This document shows, piece after piece, positions 1-64,000 of a stretch of DNA of 64,000 bases. Position 1 is the stretch's first letter; every line of letters starts with the position of its first letter. The notes under the pieces are model-generated. The model ran no database searches. It was not told where the DNA came from and saw only the letters and a program-made list of their open reading frames with translations. Position numbers and translations under genes: made by a program. This DNA is from Tethya wilhelma (lineage: Eukaryota > Porifera > Demospongiae > Tethyida > Tethyidae), in the NCBI GenBank assembly GCA_964030475.1, contig CAXIPT010000006.1:818354-882353 (forward strand), in the 5' to 3' direction.

Positions 1-107
1 TACAATTAGTTAAGCAAACATGATGGCAGTTAATGAACACCAACTGGTACAATACAGCAAGTCACTGACTACTTACAAGAACCAGTATTTAAACGAGGAG
101 GTCGCGT

Positions 108-118
108 ATAAAAGGGGC
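108..118 (+). promoter_or_regulatory. TATA-box-like core promoter
   Basis: The sequence TATAAAAGGGG follows the inverted GAGGAGGTCGCG end and precedes a GC-rich segment. The spacing would suit a start site near 140 and the candidate coding exon at 458. No other promoter element was recognised, and the activity is inferred. Confidence 0.35.
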
Positions 119-457
119 GTGGCCGGCCACAAATTCGCGACGTCAGAAAATGGCGTCGGAATTTTTTACTTTAGAAAATTGGTAACTAAGCAAGGGACTT
201 ACTCGCACGGGTTTTACACTGTGTTTTACTGAGTTTTACTAACCAAACAGCTGCACAAACTTAGAGCGACACAGAGAGCGCCACAAATGAACAATTGCTG
301 CAGTTTTTGAAGAAAACTACGTGCATTTTGAGAAAGAAGCGTTCTTTTACCATGCCAGGGAATAAACTTCTCGAGTGAAAGTGAAAAGGACTCGTTTTTG
401 CGTGTCTGAAGATTGATGGACCGTCAATGACGTGCAGAGTTTCTCAAAGTCTCAAAA

Positions 458-552
458 ATGAAGCTTGCACTGCTACTTGTAGCTGCTAGTCTGGTATTTG
501 GAGTCAGTCCATTGGTTCTGAGCCATCTAGTGGTTCTATTTCTCAAGCTCAG
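458..552 (+). CDS. Candidate first coding exon with signal peptide (gene unrecognised)
   Basis: An ATG at 458 opens a 31-codon frame starting MKLALLLVAASLVFG, which has the shape of a secretory signal peptide: a lysine and then a hydrophobic core. It ends at a good GTCAGT splice donor at 553. No downstream exon could be joined with confidence, and no protein family is recognisable. A TATA box lies about 350 bp upstream. The alternative is a chance ORF inside a mobile repeat, which cannot be excluded. Confidence 0.25.
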
Positions 553-2079
553 GTCAGTACTTACAGTTAGAAAACAAAATACGCACACATTTTAGTGTAA
601 CAGTTCTTATTATGTGTGGTAGGAGTATATACAGGTGGTGTTGATGGCCGAATAGTGAGGGTCAGGACGGTCGATGGTGGCTGTGTCTGCCGTGAAGATC
701 CCTGTGTTAGTGTACTGTCGTTATGATTTCGTGGTCAGTCCATAGTCTGACAGGTGCAGCAGAGTCTCATCCGTGCTCAAGTTATTACAAGTTTACACCT
801 GTAGTTTGTGACAAGTAAGTGGTCTATTTACTGTACGCATGTGTGTACATGTGATAATAGCTGAGTCATGTCGTACAAACACAGGTACGTGTGATTTTCT
901 TGACCCACATTTACACTTGAGCTTGGCTTATGATGAAATGGTGTTGAAGTCTCCAATTCCATGTTGAATTGGACGTTTTGTCGAGTCCGTTAGCATGAAA
1001 ACATCCATCTTTATTATTTTATTGATGGTTAGTTCATACAATACAAATTTTAGCAAATAATATGTTATTGATGCATGACTGACTATTTTTGTACAGATCA
1101 GCTGATATTCAACTTGATGATAAAGATAGAAGAGAGCATTAACTCCACCACAACCAGTGTATCATGTACTCTCTTCTTGTTCCTTCTCTACAGCGTCTGT
1201 AGATACCTACTTGACTCACCATCATGATCCCGGTAACTGAAAAAACAACAGCACTATTATTAGCAATTCATAGTACTTCTATTTTGCATAAACAAGCAGT
1301 TTACCTTCTAATCCAAACTTTTGCAGGACATGAAATCAGCCAAATATTGCTCAACTCTTCACAAACTCAGAGACCTCAGTGAGAGTGACTAGAATGGTGT
1401 ACTGTCTCAATACAGTGTTCAGTGATGCCCTGGCAGAAACTAGCACAAGAATTGTGTATTTTTTTATACAAAGATGTGCTCTTGTTGTTAATAATTTGTA
1501 AAAAAAAATAGTGTGAGTCTGTATTGGCAGTGTTACTGCTTGTATTTGCTGTACAAGAAGTATCAATGGCTGCCATAGAATACTAAGACCACAAAACAAA
1601 CCAGATTCTTTGTAATGTTTACAAAAGGACATAACAGGTAGTTTTTATTTGGTAACCACTACTACTGTGCAAGTAATTTGTGGAAGGTAAGCATCGTAGT
1701 GCGTAGTTGTAGCTAAAAGAAAAAAGGAGCTCTGCAAGCGCCATGACGACAGTTTTTTACGTCTGCGCAAAAGGTCAAAGGTGGTGTCCGGGGATTTTTC
1801 TATTTATACCCCGTACCCCGGAAGTGATCCAAAACGAACGCGGGTGAATAATTGCGTCATTATAAACGCGACCTCCTCGTTTAAGAAACATTCATTTATT
1901 TAAACAAAATTGTTGACAATTAACTGCACTAGGAACATGCGCAGTCCTTGGATAAGTAGCTATCATATTACGAGAAAATCATTGGAAAAACTCTTGTAAG
2001 GAATGATCAAGGCGTTATAAGGAACGTGACGATTATAATTATTATATCAAAGACCTAGGCTAAATCCAAGCTAAATCTC
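553..2079. other. Non-coding stretch without a recognised gene
   Basis: Nothing coding could be supported here. The DNA is AT-rich, with one GC-rich patch near 1730-1880 leading into the right inverted end of the element described at 88-1886. Short reading frames on the minus strand around 1351-1632 show no family signal. Confidence 0.5.
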
Positions 2080-3310
2080 ACTAGCTGGTGGGGATTAATT
2101 AGGACATGTAGCTATGTTATGAAGCATGAAGTGCATGTACAAATGTTATTCACTGTTTGTGGCATGTTATGTATGTGTGTATGAACATGTATGTGTGTGA
2201 GATTCTTTGTTCTCAGTGCAATGAGCATTTTACAAGAACTATGACAGTCAGCTAAAGGGATAGTATATAGCCTCGTGTAAACCATGCAGGCCTTCCTGCT
2301 ATATGCATATGCTTACCGTTGCCAAGCAATTTATATAAAATGCAGGGGAGGGCCTGCATGGTTTACGAGGCAACGCACACATAGCTACTCACACAGGGCA
2401 GCTGCTGGTAACATGCATGACATCCCTTTGATAACAGTCTGGGATCAACTGCAATGTAAAGTACAGTATAATTTTACATTCTATGATTAATGGTCTGAAT
2501 ACTGCTATATCAATTATTCTAAGAAATTTTGCCTTATATACACACAATAGTAAATTGTGTGAGAAATGATGTACAGAAAATACTTGCAAAAATGTGAAGT
2601 AAAATTCCCAATTCATTACTGCTAATTAATGAGGAACTTATAGTAATCAATTAGACGTTCGTCCAATCAACTCGTTGGTATTTTTGTCGAATTTTTCAAT
2701 TTCATGAAGAGTAGAATAAAAGCACCACATGCAGATACAGAGAATTATTTACCTACATTGCAGCTATAGCATCGTAATATCTTGGAAGTTAATATAATTA
2801 ATAGCACAGAAACTTTAAAAAAAAAAACAACAACATTGTATTCAATAATTTCAGCTATACACATAGAAGGTGAGTTATATAGTAATTCAAATCATTGATT
2901 ATTATAATTGTTTGAAAGGTATTAATTCTAGCTTGGACTGAATGCTATACATGTAGTCATACCAAACAAGCTTTCCTAGAAAAGAGGACCAACCATTGCG
3001 AGAAGCTTATACAACTAATAAAAACGAAACAATTAAATTTAAAGTAACTTTAGGTTTAATTTAATTGTAAACAGTTCTATAGAAAGAAGTGGCCATGCAA
3101 CTATGCATATACCACATTTTTGCTCTGTGACATTGGAGGCATATTATCGTAATCAATATTCTGATACACACACAGCTATTATTACAGCTAGTGGACACAA
3201 ATAGTGAAGTTACTGTAGATATAGTGTAAGTATACTCGATCTGACAGGAAGGTCTGCTGGGACCACATCAAACTCCACTGATAAATACAGAGTCTCAAGT
3301 GTAAGGTAAT
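2080..3310. repeat. Diverged segmental duplication, copy 1 (partner 11370-12690)
   Basis: The order of recognisable blocks is the same here and at 11370-12690. The shared blocks include TGTGTGAGATTCTTT with TTCTCAGTG, CTAAAGGGA, the CAGCTGCTGGTA and ATCCCTTTGATAACAG stretch, TCAATTATTCTAAGAAATT, and the TCTCAAGTRTAAGGTA end. The copies differ by many substitutions and indels, so the duplication is old. This copy lies upstream of the Pmp-repeat gene at 3930. The other copy has no intact gene beside it. Confidence 0.7.
2270..2371. mobile_element. Short hairpin MITE
   Basis: GCCTCGTGTAAACCATGCAG at the left is mirrored by CTGCATGGTTTACGAGGC at the right, about 100 bp apart. The inner arms add the GGCC/GGGCC ends, so the unit folds on itself. 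A degenerate relative lies at about 11613-11692 in the duplicated partner region. Related CCTCGTAAACCAGG ends bound the larger element at 9291-11096. Confidence 0.65.
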
Positions 3311-3821
3311 ATAGAATTAGATTTGCATGCATGATTTAGATAATTCAATCTACTCATTTGAATATCGTGTAATTTTTATACCTATCATTGCGTGTGGAAT
3401 TTAAATCTCTCAGTGAAATTTAACTTTCATGACCCATTACCAGTACAAAATTTTAATGCGGGTTAATTGCTACAAAAAGTATGCAAAATTATAAACTTGC
3501 AAATAATTATAATTATAATATATTGATTATTTTTAAAGCAAAAATAACTCAGATTATAGTGTGTTTTCATGTAGAGTACTGTATACTAAAATAATTATTT
3601 ACTATGCACACAATGTACAACATGCATATTTTCATCATTCACTGACACGGGAATCAGAATCACAATTTCACTTAAAATTAATCTTGGTCTATAACTGAAA
3701 TTCTATATATTGCCCACATGTACTATAGATCTACAATAATATTCACAAAGTGTCGAGTTGACCATATTTTTAATTTTTTCTCTTTCTTTGTTTATCCATG
3801 GGCCATTCACTGAAAATACCA

Positions 3822-3824
<3 letters not shown>

Positions 3825-3864
<40 letters not shown>
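3825..3864. repeat. (CA)n microsatellite
   Basis: About 20 uninterrupted CA units lie just upstream of the Pmp-like gene. A frame reads through it as Thr-His repeats, but this is not used as coding sequence because the signal peptide begins later. Confidence 0.95.
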
Positions 3865-3866
<2 letters not shown>

Positions 3867-3929
3867 ATGGCGACACAGTCGGATACATTCAAGACATTCA
3901 AGTATAGCCTAGCTATAAACCAGACGGAA

Positions 3930-4901
3930 ATGACGGCCAATCAGTTGACTATTTTACTCGTCACCTTGTTAGGATTCTTTGTTTTGATTTCATTAGTATC
4001 AGCTCAAACATACCATATTGTAATAGACCACACCTCTTGTCCCACTGAGACTACACCCACTGGTAGTGGATTACTTCCTGTCACACCTACTGACAACATT
4101 TCAGTGGATAATGAGGGCTCAAGCACATCCTCAGGTAGTGGATCATTTCCAGACCCATTCTTGGATGAGGACTGCTTGACTCTAACACAATATGCCCAGT
4201 CCCCAGCTACTACCATTGACGCTGACATTACCTTAAGCTTTGAGCCTGGAAATCACACTCTTGATTCTCGTCTTCAGATACAAAATGTCAATAATCTGGT
4301 CTTACAAGTTACACCTACAAACTCCTCTTCTATTTCAGTTGCCATTGTTACATGTACAAATTCCACAGGCTTTGATTTTGCAAACACATATGAGATTAGT
4401 GTTAAAGGTCTAGAGTTCAGTGGCTGCCGGGAGAACTCAGTGAGATCAGTAGACCAACTGATGATAGAGGACTGTAGATTTCAAAATGGACATGGAATGG
4501 AATTGAGGAATGTCAGTAGTGCAAATTTTGAAAGGAACTCTTTCATCTCTCTCACTGCATTTAGAGAGGCTTGGGATCCATGGGGGAGATATGTACCATC
4601 AGGAGGGGCCATTGTTGCCTTTAGTAGTGATATTAATGTTACTGGATGTCTCTTTGAGGGAAATAGTGCAGTTGATGGTTATTATGGTGACGGTGGTGCA
4701 ATATGGACTGACAGTGGTAGTATTACTATAAATGGTAGTAATTTCAGCAACAACACAGCTGAGTTTGGTGGAGCAATAAGGACAAGCAGTGGTAGTATTA
4801 ACGTATATGGTAGTAATTTTAGAGCAAGTGATGGTGGTGCAATAAAGACAAGCAGTGGTAGTATTAACGTATATGGTAGTAATTTTAGAGCAAGTGATGG
4901 T
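3930..4901 (+). CDS. Pmp-repeat surface protein, N-terminal part (interrupted at an assembly join)
   Basis: This is a paralogue of the full-length gene at 16736-22990. The chosen ATG at 3930 gives a signal peptide starting MTANQLTILLVTLLG and ending near SAQTYHIV, matching MAFIQQLTILI...SAQTYYIV in the paralogues. An upstream in-frame ATG through the CA repeat is less likely. After the signal come an acidic Ser/Gly segment, a DSRLQIQNV motif, a CRENSVRSVDQL segment, and then the first GGAIWTDSGS/GSNFSNNTA Pmp-type repeats expected to form a right-handed beta helix. The last two repeat units (about 4768-4900) are nearly identical tandem copies. The frame ends at an unknown base at 4902, and what follows (to 4952) does not resemble the family. 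The rest of the gene is therefore missing or misjoined. The function is unknown; an extracellular, membrane-anchored adhesion or recognition role is inferred from the paralogue. Confidence 0.8.
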
Positions 4902-4902
4902 N
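4902..4902. other. Assembly join (n) inside a coding repeat
   Basis: A single unknown base sits within the second copy of a near-identical coding repeat. The reading frame loses all similarity to the family directly after it, which suggests contigs joined across a repeat rather than a natural gene end. Confidence 0.7.
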
Positions 4903-6769
4903 TGGCAAGCCAGCTAGACTGTGGCCGGGCTGCTCAGTATAATGTGTACTGAGCCTGCTTGATACTGAAGTGTAACACACATCTCAGTCATTTGCATGAT
5001 TTGGAAGCAGGAGCTGTATCATAAGATTTACTTGCCTTTCTATATGTTATGATAATCAAAGTCCTGATTCATTTCTTAAGAAGAGCAAGAGGATCCAGGT
5101 ATCACAAAATAGTTCCAGGCAACTTGCATTTGAATTCCAAATAACGCACACTTTTGTGTTATGCATTAGTGTAGAAATTAATGGCGGCCATATGGAGGAG
5201 GTGCTTTTCGCCTTGTATCTAGCTACTCAATGAGAGGCGCTAAAAACCGATGGCAAAAGCGACTGTCCCGGAAGAAACCAAGCTCATTCGTTCAAGAATC
5301 AGCTTCTAAAAGTGAATAGTCTCTGAGAAAACTCGAGCCAAGATAGAAGAAGAAGAAGAAGAAGAAGAAGAAGAAGAAGAAGAAGAAGAAGAAGAAGAAG
5401 AAGAAGAAGATGGAGAAATTTGGAGGTTTGGCATGTTTGTGTTTGTTACTTTAGCGATGGTTTTAGGCCATGTTTTTGGGCTCAATAAAAAGAGAAAGAG
5501 CTAAATAGTAGCTTAAGAAGCCTTTTAGTGCTAAGTGCTCAGTTTTTGCAGAGTCATGATTCGCGTGAATATTTGTATTGCGCTAATGGGCCATCCGTGC
5601 CATTCCTGTGTACCCAGTACTACCGTACTGGGAATACATGTCAGAACATGTAACATGCATAATATGACATGTAAGAACATGTCATATATTATATACACAT
5701 ATTCTTCAGACTTGAACATATATACAGGGTCTTAATCTTTAACATCAATGGAACTATATAGAGAAACTCTGAAGCTGAAAATGAATAAAAGTTGCCAAGC
5801 AACATAATAATATCAGCATTACAAAACTTGTATACAAACAAATTAGTAGGATCTAAGTGTCCTAAAGAATAATCGGTCTACATAAACAATTAATTTCAAA
5901 TTCATTGCTATAATTTGTACAATGATGAAGTATTTTTATTTGAATCATTGTAATGCTTCATTAATCACACACAAATAGCCACGATAGTTTAATAGTTGAA
6001 CTGTTTTGTTCTATAGTTTTTATAGTCACATAAAACAATAATTATTATTATTATGTATTCACGTACCATCATCATTTGTTGTACATGCATGTTGGTATAT
6101 CAATTATTATAATATTTCATTATAATTTGCTGTGAAAGCAAACGAAAATGAAGAAAACAACTACAAATTACCTAATCTCGATATCAAAATACTAGCCTCA
6201 TCTCCAGGCTCAAAGAAGGGGGGGCCCAGATGGGAACAAAATAGTACATGCATGCAGTGTAATGAATTGTATGGGCTCTTTTCACCAGTTTAATGCTGAC
6301 AGGTTAGCATAATTACGATGGGACAATTAACGCACATTCAATGTAGATACAAGGCATAATTAACTGACAAAACTTGTAATCAGTGATAGAAAATAACTTG
6401 TATGAAGAACAGTCAACTAACTATACAACAATCAGCTACAACAACACAGCAAAGAAAACAATTAACATCTCTTACATGATTCACTGCATGGTTTGATGGA
6501 CCATGGTCAATCCCTCCCCATCCAGCCATGCAGTGTTATGAATCAGATCCTCATGGGCACTCTCAGTAGGTCATGTACAACACTGCTTGGTGTGAACATA
6601 CAAATAGCTCTTTCGTTGGTTGCTATGGGATCCAACCATTACCAATGGCAATGGATTGGGTTGGTTCTTATCATGGCAGTGAAAGTGTCCTGTCTTTGTT
6701 GACTCTCTGCATGGCCAGAAGCTGAAATGAATACAGTGAAGAATTAATAATGCAGGCATGTATAAGCAG
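4903..6769. other. Non-coding stretch with (GAA)n repeat
   Basis: No gene could be supported. It contains a GAA/GAAG trinucleotide tract at about 5344-5410 and AT-rich DNA. A short palindromic segment around 5600-5640 (CCCAGTACTACCGTACTGGG core) stands out. Reading frames in this stretch are short and without family signal. Confidence 0.5.
5344..5410. repeat. (GAA)n trinucleotide repeat
   Basis: An uninterrupted run of about 22 GAA units is followed by ATGGAGAAATTTGGAG. The run is purine-only on this strand and could form triplex DNA. No coding role is seen. Confidence 0.95.
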
Positions 6770-6817
6770 TGTGTGTGTGTGTGCATGTGTATATATGTGT
6801 GTGTGTGTGTGTGTGTG

Positions 6818-6856
<39 letters not shown>

Positions 6857-6857
6857 N

Positions 6858-6937
<80 letters not shown>

Positions 6938-6955
6938 ATGTGTGTGCATGCGTGT
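6770..6955. repeat. Long (GT)n microsatellite with a join at 6857
   Basis: A GT tract of about 180 bp, interrupted by a few ATGT units and by one unknown base. The true length is uncertain because the join is in the repeat. Confidence 0.95.
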
Positions 6956-7427
6956 GAATTTATCAAGATAAATATATGACCTGGCACAATTACAATAAAT
7001 TATGCATGCTGGTGTAGGTGCCAGCCAGCTTCTAAAATAACCTTCATTCTCAAAATTGTACCTATACATATTAATCAGGTTGTTTTATGCTGATCACAAT
7101 GGCCAGCTTAATTCAAACAACCAACCATGCATTGAAGATTTAGAAAAAGAAATACTTAATTTTTTAAACTTATAATTGATTCAATTTTCCACATGTACAT
7201 TATGTACACAGCTCCTGGGCTGTACATTGTATGTACACATTATACTAAAATTATACTGTAAAGCAGTATTTACTGTATATTATTGTGTTCATTGTTATAA
7301 TATTATATTACAGGGAATTATCTCAACTGTAAAAACGCAGATTCTGAAGTCCAACAGTTATTGCAACATGATATCACCCCCTATAGGTGCATGAGAGTGC
7401 CATAACACACCTCCGTGCTACATCAGC

Positions 7428-7873
7428 TGACAAATGAAAAGAACAACAATTTAGTAGGAAACCAGGAGGATCTCTCACTATCACACCATCTGGGGACACT
7501 AGCTGAGAAAGATACACTGTACGATTTGGATACTGAAGTCAACCAATCAGATTTGCCAGGGAGTTCAAGATTACTATGTATGGAAGAATGATTCTCTTAC
7601 ACTGTATATATGATCATGCATCCGTGTATGAATGTATATATATGTATAGTATAGCTTGCTAAAATTTATACATTTGTACCCTGCATGGGTGCATGATGGG
7701 AGTGTTAAATCAACCTCTGGGAGTTGACAAAATTGAAAGAGCAACAATTTAGTAGGAAGCGAACATGACCTATATTGCTATAATAGGTCTAGTGACACTG
7801 AGAAAGAAATGCTGCATGATTCGAGAATGAAGTCAACTAATCAGATTCGCCAGAAAGTTTAACCCTGACTATG
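7428..7873. repeat. Diverged local direct duplication (7428-7590 and 7723-7873)
   Basis: Both units contain AACAATTTAGTAGGAA, then ACACT...GAGAAAG, then GAAGTCAAC(C/T)AATCAGATT(T/C)GCCAG, in the same order and spacing. A weaker third relative appears near 8990-9080 (GGAAGTCAACTAGC). No coding content is apparent. Confidence 0.6.
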
Positions 7874-7958
7874 CATCCAATTCCCATGTAATTAAGCATT
7901 ATGCAATACTGCAGCAGCTATAAAACGGCTATAGGAGTACCCAATAACATCACAACTT

Positions 7959-8669
7959 ATCTTGTAAAGCCATGCATGCACATCCACTTGTGGCCATTAC
8001 TTGTCACGGAATGGTCGTAGTACAGTATTTATGTAAATATTTGATATGGTCAATGTGTGCATGGCCTTGTTTCAGGCTCCAATATAGCTCTTTGCATGGG
8101 TATTATATATACATGAAGGGGATGGGGGGAGGGAGATCTGGGAACGTGCATGGATAGTTAATTTGCACATAACTAAACTAGAGGCAAATTTGTGGTAGTA
8201 ATGTATTGATTGATGTATTATAGGTTAACCATGAATTACATGATCTAAAATAGTCATGATGATGTCCTGCAATAAACAAATGGTGCATGGATACCATGCA
8301 GTGGTCAATAGTTATGTCCATGTATGACTGACATTCCAAATAATTTTTTTTTCTATAGTGAAACTATAGACAGCATGCATTTCTTGAGTATAATTAATTA
8401 TTTTGTGCACGTGCATATTTAGTCTAGTCTAGTCTAGTCTACCATATAGTGCTGTAATTGATACTGTACTACGTAGTACAGTATTTATGTAAATCTTTGA
8501 TATGGTCAATGTGTATTTTGCTAACTATACTGCTAACCACATCTAATTACCCATATAATATTATGGAGAATCCACACACACATCATGCATGCATGTAATG
8601 TCATGCATTTGGTTCCATTCCAGGACAAGTAATGGCCACAAGTGGATGTGCATGGCTTTACAAGGAGAT
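7959..8669. mobile_element. Non-autonomous TIR element of about 700 bp
   Basis: The left end reads ATCTTGTAAAGCCATGCATG followed by CACATCCACTTGTGGCCATT and ACTTGTC. The right end carries the same sequence in inverse orientation around 8620-8669, with a few differences. Inner arms also match: TATTTATGTAAATATTTGAT near 8024 and the direct-sense TATTTATGTAAATCTTTGAT near 8480. No transposase frame is present, so it is a MITE-like element. A fragment of related sequence lies near 28805-28870. Confidence 0.65.
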
Positions 8670-9290
8670 ACCTATAAGTCATGCATGCACTCACAATTGA
8701 CTACATCAAACACTTATACTATTGGAGGTCATCAGTAATGGATGCCCAGACATAATTTACATTAACACCATTTCCCTGGGTTTATTGCCAATTAAAAATG
8801 AATTTTAGCTCAAAGTAGTTAAGCTTAATTACCATGCATGGAATTTAGCCTCGTAATTTCTAGGCTCCGTCTACATGAGTCCACACCCACCAGAAATTAA
8901 AAAAAAAAATAATCATGAGAGATTATACATATGGGTGCTGCATAAATGAGTGAATTCATAATTGATGCTCTGAGATAAGGGTGAAGGAGACACAATTAGC
9001 ACAACAGCAGCACTCTGATAAGGAAGTCAACTAGCATAACTACTATAATACCTATCAACAGATTGCGAGGTGCAGTATATACTTGGGCAGCAAAGGTATT
9101 CTTAGAAAACAGGTTCTGGCTCAACCATTGAGAGAAACTCTCAACTGGTAAGAAATAAAACAAACTTTTATAAGGTAACTTAATTAAAGGAAAATAATTC
9201 AGTTACAATTTTGTAAGTCTCAAGGTATTGAAATTGTAGGGTACGTATTTTGGCTTAATTAACGTATATACTACAAAATTATCCAGCTGT

Positions 9291-11096
9291 ATAGCCTCGT
9301 AAACCAGGCCATCTCTTATGGGGAGAGCCTAGTCTCCAAAATCATGTGACGTTAAGGGTATCATACGTACGGTAGTACGTATAGTAGGAATGGGCCGACT
9401 GTCCCATAGACCCAATACAAAATATGTATCCCCATAAAAATCTAGCAAAACAAAGTTAAGCCCTCAAAATTGCTCAAAGGCTCTTCCCAACAGATTACCA
9501 ACTGCATGCAAGGCTTGAAACTCACAGAAACTTCACTGGGCACTCGTAGAGAGCGCTAGTGGGAAGCCACAATACTGCCATTTTTGTTCTCCTAACGTAC
9601 TTACGTACTTACGTACTAACTGACTTACTTGAACACAGTTTCCAGAGAACCAGAAAGTGCTGAGCCAACTTTGACAGCAGAATGTAAGTCCTTTTCAAGG
9701 GAACTACGTTCCTTGATACTCGTTTTCATCACAAATATGCCTAAACAAAAACTAGAAAGCTTTGAAACTTAGCGTATAAATTCATGTACTTCAACGGTAG
9801 CAATCTTCTTGTCAGTAGAGTTCAAAGGTCATTATCCATCCAGTGCACGTGACATTTAATGTGCATGCGCATTAATTACTCGAGCATAATAATGCATGTA
9901 GCTGCTACTCAAGCTTTTTGTAGGGACTAACCAGTCTCTAATAGTCTCCACACTGTAGTGTTGAAAAAAGTGAATGAACAAGTAGTAAAAATTTCAAAAA
10001 AATAAGGACTGTAGGAATGGGCAGTGGTGTAAAAAGTATTGAAACAAGGTATGTCTCAATTTCGGGCACACGACTACTTCATTTTTTTGTGTTCAAGTCA
10101 TGGCCAGTATAATCTAATCCTTCCTGCTACACTTTATTCCACTAGCCAAGTGATAAGATTGGCAAGATTTTGAACCATTGTGATACTGTTGGTGATAATA
10201 TCATCTACAAGTGATTCACAACATTCCACGACAATAAATTGAGGGATCAAAAATGAAAATGAAGTAGTCATGTGCCCGAAATTGAGACATACCTTGTTTC
10301 AATACTTTTTACACCACTGCCCATTCCTACAGTCCTTATTTTTTTGAAATTTTTACTACTTGTATAATTATACAACTATGCTATGACCTTGTTTTGTATA
10401 TGCATATGTGCAGGCTTGGACAGGATATGCACAAGTAAGAAAGTGTAACCAGGACTGCCCATGCACGCAACTCACAGCACAATTAGCCAAGAGTGATCAA
10501 TGATAACCTTGCTTCAAGTGTAAGAATGTAACAATTAATTTTTTTATTTATTAACAATGTGATTAGTATCTGGTAGCTAGCTTCTGTTCTTGCCGGAGTA
10601 CTGGCCTTCCCATGTATATGCTCAATACATGCCAATACCACGAGTAGTCTGACAGAATTTTTCTCGGCCATAGAGAAGATTCACAAAATAAGCCTATAAC
10701 TACTAAACCGAGCCACATCTAACATAAATTGCATTTTTTTTTTTTTTTTTTTTTTCTGGCCAGAACTCGTGAAGCAGTATATAGCACTGGCTACGTAATT
10801 TTGAGTGAGCGGATAAACCACGAAAACAACTTTCCACCCATGCACACTTTTCGGGATATTGGAGATCAGGCCCTCCCTACTCTTAGCAATAAAAATAATA
10901 ATTATATCAAAGGCAGCCATAACATCTTGTAGAATTGCAGGAACTGCTCACTGCTCAGCAACATCATCAATAGAAATAAGAGACAACTTTTGCTTGATAT
11001 GTAGCATTTTGTGTAACTCTACAAAATGTACATTATAAAAGTGTTATACTGATCGAGAGTGTAGCCGGGGAAGCTAGACCTGGTTTATGAGGCTAT
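9291..11096. mobile_element. TIR-bounded composite repeat containing a nested MITE
   Basis: ATAGCCTCGTAAACCAGG at 9291 is mirrored by CCTGGTTTATGAGGCTAT at 11078-11096. Between them lies a complete copy of the GTAGGAATGGGC family (9361-10330) plus unrelated AT-rich DNA with a poly-T run at 10735-10755. No transposase was seen. The nesting suggests that the inner element inserted into the outer one. Confidence 0.5.
9361..10330 (+). mobile_element. GTAGGAATGGGC-family MITE, copy 1
   Basis: The element begins with a palindromic ATACGTACGGTAGTACGTAT segment and AGTAGGAATGGGCC, and ends with GCCCATTCCTAC, giving inverted termini. Its right third is a large hairpin: the stretch at 9952-10090 returns in inverse orientation at 10245-10365, including AGTATTGAAACAAGGTATG and AAGTAGTCATGTGCC blocks. 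A GTGCATGCGCAT site lies at 9861. The same order of sequence is found at 23581-24264 and, inverted, at 37648-38612. No protein is encoded. Confidence 0.75.
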
Positions 11097-11369
11097 AATC
11101 AAATTATACAAGGTAGTTAAACGATTATGTTTCATGCAGTTTAAATTATCAAATATAGTTAGTATACTGAGGGCATGTGATAGCTATTATTAATAATTAG
11201 AATCACACTAAACTTGATTCCGGCTTGTAGTTAAAGATATGGAGGAATTCAATCCTTAACAATTTTAGGGACATAATGTAGTTATTAATTAAATTGTTTG
11301 ATTGCTAATTGCAGTCCTTGAATTTCAAAGTAATTATATTCAATATTATAAGTATTTTAACAACCGTGA
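11097..11369. other. AT-rich spacer, nothing recognised
   Basis: No coding, RNA or repeat signal beyond AT-rich short runs was found. Confidence 0.5.
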
Positions 11370-12690
11370 CACTAAGCATGGTGGGGATCAATTAGAGACA
11401 TGCATGCATGCATGTTCTTAGTAAGCTGTGGACAAATGGTATCATGACTGTTTGTCGCATGCTATATGTATATGTATATGTGTGTATGCACTGACATGCA
11501 TGTGTGAGATTCTTTTCATGTTCTCAGTGAGTACATATAGTATTATATATGCTTTTTGCAAAAACTATGGTATTCACTGAGTTAAAGGGACCGCACTTAG
11601 TACGTACACACATAGCCTTGTACGAGGCCTAATAGTGCTTAGCAACTAATAAAAAATGTGTGGGGAGGACCTGCATTAGTTTATAGGAGGCTACACACAC
11701 ATACTCGCACAGGACAGCTGCTGGTACCATAACATCCCTTTGATAACAGCCTGAGATTGACCGGAATGTAAAGTACAAAACAACTTTTACATTCTGTGAT
11801 TAACAGTCTGATGATATCTTAGTCTATAGTTATGCACCGTATCATTACAATTACAACTATATCAATTATTCTAAGAAATTCTAAACGCGCAATGAACACA
11901 ATATTATATATTATGTGAGAAAAGACATACAGACATGCAATACTTGTAAAAATGTGATGTAAATTTCTCAATTCGTTACTGTTAATTAATAAGGAACTTA
12001 CAGTAATCAATTAGACATCCGTAGAGTCAACTAATCAGATTTACTACGGAATTTATCAACTCCATGTAGAGTGAGAATAAAAGCACTACAGCTACAAAGA
12101 ATTATTCACCTATTATTGCAGTTGGAGCATGCATGGCAATATCTTGGAAGTCAACATAAGAAGTTCGATAGTACAGAAACTTTGAAGAAAACATAACGAA
12201 TGCTGTATTCAGTAATTTCAGCTATACACATATAGAAGGTAAGTCATTGATTATATATATATATAAAATTATAATTATTATTGCAAGGAATTAACATGTT
12301 AACTATATTATATAGTTTGGACTAATCGCTATATAGTATATACACACAAGCTTTCCTACAAAAGAGGACCATTACAAATATTGTGAGAAGTTTAAATTAC
12401 AACTATAATAGCGGAAACAAAAGAAATTTAAGGTAAAGGTTTTACTTCCAACTATATATACATAGTATTACATCACATACCGTTTGCATGAATTGAAGGC
12501 TGAGTCATGCAATCAAAATTCCAATATACACACAGCTATTATTATAGTACAGAAGCTATAGTGCATTACTGTGACGGGAAGGTCAGCTTCACCTACAATC
12601 AGCTAGCTTATAGCTGGGACCACATCAAGCTCCACTGAAGAATACAGAGAGTCTCAAGTATAAGGTATTAAAATAAGATTTGGTTTAGAG
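11370..12690. repeat. Diverged segmental duplication, copy 2 (partner 2080-3310)
   Basis: This is collinear with 2080-3310 over about 1.2 kb (see that entry for shared blocks). The ACACACAGCTATTATTA and GGGACCACATCAA...CTCCACTGA landmarks near 12530-12640 correspond to those at 3170-3285. It is not followed by an intact Pmp-repeat gene, so only the upstream part of the ancestral unit is visible here. Confidence 0.7.
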
Positions 12691-12723
12691 AATTTAAACT
12701 CATAAATTTGATTTTGTTAATAA

Positions 12724-12967
12724 CTACCGTATAGCGGGAAGTTTTCGCAGGTCCAAATTTTCGTGATAAAGCATGCAGGAACGCTAGTTCGTTTTTTCAC
12801 GGTTCAAATTTTCACAGATTCTACACCCAGCAATGACACATGTGCGTATACGCAAGCGCTATTTGAGTCGTGTGTTCAAATATTCGCGGTTCTTTTTTTC
12901 GCAGTCAGATCGCCACGGCGAAAATTGCGAAAATTTGAACCCTGCGAAAATTTTCCGCTATACGGTA
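12724..12967. mobile_element. MITE with TACCGTATAGCGG inverted termini
   Basis: TACCGTATAGCGGGAAGTTT at the left is the inverse of AAATTTTCCGCTATACGGTA at the right. The match continues inward through TTCGCAGG...AAATTTTCG, giving terminal repeats of about 40 bp. A TA pair at each end is compatible with a TA target duplication. It holds no protein frame. Fragments with similar TTTTCGCG words occur near 53300-53480. Confidence 0.75.
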
Positions 12968-14114
12968 TGTAATTTTCTGATAAGCATATACACTCTGTGG
13001 NGTAAGATATTGGCATAAACAGTTACAATGATTCTTTAGTACAAAGGATGATATGTAAAATTTGTAGACTCACTAGGTCCATGTGCACCCTACCAATCAG
13101 TTCAATGATAAACTTTGTACAAGTTTTTATAATGCTGTTATTGACTACTGTGGTGACTTGTATTCATTAATTTTCAGCTGCAAAGTCTCTCTCTAGCTCA
13201 ATAGATGTTAAAAATTAATTATGACTGTATGTTTCTGAAGAGTGCATGCATGTATGTATTATGTAGAGCAAATGATGTGAAATTTTTGAAAGTTTTTACT
13301 GTAGTGTGACACTTTATAGAATTGTATTGTACCTTAAATGGTTGTAGTGAAGAGATGTTCTTTGAGTACATGGTTTTATGATAGCATTAGCTATATATCT
13401 TCTTATATGTTCAGTGTATGATGCATGTACACTATAATTATTATAGTAAATATCTGGAACTGTTGATTCAAAAGTATTAGTCATGACACAGTTTAGATAT
13501 GTGTATATGATCTTGAACTGGAGATACACTAATACAAAATTTATAAGTTATTAATAAACTTTGCAGAAAGAATTGCAATTAATTTAACAGTTATATTATG
13601 TGGCATAATTGTATATATATAGTTTGGTGTGTGTATATATATGTGTAAATTGGGAATTCACAAGCAAACAAAATTGATATAATAAAGCAATATACTACAA
13701 GATAATATTATACTGTTACATTATTGTCGTGTGTGTGTGTATGTATGTGTACGTGCTCATGTAGAAACTGATAATGGATGAATGACATGATCAAACTTCA
13801 AATGCAAATTAACTCAGACAAATAATGACAACAAAGATTTATACTGCAACAGAATAATAATTATATGAACAAAATGACAGATACAGTAATTATACTCACT
13901 GACAGACATACAGGTTTTTATACAACGTACTGTAGAAATACTTTAATAACTAACCATAATACATTAACAAGAAACACATAGATTTTATTGACTTGACAAT
14001 AACTTGAAGCATTTACTTTAAATTAGCCAATTAACAATAATAAAACTACAAAATAATGATAGCAAAAATTTCTTATGAGAACATAATATACTTACATAAA
14101 ACCATGTTTTGCCA
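12968..14114. other. Non-coding stretch
   Basis: AT-rich DNA with a join at 13001 and short GT runs near 13725-13745. No gene is supported. Part of it lies downstream (3' side) of the Pmp-like C-terminal fragment that ends at 14115. Confidence 0.5.
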
Positions 14115-14460
14115 CTAGTCAGCTACTTCAATGAAGTCATTGATTTCTGTTTCTCTCTCCATTCCCAACTCATCGGTATCTCTGATGTAAGGAATATCAG
14201 AGAACTCTGGGGATCTTTGCTCATTGACAAGTTCAATGTAGGTAATTCCTTTCTGCTGTCCTGTCTTATCCAGCAACTTCTTTGACGATTTACTGATTTG
14301 TTTGCTTGTAGAATTGATTTCATCTGAGGTTTGTTCAGGTTCCAGTATTGTGGTTGCTTTACTTGGCACAGGGTCTACCACACTGTATGTGATGTTACGA
14401 TGAGGAACTAGGATGATTTCGTGATCAATGGGTTCTTTTTTGGTGAGTTGTAGCTTTATT
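14115..14460 (-). pseudogene. Pmp-repeat surface protein, C-terminal fragment
   Basis: The frame continues from the unknown base at 14461 to a TAG at 14115. It encodes only the cytoplasmic tail of the family: the KLQLTKKEP(I)DHEIILVPH segment, SVVDPVP, a Ser/Lys-rich region, and the terminal MERETEINDFIEVAD. That terminus is identical to the end of the 2084-residue protein at 16736-22990. The signal peptide, repeat region and membrane segments are absent on this side of the join. It may be the end of a real gene whose body was lost in assembly, possibly the one whose N-terminus is at 24266-26108, or a true gene relic. The exact conservation of the last 15 residues argues that it was functional until recently. 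Confidence 0.75.
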
Positions 14461-14577
14461 NCTCATGAAAATGAAGTAGTCATGTGCCGAAATTCAGAGA
14501 CTTGCCTTGTTTCATTGCTTTTTACCGCACTGCCCATTCCTACACTTCTCATTTTTATAAAATTTTTACCCCTTGTT
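14461..14577 (-). repeat. GTAGGAATGGGC-family tail fragment at an assembly join
   Basis: Directly after the unknown base comes AATGAAGTAGTCATGTGCCG, then TGCCTTGTTTCATTGC, TTTTTACCGCACTGCCCATTC and CTACACTT. This is the right end of the MITE family seen at 9361-10330 and 37648-38612. The join therefore lies exactly between a gene fragment and a dispersed repeat. A near-identical solo tail lies at 26833-26945. Confidence 0.7.
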
Positions 14578-16735
14578 ACACAACAGCTACTCTGTACAAT
14601 GTGGCACAAAACACTTAACCGTTTAACTAGTGGCTGTTTGTGTGTGAGCTTAATTGATACATAACTTTGTTTAATGAACTTATTCAGTGCAAATTGAAAA
14701 TCTAGAATTGTAATTTTTCGTATAATCTAATTACATTTTCTTCCGTTTATCCCAATTAATATATATTCCTTATTATGCTCAAAGGTACTATTATTCCAGA
14801 AATTATGCCCGCATATTTGCCGCACCCCTACTGAGTGGTAAAGATAGTCAATTTAATAAATTAATACTAGCAGCACCCAGAACGCGACTGTACTAATGAA
14901 ATTGTTTCAGAGTAAAAAAAATAAATTTTTTTGGAATAATTCAGCAGAAAATTTTGGTACTGTAACAAACTAAAGCCTTAATTATAAGGCTACTTACGAA
15001 CTAGCATGACATTGTGTTCAATAACTGGGGATTTTAAAAGTAACACAATTAAAAGACTATAAAAGTATACTACAATAATAGATTAAAGAGTTCTTTCTTA
15101 TTAAATTACGTGGCATGGAACAATAAGCCTAGGTAACTAACGAGCATTTTAAAACGGTAGCACAAAAGACTAATTTTAATAATTGGTTATTTGTGTTTGA
15201 TAGTCTTTTCTTGGAAGATAGCTTTGAACAATATCATAAATTAAGTATAATGAGCATAAAAACAATAAAAGTTATTGTTTTTGCATGTAGTAAAGTTAAC
15301 AAAAGGAATTTAATAGCGAAGTTTTTAATTATAGGTTGTTGTCTGAAGAGGATATTGATGATGTTAATTGGTACTTAATTACATTGACCAAATTAATGAC
15401 ATCCTTTAGTGCTTGGATATTTAAAAAGGACAAATAACAAAGTTATTATAATATTATTATTGTTCTCAGATCAAGTTACTGAATAAGCTGGTACATGTGA
15501 GTTGTGCATGCATGATGATCCTTTAGTGCTTGGAGGCAAATGTAGAAAAATCATTTTAATGATGAGAGTTTGTTATAAGTTCTCTGAGGGTGATGTTTGA
15601 TTAGTGGAGACTGGTGTTAGTGTTCCAATGTTCTTTTGCAGTTTCAAAGTTTCGCTTTCAATGTCTTAATAAGATGTGATGTTCTTTTCTTCTTGGAGGT
15701 ACATGACATTGTAGAAAAGTAGGGGAAACCATTTCAATGATGTGAATTTATAGAGACTGCATGTGTTTTGATTTTTGGAGGCTGGTATTTTCTTTCGATT
15801 TTAAATTGTCTCTTTTCCAAAAATATGATGTTTTTTTCTTCTCGGTATTGTTTCGTGGTTGAATGTTTGTAAAGAGATGTTTCTTTGACTCCCTGTCAGT
15901 CTGTGCTCCTGACCTATTGTGGTACTGTATCCAGGATGGTCACAACATGGCAAATCCTGCAATTTTCTAACTGTTGTGAAGGCTCCAACGATGGTTAGTA
16001 ATACAAAAACAATTAATTTTTGTAAGAAAAATGGACAAGCTGAACAATTATATGTGACATTGTAGTATTCTGAGGTGTGTTGATTATATGTAAATTGGTC
16101 AGAAATTGTAAGAAATTAGAACAAGGAGATAAAATTGAGCAACAGAATGACGTGTAGTTACAAAGTTACATTGTTGTGTGTGTGTGTGTGTGTGTTTGCA
16201 TGTGTGTGATGAGAAACTGATATAGATAATGACATTGAAACATAAGTAGAAACTTCATCATTTACGCACGATGATGAAACTGAGTGAATTTTGAAATGGA
16301 GGTTGACAGAAATAGGAAGGTGTGTGTGCCTTTTTTTTCTTCCTCCATATATAGTCATACATTTATAGGTTAATAGTTCAGTAACTGAAGAAACAACACA
16401 GACATAATTATAGCACAGCAAATGAGAGTATATGGAATGCCAAAACATATAGCAGTGAATCACTGAGAGGAAGACAAACATTTTATACTTAAACTGAATA
16501 GAAACAAGACACAGATAAATAGACTCACATATATGGACATGTAGACAGACAAACAGGTTTGAATCCAACAACAATAGCAAAACCTATCACAAGACACATT
16601 GCGTAAAAAAAAATTGAGACAATGATAAACAAAATACAAACATTAGCATAATTATAACAGAACAATAATGACTTATGAGAACATAAAATAGTTAATGTGT
16701 GTGTATGTTAAAGTTAAAAGTGCCACTAAGTCTTA
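14578..16735. other. Non-coding stretch downstream of the Pmp-like gene
   Basis: AT-rich DNA with a (GT)n run at 16174-16195. Weak internal repetition is seen: GATCCTTTAGTGCTTGGA-type text near 15400 and 15520, and GTAGAAAA..CATTT(T/C)AATGATG near 15542 and 15714. No gene was recognised. Short frames such as the minus-strand one at 16158-16580 have no family signal. Confidence 0.5.
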
Positions 16736-19700
16736 CTAGTCAGCTACTTCAATGAAGTCATTGATTTCAGTTTCCCTCTCCATTCCTAACCTGTCACTAT
16801 CTCTGGTGTAAGGGTTGAGACGAGTATAAGAGAATGTCGAGAGCCTTCGCTTTAGTTCAATATGTAGAGGTGGTTTTTGTTGTTTGTCCTTGTCCTTTCT
16901 AGTGTCATCAGATAACTCCTTCACAGATTCACTAATCTGTTTGCTTGGTGAATTGCTTTCATTTGAGGTTTGTTTGGGCACCAGTAAAGCTGAAGATGGC
17001 TCTGTGTTAGTGGCTGACTCATTCTCTACTACTGTGGCTTCTTCTCTTTCTCTTTCAGCAATTGCTGCTGTTGTTGCCTTTTCCATATTCTCTAGTAGTT
17101 GTTGGGTTGGCACAGGGTCTACCACACTGTATGTGACCACAGGATGAGGGACTAGGATGATTTCATGATCAGTGGGTTCTTGTTTGGTGAGTTGTAGCTT
17201 CATTTTGAGGATGAAGGAGTCAAGTCTGGTTTGTGTTTTCCTTGGAAGTACAAAAGCATACATGTGATAGGTCAAGATGGCTAGGAAGGTGATGAAAGCA
17301 ATGCTGGTTGAAGTGTAGGCTAGAGACTCTTGATTTCCAACACCAGCTTCCAGAATGTAGAGAGAACCAGCAGAAAAAAGAATAAGATTGAAAATAAATG
17401 ATAGTTCAAGTGCATCTAGTGGCCATGATTTGTAGACTCTTCCTGGCAGTAAGATCCTTAGTATCAAAAGAGAAACCAGTGTGTAAATGATTGACAGGAG
17501 GTTATTTCCAGGATCCTTACTGACATTGAAGGCAGCTACAATGTATAAGAAGGTACGAACTAAAAGTAGTAATCCAGCCCAATGGCGATGTTTGATATTG
17601 TAAGGAGCAAGATAAGCATCCATGAAGGGATAAAGTCTTGCATTCTTGATTAGTTTTACCATCCTATTCGGGCAACGTAGAAGCCACTGATAAGAGAAGA
17701 GGAAAGAAGTGTACACAACGCCCACCAGGAGAATAAGAAGAGCTACTAGAAAAAGAGGAATGTGTTTCCCTTTTAAGAAATCTATGTTTCCATCAATCAG
17801 CCATACGATTTCTTGTGAACCATTATGATTGTTCAGTGTTGCATAAGAGAGTGCAGATATGGTAACATGAAGACTTTTGGCATAAGAAAGTAAAATGAGA
17901 GTAGCTAATGTTGCCACTGGATTTGTTCTAATAAACATTCTAGCGCTAGCAATTCTTGTGGAGTATTCACAACTAATAATTACCATGGTAACTAAAAATA
18001 TTATGTAAATTGGGAAAGCAAGCTGCAGCCATTCTTTGACATAGCCATCCATTCCATCAAAGAAACAGGCTTCAAAGCCAAAGTCTAGGTTGAGCCATGC
18101 AATGAAGACAGTCAAGACATTCGGGGATTGAAATGGAAAGAATGTTGCACGATTTGTTGTAAGGATGTTAGCATAGAATACGAGTCCATTGATTGTTCCA
18201 ACAGCTACTGTCAAATTGCAAACTAAGATAAAAGCAACTAGTGCTATACCAGCTATAGCAAAGAAAATGAGTAGTGCTAGCCAGTTGTTTGTGCAAGACA
18301 AGCAATGTGAACTACCAAGAGTGAGACTGAGACCATCTTTACAAGACCCACAAAGTTTACCGCTACGACAGAAAGCACATTGTGCATCAGAACCATTGGA
18401 TGTGTTTAGGTTAATCCAGACTGGGGAGTTAGATGGATGACAGTAGTCAAATGGACAATGATTATAAGTAAGATAGTGAGACTCGTTTTCAGATTCATTT
18501 CTGTAGCTTATCCAGATGTTATCTTTCCTCATGACTGATGAGTTACTGAATGAACAACCATCTATATAGTCAGGATATATGCGTGGATCACATTCACAGC
18601 TGCAAATAAATGTTAGATTAGTTTCAGCAAAACCAGCTGGGCAAGTGCAAGGAAGAAATGTCACATTAACAATTTTATGATAGCTACATGGACCCCCAGC
18701 ATCCAACACTAGATCTTCCGAACCATGTGGGGAAGTTATGGTGAAGATTAATTCTGTGCAGTTTGAAGTTGTGCTCTGGATGTTCTGTCCTCTGACTAGG
18801 TCACCTTGTGGAGAAAGAGATGCTCTCACAGAAGATGGAACCGAATTTTTAACATGATCTACAGCAACAACAGATATTCTGAATGTCTGTCCCTTCTTAA
18901 CTTCATATGCCAGGATAGATTTGTTACAATTTGGTTGATCTCTTTCATCACAAAAGCATAACCCTACAGTTTCAGATGATACTTCAGATAAAAAATCACT
19001 TTCTTCAAGGTTGGTAATGTTAGTTAGATAAGATATTGCATCTAAGTTGGAGCCATTTTGATACTTGTCTTGTGCTTGAGGACGGACTGTACATCTGTCC
19101 AAGAGCCCTCCAAATATTGCTCCACCTGACATGTTTGCTGAGTTCCCTTCAAAGAAGGTATTTTGGGTGATTGACAAGTCATCATCTTGTATATGTGAGA
19201 CAATTTCTTGTAAGAAACAATCTTTAGAAAAAGGTTGATCGTCACAAGTGCTAGATTCATCTGAGATGAACAGTGCTCCACCATAGGCAGCTGAGTTGTT
19301 TGTGAAGTAGATTCCAAGATTTGGTAAGGATTGATTTGTGCTCTCATCTTTGAAATATGGAAATGCTTTTTTCACATGAAGTTTTGAATCCAGTTCCAAG
19401 CAAATTCCACCTCCTTCCTCAGCTTTGTTCTCAATGATCTTAAGCTGACCCCCTACTAGTCTTGCTACTGAGCCACTAGTTGCATAGATTCCTCCTCCCT
19501 TCTTGCTAGCAATATTCTCTAGAAATATGACGGTGCCATCAAAGTTCAGCTCACTCTGATAAGCATATATCCCTGCACCGGACAATGCTGTGTTGTGGGT
19601 AATGGTTGTATTCCCGTATGTACAAATCCTGCTGCCATGCATTAGAATAGCTCCGCCATATCCATTAATTGCAGCATTGCCCAGGATGTTGACTGTTCCA

Positions 19701-22700
19701 CTAAATGTGATCTCACTCTGCTGGAAAGCACTAATTGCTCCTCCTTCCTCTATTAATCCTGTGTCATTTATTCCATGAGAGTTATTCTCAATGTTTGTGT
19801 GTTTGTAAAATCTAATTTTGCTTTCAACAATATAAATAGATGCTCTATTGTCTGAAATTGTTATGTTGCCAGACAATACCAATGTGCTCTTCAGTGCATA
19901 GACTACACCTATTGTTGCTGAATTAGTTTTTATTTGAAGGAGACCATTCAAACTGATGGTCCTGTACCGAACATTAATTGCACCACCTTGGTTAGCTGCA
20001 TGGTTATGGCTGAAGATACTGTTGTTGATTTCATTGACACTATCAGTAGCACTACCAAGGAACAGTACACCACCATCATTGAGGGCTGTGTTTCTGATGA
20101 AGACACTGTTATTTATGGTAATACTACCACTATCTGTCCTTAATACACCACCTGAGCTAGCCATATTGTTTGTGAAATAGCTCCCTTCAATGCTAATATT
20201 ACCTCTGGCTGTCCATATTACCCCACCATCAGTATTAGCAGTATTGTGGCTAAAATCACATTGGCCGTCTATTCTAATACTACTATTGTCTACCCATATT
20301 ACCCCACCATCAGTATTTGCTGCATTGCTGCTAAAATTACATTGGCCATCAATACTAACACTACCACTGTCTGTCCATATTACCCCGCCATCTGTAATGG
20401 CTGTATTGCTGCCAAAGTCACACTGGCCATCTATGCTTATACTACCACTGTCTGTCCTTAGTACACCACCTAAGCTAGCTGTATTGCTACTGAAATCACT
20501 AGCATGTATGCTAATGCTACCTCTGACTGTCCATAATGCACCACCATCAGTACCTGCTGTGTTGATGCTAAAATTGCTACCATGTATTTCAATACTACCA
20601 CTGTCAGTCCCTGCTACCCCACCATTAATACCAGCTGTGTTACTACTAAACTCACTATCATGTATGTCAAGGTTCCCACTATCTGTCCATATTGCACCAC
20701 CATCTCTATCTGCTCTGTTGTTTTGTAAATTACTAACTTGGATGCTGATGTTACCATTCCTTGTCCATATTGCACCACCATCAGTAGTTACACTATTATT
20801 GTAAAAACTACTGCCATTTGATATAGTAATTGTACCACTGTCTGTCAGCATTGCACCGCCATCTCTATCTGCTCTGTTGCTAGTGAAATCACATGCACTG
20901 CGTATGTCAATGTTGCCACTGACTGTCCTTATTGCACCACCAAGAGAGTCTGCTGTGTTACTAATGAACTCACTTCCATATATGTTAATATTACCACTCA
21001 ATGTCCATATCGCACCACCATCAATAGCTACACTATTGTTGCAAAAGCTACTGCCATTGATAGTAATTCTACCACTGTCTGTCAATATTACACCACCATC
21101 TCTATTTGCTCTATTGTTAGTGAAATGACATGCACTATGTATGTCAATGTTGCCACTGACTGTCCTTATTGCACCACCAAGAGAGTTTGCTGTGTTGCTA
21201 CTGAAGACACTTTTTTGTCTGCTAATGTTACCACTGTTTATCTGTATTGCACCACTATCAGTAGCTACACTATTGTTGTGAAAACTACTGCTATTAATCA
21301 TACTTCTGCCATGATTGTCTGTCCATATAGCACCACCATCATCTGCTCTATTGCTACTTAAATCACTACCATGTATACTAATACTACCATTTTCTGTCCA
21401 TATAGCACCACCATTATCTGCTCTGTTGCTACTTAAATCACTACCATGTATACTAATACTACCATTGTATGTCCATATAGCACCACCATTATCTGCTCTG
21501 TTGCTACTTAAATCACTACCATGTATACTAATACTACCATTGTATGTCCATATGTATATAGCACCACCATTATCTGCTTTGTTGCTACTTAAATCACTAC
21601 CATGTATACTAATACTACCATTGTATGTCCATATAGCACCACCATTATCTGCTCTGTTGCTACTTAAATCACTACCATGTATACTAATACTACCATTGTA
21701 TGTCCATATAGCACCACCATTATCTGCTCTGTTGCTACTTAAATCACTATAATGTATACTAATACTACCATTATAATTGCTTGTGCATATAGCACCACCA
21801 TGATCTGCTCTGTTGCTACTTAAATCACTATAATGTATACTAATACTACCATTGCCTGTGCATATAGCACCACCTATTAAGCTAGCTGTATTACTACTGA
21901 AACCACTCTCATGTATGCTAATACTACCACTGTTTGTAAGTATTGCACCACCAGCTATAGCTGTGTTGCTACTGAAATTACTATCATGTATGCTAATACT
22001 ACCATGACTGTTTGTCCATATTGCACCACCACCAACACCTGCTGTGTTGTTATTGAAATCACTATCATGTATGCTAATACTACCACTAGTACTGTTTGTC
22101 CATATTGCACCACCACCAACACCTGCTGTGTTGTTATTGAAATCACTATCATGTATGCTAATACTATAGCTGTCAGTCCATATTGCACCACCATCTCCAT
22201 AATCAAGATCACCAGTATCATTACCATAGTGAGCTGCAATATTTTCCTCAAAGAGGCATTGAATTATATTAATATGGCAACAATAATCAAAGGCAACAAT
22301 AGCCCCTCCTAATGGTGCATATACATCTTGTCCTAAGGCCTGACTCAAGATTGGGTCCCAACCCTCTCTAAATGCAGTCAGAGAGATAAAAAAGCTCCTC
22401 TCAATAGTTACATTTGTGATATTCCTCAATTCTATTCCATGTCCATCTTGAAATCCACTTTCCTCCATCCTCAGTCGGTCTACTGATCTCACAGAGTTCT
22501 CCTGGCAGCCATTGAACTCTAGACCACTAACACTGACCTCAGATATGGCAGCAAAATCAAAGCCTGAGGAATTTGTGCATGTAACCATGGCAACTAAACT
22601 AGGGAAGGAGTTTGTAAGTTCAACTCGTAGGACCAGATTGCTGACATTTTGTATCTGAAGACGAGAATCAAGAGTGTGATGACCAGGCTCAAAGATCAAG

Positions 22701-22990
22701 GTAATGTTGGAGTCAATGGTAGTAGTTGGGGACTGGGCATATTGAATTAGAGTCAAGCAATCCTCATCCAAGAATGGGTCTGGAAATGATCCACTACCAG
22801 GGAATGTGCCTGAGCCCTCATCATCCACTAAGATGTTTTTAGGGGGGGTGACAGGAAGTGATCCACTACCAGTGGGTGTGGTTTCAGTGAGACAAGAGGT
22901 GTGGTCTACTACAATGTAGTATGTTTGAGCTGATACTGATGAAACCACTAAGGTGGCTATTAAGATAGTCAACTGCTGAATAAAGGCCAT
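16736..22990 (-). CDS. Full-length intronless Pmp-repeat multi-pass surface protein
   Basis: A single 2084-codon frame without introns. Residues 1-22 form a signal peptide (MAFIQQLTILI...SAQT). Next come an acidic Gly/Ser segment and a conserved N-terminal domain up to about residue 230. From about 260 to 1010 there are roughly thirty units of about 23 residues with the GGAI(W)T...GSISIHGSDFSSNTA pattern. These resemble the GG[A/L]I/FxxN repeats of chlamydial polymorphic membrane proteins, which fold as right-handed beta helices. A more diverged repeat region reaches about 1320. A Cys-rich stretch (about 1430-1560, with CPAGF and CGSCKDG) precedes seven or more hydrophobic helices at about 1570-1915. 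A charged cytoplasmic tail ends in MERETEINDFIEVAD. Many N-x-S/T sites suit an extracellular repeat region. A cell-surface adhesion or recognition role is inferred; similar architectures are known from sponge genomes without assigned function. The 5' flank is shared with the gene at 24266-26108. Confidence 0.9.
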   Translation of the reverse strand: MAFIQQLTILIATLVVSSVSAQTYYIVVDHTSCLTETTPTGSGSLPVTPPKNILVDDEGSGTFPGSGSFPDPFLDEDCLTLIQYAQSPTTTIDSNITLIFEPGHHTLDSRLQIQNVSNLVLRVELTNSFPSLVAMVTCTNSSGFDFAAISEVSVSGLEFNGCQENSVRSVDRLRMEESGFQDGHGIELRNITNVTIERSFFISLTAFREGWDPILSQALGQDVYAPLGGAIVAFDYCCHINIIQCLFEENIAAHYGNDTGDLDYGDGGAIWTDSYSISIHDSDFNNNTAGVGGGAIWTNSTSGSISIHDSDFNNNTAGVGGGAIWTNSHGSISIHDSNFSSNTAIAGGAILTNSGSISIHESGFSSNTASLIGGAICTGNGSISIHYSDLSSNRADHGGAICTSNYNGSISIHYSDLSSNRADNGGAIWTYNGSISIHGSDLSSNRADNGGAIWTYNGSISIHGSDLSSNKADNGGAIYIWTYNGSISIHGSDLSSNRADNGGAIWTYNGSISIHGSDLSSNRADNGGAIWTENGSISIHGSDLSSNRADDGGAIWTDNHGRSMINSSSFHNNSVATDSGAIQINSGNISRQKSVFSSNTANSLGGAIRTVSGNIDIHSACHFTNNRANRDGGVILTDSGRITINGSSFCNNSVAIDGGAIWTLSGNINIYGSEFISNTADSLGGAIRTVSGNIDIRSACDFTSNRADRDGGAMLTDSGTITISNGSSFYNNSVTTDGGAIWTRNGNISIQVSNLQNNRADRDGGAIWTDSGNLDIHDSEFSSNTAGINGGVAGTDSGSIEIHGSNFSINTAGTDGGALWTVRGSISIHASDFSSNTASLGGVLRTDSGSISIDGQCDFGSNTAITDGGVIWTDSGSVSIDGQCNFSSNAANTDGGVIWVDNSSIRIDGQCDFSHNTANTDGGVIWTARGNISIEGSYFTNNMASSGGVLRTDSGSITINNSVFIRNTALNDGGVLFLGSATDSVNEINNSIFSHNHAANQGGAINVRYRTISLNGLLQIKTNSATIGVVYALKSTLVLSGNITISDNRASIYIVESKIRFYKHTNIENNSHGINDTGLIEEGGAISAFQQSEITFSGTVNILGNAAINGYGGAILMHGSRICTYGNTTITHNTALSGAGIYAYQSELNFDGTVIFLENIASKKGGGIYATSGSVARLVGGQLKIIENKAEEGGGICLELDSKLHVKKAFPYFKDESTNQSLPNLGIYFTNNSAAYGGALFISDESSTCDDQPFSKDCFLQEIVSHIQDDDLSITQNTFFEGNSANMSGGAIFGGLLDRCTVRPQAQDKYQNGSNLDAISYLTNITNLEESDFLSEVSSETVGLCFCDERDQPNCNKSILAYEVKKGQTFRISVVAVDHVKNSVPSSVRASLSPQGDLVRGQNIQSTTSNCTELIFTITSPHGSEDLVLDAGGPCSYHKIVNVTFLPCTCPAGFAETNLTFICSCECDPRIYPDYIDGCSFSNSSVMRKDNIWISYRNESENESHYLTYNHCPFDYCHPSNSPVWINLNTSNGSDAQCAFCRSGKLCGSCKDGLSLTLGSSHCLSCTNNWLALLIFFAIAGIALVAFILVCNLTVAVGTINGLVFYANILTTNRATFFPFQSPNVLTVFIAWLNLDFGFEACFFDGMDGYVKEWLQLAFPIYIIFLVTMVIISCEYSTRIASARMFIRTNPVATLATLILLSYAKSLHVTISALSYATLNNHNGSQEIVWLIDGNIDFLKGKHIPLFLVALLILLVGVVYTSFLFSYQWLLRCPNRMVKLIKNARLYPFMDAYLAPYNIKHRHWAGLLLLVRTFLYIVAAFNVSKDPGNNLLSIIYTLVSLLILRILLPGRVYKSWPLDALELSFIFNLILFSAGSLYILEAGVGNQESLAYTSTSIAFITFLAILTYHMYAFVLPRKTQTRLDSFILKMKLQLTKQEPTDHEIILVPHPVVTYSVVDPVPTQQLLENMEKATTAAIAEREREEATVVENESATNTEPSSALLVPKQTSNESNSPSKQISESVKELSDDTRKDKDKQQKPPLHIELKRRLSTFSYTRLNPYTRDSDRLGMERETEINDFIEVAD
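21330..21860 (-). repeat. Near-identical 69-bp coding tandem repeats
   Basis: Within the Pmp-like gene, about seven consecutive 69-bp units encode GSISIHGSDLSSNRADNGGA followed by IWTYN. They are almost identical at the DNA level, with blocks such as TTGCTACTTAAATCACTACC repeated unit after unit. One unit has a 6-bp insertion adding Tyr-Ile. The units on either side are far more diverged, so this block expanded or was homogenised recently. Copy number may vary between alleles, and the assembly may have collapsed it. Confidence 0.9.
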
Positions 22991-23570
22991 TTTAGTTTCT
23001 TTTGTAATGTGTCCACACTATTATTATTATTATGTGTGTGTGTGTGTGTGTGATACAGTCATATATTATAACTGAGGTTATATATCATACATACGGTAGT
23101 AGGAATGGGCTGAACGTCCCATAGACACGATACAAAATGTTGTTGTTTATTGATTCTCATTGAAAGAAAGATAAGTCTTCAAATAATAATTATTATGTTT
23201 AGAGGCCTCCTCAGGACAGTCTTCTAACTATAAATCAACAAAACTTACAGAAACTTTTCAGAGTGCTCTGAAGAGAGTGCTAGTGAGAAGCCATAACAAT
23301 ATAATTTTGTTTTCTTTGTTCCTTACTTTGTGACTTTCTTGAACACGATTTTCTGACAAACAAAAAGCATTGAGCAAACTTTGATAGTATAGGGAGACTT
23401 CGTTTCATCTGTAGTACCTCCTTTTACACTCCTTTGCTGGCAAAAAGATAGCAAACAAAATCTAGGTAGCTTTATAACTATGTACAAAATACAATACTTT
23501 CTAAAGCCATTTTGAAGTAGGTAAAGATTGTCAATAGACCACATGGTTTATAATGCACATGCACAACATA
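22300..23570. repeat. Tandem segmental duplication, copy A (partner 25430-26710)
   Basis: The 5' part of the Pmp-like gene, the first codons (GCCATTTTAGTTTCTTTTGT on the plus strand), the (TTA)n and (GT)n tract, GATACAGTCATATATTATAA, the TACGGTAGTAGGAATGGG block and on to the GTCAATAGACCACATGGTTT block all recur in the same order at 25430-26710. The flanks are more alike than the coding repeats, so the gene and its upstream region were duplicated together. Confidence 0.85.
22991..23100 (-). promoter_or_regulatory. Conserved 5' flank of the Pmp-like genes
   Basis: About 100 bp before the start codon is nearly identical to 26109-26215 upstream of the neighbouring paralogue. It contains ATTATTATTATTA, a (GT)n run and TATATTATAACTGAGGT. 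Conservation of a non-coding flank fits shared promoter or 5' UTR function, but it may simply reflect recent duplication. Confidence 0.4.
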
Positions 23571-23580
23571 AAAAATATTA

Positions 23581-24264
23581 TCATACGTACGGTAGTACGT
23601 ATAGTAGGAATGGGCCGACTGCCCCATAGACACAATACAAAATGTTTATCACCATAAAAATCTAGCAAGACAAAGTTAAGCCTTCACACTTGCTCAGAAG
23701 CTCTTTTAGGCTGATTACCAACAGTATGTAAGGCCTAAAGCTTACAGAAACTTTCCAAAGCACTCGTAGAGAGCGCTAGTCAAAAGTTACACCCACGCAA
23801 TTTTGTTCTCACTTACTTACTTACTTACTTACTTCCTTACTTACTGACTTACTTGAACGCTGTTTCCAGACAAACAGAAGAATTTGAGCTAGCTTTGACA
23901 ACACAAAGTAACTTCTTTTCATCCGAACTAGGGTCTTTTACCCTCGTTTACTGCCTAAATGTGTTAAAATAAGAGCTAGAAAGCTTTGTAACTTCAGTAT
24001 AAATTTGTGTACTTCATGTGTAGCCATTTTTCTAGTAGAGTTCAAAGGTCGTTGTCTCATCCACGTGGCATTTAATGCGCATGCGCACTAGCCACATACT
24101 ACTACTAAGTATTTTTGTAGAGACTCCAGTCTCTGAGAGTCTCCTCACTGTAGTGTTGAAAAAGGTGAATGAACAAGTAGTAAAAATTTCAAAAAATAAG
24201 CAGTGTAGGAATGGGCAGTGCTGTAAAAAGTATTGGAACAAGGAATGGTCTCAATTTCGGCACA
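23581..24264 (+). mobile_element. GTAGGAATGGGC-family MITE, copy 2 (cut at a join)
   Basis: This copy starts with ATACGTACGGTAGTACGTAT and AGTAGGAATGGGCC, like copy 1, and follows the same internal order. It has a TTACTTACTTAC run near 23815-23850 and a perfect TGCGCATGCGCA palindrome at 24076-24087. It ends at the unknown base 24265 in the CAATTTCGGCACA block, where the truncated Pmp-like gene begins. The usual hairpin arm after that block is missing. Confidence 0.75.
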
Positions 24265-24265
24265 N

Positions 24266-26108
24266 CTCTATTGCTAGTGAAATCACATGCACTGTATATG
24301 TCAATGTTACCACTGGCTGTCTTTATTGCACCACCAAGTGAGTCTGCTATGTTGCTAGTGAAGATACTTTCTTGTATGCTAATATTACCACTGTTTAGCA
24401 GTATCGCACCACCATTAGTAGCTACACTATTGTTATAAAAACTACTGCAATTTATAGTAATGCTACCACTGTCTGTCCTTATAGCACCCCCAAGAGAGTC
24501 TGCTCTGTTTCTGATGAAGATGCTATCATGCATGCTAATGCTACCAAAGGCTGTCAATATTGCACCACCTTCCCTACCTGCCATGTTGCTACTGAAATTA
24601 CCTCCATGTATGCTAATATCACCAATGGCTGTCATTATCGCACCACTAACGGTTACTGCTGTGTTGCTACTGAAATAACTATCATGTATACTAATTTTAT
24701 TATTCCACGACATTATTGCCCCACCATAATTAGCAGCCGTGTTATTACTGAAAACAGTATTACGTATAGTAATCATATGCGAACATGAATCTCTTCCATT
24801 TATATGACTCCATATTGCACCACCACTGCCAGGTGTTGAGATTGTGCGTGTACCATAAAGATAACTAGATAATCCGATATTCTCACTGTCTGGCCAGTTT
24901 AAAATATTGGCACTAAATATATTTACACCATTTGCAGCGTTGCTTCGAAAATTACTCTCATGTATGCTAATATTCCCACAATCACACTGTGTACGTATTG
25001 CCCCACCAGTAACACCAGTATTGCTACTGAAATCACTGCCATGTATGATAATATTACAACTGTCTGTCCATATTGCACCACCACCACAATCAACATGACT
25101 GTTACAATAACTATTATTGAGGGCTATGTTGCTGCTGAAATTACAACCATGTATAATAATACTACCACTGTCTGTCCCTATTGCGCCACCACCCCACCTA
25201 GCTATGTTGCTTCTAAAATTACTACCATTTATGCTAATACTGCCTCTAGCTGTTATTGCACCACCATACCAAGCTGTGTTTTCACTGAAATTACTACCAT
25301 GTATGTTAATACTACCACTGTCTGTCCATATTGCACCACCATTCCCATAATCACCATCAACATTACTATTTCCCTCGAAAAGACATTCGGTAACCTCAAT
25401 GTCACTACTAAAAGCAACAATGGCCCCTCCTGATAGTACAGATCGCCTCTCCCGTGGATCCCAAGCCTCTCTAAATGCAGTGAGAGAGAGAAAAGAACTC
25501 CTCTCAAAATTTGCACTTGTGACATTCCTCAATTCCATTCCGTGTCCATTCTGAAATCTACAGTACTCCATCTTCAGTTGGTCTACTGATCTCACAGTGT
25601 TCTCTCGGCAACCAATGAACTCTATACCACCAACACTGACCACGGATATGGTGTCAAATTCAAATCCCGTGGAATTTGTGCATGTAACAAAGGCAACTAA
25701 ACTAGGGTAGGAGTTTGTTTGTGCAACTTGTAAGACCAGATTATTGACATTTTGTATCTGAAGACGAGAATCAAGAGTGTGATGACCAGGCTCAAAGATC
25801 AGGGTAATGTTGGAGTCAATGGTAGTAGCTGGGGACTGGGCATATTGAGTTAGAGTGAGGCAATCCTCATTCAAGAATGGCTTGGCATGATTGTCTGGAA
25901 TTGATCCACTACCAGAGAATGTGCTTAGTAACTCCATATTATCCAAGGGGGTGTGGTTGGTGGGTGTGGCTGTAAGTGATCCACTATCAGTGGGTGTGTT
26001 CTCATAGAGACAGTAGGTGTGGTCTGGTACAATATGGTATGTTTGTGCCGACACTAATGAAACCACTAAGGTGACTATTAAGATCGTCAACTGCTGAATA
26101 AAGGCCAT
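24266..26108 (-). CDS. Pmp-repeat surface protein, N-terminal part (cut at a join)
   Basis: The frame starts at the ATG at 26108 with MAFIQQLTILIVTLVVSLVS, nearly the same signal peptide as the full-length paralogue. It continues for about 614 residues: the acidic Ser/Gly segment, DSRLQIQNV, CRENTVRSVDQL, and then Pmp-type repeats (GGAIWTDSGSI, HGSNFSENTA). One unusual insert around residues 380-430 (SANILNWPDSENIGLSSYLY region) lacks repeat character. The frame stops at the unknown base 24265 and runs into a MITE. The Cys-rich, membrane and tail regions are therefore absent here. The matching tail fragment at 14115-14460 also ends at a join next to the same MITE family, so the two may be halves of one gene. 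Role inferred as for the paralogue. Confidence 0.85.
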
Positions 26109-26710
26109 TTTAGTTTCTTTTGTAATGTGTCCACACTATTATTATTATTATTGTGTGTGTATGTGTGTGTGTGTGTGTGATACAGTCATATATTATAACT
26201 GAGGTCATACTATGTATATTATCATACATACGGTAGTAGGAATGGGTTGAACGTCCCATGGCCATAGACACGATACAAAATGTTGTTGTTTATTGATTCT
26301 CATTGAAAGACAGATAAGTCTTCAAATAATTATGTTTAGAGGCCTCCGACCTCAGGACAGTTTTCTAACTATAAATCAACAAAACTTACAGAACTTGAAC
26401 TTTTCAGAGTGCTCTGAAGAGAGTGGGAAGCCGTAACAATACAATTTTGTTTTCTTTGTTCCTTACTATATGTGGCTTTCTTGAACAAGATTTCCTGACA
26501 AACAAAAAGCATTGAGCAAACTTTGATAGTAAAGGGAGACTTCGTTTCATCTGTAGTACGTCCTTTTACACTCGTTTGGATTGCAGGCAAAAAGATGGCA
26601 AACGAAATCTAGGTAGCTTTATAACTCTATGTACAAAACACAATACTTTCTATAGCCATTTTGAAGTAGATAAAGATCGTCAATAGACCACATGGTTTAT
26701 AATGTGCATA
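25430..26710. repeat. Tandem segmental duplication, copy B (partner 22300-23570)
   Basis: Collinear with copy A, including the 5' coding region, the start codon flank, the microsatellite and the GTAGGAATGGG-type block near 26232. It is followed at 26833-26945 by a solo MITE tail that copy A lacks. Confidence 0.85.
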
Positions 26711-26832
26711 CGCATAATAATAATATTATATCTACTGCTTTTTGTAGAGACTCACCAGTCTCCATGCAATGGCACCTTAGTGTTAAAAAAGTGAATGAAC
26801 AACTGGTCAGCCTGTCTATATGATTACTTGAC

Positions 26833-26945
26833 CAGTGATGAAAATGAAGTAGTCATGTGCCCAAATTCAGAGACTTGCCTTGTTACATTGCTTTTTAAAG
26901 CACTGCCCACTCCTACTTTTTCATTTTTTAAAAATTTTTACTACT
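26833..26945 (-). repeat. Solo tail of the GTAGGAATGGGC family
   Basis: ATGAAAATGAAGTAGTCATG, TGCCTTGTTACATTGCTTTT and CACTGCCCACTCCTAC appear in the order of the MITE right end. The hairpin partner and the left part are missing. It closely resembles 14464-14577, including the CAGAGACTTGCCTTGTT wording, so these two form a subfamily distinct from the copies with GGGGTCTC. Confidence 0.7.
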
Positions 26946-27370
26946 TGTATTATTATGTATAATACCGTAAATTTTCATAGTTCAAAATTTTTTGCATGAC
27001 GCTCAGCATTTGCAAAAATTAAAATCTGCAAAAATTTTAAACCTGAACTTTTTAACACGACTAACCGTTAAAAATTATTTTCGTATGTACCATATTTATG
27101 AAAATTTTATTTACAAAATATTTTCAACAAAAATATTTTCCAATCTATGATAGTATAATAATTATTGGGAATATTGCATAAACTTATCAACAAATTAAAA
27201 TTTAATGAATGTAATTTCAGTTCATTTGAGTATAAATTTACGTTATTAAAATAGCACAACCATGATCGAATTAGCACATGCTCTAATACGCCAACTTTTT
27301 TTTTAACTTATAGTCTTCAGATCTCAAAAGCTACAGTGTTTTATAAGATTCTACACGTCAAATTTCAAAA

Positions 27371-27559
27371 TACACTATTAAAACAAGGGTGTAAACACGA
27401 CATTTAAAAACTATACCCTAGGGTGTAAATCTTGCTGTTGCTGTGGTTACCTTTGATATTTTCACACCTTATTTCCTCCCTAGGGTTTAATTTTACTCCC
27501 TGGGGTATAGTTTTTAAATGAAAATGACCTTTATTTACACCCCTGTTTTAACAGTGTAA
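27371..27559. mobile_element. MITE of about 190 bp with TACACTRTTAAAACA termini
   Basis: TACACTATTAAAACAAGGGT at the left mirrors ACCCCTGTTTTAACAGTGTA at the right. A second inner pair also mirrors: TTTAAAAACTATACCCTAGG against CTGGGGTATAGTTTTTAAAT. No coding frame is present. Confidence 0.75.
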
Positions 27560-29183
27560 TCTCGATTGATGAACGTAAATACCTTCCATTTTGACTCTAA
27601 AACTGTTGTTCTTCAGTTGCAAACATGCAGACAGACAGACACACACACAGACAAAACAACTACTGTAATCCTTACCTTTGTTGTGTTTCTATCAGTTGTG
27701 AGTTTCTCGTGTGATTTTCTCCTCTTCTTTTAATACTTCCAATGAATTATCAGTCTGAGAGAATAAATTGATAATTATAACCACTGTAAGTTTGTATTTT
27801 TCTTATGATATTAAAAGATTGTAACCTACCTTTGAACTGGGATAATGATCAAGCAGCTATAGGCCTGAGTAGACTGCACTGAGTGCAACTCAATTCAATT
27901 AAGACTGTAAGAATTAATCACGTTGAATGAAATTGATGCCTTAATAACACTTATTAGACATTAGCAATCTGTGGTTGTAGTTTATTATACTATGCATTTT
28001 AGATTAATGTTATAACAAATTATAATAATTTGTACCTTTATACCTTTGTTGTTGTTTTCTTATCAGTTGTGAGTTTCTCTCAGTGGTTGGTCCAGGACCT
28101 GTTTTCTAAAATGCTTTCACTGCAAATCTAGATCTGTGGTCAACCTAGCTACTCAGTGTAGCTAGCTGGCTTGTCTCAGTACTAGCTAGCTGCTGCTAAA
28201 GTAACTTGTCACTTTAAGATTCTTTCTCTCTATTGATTTTAATTTGTGAGAATTTAAATCAGTTTTCATCAGGACCAATGTAATTACTGATCACTGACAA
28301 TCCTGTTAGGTAGTATATATAAATTTGGGGTTAAATTTATTTAATTTAAGCTGCAGGGATTCTGGTCTAGGGAAGCAGTACATGGTAATGTGATTATGTC
28401 CATACTACTGCTACAGTACACGACTATTACATACTTCCATTGATATGTCCTGTAATATTCCATTAGGCAAATGTTCCGTGTGGTTAAGGTGTGCGTGTAT
28501 CGTCTAGTAAAACTACACACATAGAAACCTACTACTAACATCATTATCCCCACAGTGACTACATATTAACATGATTTTCTAGGAGGTCAACATTATATAG
28601 CTATACTGTATATACCTTGTAGGGCGCGTGGCATAAATTTAAAATGAAGTGGTCAATTGTGGCTACATGACTTGGGTGCAATGTATCCAATTGTGGCCCG
28701 TGTATAGAGTTAATTTGTAGTGGTGATGTTTACATGACCATTACATGTCTAGGAATAGTATTATGTATGTGTGCATGCATGCATGGATTTTCATATCCAT
28801 ACAACGTTGGACATGTGACCATTACTTGCCCTCCATAATATTGGATGTGGTCAATGTATGTACGCATGGCTTCGTTCTGTGGTAGTTAAGCCTCAGCGCG
28901 TGCATAGCACGTGCAGAGGGTTACGGTAGTCGTTTTGTGTGTGTGTGTGTGCGTGTGTGTGTGTCTGTTACTGGATAATCTGAAGAACGGCAGCTCAAGA
29001 GTCAAAATAGAAGGTACTTATGTTCATAAATCGAAGTTATCTTGAAATTTTTTGTTTGGCATCATGCAAAACACTGTAGTTTTTGAGATCTGACGCTTTT
29101 GTGCTTCTCTGAGCGCTTTTTAGCTTCTTAGCTTCGAGACCACACCCATCACGTATAGTGTGCGTTATCTAGGAATGCAGTAA
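27560..29183. other. Non-coding stretch left of the KDZ element
   Basis: No gene is supported. Minor features are two similar TTTGTTGTGTTTCTATCAG / TTTGTTGTTGTTTTCTTATC stretches with GTGAGTTTCTC near 27675-27710 and 28040-28080, and a GT run at 28938-28965. Confidence 0.45.
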
Positions 29184-29286
29184 CACCCGAACGTTACACG
29201 AATTTTACCACATAATAATACTGAACAAGGTAGTGAAATACGTCGTCAAATACTACATCACAAGCCCTCGTGACCACCTCATGAGT
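29184..29286 (+). repeat. KDZ left terminal inverted repeat
   Basis: 103 bp, the exact inverse of 36869-36971. It ends inward at CTCATGAGT, after which the two sides diverge. It lies 57 bp before the start codon of the cargo gene and may carry its promoter. Confidence 0.95.
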
Positions 29287-29343
29287 CATGAGTGGATCCT
29301 ACTGTATAGTAGTACAGTACCATGGCAGTAGCCTGAAGCTAGT

Positions 29344-32051
29344 ATGAGTGAGACCATAGGTGAGACCAGTGGCAGTACTAGTGGGAGATTCTCTTTCAAT
29401 GAACAGCAGAAATCTATTCTCAAGAAATGGTTTCATGAGAAAGGAATTCAGTCAGTTGGAAAACAAAATTCAACTGTTATAAAACAGATTGCTTGTGAAA
29501 TAGGAGTCCAAGAGCATCAAGTGAAGGTTAGCTAGCTAGTTATGATGAACTGATTGCATGGTATTTGAGTATGTATATAGGTTTTGGCAATAAGTACAAC
29601 TTTCATGAGGGAAGAGGCCCAGGAGCCATAGGGTTACCTGATACTGGGGTATACTGATGTCTAGGTCAGAAGTTCAGCAAGTGCAGCTGTGAAACAAGGG
29701 TCGCTGAGTCTCAAGTTGTTGATTGTGGCTCGTCTGGCAGAAATTCTAGATCTGCAGAGAGCATGTAACTGTAAGGCGAAAAAATGTATTTCCAAGTCCT
29801 TCCTCCGCATGAACTGCATGACTGCTTCTGCTTTGCCACCGTGACTTTGTTTGGAAATATATCCATGCTTGGAAAGAGATGAACAATCCGTTTTTTAGTT
29901 CCTTTGCAGGTGCTTCAAATGATACCAATGACATAATCCAGTCGATAGAGTATATATACTGTCAATTTTATGATTGTTTACAATGTACCCAAACTTAGGG
30001 ACATGTGCCATCTGTTGAGCCTGGGGATGAAGCTAAGCTACACCTATCTATTCCCAGTATTTTATGCATCCTTAGATATTTGTTGACATGCAGGGGAGGA
30101 GTAGACCTCACCAGAGTGTTGGTAGAGCCAATCAGAATATTATAGTGAATGATGATGTCATAATTGTTAGACATAAGTCTATCATTCGTCTACAAGCTAC
30201 ACCCTTTTCCACCCCTGATCTACGACAGGGGAAAATATCCTGTGGGGGGTGCTGGGGTCTGGTCAGATCTACAACAGCAATTACATCACACTACTAGAAG
30301 GATCTAGTTCTAAAGAGCAGTCTATCATTGAGTCTTTGACTGTAATAATTATTACAATGCTTTACCCAACCACTCAAGTGTGTGGTGGATTTTATCGTTA
30401 ATTCAATTATGTAACCTGACAATATAGAATCTTTGTGTGTGAGCTACATGTGACATAATAATTCAGTCAATTGAGTATTTAGTATCTTTATTATTAAATT
30501 TTGAGTAGTGAGAGTAGTGTCGGCTCTAGAAAATGCATGCATGAGCTGGTGCACGTGCTAGGGATATTCTTTTGTAGCTTGGATAAATTTTGGTTTTGTG
30601 TCAAGAATTTATCCTGGCATGTATAGTGTGTAAGATGTGACTTTATATTAAGTATATGTATGATTCACACAGAATTGGATAACTGCTGAAAATACAAGAG
30701 CTAAGAAGCAGGAAATTCCAACCACATCATCTGGTAGTCAGAATTCTGTGGAAGGAAGGTAGCTATTCCTTTACCTTTCTCATGCTTAATAACCGTGATA
30801 CATATATTTGATTGTATTGGACTCTTAATATGTGAATATAGCTAGGGCAAATGCCCTGAAATCAAATTTATCTGACCTTCAAATTCTAGTGCTTTGCTCA
30901 TAGATGCCTGTTGTGTACATAACTATTAATAATATTTTATTGTATAATTATATAATATGTGGAAAAATTTTTACTGGTCCCAATTTTCATTGTAAAGGTT
31001 AATTGCCTTTGCAAATCACACATCTCTTTTATATTTTCACAGTCTAATCATGACTGCAAAAAGCAAAAAAGATTTCCTGCTATAAAATTTTAAGTATACT
31101 ATGTAGACGTGCATTGTACGCACCCTAAGTACTACATGTAGGTTTTTGTGTGTTATCTTCATATAAGTTTTCCACATAGCGTAATGGTGAAAAAAACTCA
31201 CAAAAGAACCAGTTTTCAGCTCTTCTGTAGCCATGAGTCAGAGAAAGTGTCTGGAGGTTTGTACATACAGTATGTGACAAAGTGTTGTGGGTAGATTCTA
31301 AAATAATTATTATAGTGTTATATCCAGAAAATAACCATGTATTAAATTATATCATGCAGAAGATGGTATTTGTATATACATGTCAGTAGTTATACTGCTG
31401 CAATATCAAAGCAACTAGCTGCTATCTCTGGTTCTAGCACAGTGGAGACAGCTTTTATCAACACTATTAACAAGATGCACACACATAATAATTTACACAT
31501 GCACGTTAACTCACCCACCCCATCCCTGCTCTGTTTAGATGGATCAGAAAAAATGTCTGAGCTCTCACGTCGCTGGTCTACCCTACCATCTCCAGAAAAG
31601 CGACAGTGGAAAGAAAAAGCGAGCAGTGGTGGATTTTGGACTGAATGGTCTAAAAGAAGTGTTGTCCGAGACCTAACCTCAGCTATAGAGGACAATGTAA
31701 GTGTAGTATGTAGATGTACTTAGTCTAGTATTAGTCTGATGTAAGTGTACATTGACTTTTGCTTTCAGCTTAAGAGCTTGTCTACCCTTGGATATGAAGG
31801 GTTTGCAGTGGTCTTAGATAAGTCAACTGGCACTGACAAAGTGATGTGTGGATCTGAATGTGCACATGACTTTCTCACTGCAGAAGAGGCTAGAGGTGAA
31901 GGAGTGGAAACAAATTTTTTCAAATATGTGTGTGGTACGTCACCCATGCACACACACACAAACACAAGCTGTGTTTAGTGCTCAAATTGCCATCTCTTTT
32001 TCTCATGATTTATACAACTACATGTATGATCTTTCTACATGTGTACACACT

Positions 32052-32089
<38 letters not shown>

Positions 32090-32278
32090 NNNNNNNNNNN
32101 NNNNNNNNNNNNNNNNNNNNNNNNNNNNNNNNNNNNNNNNNNNNNNNNNNNNNNNNNNNNNNNNNNNNNNNNNNNNNNNNNNNNNNNNNNNNNNNNNNNN
32201 NNNNNNNNNNNNNNNNNNNNNNNNNNNNNNNNNNNNNNNNNNNNNNNNNNNNNNNNNNNNNNNNNNNNNNNNNNNNNN

Positions 32279-32332
<54 letters not shown>

Positions 32333-32755
32333 CATCTGTATACCTAAACAGCAACAGTGGAAAAAAGAAGTCAAAACCTTACAATGATATGTTGACAGAA
32401 GTTCGAGCTGGGCTGAAAGAGAAATACTGTAAGCAGCATTCAGTATGCATAATAATATTGCTATCTTAAATTGTCAACATTATTCAATTTAATAGGTACT
32501 GTGAGTGGAAGTTCTCGAATTCCATATACTCATCTGGAAACAATGCAGTATGCTGTAGTAGGTTTGCCTGATGGTGTTCAGTTCAAACAACCTGCTATGT
32601 ATTCAAGACCTGAACTGAGGCGAGTATACAACTGTTTGGATAAGATACAGTTTCTCCCCTTAGCAAGTCATACAGAGTCTAGTGAAGCACAATCTAGCTC
32701 TAGATCAGCTCCTGAAATTATTAATCATGCAAATTCTTCCTCTGATGATATCTAG
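29344..32755 (+). CDS. Homeodomain and HMG-like cargo protein of the KDZ element
   Basis: Exon 1 (29344-29526) starts MSETIGETSGSTSGRF and holds two helices of a homeodomain (FSFNEQQKSILKKWF; IKQIACEIGVQEHQVK). Exon 2 (30673-30758) joins in phase 0 and completes the recognition helix as VKNWITAENTRAKK, matching the VKxWFxNxRxKxK plan with Ile for Phe and Glu in the linker. A short exon at about 31229-31254 would link in phase. The next exon (31539-31696) has an HMG-box-like end (MSELSRRWSTLPSPEKRQWKEKA). Exons 31769-31934, 32333-32428 and 32496-32755 all join in phase to a TAG stop, giving a segment around GYEGFAVVLDKSTGTDKVMC and a Ser-rich tail. The 189-base N gap falls in an intron CA repeat. 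A DNA-binding nuclear role is inferred: it could regulate transposition, bind the TIRs, or be a captured host gene. The middle of the model is uncertain. Confidence 0.7.
32055..32332. repeat. (CA)n microsatellite containing a 189-base N gap
   Basis: CA units flank the N run at 32090-32278 on both sides. The right part abuts the CAG acceptor of the exon at 32333. The real repeat length is unknown. Confidence 0.95.
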
Positions 32756-32942
32756 CTACTGTACATGCATGTATGAACATGATCATCATGCAATCTATGA
32801 CCTATTTATGATCATATTGCATGCATGCTCTGTTACACTATATCCTAGATGTGTAATGTATAATACAATGTCATGTATTAATTATTATAAATTATTATTG
32901 TTTCGAATTATAAACATGAATTCAATAAAAATTAATAATACA

Positions 32943-35900
32943 TCAATAATTACATACATATTCACATGAAGAATCATCACAATCAGAATCTGACAATGAC
33001 ACAAAAGAGTCTTCTGAATCTGCATAAGTCACATAAGACTCTGTGTCACTAATATTGCTCTCATGGTCACTATCTTGGGGTATACTTGAATACTCTTGAG
33101 CATGGTCCATGGGCAGTTGCACTGCCAAAGAGAGTGGCATAGGATTTATTTGACATTCTTTTGCTACTGAGAGTCTTCTTGCTTGTTCTACAAATAAAGT
33201 GTGAGAAATTTCATTCCAATAAGTTTGAACTGTGAGTCTTGTCAATTGATCATAAAGCTTCAGTTTTTGTAAGGATACTTGACTAGCATTCATCAATGCT
33301 GCCAACTTTCCAGCTTCAACATGAGATAAAGACTCAATACATGGTGAAATAAATGTCACATACAGGTCACTTGACCATAGCTGTTGTCCAGAATCATACG
33401 TAAGCAAATCATTGTGGTCACCAAGAATGCTAACCAATTCTGTGGTGGTCTGGTCCAGTTGACAAGAGAAGAAAGAAGCTATCCTGATTAAGTCTGAAAT
33501 AACAATTTGTTTCTCTTCCATAGACCTTTCTTTGATGTTGCAAAGTTCAACAAGTCTTCTCTGAATAGAAGCTGGAAGGATACCACTAGCATCTGTCGTA
33601 GTATATGCATGTTCACTAATCCAAAAGTTTAAATGAAGATCAAGTACCTCCTTTACAGTAGCCTGAGGACTTTCACCATTTTGTAACTAGTTCTTGATAT
33701 CGAGAGAGAAATTTTTTGACTTGTTTTGTGCAAGTTTGGATTCGTTTGCTGACTCTAGAAGCTTGCTTTTGACCACCTACATAATTATATGTATGTATAG
33801 CCATAAAGACATAATATTGTTACAATCATGATGTGATGCATGCATGCTAATGTTAATGCAAACAAATTAAGTTATTACCAGCATGATGAATGAGCATTGT
33901 TAAGTAAAAGATCCGTTCCTTTGCTGTTATCCTCATCTGCTCTTTGATTTTTTGTTGCTCAACTGTAGTAACAATCTTCATGGCCTCTTTGTACTCTTCC
34001 ATGTGGGGTTCCCACCTGACACTGATGCTATTCTCAAGTTCAAACTTCTGGACTATATGCTCTTGTCTGTGAATAAACAAGTCATTAAAACTGTCTGTGA
34101 ATATAAGACTGGTATTCCAACAGCATATACCTGCTAAGGTAGTGAATAGTGTCAGCAATTGTTTGAGAAGAGACTTTGTTGGATGTCAAATCCTGTACGA
34201 GTTTAGTCCACTTGTTTCTGTGTGAATAATATAATACACTTATATTTTGAACATGCATACCATAACAACATACCGCATTTCTGTTAACTTAGAAAGCAAT
34301 CGGACATATTCAACCCTCCAGGTGTTTGCTACAAATTTGATAAGAAAAAATAACGTGATAATAGGTGCACAATACCATGTGCATGAATGATCGAAGTATG
34401 TTTTAGAATGTTTCAACAACATACACAGGTTTGAGTCACTTTTTCCTGAAAGTCTCTCAACTTCGTCTGCTTGTAAGCTATCTATAATTTGGGGTAGATC
34501 AGATTCAAGCAAATTGTACTGTGTTGCAATGCTGTTGATCTCCTTTGTAGCTATTGTATACTGCTTGACAGCGGTACAATACCGTTCAATGCATGCTCTC
34601 TCTGTAATAGATATATACAGTCGATAGAGTATAATCATTATATAGCACAATTATAACCATCAACAGTCATATTACCTAGCCTTGACTCCTTCAAGACACA
34701 ATAATGATTCAAAGCATCTGTGAGGACATCCACTCTATTGGCAGCACACATTTCTTTGGTCATTGAAGAAAACTTTCCTAGGAAGGACCAGAGACGTTCA
34801 ACATTCTCTCCATCAGTGAGACCAAAACCTGCCAGATTTCTTGGATTATACTTGTACTGACAGCTTGCTTCGTGGGCATACGAATGAAAAATCGGAACAG
34901 CAATTACACTGAATCGGGATAACAATGGTTTGTATTTCTCAGGGTTGGCCTATATGGAACAAGATGGAAATTCACAGTTAAATTTTTAGGTTCAACACTC
35001 TGCACAATGTCATACTTTCCAATGTGCTTCCAGCTTGCAACCGACATCATATAGCAAGTTCACTTGCACAGATAGAGTGGATTGCTTGTTCAGTGATGAC
35101 AAAAGGAAATCAGCATAGCCTAACCTAATTTGTAAATATATACGTGACAATGCGCATGTATAATATTTGGATCCTAACCCACAATCTATAATGATGCAAT
35201 CATCATATATATGTAGCTGCTGCATACACGTGCATTTCTACCTTTCACCATGTTTGAGGCTCAACATCTTGAGAGGGAAGTCGTGGCGGCATATAGCTCC
35301 TAACACACCAGTTTCATCCAATCCTTGGTAACGTGTTCGAGATCGGAGAGCATCTCCAGCTTTAAAGTCACTGCACGTGCTCTATACACCATCCATTATA
35401 ACAGTAAATACAAATATATACTGTGTAGTGCATATATACCTGTGCAATAGTAACTGCAATAGGTCTTTGCTCAGATAGAATGTAGCTATCAACCTTATTT
35501 TGATCAGCACAAGTAGATGAATGAAGAAAAGGCTTGTCATCCTTTCTTAAATGTCCAGCTTTTTTCCAACGGCACAAACGAAAATTATCATCAACTGACA
35601 TTATCACTGGATCTAGTGAAGAACCCTAATAACATCACATTTGTGAGTACATGCATGTACAACAAAATATTTGGTTACATTGTACCTTAGGGCAAGCAGG
35701 ACATTCTTTTGATACATAGTGAATAGTAGAATTTACCACATTTTGAAATATCTGGAGATAATTACCATCATCATGTAATAAGCCTGCAATGGTCCATTCA
35801 TGAGCAATACTAACCTGTAGATTGGAAAACTTGTCCTCAGTTGATCATAGAAATCTCTATCCTGCAAATAGCACAAAGCAGTAATAGGAATATTATGGTT

Positions 35901-36785
35901 GTTGCAATTAGAAGCATACTTTAGGCTGTTTTCTGCCAGTCAACTGGATGAATTTAGATATAGAACATTGGCATTCAACAACAAGGTTGTGGATGATGTC
36001 CATCAATTGCAAAGTGAATGCAAGCTTTGGCTTGGTAGGTGTGGCTGGCCACAGTCCCAGCTGAAACAAACGTGCAGACATGGACATACAGCCACAAAAG
36101 GTGACCTTAACTCCGTGATGCTGACCTTCATTACAATAACAGGAAAAGCAGTAATGTGGTTATAGTGTACTAAACAGAACATACCATTCAGTGATACAAT
36201 GATCACTTTCTCTTGATAGGTGGTCTCACAACTATGCACAAGTGGTAGCACAACACCTTCAAATGGTGATACTACATACCGTCCTTGTGTCCACATTTCA
36301 GGTACATGAAAGACATCAAGGTATTGATGTCTGCTTGAGCAACATTCTTCACAGAAAAATGCCATGTACGAGCAATCTAGGCAACGATGCGTTGCCTTAT
36401 TGGGGCAAAACATACAAAGTTGATCTTTAGGCATGGCTAGATTTGTAGTATAGCCCTTGATTAAACTTGGAAGTACTCCTTTCCACGAATCAACTTCTCT
36501 TGAGTGATTGATTTGTCTCATACGTCTTCGTTTCGGGGGGCTTGGATCAATATCTGATTCAGAGTCCTCATTGTCATCTTTGTTATCAATACCATCTCCA
36601 CCAAAATCCATACCAATATCACAGTCACTGGCATCATTTTCAACGTCTTGTGATTGATTTTTAGCTCCAGTCTCAGCATGGGATTCAAGAAGAGAAAATA
36701 CAGGTTTAGTTCGGTGCCCAACAGATGAAGTTCGTTTCCCTTTTCCTTTAAGAAAGTTAGAGAGAAGTTTGTGGTTTTCCAGCGT
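32943..36785 (-). CDS. KDZ-family transposase, multi-exon, probably frameshifted
   Basis: About 13 exons. The first (36785-36185) encodes an acidic/basic segment (SPPKRRRMRQ) and a Cys-rich zinc domain (CMFCPNK, CLDC, FFCEECC). The second (36125-35920) continues as HHGVKVTFCGC and QLGLWPATPTKPKLAFT, the CxC-domain signature of KDZ transposases. Later exons carry KECPACPK (about 35750-35686), SVDDNFRLCRWKKAG (35625-35440), DETGVLGAICRHDFPL (35381-35242), YDVGCKLEAHWK (35124-35016) and IFHSYAHEASCQYKYNPRN plus GFGLTDGENVERLWS (34949-34676). These are the conserved blocks of the RNase-H-like catalytic core. The C-terminal part ends in an acidic Ser/Asp tail. Two joins fail: a one-base frame change near 33676-33700, and an exon junction near 35815-35755 that I could not connect in frame. 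The start codon is unresolved; the first in-frame Met is at 36611. It would act in the nucleus on the element's TIRs. Confidence 0.85.
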
Positions 36786-36868
36786 CTGAGGGGCATTTCA
36801 GGGTGTCAGTCAATGGTCAATGTGCTCTCTCAAAGCTCTTTCTTCTACAGCATAGTATTATACCATAT

Positions 36869-36971
36869 ACTCATGAGGTGGTCACGAGGGCTTGTGATGT
36901 AGTATTTGACGACGTATTTCACTACCTTGTTCAGTATTATTATGTGGTAAAATTCGTGTAACGTTCGGGTG
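36869..36971 (-). repeat. KDZ right terminal inverted repeat
   Basis: The exact inverse of 29184-29286 over all 103 bases. It lies just upstream of the transposase coding exons and may hold their promoter. Confidence 0.95.
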
Positions 36972-37647
36972 AAGAAAAATAATGTAGCGGGTGGGCTGTA
37001 ACTAGAGTAACTAAGCTATAAATGGTGCAGAAATAAGCGCCCAATATTAATGCATGCATCTATAGCTATTCTAACTGTAGGAAACAGTTTAGCTAATACT
37101 TATTGTCCATAATAAGAAGCGCTTAGCTTCTTTCCCACACAAATTTCATCACAAATTTATTAAACAATTTACAATACATTCATTCATTATTATGCACAGA
37201 TAAACAGCTCCTGGCATAGCCCAGTGATTCTGCAACACTGTGGGCCATCTTCTGATCATCTGGAAGAGATTTCTTTCTGCTAGAAGTGTTTAGTTCATGA
37301 ACAATGCATTGTTTTTTGTTGCACATTAAATATGCAAGAGATGCACAACAGCAGCTGCATCATGTACTCATCAGAATAATTAATCTATGAACATGGCAAC
37401 GCATCCCGTGTACTAACAGGAAAGAAGCTAGCCATGGCTGACATAGCTGCATTCAAACGCTGATATCTCAGCAATAGAAGCAGCCCCACCCGTAAAATCA
37501 CGTCTGCAGCTCGCCAAGGTGTGCCCCTCCCCATTGGTGCAAAAAAAAATTCATTTCGCGCACGTGTCGTGAATTACACTACAATCGCCGATTACCACAA
37601 ATAAAGTTTTACTACATCTGGTCGGTTTTCCAAAATTGGGTCACATN
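36972..37647. other. Non-coding flank right of the KDZ element
   Basis: AT-rich DNA without a supported gene, ending at an unknown base at 37647 beside a MITE copy. No target duplication of the KDZ element was found at its left edge. Confidence 0.5.
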
Positions 37648-38612
37648 GCAGTGCGGTAAAAAGTATTGGAACAAGGCGGGGTCTCAGTTTCGGCACATGA
37701 CTACTTCATTTTTATTTTTGATCCCTCATGCATATGGATTTTTCAGTGTCTTGTTGCAATAATCTGTACCATAGCTTATCATATTGCATTGGTTCACTAT
37801 TATAATAATGCACTTGGCTAAGCAATGGAGTAACTATAATAGACAGGTATACAACTTAAACTGGACTGCTGGCCAAGAATTGGGCATAAAAATGAAGTAG
37901 TCATGTGCCGAAACTGAGACCCCGCCTTGTTCCAATACTTTTTACCGCACTGCCCATTCCTACACTACTTATTTTTTCAAAATTTTTACTACTTGTTCAT
38001 TCACTTTTTTCAACACTACAGTGTGGAGACTATCAGAGACTGGTTAGTCCCTACTGGCAAAAAGCTTGAGTGGCAGCTACATGCATTTCATTATACTAGA
38101 GGCTAGTGCGCATGCGCATAATAATCCCACGTGGATAATGACCTTTGAACTCTACCTACAAAGATGGCTGCATTGTAGTACATGAATTTATAGGCTAAGT
38201 GTCAAAGCTTTCTAGTTTTTGTTTAGGCCTATTCATGATGAAAACGAGTATCAAAGAATGCAGTACCCATGAAAAGAACTTACTTTGTGCTGTCAAAGTT
38301 GGCTCAACACATTCTGGTTTTCTGGAAATCCTTTTCAAGTAAGTCAGTTAGGAAGTACGTAAGTACGTAAGTACGTAAGTTAGGAGAACAAAAATGGCAC
38401 TATGGTGGCTTCCCACCAGCGCTCTCTACGAGTGCTGAGGAAAGTTTTTGTGAGTTTTAGGCCTTGCATGCAGTTGGTAATCTATCATTGAGAGCCTCTG
38501 AGCAACTTTGAATGCTTAATTTTGTGTGACTAGATTTTTATGGTGGCCAACATTTTGTACTGTCTATGGGACAGGCGGCCCATTCCTACTATACGTACTA
38601 CCGTACGTATGA
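37648..38612 (-). mobile_element. GTAGGAATGGGC-family MITE, copy 3 (inverted)
   Basis: This is an inverse copy of the element at 9361-10330. It ends with GCCCATTCCTACTATACGTA and CTACCGTACGTAT on the plus strand, and has a hairpin arm pair at 37648-37720 and 37889-37965. It carries the same internal landmarks, including ACGTAAGTACGTAAGTACGT near 38355-38380 and a perfect TGCGCATGCGCA at 38107-38118. It begins at the unknown base 37647. Confidence 0.8.
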
Positions 38613-38666
38613 TAAACCTCTCAACAATGGACAATCAGTTTCAATTCCCAATATTATTCCAATTCC

Positions 38667-39003
38667 TTATAAACAGGATCCAGATAAGATCTGGAAAATT
38701 TTTATTCCGGATTCTGAGTTTTCGAACACTTTTCAAAGCTTACATCTAAGCCTCTCTGCATGATTAGGCCTAATAACTCAAGCTTAGGCCTAAGCTTATA
38801 CACCTAATCTTGAGACTTAGGCCTAAGCTTGGACCTAATCATGAAGCTTAGGTCTAAGCTTAGACCTAATCATCAAAGCTTAGGCCTATAAGCTTAGGTT
38901 TAAGCTAAGACTTGCTTTGGCCTAATCAAGTGGCATTGAAAAATCTTCAAAATATCAAAATCAGGAAAAAAAATTCCAGATCTTATCTAGATCCAGTTTA
39001 TAT
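38667..39003. mobile_element. Hairpin element with AAGCTTAGGCCTAAGC core
   Basis: ATAAACAGGATCCAGATAAG and ATCTGGAA at 38668-38696 are mirrored by TTCCAGATCTTATCTAGATC and CAGTTTAT at 38973-39001. The 180-bp centre (about 38755-38935) consists of repeated self-complementary words built from AGCTTAGGCCTAAGCTT and CTAATCA. The whole unit is close to one large palindrome. No coding content is present. Confidence 0.7.
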
Positions 39004-39366
39004 TGTAGCAATACAAACAGAACCTCTGAGAAGAGGACAACCCTGAGCTCTACAAAGGGCAAAAAAGCTGATTCTGAACTGAATTTATATTCACGGTCCC
39101 CAAAGTGTCATTTGTTCGGAGGTTTCACTGAATAGACAGGCAATATTCATTTTTAGCTAGTGGCCACCATATATAATACTACCCTTTACCAGTTAAAATC
39201 TACCAGTCTTGTGTTTATGTCATACCCATTATATTGTAGCAATACAAACAGAACCTCTGAGAAGAGGACAACCTTGAGCTCTACAAAGGGCAAAAAAGCT
39301 GATTCTGAACTGAATTTATATTCACGGTCCCCAAAGTGTCATTTGTTTGGAGGTTTCACTGAATAC
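39003..39366 (+). repeat. Direct duplication of about 130 bp (39003-39134 and 39233-39365)
   Basis: Both units run from ATTGTAGCAATACAAACAGA through CTCTGAGAAGAGGACAACC, CAAAAAAGCTGATTCTGAAC and ATTCACGGTCCCCAAAGTGT to GGAGGTTTCACTGAATA. They differ at only about two positions, so the duplication is recent. The spacer is about 98 bp. No gene is seen. Confidence 0.9.
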
Positions 39367-40000
39367 GATAAAACCAAATGAACAGACTATGACATTGTAA
39401 ATCTTTACATTCATGCACTTTATATAACAGATCATGCATGCATGTATCAACATAATAATAAATTCAATTTCAAATTCAATGCAGCGAGCCCAATTTATTT
39501 CTCTTTATAACATATTTATCCTACATTCCTTCCCCCCCCCCCTTCCCCCTCCATATAGAGTGTGATGACATCAGTGAGGAGAGGTGCATTTGTGCATAAA
39601 ATATTTAAAAAAAAAAAAAGAAGCTCTCCAATGAGAAGGTAAACTTCTGTGTCAGTTGTGTCGTGGTAAAGGCAGAGATTTGAAACATTTAACTAGAATT
39701 ATAACAATTATAGTAAGGGATTTTTTAATATAATTATAGAAACTATACATGCAAGTATTATTATCGTGAAAAATAAATGATTGTATAAACAAATTAACTA
39801 AAAAAGTAATTATTTGAAACTCAGAGTGTGGCATTAAAATAATCAATACTATAATTATTGAGATTATAATGGTGTATTAATTTCCTAAAACATTTTCAAG
39901 TCATGCATATAATATACTATAGGTAACTATTAATAACTGAACAAACAAAAATAATATTTTTGTTTTATGTTAAATGTGTCGATCAATGTATATTAGCTGA
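39367..40000. other. Non-coding 3' flank of the Roc-COR-Death gene
   Basis: AT-rich DNA with a C-rich run near 39530-39545. It is presumably the 3' UTR and intergenic region of the minus-strand gene that stops at 40001. No gene is supported. Confidence 0.5.
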
Positions 40001-43000
40001 TCATGAGTGCAAAGGATTGAATGAAAGAATCACTTCCTTGAGGTCTTCGGCCAATCCAACCTGACCAGCATCCATTAGACATTGGATGAGAGTATCCCAA
40101 GTGATTGGTGAGTCACAGTCACTCTCTCCATTCAGCCATCTTGTCAAGATCTCTCTGCAAGCACCACATACATTCTGGATGTGGTTCCTACTGACTGCGT
40201 CAACATCAGCTGGCTCAAACTCTAATGCTATTGCTAACTTTTCCCATTCGGCAGCTACACTGTCCATCACTCGTACTCTATTTCCATTACGACCAGTTAA
40301 CATTTGTAGATGCTTCAGTGTAGGCATGTCTTGTAGGTCTATATGGATGTCAGTTAAAAGTGGTGTATCCCTTGATTGTGGACCTTGTCGACGTTTAATT
40401 TTGCCTTTGTCAGATTCTGTAGCTATGCATGCATGCATATACATGTCATGATAGAATAGATATATATAATACGCAATGTAAATACTAATGATTATTGACG
40501 TGACAAGCACATAATTATAATATTATAATTTATAGACCTACCCATGCCTGCAGTGGGAGTAACTGTTGGTGAGTCTCCTTGTTCAAGTAAGTAATCTGAG
40601 AGCCAGCTGATGTGTTCTTGGGCTAAATTTCCACTCATTGTGTCGTCAATGCTACAAAACCACCACTTCCAGTTCTCACTGATTGTGGCAAGATGAGGAA
40701 CCTTATTACTGCAAAGACAGAAAAAGCCCACTTTTGGACTGAGGTTGTCACAACCTTGGATCTTAGCTGCTCTGTCCAGCCCAAGAAAAAGAGTAGTGCG
40801 AATACTAGTGTAAAGATCTAGACAGAAATCGTTTTGAACTTGGATGTGGACCTCTATAAACTCAAAAGAGTAGATTAAGGTGAGGGTGACTGGAAGATCT
40901 GTATTTCTGAACATGACACAGTTCTTAAAAAGGCAAATGGGCTCACTTGATTTTTCAGCTACTTTCCACGCGGATCGATTTTGAAGGAATGCAATTAGAG
41001 CACTGAAGAGACCAGTGGAAAAGAGACCACCAGCATAATAGATGAGCAAAGGGGCAACTGATGAGCGGGAAGGTAGACGATAAGAAGAAACCTTATCAGG
41101 TGAGAGCTGAGGAAGGACGCATGGCATGAAGTAATCTTCTCCAGTAAAGGGAGCAAAAACAAGCTGGTTTGAAAGAATGTCTAGGAGCTCTTGAGGAGTG
41201 AAGAGGTTGTCAGTGTATCGATAATGATTGTCAAACTTTTTCAAAAATGTGACATTCACTATTGCATGCTCACCAAAACGCAATGAATTGATGTTTTCTG
41301 ACTGCTGAATCTGATGATAATTCAGCTCCAGGTACACCTCTGAGATAGTGACTGTAGGCTACAAGCTCGCTGATCTTATCAAGAAAAACTTGTGAGGTTG
41401 TGAAGACTACATTTGGAAGGATTTTGGGAAAGAATTTAAAGAGGTTGAGACGTACAAAGTAGTCAAGAGCAGCTAAGAGACGAGGTTTATCCATCTCAAG
41501 ACCACGGGCTACTTCAAGACATTCGTCAAAGCTTAAAACAAGTTCTAATTTCTTTTCAGCCAGTTCTTGTAGCTGCTGCTCTAAAATAAACCAACTGAGG
41601 GGAATCTTTAGCTCAATTTTTTTGCACTCATTCATGACTGCTTGCCGAAACTTTGCTACTGTTTGACGATCTTCGTCATTAGGATCTTTAGCATTCAAAG
41701 TATACATCAGCTGTTTTGGCCTAGCCAAACGATTGTAAACTACATGCTCTCTGAGGCCTTTAAGCGATTTGAGCATAGTGAGAATTTTCTCATCTTTACT
41801 TTCAATGGATTCACTGCTAGCTGATTCATTACTGACAAGATCTTTGTGAGTGCCAATGAAAAACAATGCAGGACAATCATTGTCGCCAGAGATGTTTAGT
41901 TGTGACTGCATCATCTGAAGACAATTCTTGATGGTCTGCTCAAGAGTGAGAGCAGAGGAGTAGGTTGTACCACAGACTGCACCCTTGGTATAGTAGCCTA
42001 TGGTCGGGTGGCTAGAGAGGTCTTCGTTTAGCTTGACAAAAAGAGCGGCTCCTGAAACATGGTGGATAAAAGTAGGAATCAGTTCGTGAAACTGGGGTTG
42101 GCCACCGCTGTCAGTTATGTACACCCAGTTTTCACTGAATATCTCTTTTGTTTCAGGTCTAGCACAGGCCTGTGACATGTGGGATATCACACTTTGAATG
42201 GGAGCTGATTTTGACAGAGATTGAGATGAAGGCTTAGATTGGCTAATGAGAAGATTCTCTTGTGTTTCTGCACCTGTTTCCGTGACTACAGAAGTGGTCT
42301 TTGATTTTATGAGCATGTGTCCTAGTTTTGCAAATGCTCCCTCAGCCTTTTTGTCAGATTGAGGAAGTGATCTGGATTGCTTTGGGAAATGGCATATTGA
42401 CTCACTCTTGATACTATCGGCTAGCATAACAAGAAGCTCAGATGGCGAAACAGCTCTCCATACTGTTCCTTCTTCTGATACAGCTGCTCTTGATGTGGAT
42501 ACAGCACGAATGGCAGCCTGGGCCAAAGGGGTGCTCTCTCTTACTTCTGGAGGAGGTCTGTCTAGGACAACTTGTGAAAAACAGGTCTTCCCTGATCCAG
42601 CCACTCCAATGAGCAGTAGGATGATCAAGTTGCAGACCACATAGCCACATTGCATCGCTTCTTCAAAGAGATCAAGTTCTGCAAAAATTCAATGATAATT
42701 AGTATCAGGATATTCATTTAAATTGAAATTTAATTCATCATAATAATTAATTTATTATTATAATAATTATATTATCTGTGGTATGTATACATGCATACAA
42801 AGAGGATCAACCTCTGAATATCCTAATACAAGTACTCAATTGTATCAGGCAAATCCGAATGTCAATGGGTGGTCACGACCATACTCACTGTACTAACACC
42901 CGCGACCGGGATCAAGATGCAATCAAGGGGTCAAAGCAAAAAAACTTGGCCCCATCAAGGGTCAAGAGCTAGACCTCAACTGCTCGCTTTCGATCAACGG

Positions 43001-44494
43001 TCAAAGATCATTACAGTGCATGTTTTAGTGGGTCAAAGTTCAAATTTATCACGATCAAAGCCTTCCAAAGTGGTGAAATCAAGGGTCAAAGCCTAAAAAT
43101 TGGACAGATCAAATTTTGATCCCGGTCACGGGTGTTATATAGTACAGCGGGTATGGTCGTGACCACCCGGCCCTTGTATATATGAGTTGGGCTTGTATTT
43201 TGGGATGACTTAATACTCAAATCGATCTGTACAAGTTATAGTTAGCCTGAATCACTTGAACTACCACTCAAATCCGTATGTTGAACAAAATCACTAACAC
43301 TCAAATTTGTACGAGTTATAGAAAGGACAGTGTCTGGGACTTCAGTACCATATACGAGATATATATATATATATATAATTTATTATAATTATAATAAGCC
43401 CTTTTTTTTTAGTGGTAGTTCACTGACAAGTATACTACACAAAGTGTGTATAGTCACATGTACTCATAGATCATTTATACCTGAGATTTCAGCTTCAGCC
43501 TGGTTTATTTCACTCTTTTTTGATCTAAAATTTTGCATTAATTTTGCATGATCAATATAAAAGTGTAATGATAATTTTGCTAATTAACCTATCTAAATGT
43601 TTCCTTATCATCCAAACAAGCCCATCCCATATGATTGTTTCAGCAGATCGATTCAGAAAATAAGAGTTGTCTGGTTGAGTAGTTTCAACACAATTTATTG
43701 ATCTAAGGCCAGTTGACGTCAAGTCCAGTTTCTCTGAGAGATCACCTTCACTACTCTGTATAAAGTATAAACTTATGATGATACTGTAATGCATGTCATG
43801 CATGTACTATTCATGCACACTGTCAATGTCATCATTCAATAATTATATAATTATGTATACGTGCATGTGTGTGTGCATGCTGCAACAATAACCCGGGGCC
43901 GCCATATTTTGTCATGGACTTAGTCACTACCACAATTACCTTATTTAAAAATATCAGTAGAAGAGGAATATCTTTGTCCACTTGTAGGTCTTGTAGTAGA
44001 AAATGGAGGTGATCTCTTACTTCAGAAATCCGTACATTTATGTATCGGTAATGCTGCTCAGAGTCAACAACATAAACAATCCCTGACACACAATGAACAC
44101 AGTGTAACTGTGGTAGTTGTCTCTTGCAATTAAATGATACTTATTAACTTATATTAAGTGACGACATACCTTTCCATTGGATATGAGCAACAGCTGTTAC
44201 AGCCTTTTCATCTTGACAAAATCGATTCCGGCTAGAGACATAAGGATTGGCATTCCACCAAGTCCATACAGAGATCCAAAATGGAACATTTACATCTTCT
44301 TGGGGGCTCTGAGTAAAAAGCATGGGGTTGTTGTACGGTATTTTGAAATTTTTTATTGAATTTGAATTAAACTCCATTCTCGTTGATCCACTGACATCGC
44401 TTTGCAAACTGCCCAAAACGCGAAGTATTAGTTGTTTATTCAATCCACTCATAAAAATGGACATCTCTGTCTCTGATTGTTGGCTACTCATCAT
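40001..44494 (-). CDS. ARF-like / Roc-like GTPase / COR / Death-domain fusion protein
   Basis: The proposed exons (44494-44170, 44082-43940, 43755-43589, 43524-43481, 42678-41338, 41297-40542, 40422-40001) all join in phase and give 1065 residues. Residues 1-210 resemble an ARF/Arl GTPase: EMSIFMSGL, GIVYVVDS, HLHFLLQDL, DIPLLLIFLNK and WDGLVWMIRKH fall in family order. However, the P-loop GKT, the WDxGGQ switch and the Asp of NKxD are missing, so this domain is probably inactive. A second, intact Roc-like GTPase follows with GVAGSGKT, DSGGQPQF and GTHKDL. A COR-like region comes next (IPLSWFILEQQLQEL, LFTPQELLDILSNQLVF). The last exon is a Death domain (DSVAAEWEKLAIALEF ... ILTRWLNG). Roc-COR proteins are GTP-regulated scaffolds, and Death domains bind other Death domains in apoptosis or innate signalling, so a cytoplasmic signalling role is inferred. 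Splitting into two genes (stop at 43552, new ATG at 43538) is possible but leaves 13 bp between them. Confidence 0.75.
41298..41337 (-). other. Possible 40-nt intron or frameshift in the COR region
   Basis: The reading frame changes between SHYLR and FGEHAIVNVTFLKKF. Removing a GTGTAC...CAG segment of 40 nt restores the frame and gives SHYLRENINSLRFGEHAI, a natural-looking COR sequence. A one-base indel in the assembly is the alternative. Confidence 0.5.
42867..43168. mobile_element. MITE of about 300 bp in an intron of the Roc-COR gene
   Basis: GGGTGGTCACGACCATACTC with CTGTACTA and ACACCCGCGACCGGGATCAA at the left is mirrored at the right by TTGATCCCGGTCACGGGTGT and GGGTATGGTCGTGACCACCC. 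Terminal repeats span about 45 bp. The centre has many GGTCAAAG words. No protein frame is present. Confidence 0.8.
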
Positions 44495-45432
44495 CTAAGC
44501 TTCTAGTGATAACCTGTCCAGTGCTGCATGATTGTGTGTTGTTCCGCCTAGCTCGAGCAACGCCCCCTACAAAGTGTATTCACCAGACCATATAAGGCCT
44601 AACACCGTATTCTAAAATTAAACATTTCCATTATGTCATAACTATTGCTCCTATTTGGATACTCTCCTCCAGACCTGTATACTACTCCGTATATTTTACA
44701 TTCTTGGGTTGCCCAGCTTCCACAGTACAGAGTTGATATACCTCAGTGTTGGAAGATGGCTGCCCAAACTCTGTGAAGAGCGCGCAAGAAGCACCAACAC
44801 TTGTTCCATTTGACTAGCCGCTCAAGTGTCTACAACCAACAGTTGATAGTGGATAGAGCTCGCTTTCTCTTCAAGGTAAAGTTAGCCAACAAAGAACTGT
44901 TCATGTTTTGCTTCATAGTGTGTTTGTTTTTCTGTACTGAACCACGAGCACTTTAGGGAGTGTATGTATGCCTTTTGTGTGTTGTGAGTAGCAAATAGAA
45001 CTGCCCCTTGTTTCTATAATCACTGCCTAGTTTCTCAATTGTTACTATGTTGGCAACTTGGATATAAATTTGGGGTCACTTTGTATTTTGTGAAAGTCCC
45101 TACATGTTAATAGCTGCCCACTGCCACTCAAGTGCTTGTGTTAGTGTGTGTGTATATACTGTACTTCGTTGAGACACTTACATAAACAGTTATGTTTGCA
45201 GCAAGATTGAAAAATTTGAGCAACTACATCTTATGTCAGCTGCTTTTTGTAGGAGGTGCTCCTTTAATCAGTTTATTCTTTTCGTAGTCTTTTCTAATTG
45301 TGTTTTATTAAGCGTAGATTCTGGTATGGGTTTATGGTTAAAGTGCTTTGGTATTTGGGTTTAGTATGAGTGAAACTGTATGTGTGCTGCTGAATTTTTT
45401 CACTTGAAAAGGAACTTTTCTCTTGCTTTGAC

Positions 45433-45435
45433 ATG

Positions 45436-45500
<65 letters not shown>
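45433..45500. repeat. (CT)n microsatellite
   Basis: About 34 uninterrupted CT units. A separate (GT)n run follows at about 45755-45797. Confidence 0.95.
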
Positions 45501-45503
<3 letters not shown>

Positions 45504-45751
45504 AGCTGTGTTGTGTGTGTATCATACCAATGTATATTGACAATGTAGGGTATGTTAGTGTACATGTTTATGTTCCTGTACGTATACACATTTTCTGTTG
45601 TGTGTATATTTTGTTTACAGAAACTGAAAGATGTTTTGTTGCTTAAAACACAAAGTTATTCTCTTCTGAGTAGTACCTACTGTGTTGTTTTTGAAGTTCA
45701 CTTTGTCAGTTTGCGTAAATGGGGAGCTTTTTGTGCTTGGTAATTTGGTTT

Positions 45752-45800
<49 letters not shown>

Positions 45801-45865
45801 CACACTTCACATACAGAAAATCTACAAAAGTAGGCTAGCATTGCTAGCAACTTTTCCCCTCTTTT

Positions 45866-46170
45866 TCATTGAGCTGGGTCTCCTACCACCCTCTGGTGGA
45901 CTAGAATAAGGAGCTGAGTTACACAACTAGTTTGTAACCATAATGCCTATAGATCCATACAAAATGTCTCCTACCACTCTCTGGTGAATAACTAGTTTTG
46001 TGATTCATCATGCCTACATATGTAGATCCATATGAAGGGCCTATCTAGATCTGTATGAAGGGTCTCCTACTACCCTCTGGTGGAATAGAATCAAATCACC
46101 ATTCTTTCTGGTGGACTACAGTGTAGAATCAAATCACCCATCTCTCTGTTGGACTAGAACTAAATGACCA
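45866..46170. repeat. Irregular repeats of CTCCTACCACYCTCTGGTGR
   Basis: At least four copies of a CTCCTAC(C/T)AC(C/T)CTCTGGTG(G/A) word, each followed by A-rich text such as ACTAGAAT or AATAGAATCAAATCACC. Spacing is about 60-100 bp. Another copy lies near 47058-47080. The sequence is degenerate and non-coding. Confidence 0.65.
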
Positions 46171-47130
46171 ATCTCTTGCTCACAATGACCAGATTACATT
46201 ATATACAGTAGCCATTTCCAAGTCTCAGTCTTTACAAACACTTTATGTGAATGGCTCCTTCCTGTGGTGGGTTGAAATTTAGATCTCTGAGAGTGGAATA
46301 CCTATCCACTTCTCTTGATGATTACAAGTATGTGTGTTGAGTGCTTGAGTGCCTTTAGGAGTAAACCACTCGTAGTATGGCCGAAAGCCCGTGACATTCT
46401 GTGTGTGCGTGAAAGCGTCCATGCATGTACGTCGAGCACGCACCTCCACTACATGTAAATGCATGTACATGTACATTTAACAGTACATTTGAATATATGA
46501 AACTTCTATTTTTATTGTGTATGTCTTTTTCTCTTTGTTTGTAAGTGTGGGACCTAATAACGTACATATGTGCATACTTTATGGGAGTCTGAGCATAAAA
46601 GCTTTTGTTGTTTCACAAGAAATACAAGGGAAAGAAAAAAATGACTATAAAGTTGTGTATAATTATGTAATGCTTGAGTTTGTAGTTTGGCTTCGAATCT
46701 TAGCAACCTATTTGTGAATTTCTCTAAGCTTTTTCGCTTGTCTTATCATTCACAGCTCATATGCATACTTGCTACATTTCACCATTAGTTGTACTGAGTC
46801 TATGTACAATGCAGAAGTACTCATTCTACAGTGTGTGTGTGCTGTGTGTGTGTATGTCTGTGTACCCTATTGGGAATAACACTACTGTTTCGGAGTGAAA
46901 TTTTTCCGACTCAATCCATTAAATCTACAACTATGAGTGTGTATGTAGTATGTGGCACGACAATATTGTCAGATGGTGTTTGTTTTACCCAGTCACTTAC
47001 AATCTAAACTGTCGATGATTTCCCTGCTATCCTGTTTACAACGTGCATCATTTTCTCTCACTACCCTTTGGTGGACTAGTTTCAATAGTTCTTTTTGTGA
47101 GCTAATTTTTTATAGTTTGATTCTATTACA

Positions 47131-47137
<7 letters not shown>

Positions 47138-47191
<54 letters not shown>

Positions 47192-47570
47192 AAGATCCCT
47201 AACTCACTATGTATAGTACATATGTTCTGTAAAATTGTCACCTGAGCTGTATTGTATTAGTACTACTGACCCTTCTTCCAACACACTACTAAGCTGTACA
47301 TACAGTACACATTGTAGCTTAGTAAGAATCTGATATTGTTACTCCAATCATTTGTGGAAATGGAGATCTCCCTTATAAGGCTTCCACTCACATGTATAGT
47401 GCACTCACACACACACACAAACACACATACACGTTAATTTGTACTGTAACGTGGAAGAGATTATAGAGTAGCAAGTAAGATTTCAGAACTATTTGTACGA
47501 CGTAAATGTCTTGAGGTTTGTGATGGATCTGTGTGTGTGTGTGTGTGTGTGTATGTGTGTGTGTGTGCAT
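47138..47570. repeat. Cluster of (GT)n and (CA)n microsatellites
   Basis: GT runs at about 47138-47188 and 47531-47566, with a short CA run at 47405-47428. No coding content. Confidence 0.9.
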
Positions 47571-47774
47571 GTGTTATGCATTAAAGAAAGAGTGTACCAC
47601 TCTTAGTATACGTACATTCTTCAAAGGTTATAAAGTCATTTTTATTTCCTCTCTTGTGGTTTGCAGTATGCAATCAGAGGTCAAACATTGCTTTCATGCT
47701 GAATTAAGATCACTTCAAACAAGCCAATTATACCGCTATCAGATAGCCTTCTGCATATCTCTCCCTCACATGTG

Positions 47775-48117
47775 AGAAGCCCAACTAAGTCGTGGTATTT
47801 TTAGGACCTGATTAGCTGAACATAAACCATCATACGTGTATTTGAATGGAAATTGCATGTAGCACTTACATGTAGTAAATGTTAATGTTGGCCTCATTCC
47901 GAGATAGGCTAAAGAGCTGATATAGATACATTTCTTTCCTATCGTTAAAGGGATGGAATTATTAGCCAGAAGGTGCTAGGTTGTGGTATTTTTAGGGCCT
48001 GATTTGCTGAACCATTGTAGTTGTGTTTGAATGGAAACTAGTACTAACTTTAACTCGTTTAATAAATGTTAATGTTAACCTCAAAAGCTCTGGGATAGGC
48101 CAAAGAGCTGATATGTA
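47775..48117 (+). repeat. Diverged direct duplication (47775-47932 and 47967-48117)
   Basis: Both units contain TGGTATTTTTAGG(A/G)CCTGATT, then GCTGAAC, GTTTGAATGGAAA, AAATGTTAATGTT, GGATAGGC(T/C)AAAGAGCTGA or a close variant, in the same order. About 150 bp each and moderately diverged. Confidence 0.75.
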
Positions 48118-48470
48118 GATTTTAGTCGTTAAATTGAGGTTATTTTAATACAGAAAATTTGCATATTTGGTCTGTTGCTATAACTACACTTTTTCTGAGT
48201 TTTGTGCTTTAGTCTATTTCGCTCCCATCAAACCTCCATAGCCAAATTGTGGACTTTTGAAGTATAGCAATCTATCCATATTGTGGCAATTGTCACTGAT
48301 TATGCTAGTTCCCTTCGTTTTGTGTTTGTTAAACAAACAAGTTGGTGTCCCTTCAGTGGGCAACTGATACCTCTGACTTGCTGGTAATGTTCCTTTCTTT
48401 CCTCCTCTTATTTTGAGTCATCTTTGTCTCTTGAGATGGAAGTGATAGGTTAGCTGTCTTGTTTTGTTTC

Positions 48471-48473
<3 letters not shown>

Positions 48474-48535
<62 letters not shown>

Positions 48536-48552
48536 ACACACACACACACACT
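48474..48552. repeat. (CT)n followed by (CA)n microsatellite
   Basis: A CT tract with two TTT interruptions changes directly into a short CA run. Confidence 0.95.
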
Positions 48553-50031
48553 CACTCTGTATATATGTGATGCATTTACCTTGTAATCATAATCTTCCTT
48601 GTGTGTACGTGTGTGTGCACGTATGTATGTACTGTATGTATCATTGTGTGTGTGTTTTGTCCGTTGGAATGCACAAACAAGATGCATATTTCACTGTGTA
48701 CATTGTGTCGATTTACACGCTCAAAAAAACCTCAGAAATCCATCTCATAGATTCCTGCAGCTCTCTGTAAGGGAGCCGAAACTTTCAGAGTCGATCACTT
48801 AATATTTTTGCTACTGAACAATGATAGTAGAACTGATAGTACAAGTAAAAGTATACATAATTGAGTCTTACTTGGTATCAAAACCTACCAATTCTTAATC
48901 CTCACACGGTGTTCAATAAAGGGTTCTCACTTCATTCTGTGTGATGCCAGAATTGGTATACCACTGTATTTTAGAAGAATTTATAGCATGATTTTATATT
49001 GTGTCATACAATCCATCCAGGCTACAGAATCTTAAGTCTTGTAAAAGTTTTATGAAGTTGAATCGTCTCAAATTTTTATCACTTGTCTTCTTCATTGTGT
49101 GTATTCATATAACAGACAAACAAATGACGGTTATGAATCGACTCACACACTGTAGGCTGTGGATGTGTACATGTACAATGTACTTGTAAAATCTGAATGA
49201 TTTTTTGTTTTCCAGGAACAATTCCCAACCAATTAAATCCCAAATTCACTACATGCTTTCCAGACTCATACATAGGAACTGACCGTAATTTTGCTAGCAA
49301 TCGAAAAAAAAGACAAATAATATATACATGTAGATGTTTGCTCATGCTCACTTCAGGAAAATTTTCTACGCTAGAACTTTCTTTGCTTTATGTATAATTT
49401 ATTTAAAAGGCCATGCAGTTGTTCATGGGTGACACCAACAAGTATGCCGTGTGTTTCCAAATTTTCATTGCACAGAAAAGTTTGAAAAAGTCTGTCTTTA
49501 CTGTTTAGGACTAATTTTCACGAATCAAGATCTCTTGAATTAAATTGCCAATATATGGTGATATGCGGTCCAATCGTGAAATTTACGAGAGTATTGTCAC
49601 GAAAATCTGGAGCCACATGGTACTTCATGTGACCCGTGACCTTGATAGGGAGGAAGTTTTCATCAACTCAGTGGAGCTAATATGGAAACAGTTGAACCGT
49701 ACAGCGTGGTAGAGTGTGTGTTTTTGTTTCAGAGTGGCTCTCGTTGGATGTTTTACATAGCTGGGTTGATGGTTGTGAAATGAACCGTATCGAAGTGTCC
49801 TTTAGCACCAATCACAAGGAACAGGAGGGCACACACACACACAAGACCAAAGGAGCTATTGATTTTTTTCCATTTTGTCTCAACACAGTGTAATACTAGA
49901 AGGCTTTATCATAATAATATTAAAGCATTAGAAGGAATGAGCTATGTATATTCTGTAGAAAGTTTATTTTCCCCGCTCTGTCTCAACACAGAGTGTGTGT
50001 AGTACTAGAAGAACTTGATTTTCTCTTGAAT

Positions 50032-50035
<4 letters not shown>

Positions 50036-50125
<90 letters not shown>

Positions 50126-50126
50126 C
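50036..50126. repeat. (GT)n followed by (GA)n microsatellite
   Basis: About 21 GT units, a short AAGAAA joint, then about 20 GA units. Confidence 0.95.
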
Positions 50127-50397
50127 CAACTATCATATGTTGTCCCACAGTGATCAGCTAGAATCCCACTGTCTCATTGTTGAAAGTATTGTATGTTTCT
50201 CTCTCTTTGATGAAAATTGTCACCTACAGCGTGTGTTGTAGTGAACTATTGTGAGAAGCCCTCAGGGTATGTAACAAGTGGCTACCTACAGCAAGTGATG
50301 AAAGTGAAGGAAATGATGATGACTTCAAAGTTGATATGTTGGACAGTTCATTGTGGGGTGGTTGTCAATGGTGATTTGATTTTACACACACACACAC

Positions 50398-50447
50398 AAT
50401 TGGGAGGCCCTGAGTTCGATTCCCAGCTGAGTGTAAGAGATTGTCTT

Positions 50448-50498
<51 letters not shown>
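50398..50498 (+). repeat. tRNA-like B-box fragment followed by (CT)n
   Basis: GAGTTCGATTCCCAGCTGAG matches a Pol III B box (GGTTCGANNCC) and the AGCTG joint seen in the other tRNA-like repeats here. No A box is seen upstream, where a short CA run lies instead. A CT run follows at 50452-50498. Confidence 0.5.
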
Positions 50499-50499
<1 letters not shown>

Positions 50500-50742
50500 A
50501 TGCACTTTGCCTCATAAGATGCACTAGTGTTTCCCAAGAGAGCATTAGGATCTTATTTCCTTGTGGGAAACACACTCCATTAGTTTTACGACATCTCTCC
50601 AGTCTCCTGGGAAAATGCTCACATTCATTGTGTCACTGGGCGATACTTCTAATGAGTTGCTAGCTATTGAGATCCAGGCTCACAAACTAGCCCCCCTATC
50701 CCTAAAGAGAAGTTCTTGTATAAAAATACCCTACCATAATTT

Positions 50743-50894
50743 CTTGAGATTTAGCTGGGATTCAAAGCCATGTTTTCTAGTCGAACGCTCTTACCACTGA
50801 GCTACTAGAATTCACTGGTATTGGAGCCAGCAATAGCATGGTATACACTACTATTTATAGACACTAGTCAACCTCCTAACCAGATCTCAAAGCC
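50743..50894 (-). mobile_element. tRNA-like repeat element, copy B
   Basis: On the minus strand it reads TAGCTCAGTGGTAAGAGCG (A-box-like, about 50786-50804) and GGCTTTGAATCCCAGCTAAA (B-box-like, about 50750-50769). It is flanked by CTTTGAGATCTG at one end and CTTGAGAT in inverse at the other. The head GACTAGTGTCTATAAATAGTA is shared with copy A at 55411. It is not a functional tRNA, since no acceptor stem can be paired. Confidence 0.7.
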
Positions 50895-51717
50895 TACGTG
50901 AAATGGCATGACCACATGATGTAAATACAGTACATGACCAGCATGTTCTCCCCGACGTGACAAAGCGTGCCATACCGAAATCCCAACCTGTCTAAGAGAT
51001 ACCAACAACATACACTGTACACTGTACGTACATTGAGGTTGGATGTTTACATTTCTAGCTCATCAAGTTTTATTCTCGGCCATATTTATTTGCTTTTAGT
51101 TTCACCATATATCCATTTCTCTTTGGTGTTCAACCCTAGTTGTCTATTCCACCTTATTGTGTCCATATTGAGTTCCCTACCTTAATTTTTCTGTTCCCTA
51201 CCTATCTATGTGTCTGTTTCTACTCCTCTATATGGGCTGTGTGCTTGTGGAACTAATGCTAAAGGACACATTGACTGCAACTAAGAATGTCCATATTTGT
51301 GCCTCTTAGCATAGAGTAGATGTTCACTATAATTGGACGTGCGTTCACGCAGAAAATCCTGTACCATATACAGTAATTACATAATGCGATACAAAGCATG
51401 TACATACATGTGTATTGTATATGGAAAACATGTATGTATGTATTGTCAATTTCCCCTCTTTTCCTGTAATCATGTATATTCCTGTGTGTGTGTGTGTGTG
51501 TGTGCATGTACGATAATTTAGAGTACTTCCTGAATGAAGTTAGTTGCCTTACAAGCATAGCTGTCTACAAGAGCACATGTCTGTAGGCTACCTAATGCAA
51601 TTATAGTTCAATTGTGAAGGTACATGTTTGAACATTTGTTTTTGTGTGGATCGACAATGCGTGAAGACCTTTCTTTTTACCATATTTCCTCTTTCCTTTC
51701 CTCACATGCAGGCTTCG

Positions 51718-51730
51718 AGTATATAAGAGA
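51718..51730 (+). promoter_or_regulatory. TATA-box-like element upstream of the MAP4K gene
   Basis: GAGTATATAAGAGAG lies about 255 bp before the start codon, followed by a GA/GT-rich stretch (51751-51795) that would be 5' UTR. The placement is plausible for a core promoter, but a distant non-coding first exon cannot be ruled out. Confidence 0.4.
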
Positions 51731-51980
51731 GCAGTCTGAACACACAGCTGAGAGAGAGAGAGAGAGTGTGTGTGTGTGAGAGAGAGAGAGTGTGTAAGAC
51801 TTTGGATCACACTGAAGCAAGCAAGCTTCACTAGTGTTTAGAAACTGAGTGAGTGATTGTGTGTGAGAGAGCAAGAGATTCTACGAACCAAGAAAGAATC
51901 AAGACTTCATCGAACTCATCTTTGACAGACTAACTCTCTTCCTTCCATCCTTCTCTGCATCCATCCACTGAGACATCATC

Positions 51981-52635
51981 ATGGCGGACGGTGGTATACT
52001 TCAGATCATCCAGAGAAGAAACCCAGAGAGAGAGTTTGACATCCTCAAGCAGATCGGCAGCGGTACTTACGGAGAGGTGTACAAGGTGAGACTTGTAACT
52101 AGGAGGGGTTGATATAGTATTTGTGGTATAATAACCGGAGTGAAGATTTAGAGATACAGGAGATGCCTAACCCAAAGTCCATCTGGTCGAGAACGCCTCT
52201 AGAAAAAGTTGAATAACTGTCTAAATATCCAACCAATTTCAAAATTCCAAGCACCATTGGAAAGCACTCGTTCTCCCCGTTCTTTTGATTGCTTCTCCAG
52301 CTCCCTATGCCTTACCAGTCAAAAGTTAGCCATTTTGCCCCATAAGAAAAGTGTTGCATGAATCTCCAGTGGCATTCTCAAACCAGATGGACCTTTGTTG
52401 ATGTGTGAGATATGTTTGTATTGTTATGTGAGCCTAGGAATTTTTTTACTCTAAGTATTGTAGTAGGGTATGTCCTTTTGTGTGTGTATGTTTGTAATTG
52501 TGATTACGTCATTGGGGACTAGTGTTGGGATGGTGTGTGGATGTACTATCAGACACTTCCTGTGTGTGCTTCATTGTGTTGGTGATTGGTGAGGGTTGAT
52601 TGTGACCTTTCTTCCCTGGTTGACCTCAAGTTGTT

Positions 52636-52672
<37 letters not shown>

Positions 52673-54115
52673 TCCCTGCAATGAATCTTTACCTGAGCGT
52701 ATTCATTGATACTTTGTTCGATTAAGGCATATATCTTCACTATTAACTCAAATTCACTAAGTATTGATGCCCATACCACCCGCTGAGAGAGTGGTCAGTC
52801 AGTCCCCCTACAAGCAACTGTAGCCCAGCTCCAAAGGAGTACAGTTGCTTGGCTCACAGTGCCTGTCTGTGCTCAGACAAACCGGCTTGAACACTTGTGG
52901 CAGCTAAAGGCATTTTGATTTCGGTATGTGTGTGTTTGTTCCCTACAATGACTCTTTATCTGAGCTTATTCATTGATATTTAATTCGATTAAGAGTTTCA
53001 AAAGTCACTTGCATTTCTCTTGCATTTCTTCACTATGATGGCAAAATTCTTGAAATCGCTATGCACTTATGTTGAATGTTATGCTATGAACTTCTTTTGA
53101 CAAATATGGATCTGACTTGTGATCCAACTTGGTTGACTTCAACCCCTTTTTTAGTCTTTCACACACCCTGTGCTCACAACCCTGTTATAACGAACTGATC
53201 TAGCACTTGCTATTGTGATTCTGATAGCAGCTCTAAGTGGTCTTTATAAAGCATCAGTGAGGACCTATCATTAAACTGTTTAGCTCCAAATTGTCATGGT
53301 GCGATATTTTCGCGTATTTTATAGTTGGGGGCCATATATATCACAAAAATTTTCTCCGTGAAAATTTAGAAAACTGTACATTGGCAATATTATTTCAGAG
53401 ATTGTGATCCACGAAAATAAGTTCCATATACAGCAAAGGCAGACTTTTTACCAACATTTTGTACCACGAAAATAGCTATATTATGATATATTGCACTATG
53501 CTCACAAGTCATAACCCTGTCTTAATGACCTGATATTGAGTGCTATAGACATATAGTGTTACTGTGGCCATGTGGTCTTTATAAGGCATCGGTGATGACC
53601 TATCAGTTGGCTATCCTTTTACTCAAAACAATGCGTTTGTAATGAAACACTCTTATGAAAGATTGTACTATATGCTTGTATACACATACAGTATGCATAA
53701 TAATAGAGGCCATTCTAGCATATGTACACGTAGCAATTCCATATGGCTTTCAATATAAAGTTATGGAGACATGATACATCCTGAGACATGTAATGTATAC
53801 AAAATTTACGCCACCTGCATGGACTGACACATAGTGTGTTGCATACTTGTAGGGTGAACATGTGATACAGTGTATGTTTGTGTTTCTGATTCCACTAATG
53901 TCCTTTCATGGTGGCGTTGTGATATGCTGAGATGATGTAGCATGGGCTGTATATGGATATTGGAACTGTGGTTGATTACTAGCTGCTTTCACTGATGTAG
54001 TGTGACCCCCCTTATAAAGAGTGTGTGTGACTGGAATGTGGAACTATGGAGAGTCGTAATGATCTTGTGTGCGTGTGTGCACGTGTGCATGATTAGTGGC
54101 ACATGCTCAAGGCTT

Positions 54116-54198
<83 letters not shown>

Positions 54199-54208
54199 NN
54201 NNNNNNNC

Positions 54209-54239
<31 letters not shown>

Positions 54240-55945
54240 TGTGAGTATGCCTGGGAGCTAGGTTGCAAAGTGCATACCATTTAGCATAATTTTCTTGCGG
54301 AAAATTTCCCCACATAATTATTTTAATAGTTCTAAAAAGCAAATGAAAAATGTTTTTCCCTACAACTTTTTGTGCTCTAAAAGTTAAGGAGTTCCGTTTG
54401 TGTAACCTAGCTGACCTAGAGTCAATTAACGCTGTGATCACAGGAACCCTCCCATCAGATTGTCTCCATTTCATTCCCAGACTCTCTGACCCTCTGAAAT
54501 CGAGAGTAATTAGCAACGGCAATTATCATTCTATGTGGAATATGTCTACACAAACTGTACCATGTCTCTTTTGTATAATATAATATTATTCAGTGTACTG
54601 TACGTACTTTAAGTATAGAGCTCTTGCAAATACGTAAAATGAGTCACTTCCACATGGCCAAAAATGTACAGAGAGTCATACGGATCGAGAAATGGGCAGC
54701 TGTCATTTATTCAGTAAGGCAGAAAATAACTAACTCTAGTATCACTTCAAAATTCTTCTGGTTTTGATGACGTCAAATACAAGAGCTCTATAAAGCCTTA
54801 CCATAAATATTGTACGAAGCTGTCACATGTACTGTAGGTCAACAGTTGTAGACACGAAAATATCCCCAAAAAGTATGAATATAGCCACGCATACCGAGAC
54901 TGTGCGACTAGCAGATGATGTGTGATTAGATCAACTTTGTATTAACACATATACCATTGCTTACTTAACTAACTTGTGAATAAGAGATGCTTTTGGGTGC
55001 TTCATATCTATAAGTTGCCATAGCTCCTGGAATATTATAAGAATTGTAATTGAAGTATGAATATATGTACACATTCCGAGACTCTGTGACTGTAAGTAGC
55101 AGAAGATATGTATTCGATAGACTTTGTATTGACACATATATCACCAGATTTGCTAACTTTGTGAATAAGAGGTACTTTTGGGTATTTCATAGCTGTAAGT
55201 TGCCATAGCTCCTGGGTAATTATAAGAGAATCCCAGAGGGGCATACCCTGCTATTAGTTGTTAATAGCAGGTTACCTTGAGGGACTTGTTTGAAGACAAA
55301 GACAAAAGCATTTCATCGGCTTAATGGCACCACAAATGCTGATGTGCTCGGACTGTTGTATACCTTATAGGCTATAGCAGTATTTGTGTGTACACGTTAG
55401 TGGTTGCTAGGCCTTGAGATCTACAGTGTATGTAGTTCGGATGTCGACTAGTGTCTATGAATAGCAGTATGTACTGCTATTCTCTGCTCCATTGCCTGTG
55501 AGCTCTAATAGCTCAGTGGTAAGAACATTCGATTAGAATTTGAAAAACCTGGGTTCGAATATATCCCAGCTATACTGTAGATCTCAAGATTTTGTCCAAT
55601 CAACTTTAATGTATTTTTTTGTATATTTTCCTCTCTGTTCCACAGGCTAAAGTTAAGAGTACTGGAGAGTTAACAGCTCTGAAGATCATCAAGTTAGAAC
55701 CCTGTAGGTTACTATGACATTTGTGTGAGAGCTGAGAGCACCTTACAGTAAATTTCTGTATCTTTACGTATGCTGGCACCAGTATAAAAGATGTATAAGA
55801 ATTAAAGTGTACAACTTTTGTGGGATGTTTTAGTCAAGGAATCTGAGTTGGTCTTTTATCAGCATGGAGATCTGTATATGCATGCTACATGTTTCATGAA
55901 AATAAGCAACTGTCAGGATTTGTTTATCGTTTATTTCACACATTT

Positions 55946-56025
<80 letters not shown>

Positions 56026-56248
56026 ATAGCTGAGGACTTTAACATCATCCAGCAGGAGATAGCCATCTTGGCTGACTGCAAACACCCCAACATTGTTGGT
56101 TACCATGGCAGCTACTTAAGGTACACACATACATACACACACACTAGCTATACATTTACAATACATCTTAACTCTAAGTTAACCTGGTTCCCAAGATCCT
56201 ATTGCATTTTTTGTACAAGTATCAACTGCCATTGAAAGGGAGAGAGCC

Positions 56249-56306
<58 letters not shown>

Positions 56307-56887
56307 ATGTGTGCCCTTTGCAGCCATTGATCTTCTACAGCTGTTAAAAGCAACTAACTTGCTAAAATTTTTAAAGATCTCGATATCCTCTCTAGATACT
56401 GTAGATGCATGTACATATACATAATGGTTGATACATCCTCTTTTGATTGTGCAATTTTTTTCTCTGTTGCTTTCCCTCTCCCCCTGTGTATATGTACACG
56501 TCAATTTAATCTATTGTATGTATGTATGTGTGTGTGTACATGAACTGAAATGAAATTCGGCACAATATTTGCCTCCGAACCATTCCAATCTAATCTAACG
56601 ATCTTATCAGCGAGGGGTATGACCCCGTCATTGAAGAGGAGAGGTAGGTTGAACGAATGAGGTGGGCATTATTTAGAAGAAGTGAGTGGGTGGGCATTAT
56701 TTAGAACGATAATTTGAATATAGGGACAATGTTGAGAAATAAACCTGTACAGTAAAAATTTTCTATAACCAAAGTACTAGCGAGAGATCAAGTTATGGAC
56801 TGTAGATCTTTGAACCATTGATCAACTTTTGATGAAAAAATCTGGTTAATTGTAGTTGTAACAGTGACACAGTGTCTTTATCACACA

Positions 56888-56928
<41 letters not shown>

Positions 56929-57274
56929 CCTGCAGGCGTGACAGACTATGGATAGCAATGGAATACTGTGGAGGAGGCTCTTTACAAGACATCTATCACG
57001 GTACGTACATACCCTCATGAACTGTACACTTGGATAAAATTGATATTATATTGCTTCCATAAATAATCAAAACAGTTTTCTGCCTACTAATTGCCTCATA
57101 AGTGAATCTGGTAGTTTGTCTAGGCATGTAAAATTTTGTACGTGTTGTATGTGTAAAATTTTGTATGATTGGCTTTTATTGCAAGCTGTCTACGTGTATG
57201 TACATGTAGCTGTTGCTGCTGACAACATAGTAGATATAGCTGACTTCCTCGAAATGTTTTTATATCGTTCATGC

Positions 57275-57336
<62 letters not shown>

Positions 57337-60300
57337 CAGTGACTGGTAAAGGACTCAATGAGTTGCAAATAGCATTCGTGTGTAGGGAGATTTTGAAGGT
57401 ACAGTATATTTTCAAATATGCATTCTTCAGTTCAGTGTACTGTACTAGCAATAGTATTCGTGTTTATTAATAGTAGTACATAATATATGTTCTGTACTAT
57501 ATTCTCTAGCTGCTCCAATGCCTGTCAGTTAGTAGCTCAGTGGTTAGAGCATTTAACTACCGTATAAATACGTACGCTATACATGTACTCATTGGTGTGT
57601 ATTTGTAGGGTCTTCAATATTTACATGAAAAGAACAAAATTCATAGAGATATAAAGGTGAGTGAATGAGTCAGTGTACACTGTAGTTGCATAATATCGTG
57701 ATACCCTGAGTGGTTTCATGTGCATGCTGTGTGTTTATTTCCTCTCTCTCCCTCTCTTGTTTTAGGGTGCCAACATCCTGTTAACAGATGATGGAGAGGT
57801 TAAATTAGGTTAGTTTTAAGTATAACTACATGAATTCATGCACCTTTCAATGTATGTACTTCTTAGTATTGTCCATCACATGGATATCTCTTTCTGATGA
57901 CCTTTTCCAACTCTAATGCATTACTGCAATGCTATGAATTTTTATATGTATATATATATATATATGTAACCGGTGACTTCGATTAAGTCATACTGGGGAG
58001 AACCCTGCAATTTGTTGTACAAAAGCTTTTTTTTATCTTTTCGATACTTCGATGTAGTCATTCTGAGTGACTATTAACTTAGAGAAGAATCAAGTTCATT
58101 TTGCAAAGGCATATTTTTGTGAAAACATGTTCATTTTGCTGTCCTTTTTCATTCTCACATTTTCCAGCTGACTTTGGTATAGCAGCCCAGCTCACCCAGA
58201 CGCTGCTCATGAAAAGGAAGTCTTTCATCGGGACCCCCTACTGGATGGCCCCCGAAGTGGCCGCTGTGGAGAAGAAGGGAGGCTACAACCAGCAGTGTGA
58301 CATCTGGGCCGTGGGCATCACTGCCATTGAGCTGGCGGAGACACAGCCTCCCATGTTTGATCTTCATCCCATGAGGTAGGACCTTCTGGGGAATTTGTTT
58401 GTGGGTTTGTTTTGTTAAAAAAATAAAAAGGATTGAACGATATAGTAGATTGATGTACACTGTGTGTGCTAAAGGATAGAGATTGAGAACAGTTTAAGGT
58501 TCATGTACTATGGTTGATTGAAAGCATTCATAAATTGTTTTCGAATTAAGGTTTATACTGGCTGGTGTAAATGCGATAAAAACATGTATGCATTTTAGAT
58601 ATTCTTGGAACTCACACTTGCATAGTCTTACTCACATGTGCATACACTCACATTCACACCCTCACACCATCATCACATCCTCACATCCTCACACCCTCAC
58701 ACCCTCACTTCCTCACACCCTCACACCCTCACATCCTCACTCCCTCACAGAGCCCTCTACCTTATGACAAAGCGTAGTTTCAAATCTCCTAGTCTCCAAC
58801 ACAAGAACAAGTGGTCGGAAACTTTTCACGAATTCCTCAAATTTGCACTTCAAAAGGAGCCACGTCGAAGACCCACCGCAGCAGAGCTACTGAAGGTATA
58901 AATTATGTAGAATATGTTTTATACCTCACATAATTGTGGCAGTTACAGGTTGAAATGGAACATTATTTCTACCAATTTTTTTACCGACTTTGCTGCTTAA
59001 TAGTATACATCCTTAGGCTATGCAACCGGGTCAGCTAGTAGCTCTACTATTCCAAAACACATCAGCAAAATTTAGAGTGAAATTAACCAACCATTAAGTG
59101 TTAATAACTGTTTAATTATTAGAAATCAAAAACAGGATAATGTTCCTTTTCTACCTGTGTCTACCATAATTATAGTCCTAGACTAAAGTCCATCTACATG
59201 CAGTAGTTTGAGAATGCTGTTGAAAGTGAAATACATGTAATGAAATTCGTGTTTTTCTTATGGGACAAAAATTAATAGCTAAATTTTGACTGGTATATAA
59301 GGCGTATGAAGCTGGGAAAGCAATCAAAAGAATGAGGAGAACAAGTTCTTTCCAATGGTGCTTGAAAACAGTTGGGCATAAAAGTTATCAAATTTTTTCT
59401 AGAGGCATTCTAAAACCAGATGTACATATTGTATAGCACAAAATTGGTACATTTTGATATTGGCAGATGGTCTAACTGTAGCGTAAAATATTGCCGGAAA
59501 TAAAATTTGGTCGATTGTCAAAAAGTCTTATGATTGGTGGATTTTTCTCTCACAGATTGAGTTTGTGAACCGACCAGCGCTGTGTGCGACACTCATGGTA
59601 CCACTGGTCAAGGACCTTGAAGCCCCGCCCCCCAAACCCAAGACCCCCGTGGACGAGGACACGGAAGAGGAATTGGACAAGGAGGACGATACCCTGAGGG
59701 AAAACCCCGACAAGGCAAGCGTAAATTATGAAATTGAAATTGTATAAATAATCCACATTATTGATCTTTAAGTTTTTTTCTACTAAATTTTTTTCTTGTT
59801 TTAATTTTCACGTAGACTCATGCATTAATTTTCAGTAAAGAACCCCGTGCATTTTTATTTTTTCACATATTTATATAATTTTCTCCACCCATGTACTACT
59901 GTGAGACAAAAAAATATATCGACAAAGATTTCCCAATCTAGATATGTGCATGCGTACTGTATTTAACATAATCCTTTTTGTTTGTTTGTTTCTTGTCCAC
60001 AGCAGAGAGATAGAAAGAAGTTCAAGAGGATATCATCGGTCAAAAATCAGGCAAAGATCGATCGACAAGTCTCTGAAGCTGAGAGTAAGTTCTCAACATA
60101 GTGTGCTCTGTAGTATGTACTGTATAAGGCTTAACTCTGAACTCCATCTGGTTTGAGAATGCCAGTAGAAAAAATTGAATAACTTTCCCATTATCCAAAC
60201 AATTTCAAAATTTCAAGCACCATTGGAAAGTGCTTGTTTTCCCTGTTCTTTTGATTGCTTTTCCAGCTTCCTACACCTTACCAGTCAAAAGTTACAGTAT

Positions 60301-60813
60301 AGCTATTTTGTCCCATAAGAAAAGTATTGCATGAATCTCATTATTTTGCTTCCGGTGGCATTCTCAAACCAGATGAACTTTAATTACAGCATATGTATCT
60401 TGATTGTTAGCAAACATACATTTCTCTAGATAAACATAATTGATTGCTCAATATATTTTACCAAATGTAGAAGTGCATGGCTGGTATTTAGATTGTCATA
60501 TATGTTTTAGCATAAAATGGTTACGCTATCAAGTTTGTTTAAGCTTCAATGAATCTACTGCAAATGCTCAAATGAGTTTATTTTTACCATGACCTCATGT
60601 CCTAATAGAGAGTGGTTATGAATTGTTAAACCAACAATGCGTTTTATTTGACATCTGCACTCATCTGGTGTATACAGTACGTCATGAATAATCACTTTGC
60701 GATCCCATTTTTTTGACATTTTGTTAAAGTTTCAATAATGGATTTTAATAAATTAATGGACCTTCTGTGGATATTATAGTGTGTCTTGCACAGCCCATGC
60801 AAGCGTAACCTGT

Positions 60814-60861
<48 letters not shown>

Positions 60862-62601
60862 TTCAGTGAGAAATCTAAATCTCCCAGTCCCTCCCACTGC
60901 TCAACCCAACAGACAGGACATGGTAGGTTCTCCATATCACTTGGAATGTGTAGCAGACCTAATGCATCCATACACCCCATCCTCAATTGATACAAGGATC
61001 CTATCCCTATTATTCTTACCGTTCTCTCTCTCCTGTAGCCTGCCTGGTTGGCCAATGCAGCTCAACCTGACCCTTACTACAAGCCAAGAATTCAAAGGTA
61101 CGTACACTACTAGAATATCTTCCTATAGCTTTATACCAAGATGTACACTGTTCAATCGTTCCAATAAATTTCGCTTGTATCGACCAGAAATCAATCAAAT
61201 TTTGATAATTTTAACAAATTATCTTAATGACTCAATTAATTGATCAACTTGTACAGGTGTACAAGAATAAGCATACAGTACATTCTGTAGATCGGGAGAT
61301 TTTCACTGTTATAATAAATTTTTCGCCATGCGCACGACTGGCCAAAAGTTAAAAATGTATGGCGATCTTTACAGAATCGGTCAAAGTGGCAAAATTAACA
61401 AGCGAAAATTTCCTCTGATCTACAGTACTATGCGTCATGGCATAGTGATACACAATACATTATAATCAATTCTCTCATTCCCTCCCTCCTTTCCAGGATT
61501 TCCTCGGCTCCTATGCAGGAGGACTCGGACTACAAAGACCCCGAGACCGAAACAGGCTCCCCCCGATCTCCCCCGTCTGGTCCTCCTCCCTCTTATTCAT
61601 CCCTTGCCCAGCCCTCCTCGTCACAAGCCCCGCCCCTTCCCCCTCGGCACCGTTCGGAAGATCTCACCTCTCCTGCTGAGCCCTCCCCTCTTTATGGTAA
61701 CGTGGAACAGCCCCCCATTCCTCCAAGAAAACAGTCAGAACCACGACCCCCTGTTGGGTTAAATTCCCAGGGACCTCCCCTTCCACCAAGACAGAGGTTT
61801 GTGGGTATAGTTTGTGAACATTATGATTATAATTGTGTAGCAGTAGGTCTGTGTATACAGTACGCAAAGCAGCAAAAATTAAGCAAAAAAAGAAAAAAAT
61901 CAACTTTCATGGACATATTGTTTGAAATCTTGTGTATATGCAGTTGTAGTAAATTCAAGCCAAATTGTGTTTGCATGTTCATTGAAAATCTTGTGGGTGT
62001 ATATCCTAGCTCTTGTTTTTTTTTTGTTTTTTTTTGTTTTTTTAACTCCTATTGAGAGTATTGACAGTGCAAGATTACTCATGGTTATTAAATTATGTAT
62101 ATTCTTGTTCACCAACCCAGTATGCAGATTGAAAATATCTACTCATGGTTGTTGTTTATGTTCGCTTGCTTCTTGTTTGTTTTCTTGTTTTGTTTGTTGT
62201 TTGTTTTACAATGTATTTTGTTACGTTCTCTGTACAGGACTGACAACGGTCATACTCAGAGTCAAAGAGGGAGAGAGAGACCTGGTGGTGCCAGTGGGAG
62301 AGCCTACTTCTCAAAAATCTTCAACGGATGTCCCCTTCGACTCAACTGTGCCGCTAGCTGGACCCATCCCGTCACAAAATGTAAGAGCTAGAGGAAATTC
62401 TGTAGCTACTGAAAATGAAATAAATGAGAGTATACATAATCGTTGTAATACTGGCTACAGTTAAGTTTTGGTTATAGGCTGAGTAGTGAGCATTCATGCA
62501 AGAGTAGCTCCATGACCTACTTTCTATATTGACGACCCTTTACCTGACCTTAAGATCTTACTATGCTGTGCAGCTTGAACATTCTACACACACACACACA
62601 C

Positions 62602-62649
<48 letters not shown>

Positions 62650-62662
62650 ACACACACACATA

Positions 62663-62693
<31 letters not shown>

Positions 62694-63886
62694 CACCCAC
62701 ACACACAAACACACACACATCCTCACACCCTCACACCCTCACATCCTCACACACACACACCCTCACACCATCCATCCTCACACCCTCACAGTGCAATACG
62801 TCCTCCTCGGAGCAGAAGAAGGTCTCTTCTCTCTCCTCGTCACCAACAACCCAGACCCCGTCATGGAGCAGGTGTCCTCCCGAGCCTGCCACTGGCTGAG
62901 AGTGGTGGAGAGTGCCCTCATATGGCTGTCAGGTCACTCCAGGTTCATCTCCATGACCAACCTCATCCTGCTCTTTCAGACAGAGTCACAGAGGGAGAAT
63001 AGGTGAGTATGTACTACTAAAGTCCATCTGGTTTGAGAATGCCGGTAGAAAAACTTGAATAACTTTCTAAATGTCCAATCGATTTCAAAATTTCGAGCAC
63101 CATTGGAAAGCGCTCGATCTTCCCGTCCTTTTGGTTGCTTTTCCAGCTTCCTACGCCTTACCAGTCAAAAGTTAGTAGCTAATAGGTTACTAACTATTAG
63201 TAGTACTATATATCAGAGGCCTGTTTTCATAGAGGGAAAATAGGTGAGTACTGACTACTAAAGTTCATCAGATTGAGAATTCCAGTAGAAAAAAATCGAA
63301 TAACACTCTCATTATCCAACCGATTTCAAAATTTCTTAAACCACCATTGGAAAGTGTCCCTACTGTTTTGATTGCTTTTCCAGCTTCCTACACCTTACCA
63401 GTCAAAAGTATTTTGGCCCCCAAAAAATCTTTAGTGGTGAAAAGTTTTCCTGATGTACAGTACATACCATGTATGAAACAGATTTTGAGAAGTATTTCAA
63501 CACACTGATGAACAGTATCAGCTCAGATATTTGATATGTTAATTGCCACTTGAGGTCACTATGTAGCTACTGTAGATAGCCAAGAATTGAACTGCTTACA
63601 GATCAACTACATCCCATTTGCATAGCTTGTAGGTACATGTATATAGCAAAATGCAAATTTAAATCACACATAAACCATGAAGTATCCTATATTATATGTA
63701 CATGTAGAGACTGTACTGATAATGTATGTCTGATTGTTTGTTTGTTTTGTTGCAAGAAATTTAAAAGGTTGTAACACAATTAAGTTTCTTCTCTATTATT
63801 GTGTACGTACACACACAGTCGGAACAAGCAACATCAGCACACAGCCAAGATCCCAGAGTCCAAGAACTGCATGAAGTGTTGCATAT
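51981..63886 (+). CDS. MAP4K3/5-like Ste20 kinase (GCK-I), 5' 17 exons; continues past the window
   Basis: Exons: 51981-52085, 55646-55703, 56030-56120, 56936-57000, 57340-57398, 57609-57656, 57766-57808, 58168-58375, 58751-58895, 59556-59720, 60003-60084, 60867-60922, 61039-61097, 61497-61796, 62238-62380, 62792-63002, 63819-63886. All joins are in phase and give 635 residues so far. It starts [20 protein letters not shown]. Kinase landmarks are the GSGTYG loop (26-31), Lys48 in ALKIIK, HRDIKGAN with Asp140, DFG at 158-160, and [20 protein letters not shown]. The exon at 61497 is Pro-rich with three PPLPPR/PPIPPR SH3-binding motifs. From about residue 512 the CNH domain begins ([43 protein letters not shown]). 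Members of this family activate MAP3Ks in JNK and nutrient/mTORC1 signalling, in the cytoplasm. Both MAP4K3 and MAP4K5 fit; the gene may predate their split. Confidence 0.93.
52177..52392 (+). mobile_element. TCCATCTGG-family MITE, copy 1
   Basis: GTCCATCTGGTCGAGAACGC at the left mirrors GGCATTCTCAAACCAGATGGAC at the right. Shared interior text includes GCACCATTGGAAAGC, TCTTTTGATTGCTT and CTTACCAGTCAAAAGTTA. It lies in intron 1 of the MAP4K gene. No frame is present. Confidence 0.8.
52637..52670. repeat. (GT)n microsatellite in MAP4K intron 1
   Basis: About 16 GT units. Nearby, two similar stretches (52678-52730 and 52944-52995: ...TTTA(C/T)CTGAGC..ATTCATTGATA) indicate a diverged local duplication. 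Confidence 0.9.
53169..53615 (+). repeat. Diverged direct duplication in MAP4K intron 1
   Basis: The units at 53169-53280 and 53500-53615 share TGCTCACAA, ATAACCCTGT-type text, GTGGTCTTTATAA(A/G)GCATC and GATGACCTATCA or GAGGACCTATCA. Between them (about 53295-53495) is a segment with TTTTCGCG and CGTGAAAATTT words related to the TACCGTATAGCGG MITE type. Confidence 0.65.
54115..54238. repeat. (CT)n and (GT)n microsatellite with a 9-base N gap
   Basis: A CT tract of about 80 bp, nine unknown bases at 54199-54207, then a GT tract. Length is uncertain at the gap. Confidence 0.95.
54871..55232 (+). repeat. Tandem duplication of about 180 bp in MAP4K intron 1
   Basis: Both units run through AGTATGAATATA, CCGAGACT, AGCAGA(A/T)GAT, ACTTTGTATT(A/G)ACACATAT, GTGAATAAGAG and TAAGTTGCCATAGCTCCTGG, then ATTATAAGA. 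Units begin at about 54871 and 55053 and are moderately diverged. Confidence 0.8.
55411..55592 (+). mobile_element. tRNA-like repeat element with inverted ends, copy A
   Basis: Contains TAGCTCAGTGGTAAGAAC (A-box-like, 55509-55526) and GGGTTCGAATATATCCC (B-box-like, 55551-55567). The outer ends form a perfect inverted pair of about 15 bp: CTTGAGATCTACAGT at 55413 and ACTGTAGATCTCAAG at 55578-55592. The head carries GACTAGTGTCTATGAATAG, shared with copy B. It lies just upstream of exon 2. A third, partial copy (GCTCCAATGCCTGTCAG then TAGCTCAGTGGTTAGAGC) is at 57508-57551. It is not a tRNA gene because the arms do not pair. Confidence 0.75.
55949..56021. repeat. (CT)n forming the polypyrimidine tract of exon 3
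   Basis: About 36 CT units end 8 bases before the TAG acceptor of exon 3 at 56030. Confidence 0.95.
56250..56304. repeat. (GT)n microsatellite in MAP4K intron 3
   Basis: About 27 GT units. A (CA)n run of about 20 units at 56886-56924 lies 11 bases before the acceptor of exon 4. Confidence 0.95.
57281..57332. repeat. (CT)n forming the polypyrimidine tract of exon 5
   Basis: About 26 CT units end 7 bases before the exon 5 boundary at 57340. Confidence 0.95.
58647..58750. repeat. CTCACACC/CTCACATC minisatellite before exon 9
   Basis: Imperfect 8-bp units (TCACACCC, TCACATCC) repeat up to the CAG acceptor at 58750. The same type of unit precedes exon 16 at 62718-62791. Confidence 0.85.
59189..59424 (-). 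mobile_element. TCCATCTGG-family MITE, copy 2 (inverted)
   Basis: Inverse orientation of 52177-52392 with the same interior words (CTTATGGGAC, AGCAATCAAAAGAATG, CCAATGGTGCTTG) and GCATTCTAAAACCAGATGTAC at the right end. Located in the intron before exon 10. Confidence 0.7.
59715..59720 (+). other. Competing GC and GT splice donors at the end of exon 10
   Basis: CAAG|GCAAGC (GC donor, exon end 59714) and CAAGC|GTAAAT (GT donor, exon end 59720) are both in phase 0. Use of one or the other would remove or keep two residues (Ala-Ser). The GT site is assumed in the model. Confidence 0.45.
60001..60008 (+). other. Tandem NAGNAG acceptor at exon 11
   Basis: CACAGCAG offers two acceptors three bases apart. 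Both keep the frame and differ by one Gln. Such sites are commonly spliced both ways in animals. Confidence 0.6.
60142..60379 (+). mobile_element. TCCATCTGG-family MITE, copy 3
   Basis: CTCCATCTGGTTTGAGAATGCC at the left and GGCATTCTCAAACCAGATG at the right form inverted termini of about 19 bp. Interior words are as in copy 1. Confidence 0.85.
60816..60860. repeat. (CT)n forming the polypyrimidine tract of exon 12
   Basis: About 22 CT units end 6 bases before the exon 12 boundary at 60867 (joined by CTTTCAG). Confidence 0.95.
61284..61425. mobile_element. Short MITE with CTGTAGATCGGGAG termini
   Basis: CTGTAGATCGGGAGATTTTC at the left mirrors GAAAATTTCCTCTGATCTACAG at the right with a few mismatches. 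A GGCGATCTTTACAGAATC stretch lies inside. Located in the intron before exon 14. Confidence 0.6.
62585..62791. repeat. (CA)n microsatellite and CTCACACC minisatellite before exon 16
   Basis: CA units with several TA and CCA interruptions run to about 62720, then TCACACCC/TCACATCC units run to the CAG acceptor at 62791. Confidence 0.9.
63022..63420 (+). mobile_element. Two truncated TCCATCTGG-family copies (63022-63175 and 63262-63420)
   Basis: Both start AAAGT(C/T)CATC and include GAGAAT..C(C/A)(G/A)GTAGAAAAA, ATTGGAAAG and CTTACCAGTCAAAAGT, but lack the right terminal repeat. They are separated by a short AGAGGGAAAATAGGTGAGTA stretch that resembles the exon 16 end plus donor (GAGAATAGGTGAGTA). 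This suggests that the copy duplicated together with the splice junction. Confidence 0.7.
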
Positions 63887-64000
63887 GTGAGTCTTGTTTA
63901 ATATATTATGTATACACGTACTGTGTAAATTGTGTGTTCTTTGTTCTAAGATGATCTACATTGATTTCGTTTCTGATGCTTGAGAACTTAATAAACCAAG

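Follow-up and report, generated by a model that had tools for sequence, protein, structure and literature searches.

Accessory genes are already known in fungal elements of the KDZ (Kyakuja-Dileera-Zisupton) group (PMC12477816). A requirement for a second protein is seen in PIF/Harbinger transposons, which depend on two proteins (PMC9710019); in Harbinger3_DR, the Myb-like one binds DNA near the ends and is required for the two to enter the nucleus together. In the 64,000-nucleotide stretch of Tethya wilhelma DNA analysed here (hereinafter the window; contig CAXIPT010000006.1, positions 818,354 to 882,353), we identified a KDZ element that carries, along with the transposase gene (gene 1), a second gene (gene 2) encoding a protein with homeodomain-like, HMG, middle and I-repeat regions. 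We interpret this element as a member of a two-gene KDZ lineage in which the gene 2 protein is probably a DNA-binding transposition helper, a reading to which we assign a probability of roughly 0.6.

The element belongs to the KDZ group of DNA transposons, carries two genes and occupies positions 29184-36971 (7.8 kb) of the window. It is bounded by TIRs at 29184-29286 (forward strand, gene 2 side) and 36869-36971 (reverse strand, transposase side), which span 103 bp, are 100% complementary and have the CACCCG..CGGGTG ends that are compatible with the terminal structure of KDZ elements; the left TIR starts with CACCCGAACG and contains CATAATAATA at 29211-29220. The boundaries are considered real because the same terminus, CACCCGAACGTTACACG, recurs at other loci of this genome, namely, at C7:4753560, at C1:16822654, which is a lone TIR, and, with one change, at C108:27068 (contigs are denoted C). 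There is no target-site duplication at this element (7- or 8-bp duplications are expected for KDZ), the flanks being TGCAGTAA on the left and AAGAAAAA on the right. The right flank is another repeat, 85% identical to C1:11102057-11102689, that starts exactly at 36972 and could explain the loss of the duplication.

The KDZ transposase gene is located on the reverse strand (32943-36785, with approximate exon limits). The KDZ transposase domain (PF18758) was detected over 34638-34949 (E 2e-19, 70.6 bits against the Pfam cut-off of 26.6) and scored 72.8 bits at the same gene in a genome profile search. The gene consists of a possible zinc-binding N-terminal part (36003-36785), where a B-box-like match at 36003-36797 stays under its own Pfam cut-off (21.3 vs 27 bits), central exons (35625-34676) and C-terminal exons that extend to 32943. 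Most of the transposase exons are readable, as are candidate acidic motifs; the junction near 35815-35783 is uncertain and the frame approximate. Genes 1 and 2 are arranged tail to tail between the TIRs, so that the original prediction was accurate in placing gene 2 wholly inside the TIRs and convergent to the transposase.

Gene 2 consists of seven exons on the forward strand that join in phase from the ATG at 29344 to the stop at 32755 and encode a protein of 341 amino acids; all six introns are GT-AG, with matching phases. Exon 1 (29344-29526) encodes the N-terminus and, from 29386, the homeodomain-like helices 1 and 2 and the start of helix 3, and is conserved in two other elements of this genome, E4 (on C1) and E5 (on C188), whereas exon 2 (30673-30758) encodes the recognition-helix part NWITAENTRAKK, with the homeodomain extending to about 30708, followed by a linker. 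The first part of the HMG box is encoded in exon 3 (31180-31256) and the second part, to about 31621, in exon 4 (31539-31696), which also includes a linker; exon 5 (31769-31934) corresponds to a middle region that is conserved in E4 and E5. The first helix of the I-repeat is located at about 32383-32428 in exon 6 (32333-32428), and exon 7 (32496-32755) encompasses the core of the GTF2I/TFII-I I-repeat (to about 32665), identified by Pfam (PF02946), PDB searches and the predicted structure, along with the C-terminal tail and the stop. The junction with the least certainty is the start of exon 6, which adjoins the assembly gap at 32090-32278 (N). A Pfam scan of the protein places the GTF2I-like repeat at residues 261-308, the homeodomain at 15-73 and the HMG box at 121-144.

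The best-supported domain of gene 2 is the C-terminal TFII-I I-repeat, which was overlooked in the original prediction, although the homeodomain-like region and the HMG box were listed there. The repeat was recognized by Pfam with an E value of 3.3e-7 and a score of 31.0 bits, above the cut-off of 27, which assigns it to the TFII-I repeat family. In PDB searches, all 10 matches at E <= 1 belong to the TFII-I family for the window repeat alone (best 7.9e-5), as do all 10 for a profile of the window, E4 and E5 repeats (best 1.4e-5) and all 10 for a five-member profile that adds element E6 and an unlinked gene on C7 and in which the E4 input was off by three residues (best 2.8e-10). The AlphaFold model of exon 7, built on direct translations, has a mean pLDDT of 72, with 92-94 over residues 21-50, and a Foldseek comparison of this model with the PDB ranked GTF2I domains 1 to 10 among 15 matches, with probabilities of 0.96-1.00 and E values of 0.0012-0.13, none of them at or below 0.001; the probability of the remaining five matches is 0.05 or less. 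No tandem I-repeats were detected: the window gene contains one repeat, and each of the 7 loci from a genome search gave a single match.

The HMG box, of which only an end-like exon had been noticed originally, turned out to be more complete, with its start in exon 3 and its end in exon 4. When the exon 3/4 regions of the window and E5 were combined into a profile, it retrieved HMGB1 from the PDB (3.4e-4), and 13 of the 15 matches at E <= 1 are HMG proteins; after the addition of E4 and the C7 paralogue, the matches to UBF (2e-5) and HMGB1 (2.4e-5) identify the region as an HMG box. For the single window protein, the Pfam match is under the cut-off (0.74).

Gene 2 probably includes a homeodomain, which is divergent and atypical. 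It had been proposed that exons 1 and 2 complete a homeodomain; the two exons indeed join in phase 0 (...EHQVK|NWITAENTRAKK), but the domain is divergent, with a Pfam match under the cut-off (E 0.0011, 19.2 bits vs 22.9), and the helix-3 exon is not found in E4 or E5, where a counterpart was sought and no convincing candidate was detected. Exon 2 was found only in the window and in one near-identical broken copy on C108. Among 2000 dinucleotide-shuffled versions of the stretch between exons 1 and 3, 5 yielded an exon-2-like peptide at the correct site and in the correct phase, for a pattern that was defined after seeing the real exon. When exons 1-2 of the window alone were compared with the PDB, engrailed (0.001) and 2da4 (0.0043) were retrieved. 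The exon-1 profile matched the atypical homeodomain 2da4 (0.0012) and PBX1 (0.06); its top match is a designed repeat protein (3e-5), and no stretch passes on its own. The exon-1 pieces of E4 and E5, each taken alone, gave no Pfam homeodomain match. The structure predicted for exon 1 alone, at low confidence (pLDDT 60), comprises two helices followed by one turn of a third. The 25 fold matches of this model all have E values above 1; the titles of 10 name a homeodomain or homeobox, and we take 9 more to be homeodomain proteins.

The single-protein homeodomain and HMG matches, both of which are under the Pfam cut-offs, could suggest that the seven exons are a chance assembly and that the two domains are over-interpreted. 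This explanation appears highly improbable given that paralogues align over all parts of the protein, that the HMG profile retrieves HMG proteins, and that the I-repeat is backed by both the sequence and the predicted fold.

Gene 2, with its characteristic architecture, recurs in other KDZ families of the same genome. The element E4 (C1:11095887-11104638), the two ends of which are identical at 15 of their 18 outermost bases, is flanked by CGCAAAT and CACAAAT, a 6/7 match that may be fortuitous. KDZ and gene 2 of E4 are encoded on opposite strands, with the homeodomain-like, HMG, middle and I-repeat blocks matching those of the window at 50-65%; in the spliced alignment of gene 2, there is a stop, and one stretch within the HMG box could not be placed. 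The element E5 is spread over copies on C2, C13 and C188, with the end CACCCGAACCTTGCC found at C2:15568118 and C13:674180. The C2 copy combines KDZ with a convergent gene 2 that lacks the homeodomain and the first HMG exon; C188, a short contig that is a twin of C2, retains exons for the homeodomain-like, HMG, middle and I-repeat parts and has one stop; and only the HMG exons of gene 2 are present in the DNA examined on C13. The window TIRs, the E4 end next to the transposase and E5 all have CACCCGA at the tip and CATAATAATA at base 28 exactly; CATAATAATA is missing from the gene-side end of E4. In two additional elements, E6 (on C8) and E7 (on C12), I-repeats are convergent to KDZ; the E7 repeat is under the Pfam cut-off (24.3 bits), and the gene-side TIR of E6 was sought and not found.

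A total of 27 KDZ loci were delineated in the genome from 42 matches at E <= 0.01; two of these loci, on C4 and at C1:23168304, were detected only through matches under the Pfam cut-off. Nine I-repeat loci were found, all of them with one repeat, and HMG parts were detected at six. Five of the nine are located 1.5-2.8 kb from a KDZ locus, in the convergent orientation; the binomial chance of five in nine lying within 4 kb of one of the 27 KDZ loci is 2e-12, a value that assumes independence of loci that are in fact related. The remaining I-repeat loci are C188, C8:1852825 (91% identical to the I-repeat region of E6, its twin), C7:6106678 and C39. Gene 2 sequence was found at 6 of the 27 KDZ loci (C13 included), and no gene 2 match was found at the other 21, of which 18 were read only to about 1.5 kb and those on C3, C7 and C77 further. 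Middle regions discerned by eye in C8 and C7 were not counted, the profile of the window, E4 and E5 having missed them there.

The expectation that other copies of the element keep gene 2 thus holds for the diverged elements E4 and E5 but not for a near-identical partial copy at C7:4753560-4755381, which is truncated to the transposase end and has no gene 2 match in the DNA examined beyond it. The near-identical C108 copy retains exons 1-4, with exon 1 broken, and no whole gene 2 was recognized in the outside copies examined (E4, C188, C2 and C108). The label of a cargo gene, originally attached to gene 2, is too weak for a conserved gene that is found again in diverged elements. Outside this genome, a protein database search yielded none of 1926 candidates at E <= 0.01, a result that says little because the eukaryote coverage of this database is uncertain, and 14 pattern matches in viral contigs included no relative.

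Gene 2 is under long purifying selection. In the comparison of the window with E4 (209 codons), pN is 0.30 and pS is 0.78, with identities of 0.64/0.74/0.42 at the three codon positions, and in the comparison with C2 (132 codons), the respective values are 0.35, 0.77 and 0.59/0.70/0.38; the synonymous sites are saturated and, therefore, only the direction of selection is claimed. The C108 copy differs from the window at 1 of 321 exon bases compared to 31 of 1235 bases in the introns (Fisher 0.008). Intron 3, however, shows no difference in this pair (0/282), so that the claim of selection rests on the distant pairs.

These observations bear on the possibility that gene 2 is a captured host gene, a passenger without a role in transposition. 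Genes combining HMG and I-repeat regions are also found at C7:6106669-6107797 and C39:99767-100974, with no KDZ match nearby, and could be host relatives; on C7, no KDZ match lies closer than 1.35 Mb, with none convincing in the 9 kb examined around the C7 gene, and there is none on C39. We nevertheless consider a passenger unlikely: position, orientation and protein sequence are conserved across the window, E4 and E5, the I-repeats of E6 and E7 share the orientation, and pN is well below pS. Furthermore, in a small unrooted tree of I-repeats (ten sequences, 74 columns), the KDZ-linked repeats split off with a support of 0.79, and those of C7 and C39 form a separate group (0.96), apart from the three human repeats. 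The unrooted tree gives no direction, and there are two alternatives: an ancient capture by KDZ elements of a host gene like those on C7 and C39, or an origin of the C7/C39 genes and TFII-I from the elements.

The candidate role of gene 2 as a second transposition protein, suggested in the original prediction, is retained here, the gene being conserved and recurrent beside KDZ. AT-rich sites like CATAATAATA suit homeodomains, DNA bending is a property of HMG boxes, and I-repeats are DNA-binding domains. The gene 2 protein might thus bind the element ends, with the homeodomain contacting AT-rich stretches, for example the shared CATAATAATA block of the TIR, and the HMG box would bend the element DNA; the protein could also recruit or import the KDZ transposase, like the Myb-like protein in PIF/Harbinger. 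The main rival to the helper model is that gene 2 encodes a modulator of transcription or silencing that keeps the element expressed and acts outside the transposition complex, a role such as that proposed for the fungal TET/JBP proteins. All recognised domains of the gene 2 protein are transcription-factor or chromatin domains, and fungal KDZ elements carry TET/JBP genes that are thought to counter silencing (PMC12730594). The Pfam scan, however, detected no convincing enzymatic domain in the gene 2 protein, and we regard the modulator role as possible but distinctly less probable than that of a transposition helper.

With a conserved second protein composed of three DNA-binding domains, this KDZ lineage would qualify as a two-component transposon with assayable parts. 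The placement of a TFII-I I-repeat, the domain of the genes deleted in Williams-Beuren syndrome, in a mobile element also makes the origin of TFII-I testable by phylogeny. The I-repeat of gene 2 is homologous to those of the TFII-I family (GTF2I, GTF2IRD1, GTF2IRD2) in sequence and predicted fold. In contrast to the vertebrate TFII-I proteins, which contain several I-repeats, gene 2 encodes a single one, joined to HMG and homeodomain-like parts, within a transposon. The exon-1 profile, in turn, has its best homeodomain match in 2da4, which we take to be HDX (highly divergent homeobox); the similarity is weak (E 0.0012), and engrailed is slightly ahead of 2da4 when the single window sequence is used. 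HDX has an atypical homeodomain of 68 amino acids and is listed as an orphan with no invertebrate orthologues (PMC2211742).

It is conceivable, if rather doubtful, that a KDZ accessory protein was the source, by exaptation, of the vertebrate TFII-I I-repeat and perhaps also of the atypical HDX homeodomain. A precedent for such exaptation is provided by KolX of Kolobok, a second transposon protein the domain of which reportedly entered vertebrate P2X7 (PMC9587614), although both the domain and the transposase of Kolobok are unrelated to those of the window element. A transposon connection within the TFII-I family itself is known for GTF2IRD2, which is fused to a hAT (Charlie8-like) transposase, not one of the KDZ superfamily (PMC10641963).

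With other KDZ elements, the window element shares PF18758, and it combines Kyakuja-like CA..TG termini with Zisupton-like TIRs, as these are described in PMC12730594. The original prediction knew of no described KDZ element with a homeodomain partner, and none of the literature matches listed (titles and abstract openings; Iyer 2014 and Bohne 2012 were outside this scope) joins KDZ with GTF2I, a homeodomain or HMG; the terms 'homeodomain', 'HMG' and 'GTF2I' are likewise absent from PMC12730594. Accessory genes as such are known in KDZ elements; within the literature searched, what appears to be new, judging from the sequence, is a homeodomain-like/HMG/I-repeat accessory gene in place of the TET/JBP dioxygenase found in fungi. 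A close parallel in organization is PIF/Harbinger, where a second gene encoding a protein of about 300-400 amino acids with a DNA-binding domain is located beside the transposase gene (PMC9710019). The transposase of the window element belongs to another superfamily, and its putative helper protein contains different, multiple DNA-binding domains.

Gene 2 has a middle region of some 60 residues (exon 5, window 31769-31934), and profile comparison indicates that this region is conserved in two diverged KDZ element families of the same genome, E4 and E5. By-eye alignment suggests that a counterpart may be present on contigs C8 and C7 as well; a search with the middle-region profile yielded no match in either of these contigs, and a Pfam scan identified no convincing family for the region. 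The adjacent intron 5 contains an assembly gap (32090-32278) that is located in a CA microsatellite.

Within the TIR, CATAATAATA is found at base 28 (window 29211-29220) and occupies the same position in the diverged TIRs of E5 and of E4 (transposase side); it is a candidate binding site.

Repeats flank the element on both sides. On the left lies a repeat with inverted arms (27317-29175), part of which (28886-29175) has further copies at C8:756692-756969 and C68:46445-46714. The first base of the right-flank repeat (36972-37600) directly abuts the element end, and an 85% relative (C1:11102057-11102689) is located within gene 2 of E4. Further upstream, two long open frames on the minus strand, of 2093 aa (16736-23017) and 648 aa (24189-26135), both with many short repeats of the GGAIWTDSGSISIHGSNFSSNTA type, form an adjacent pair of related genes.

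Two genes with HMG and I-repeat parts, G000:C7:6106669-6107797 (minus strand) and G000:C39:99767-100974 (plus strand), have no KDZ match found nearby and are possibly host genes or remnants. These genes are the best local yardstick for capture of a host gene by KDZ elements versus exaptation, that is, derivation of host genes and TFII-I from the elements.
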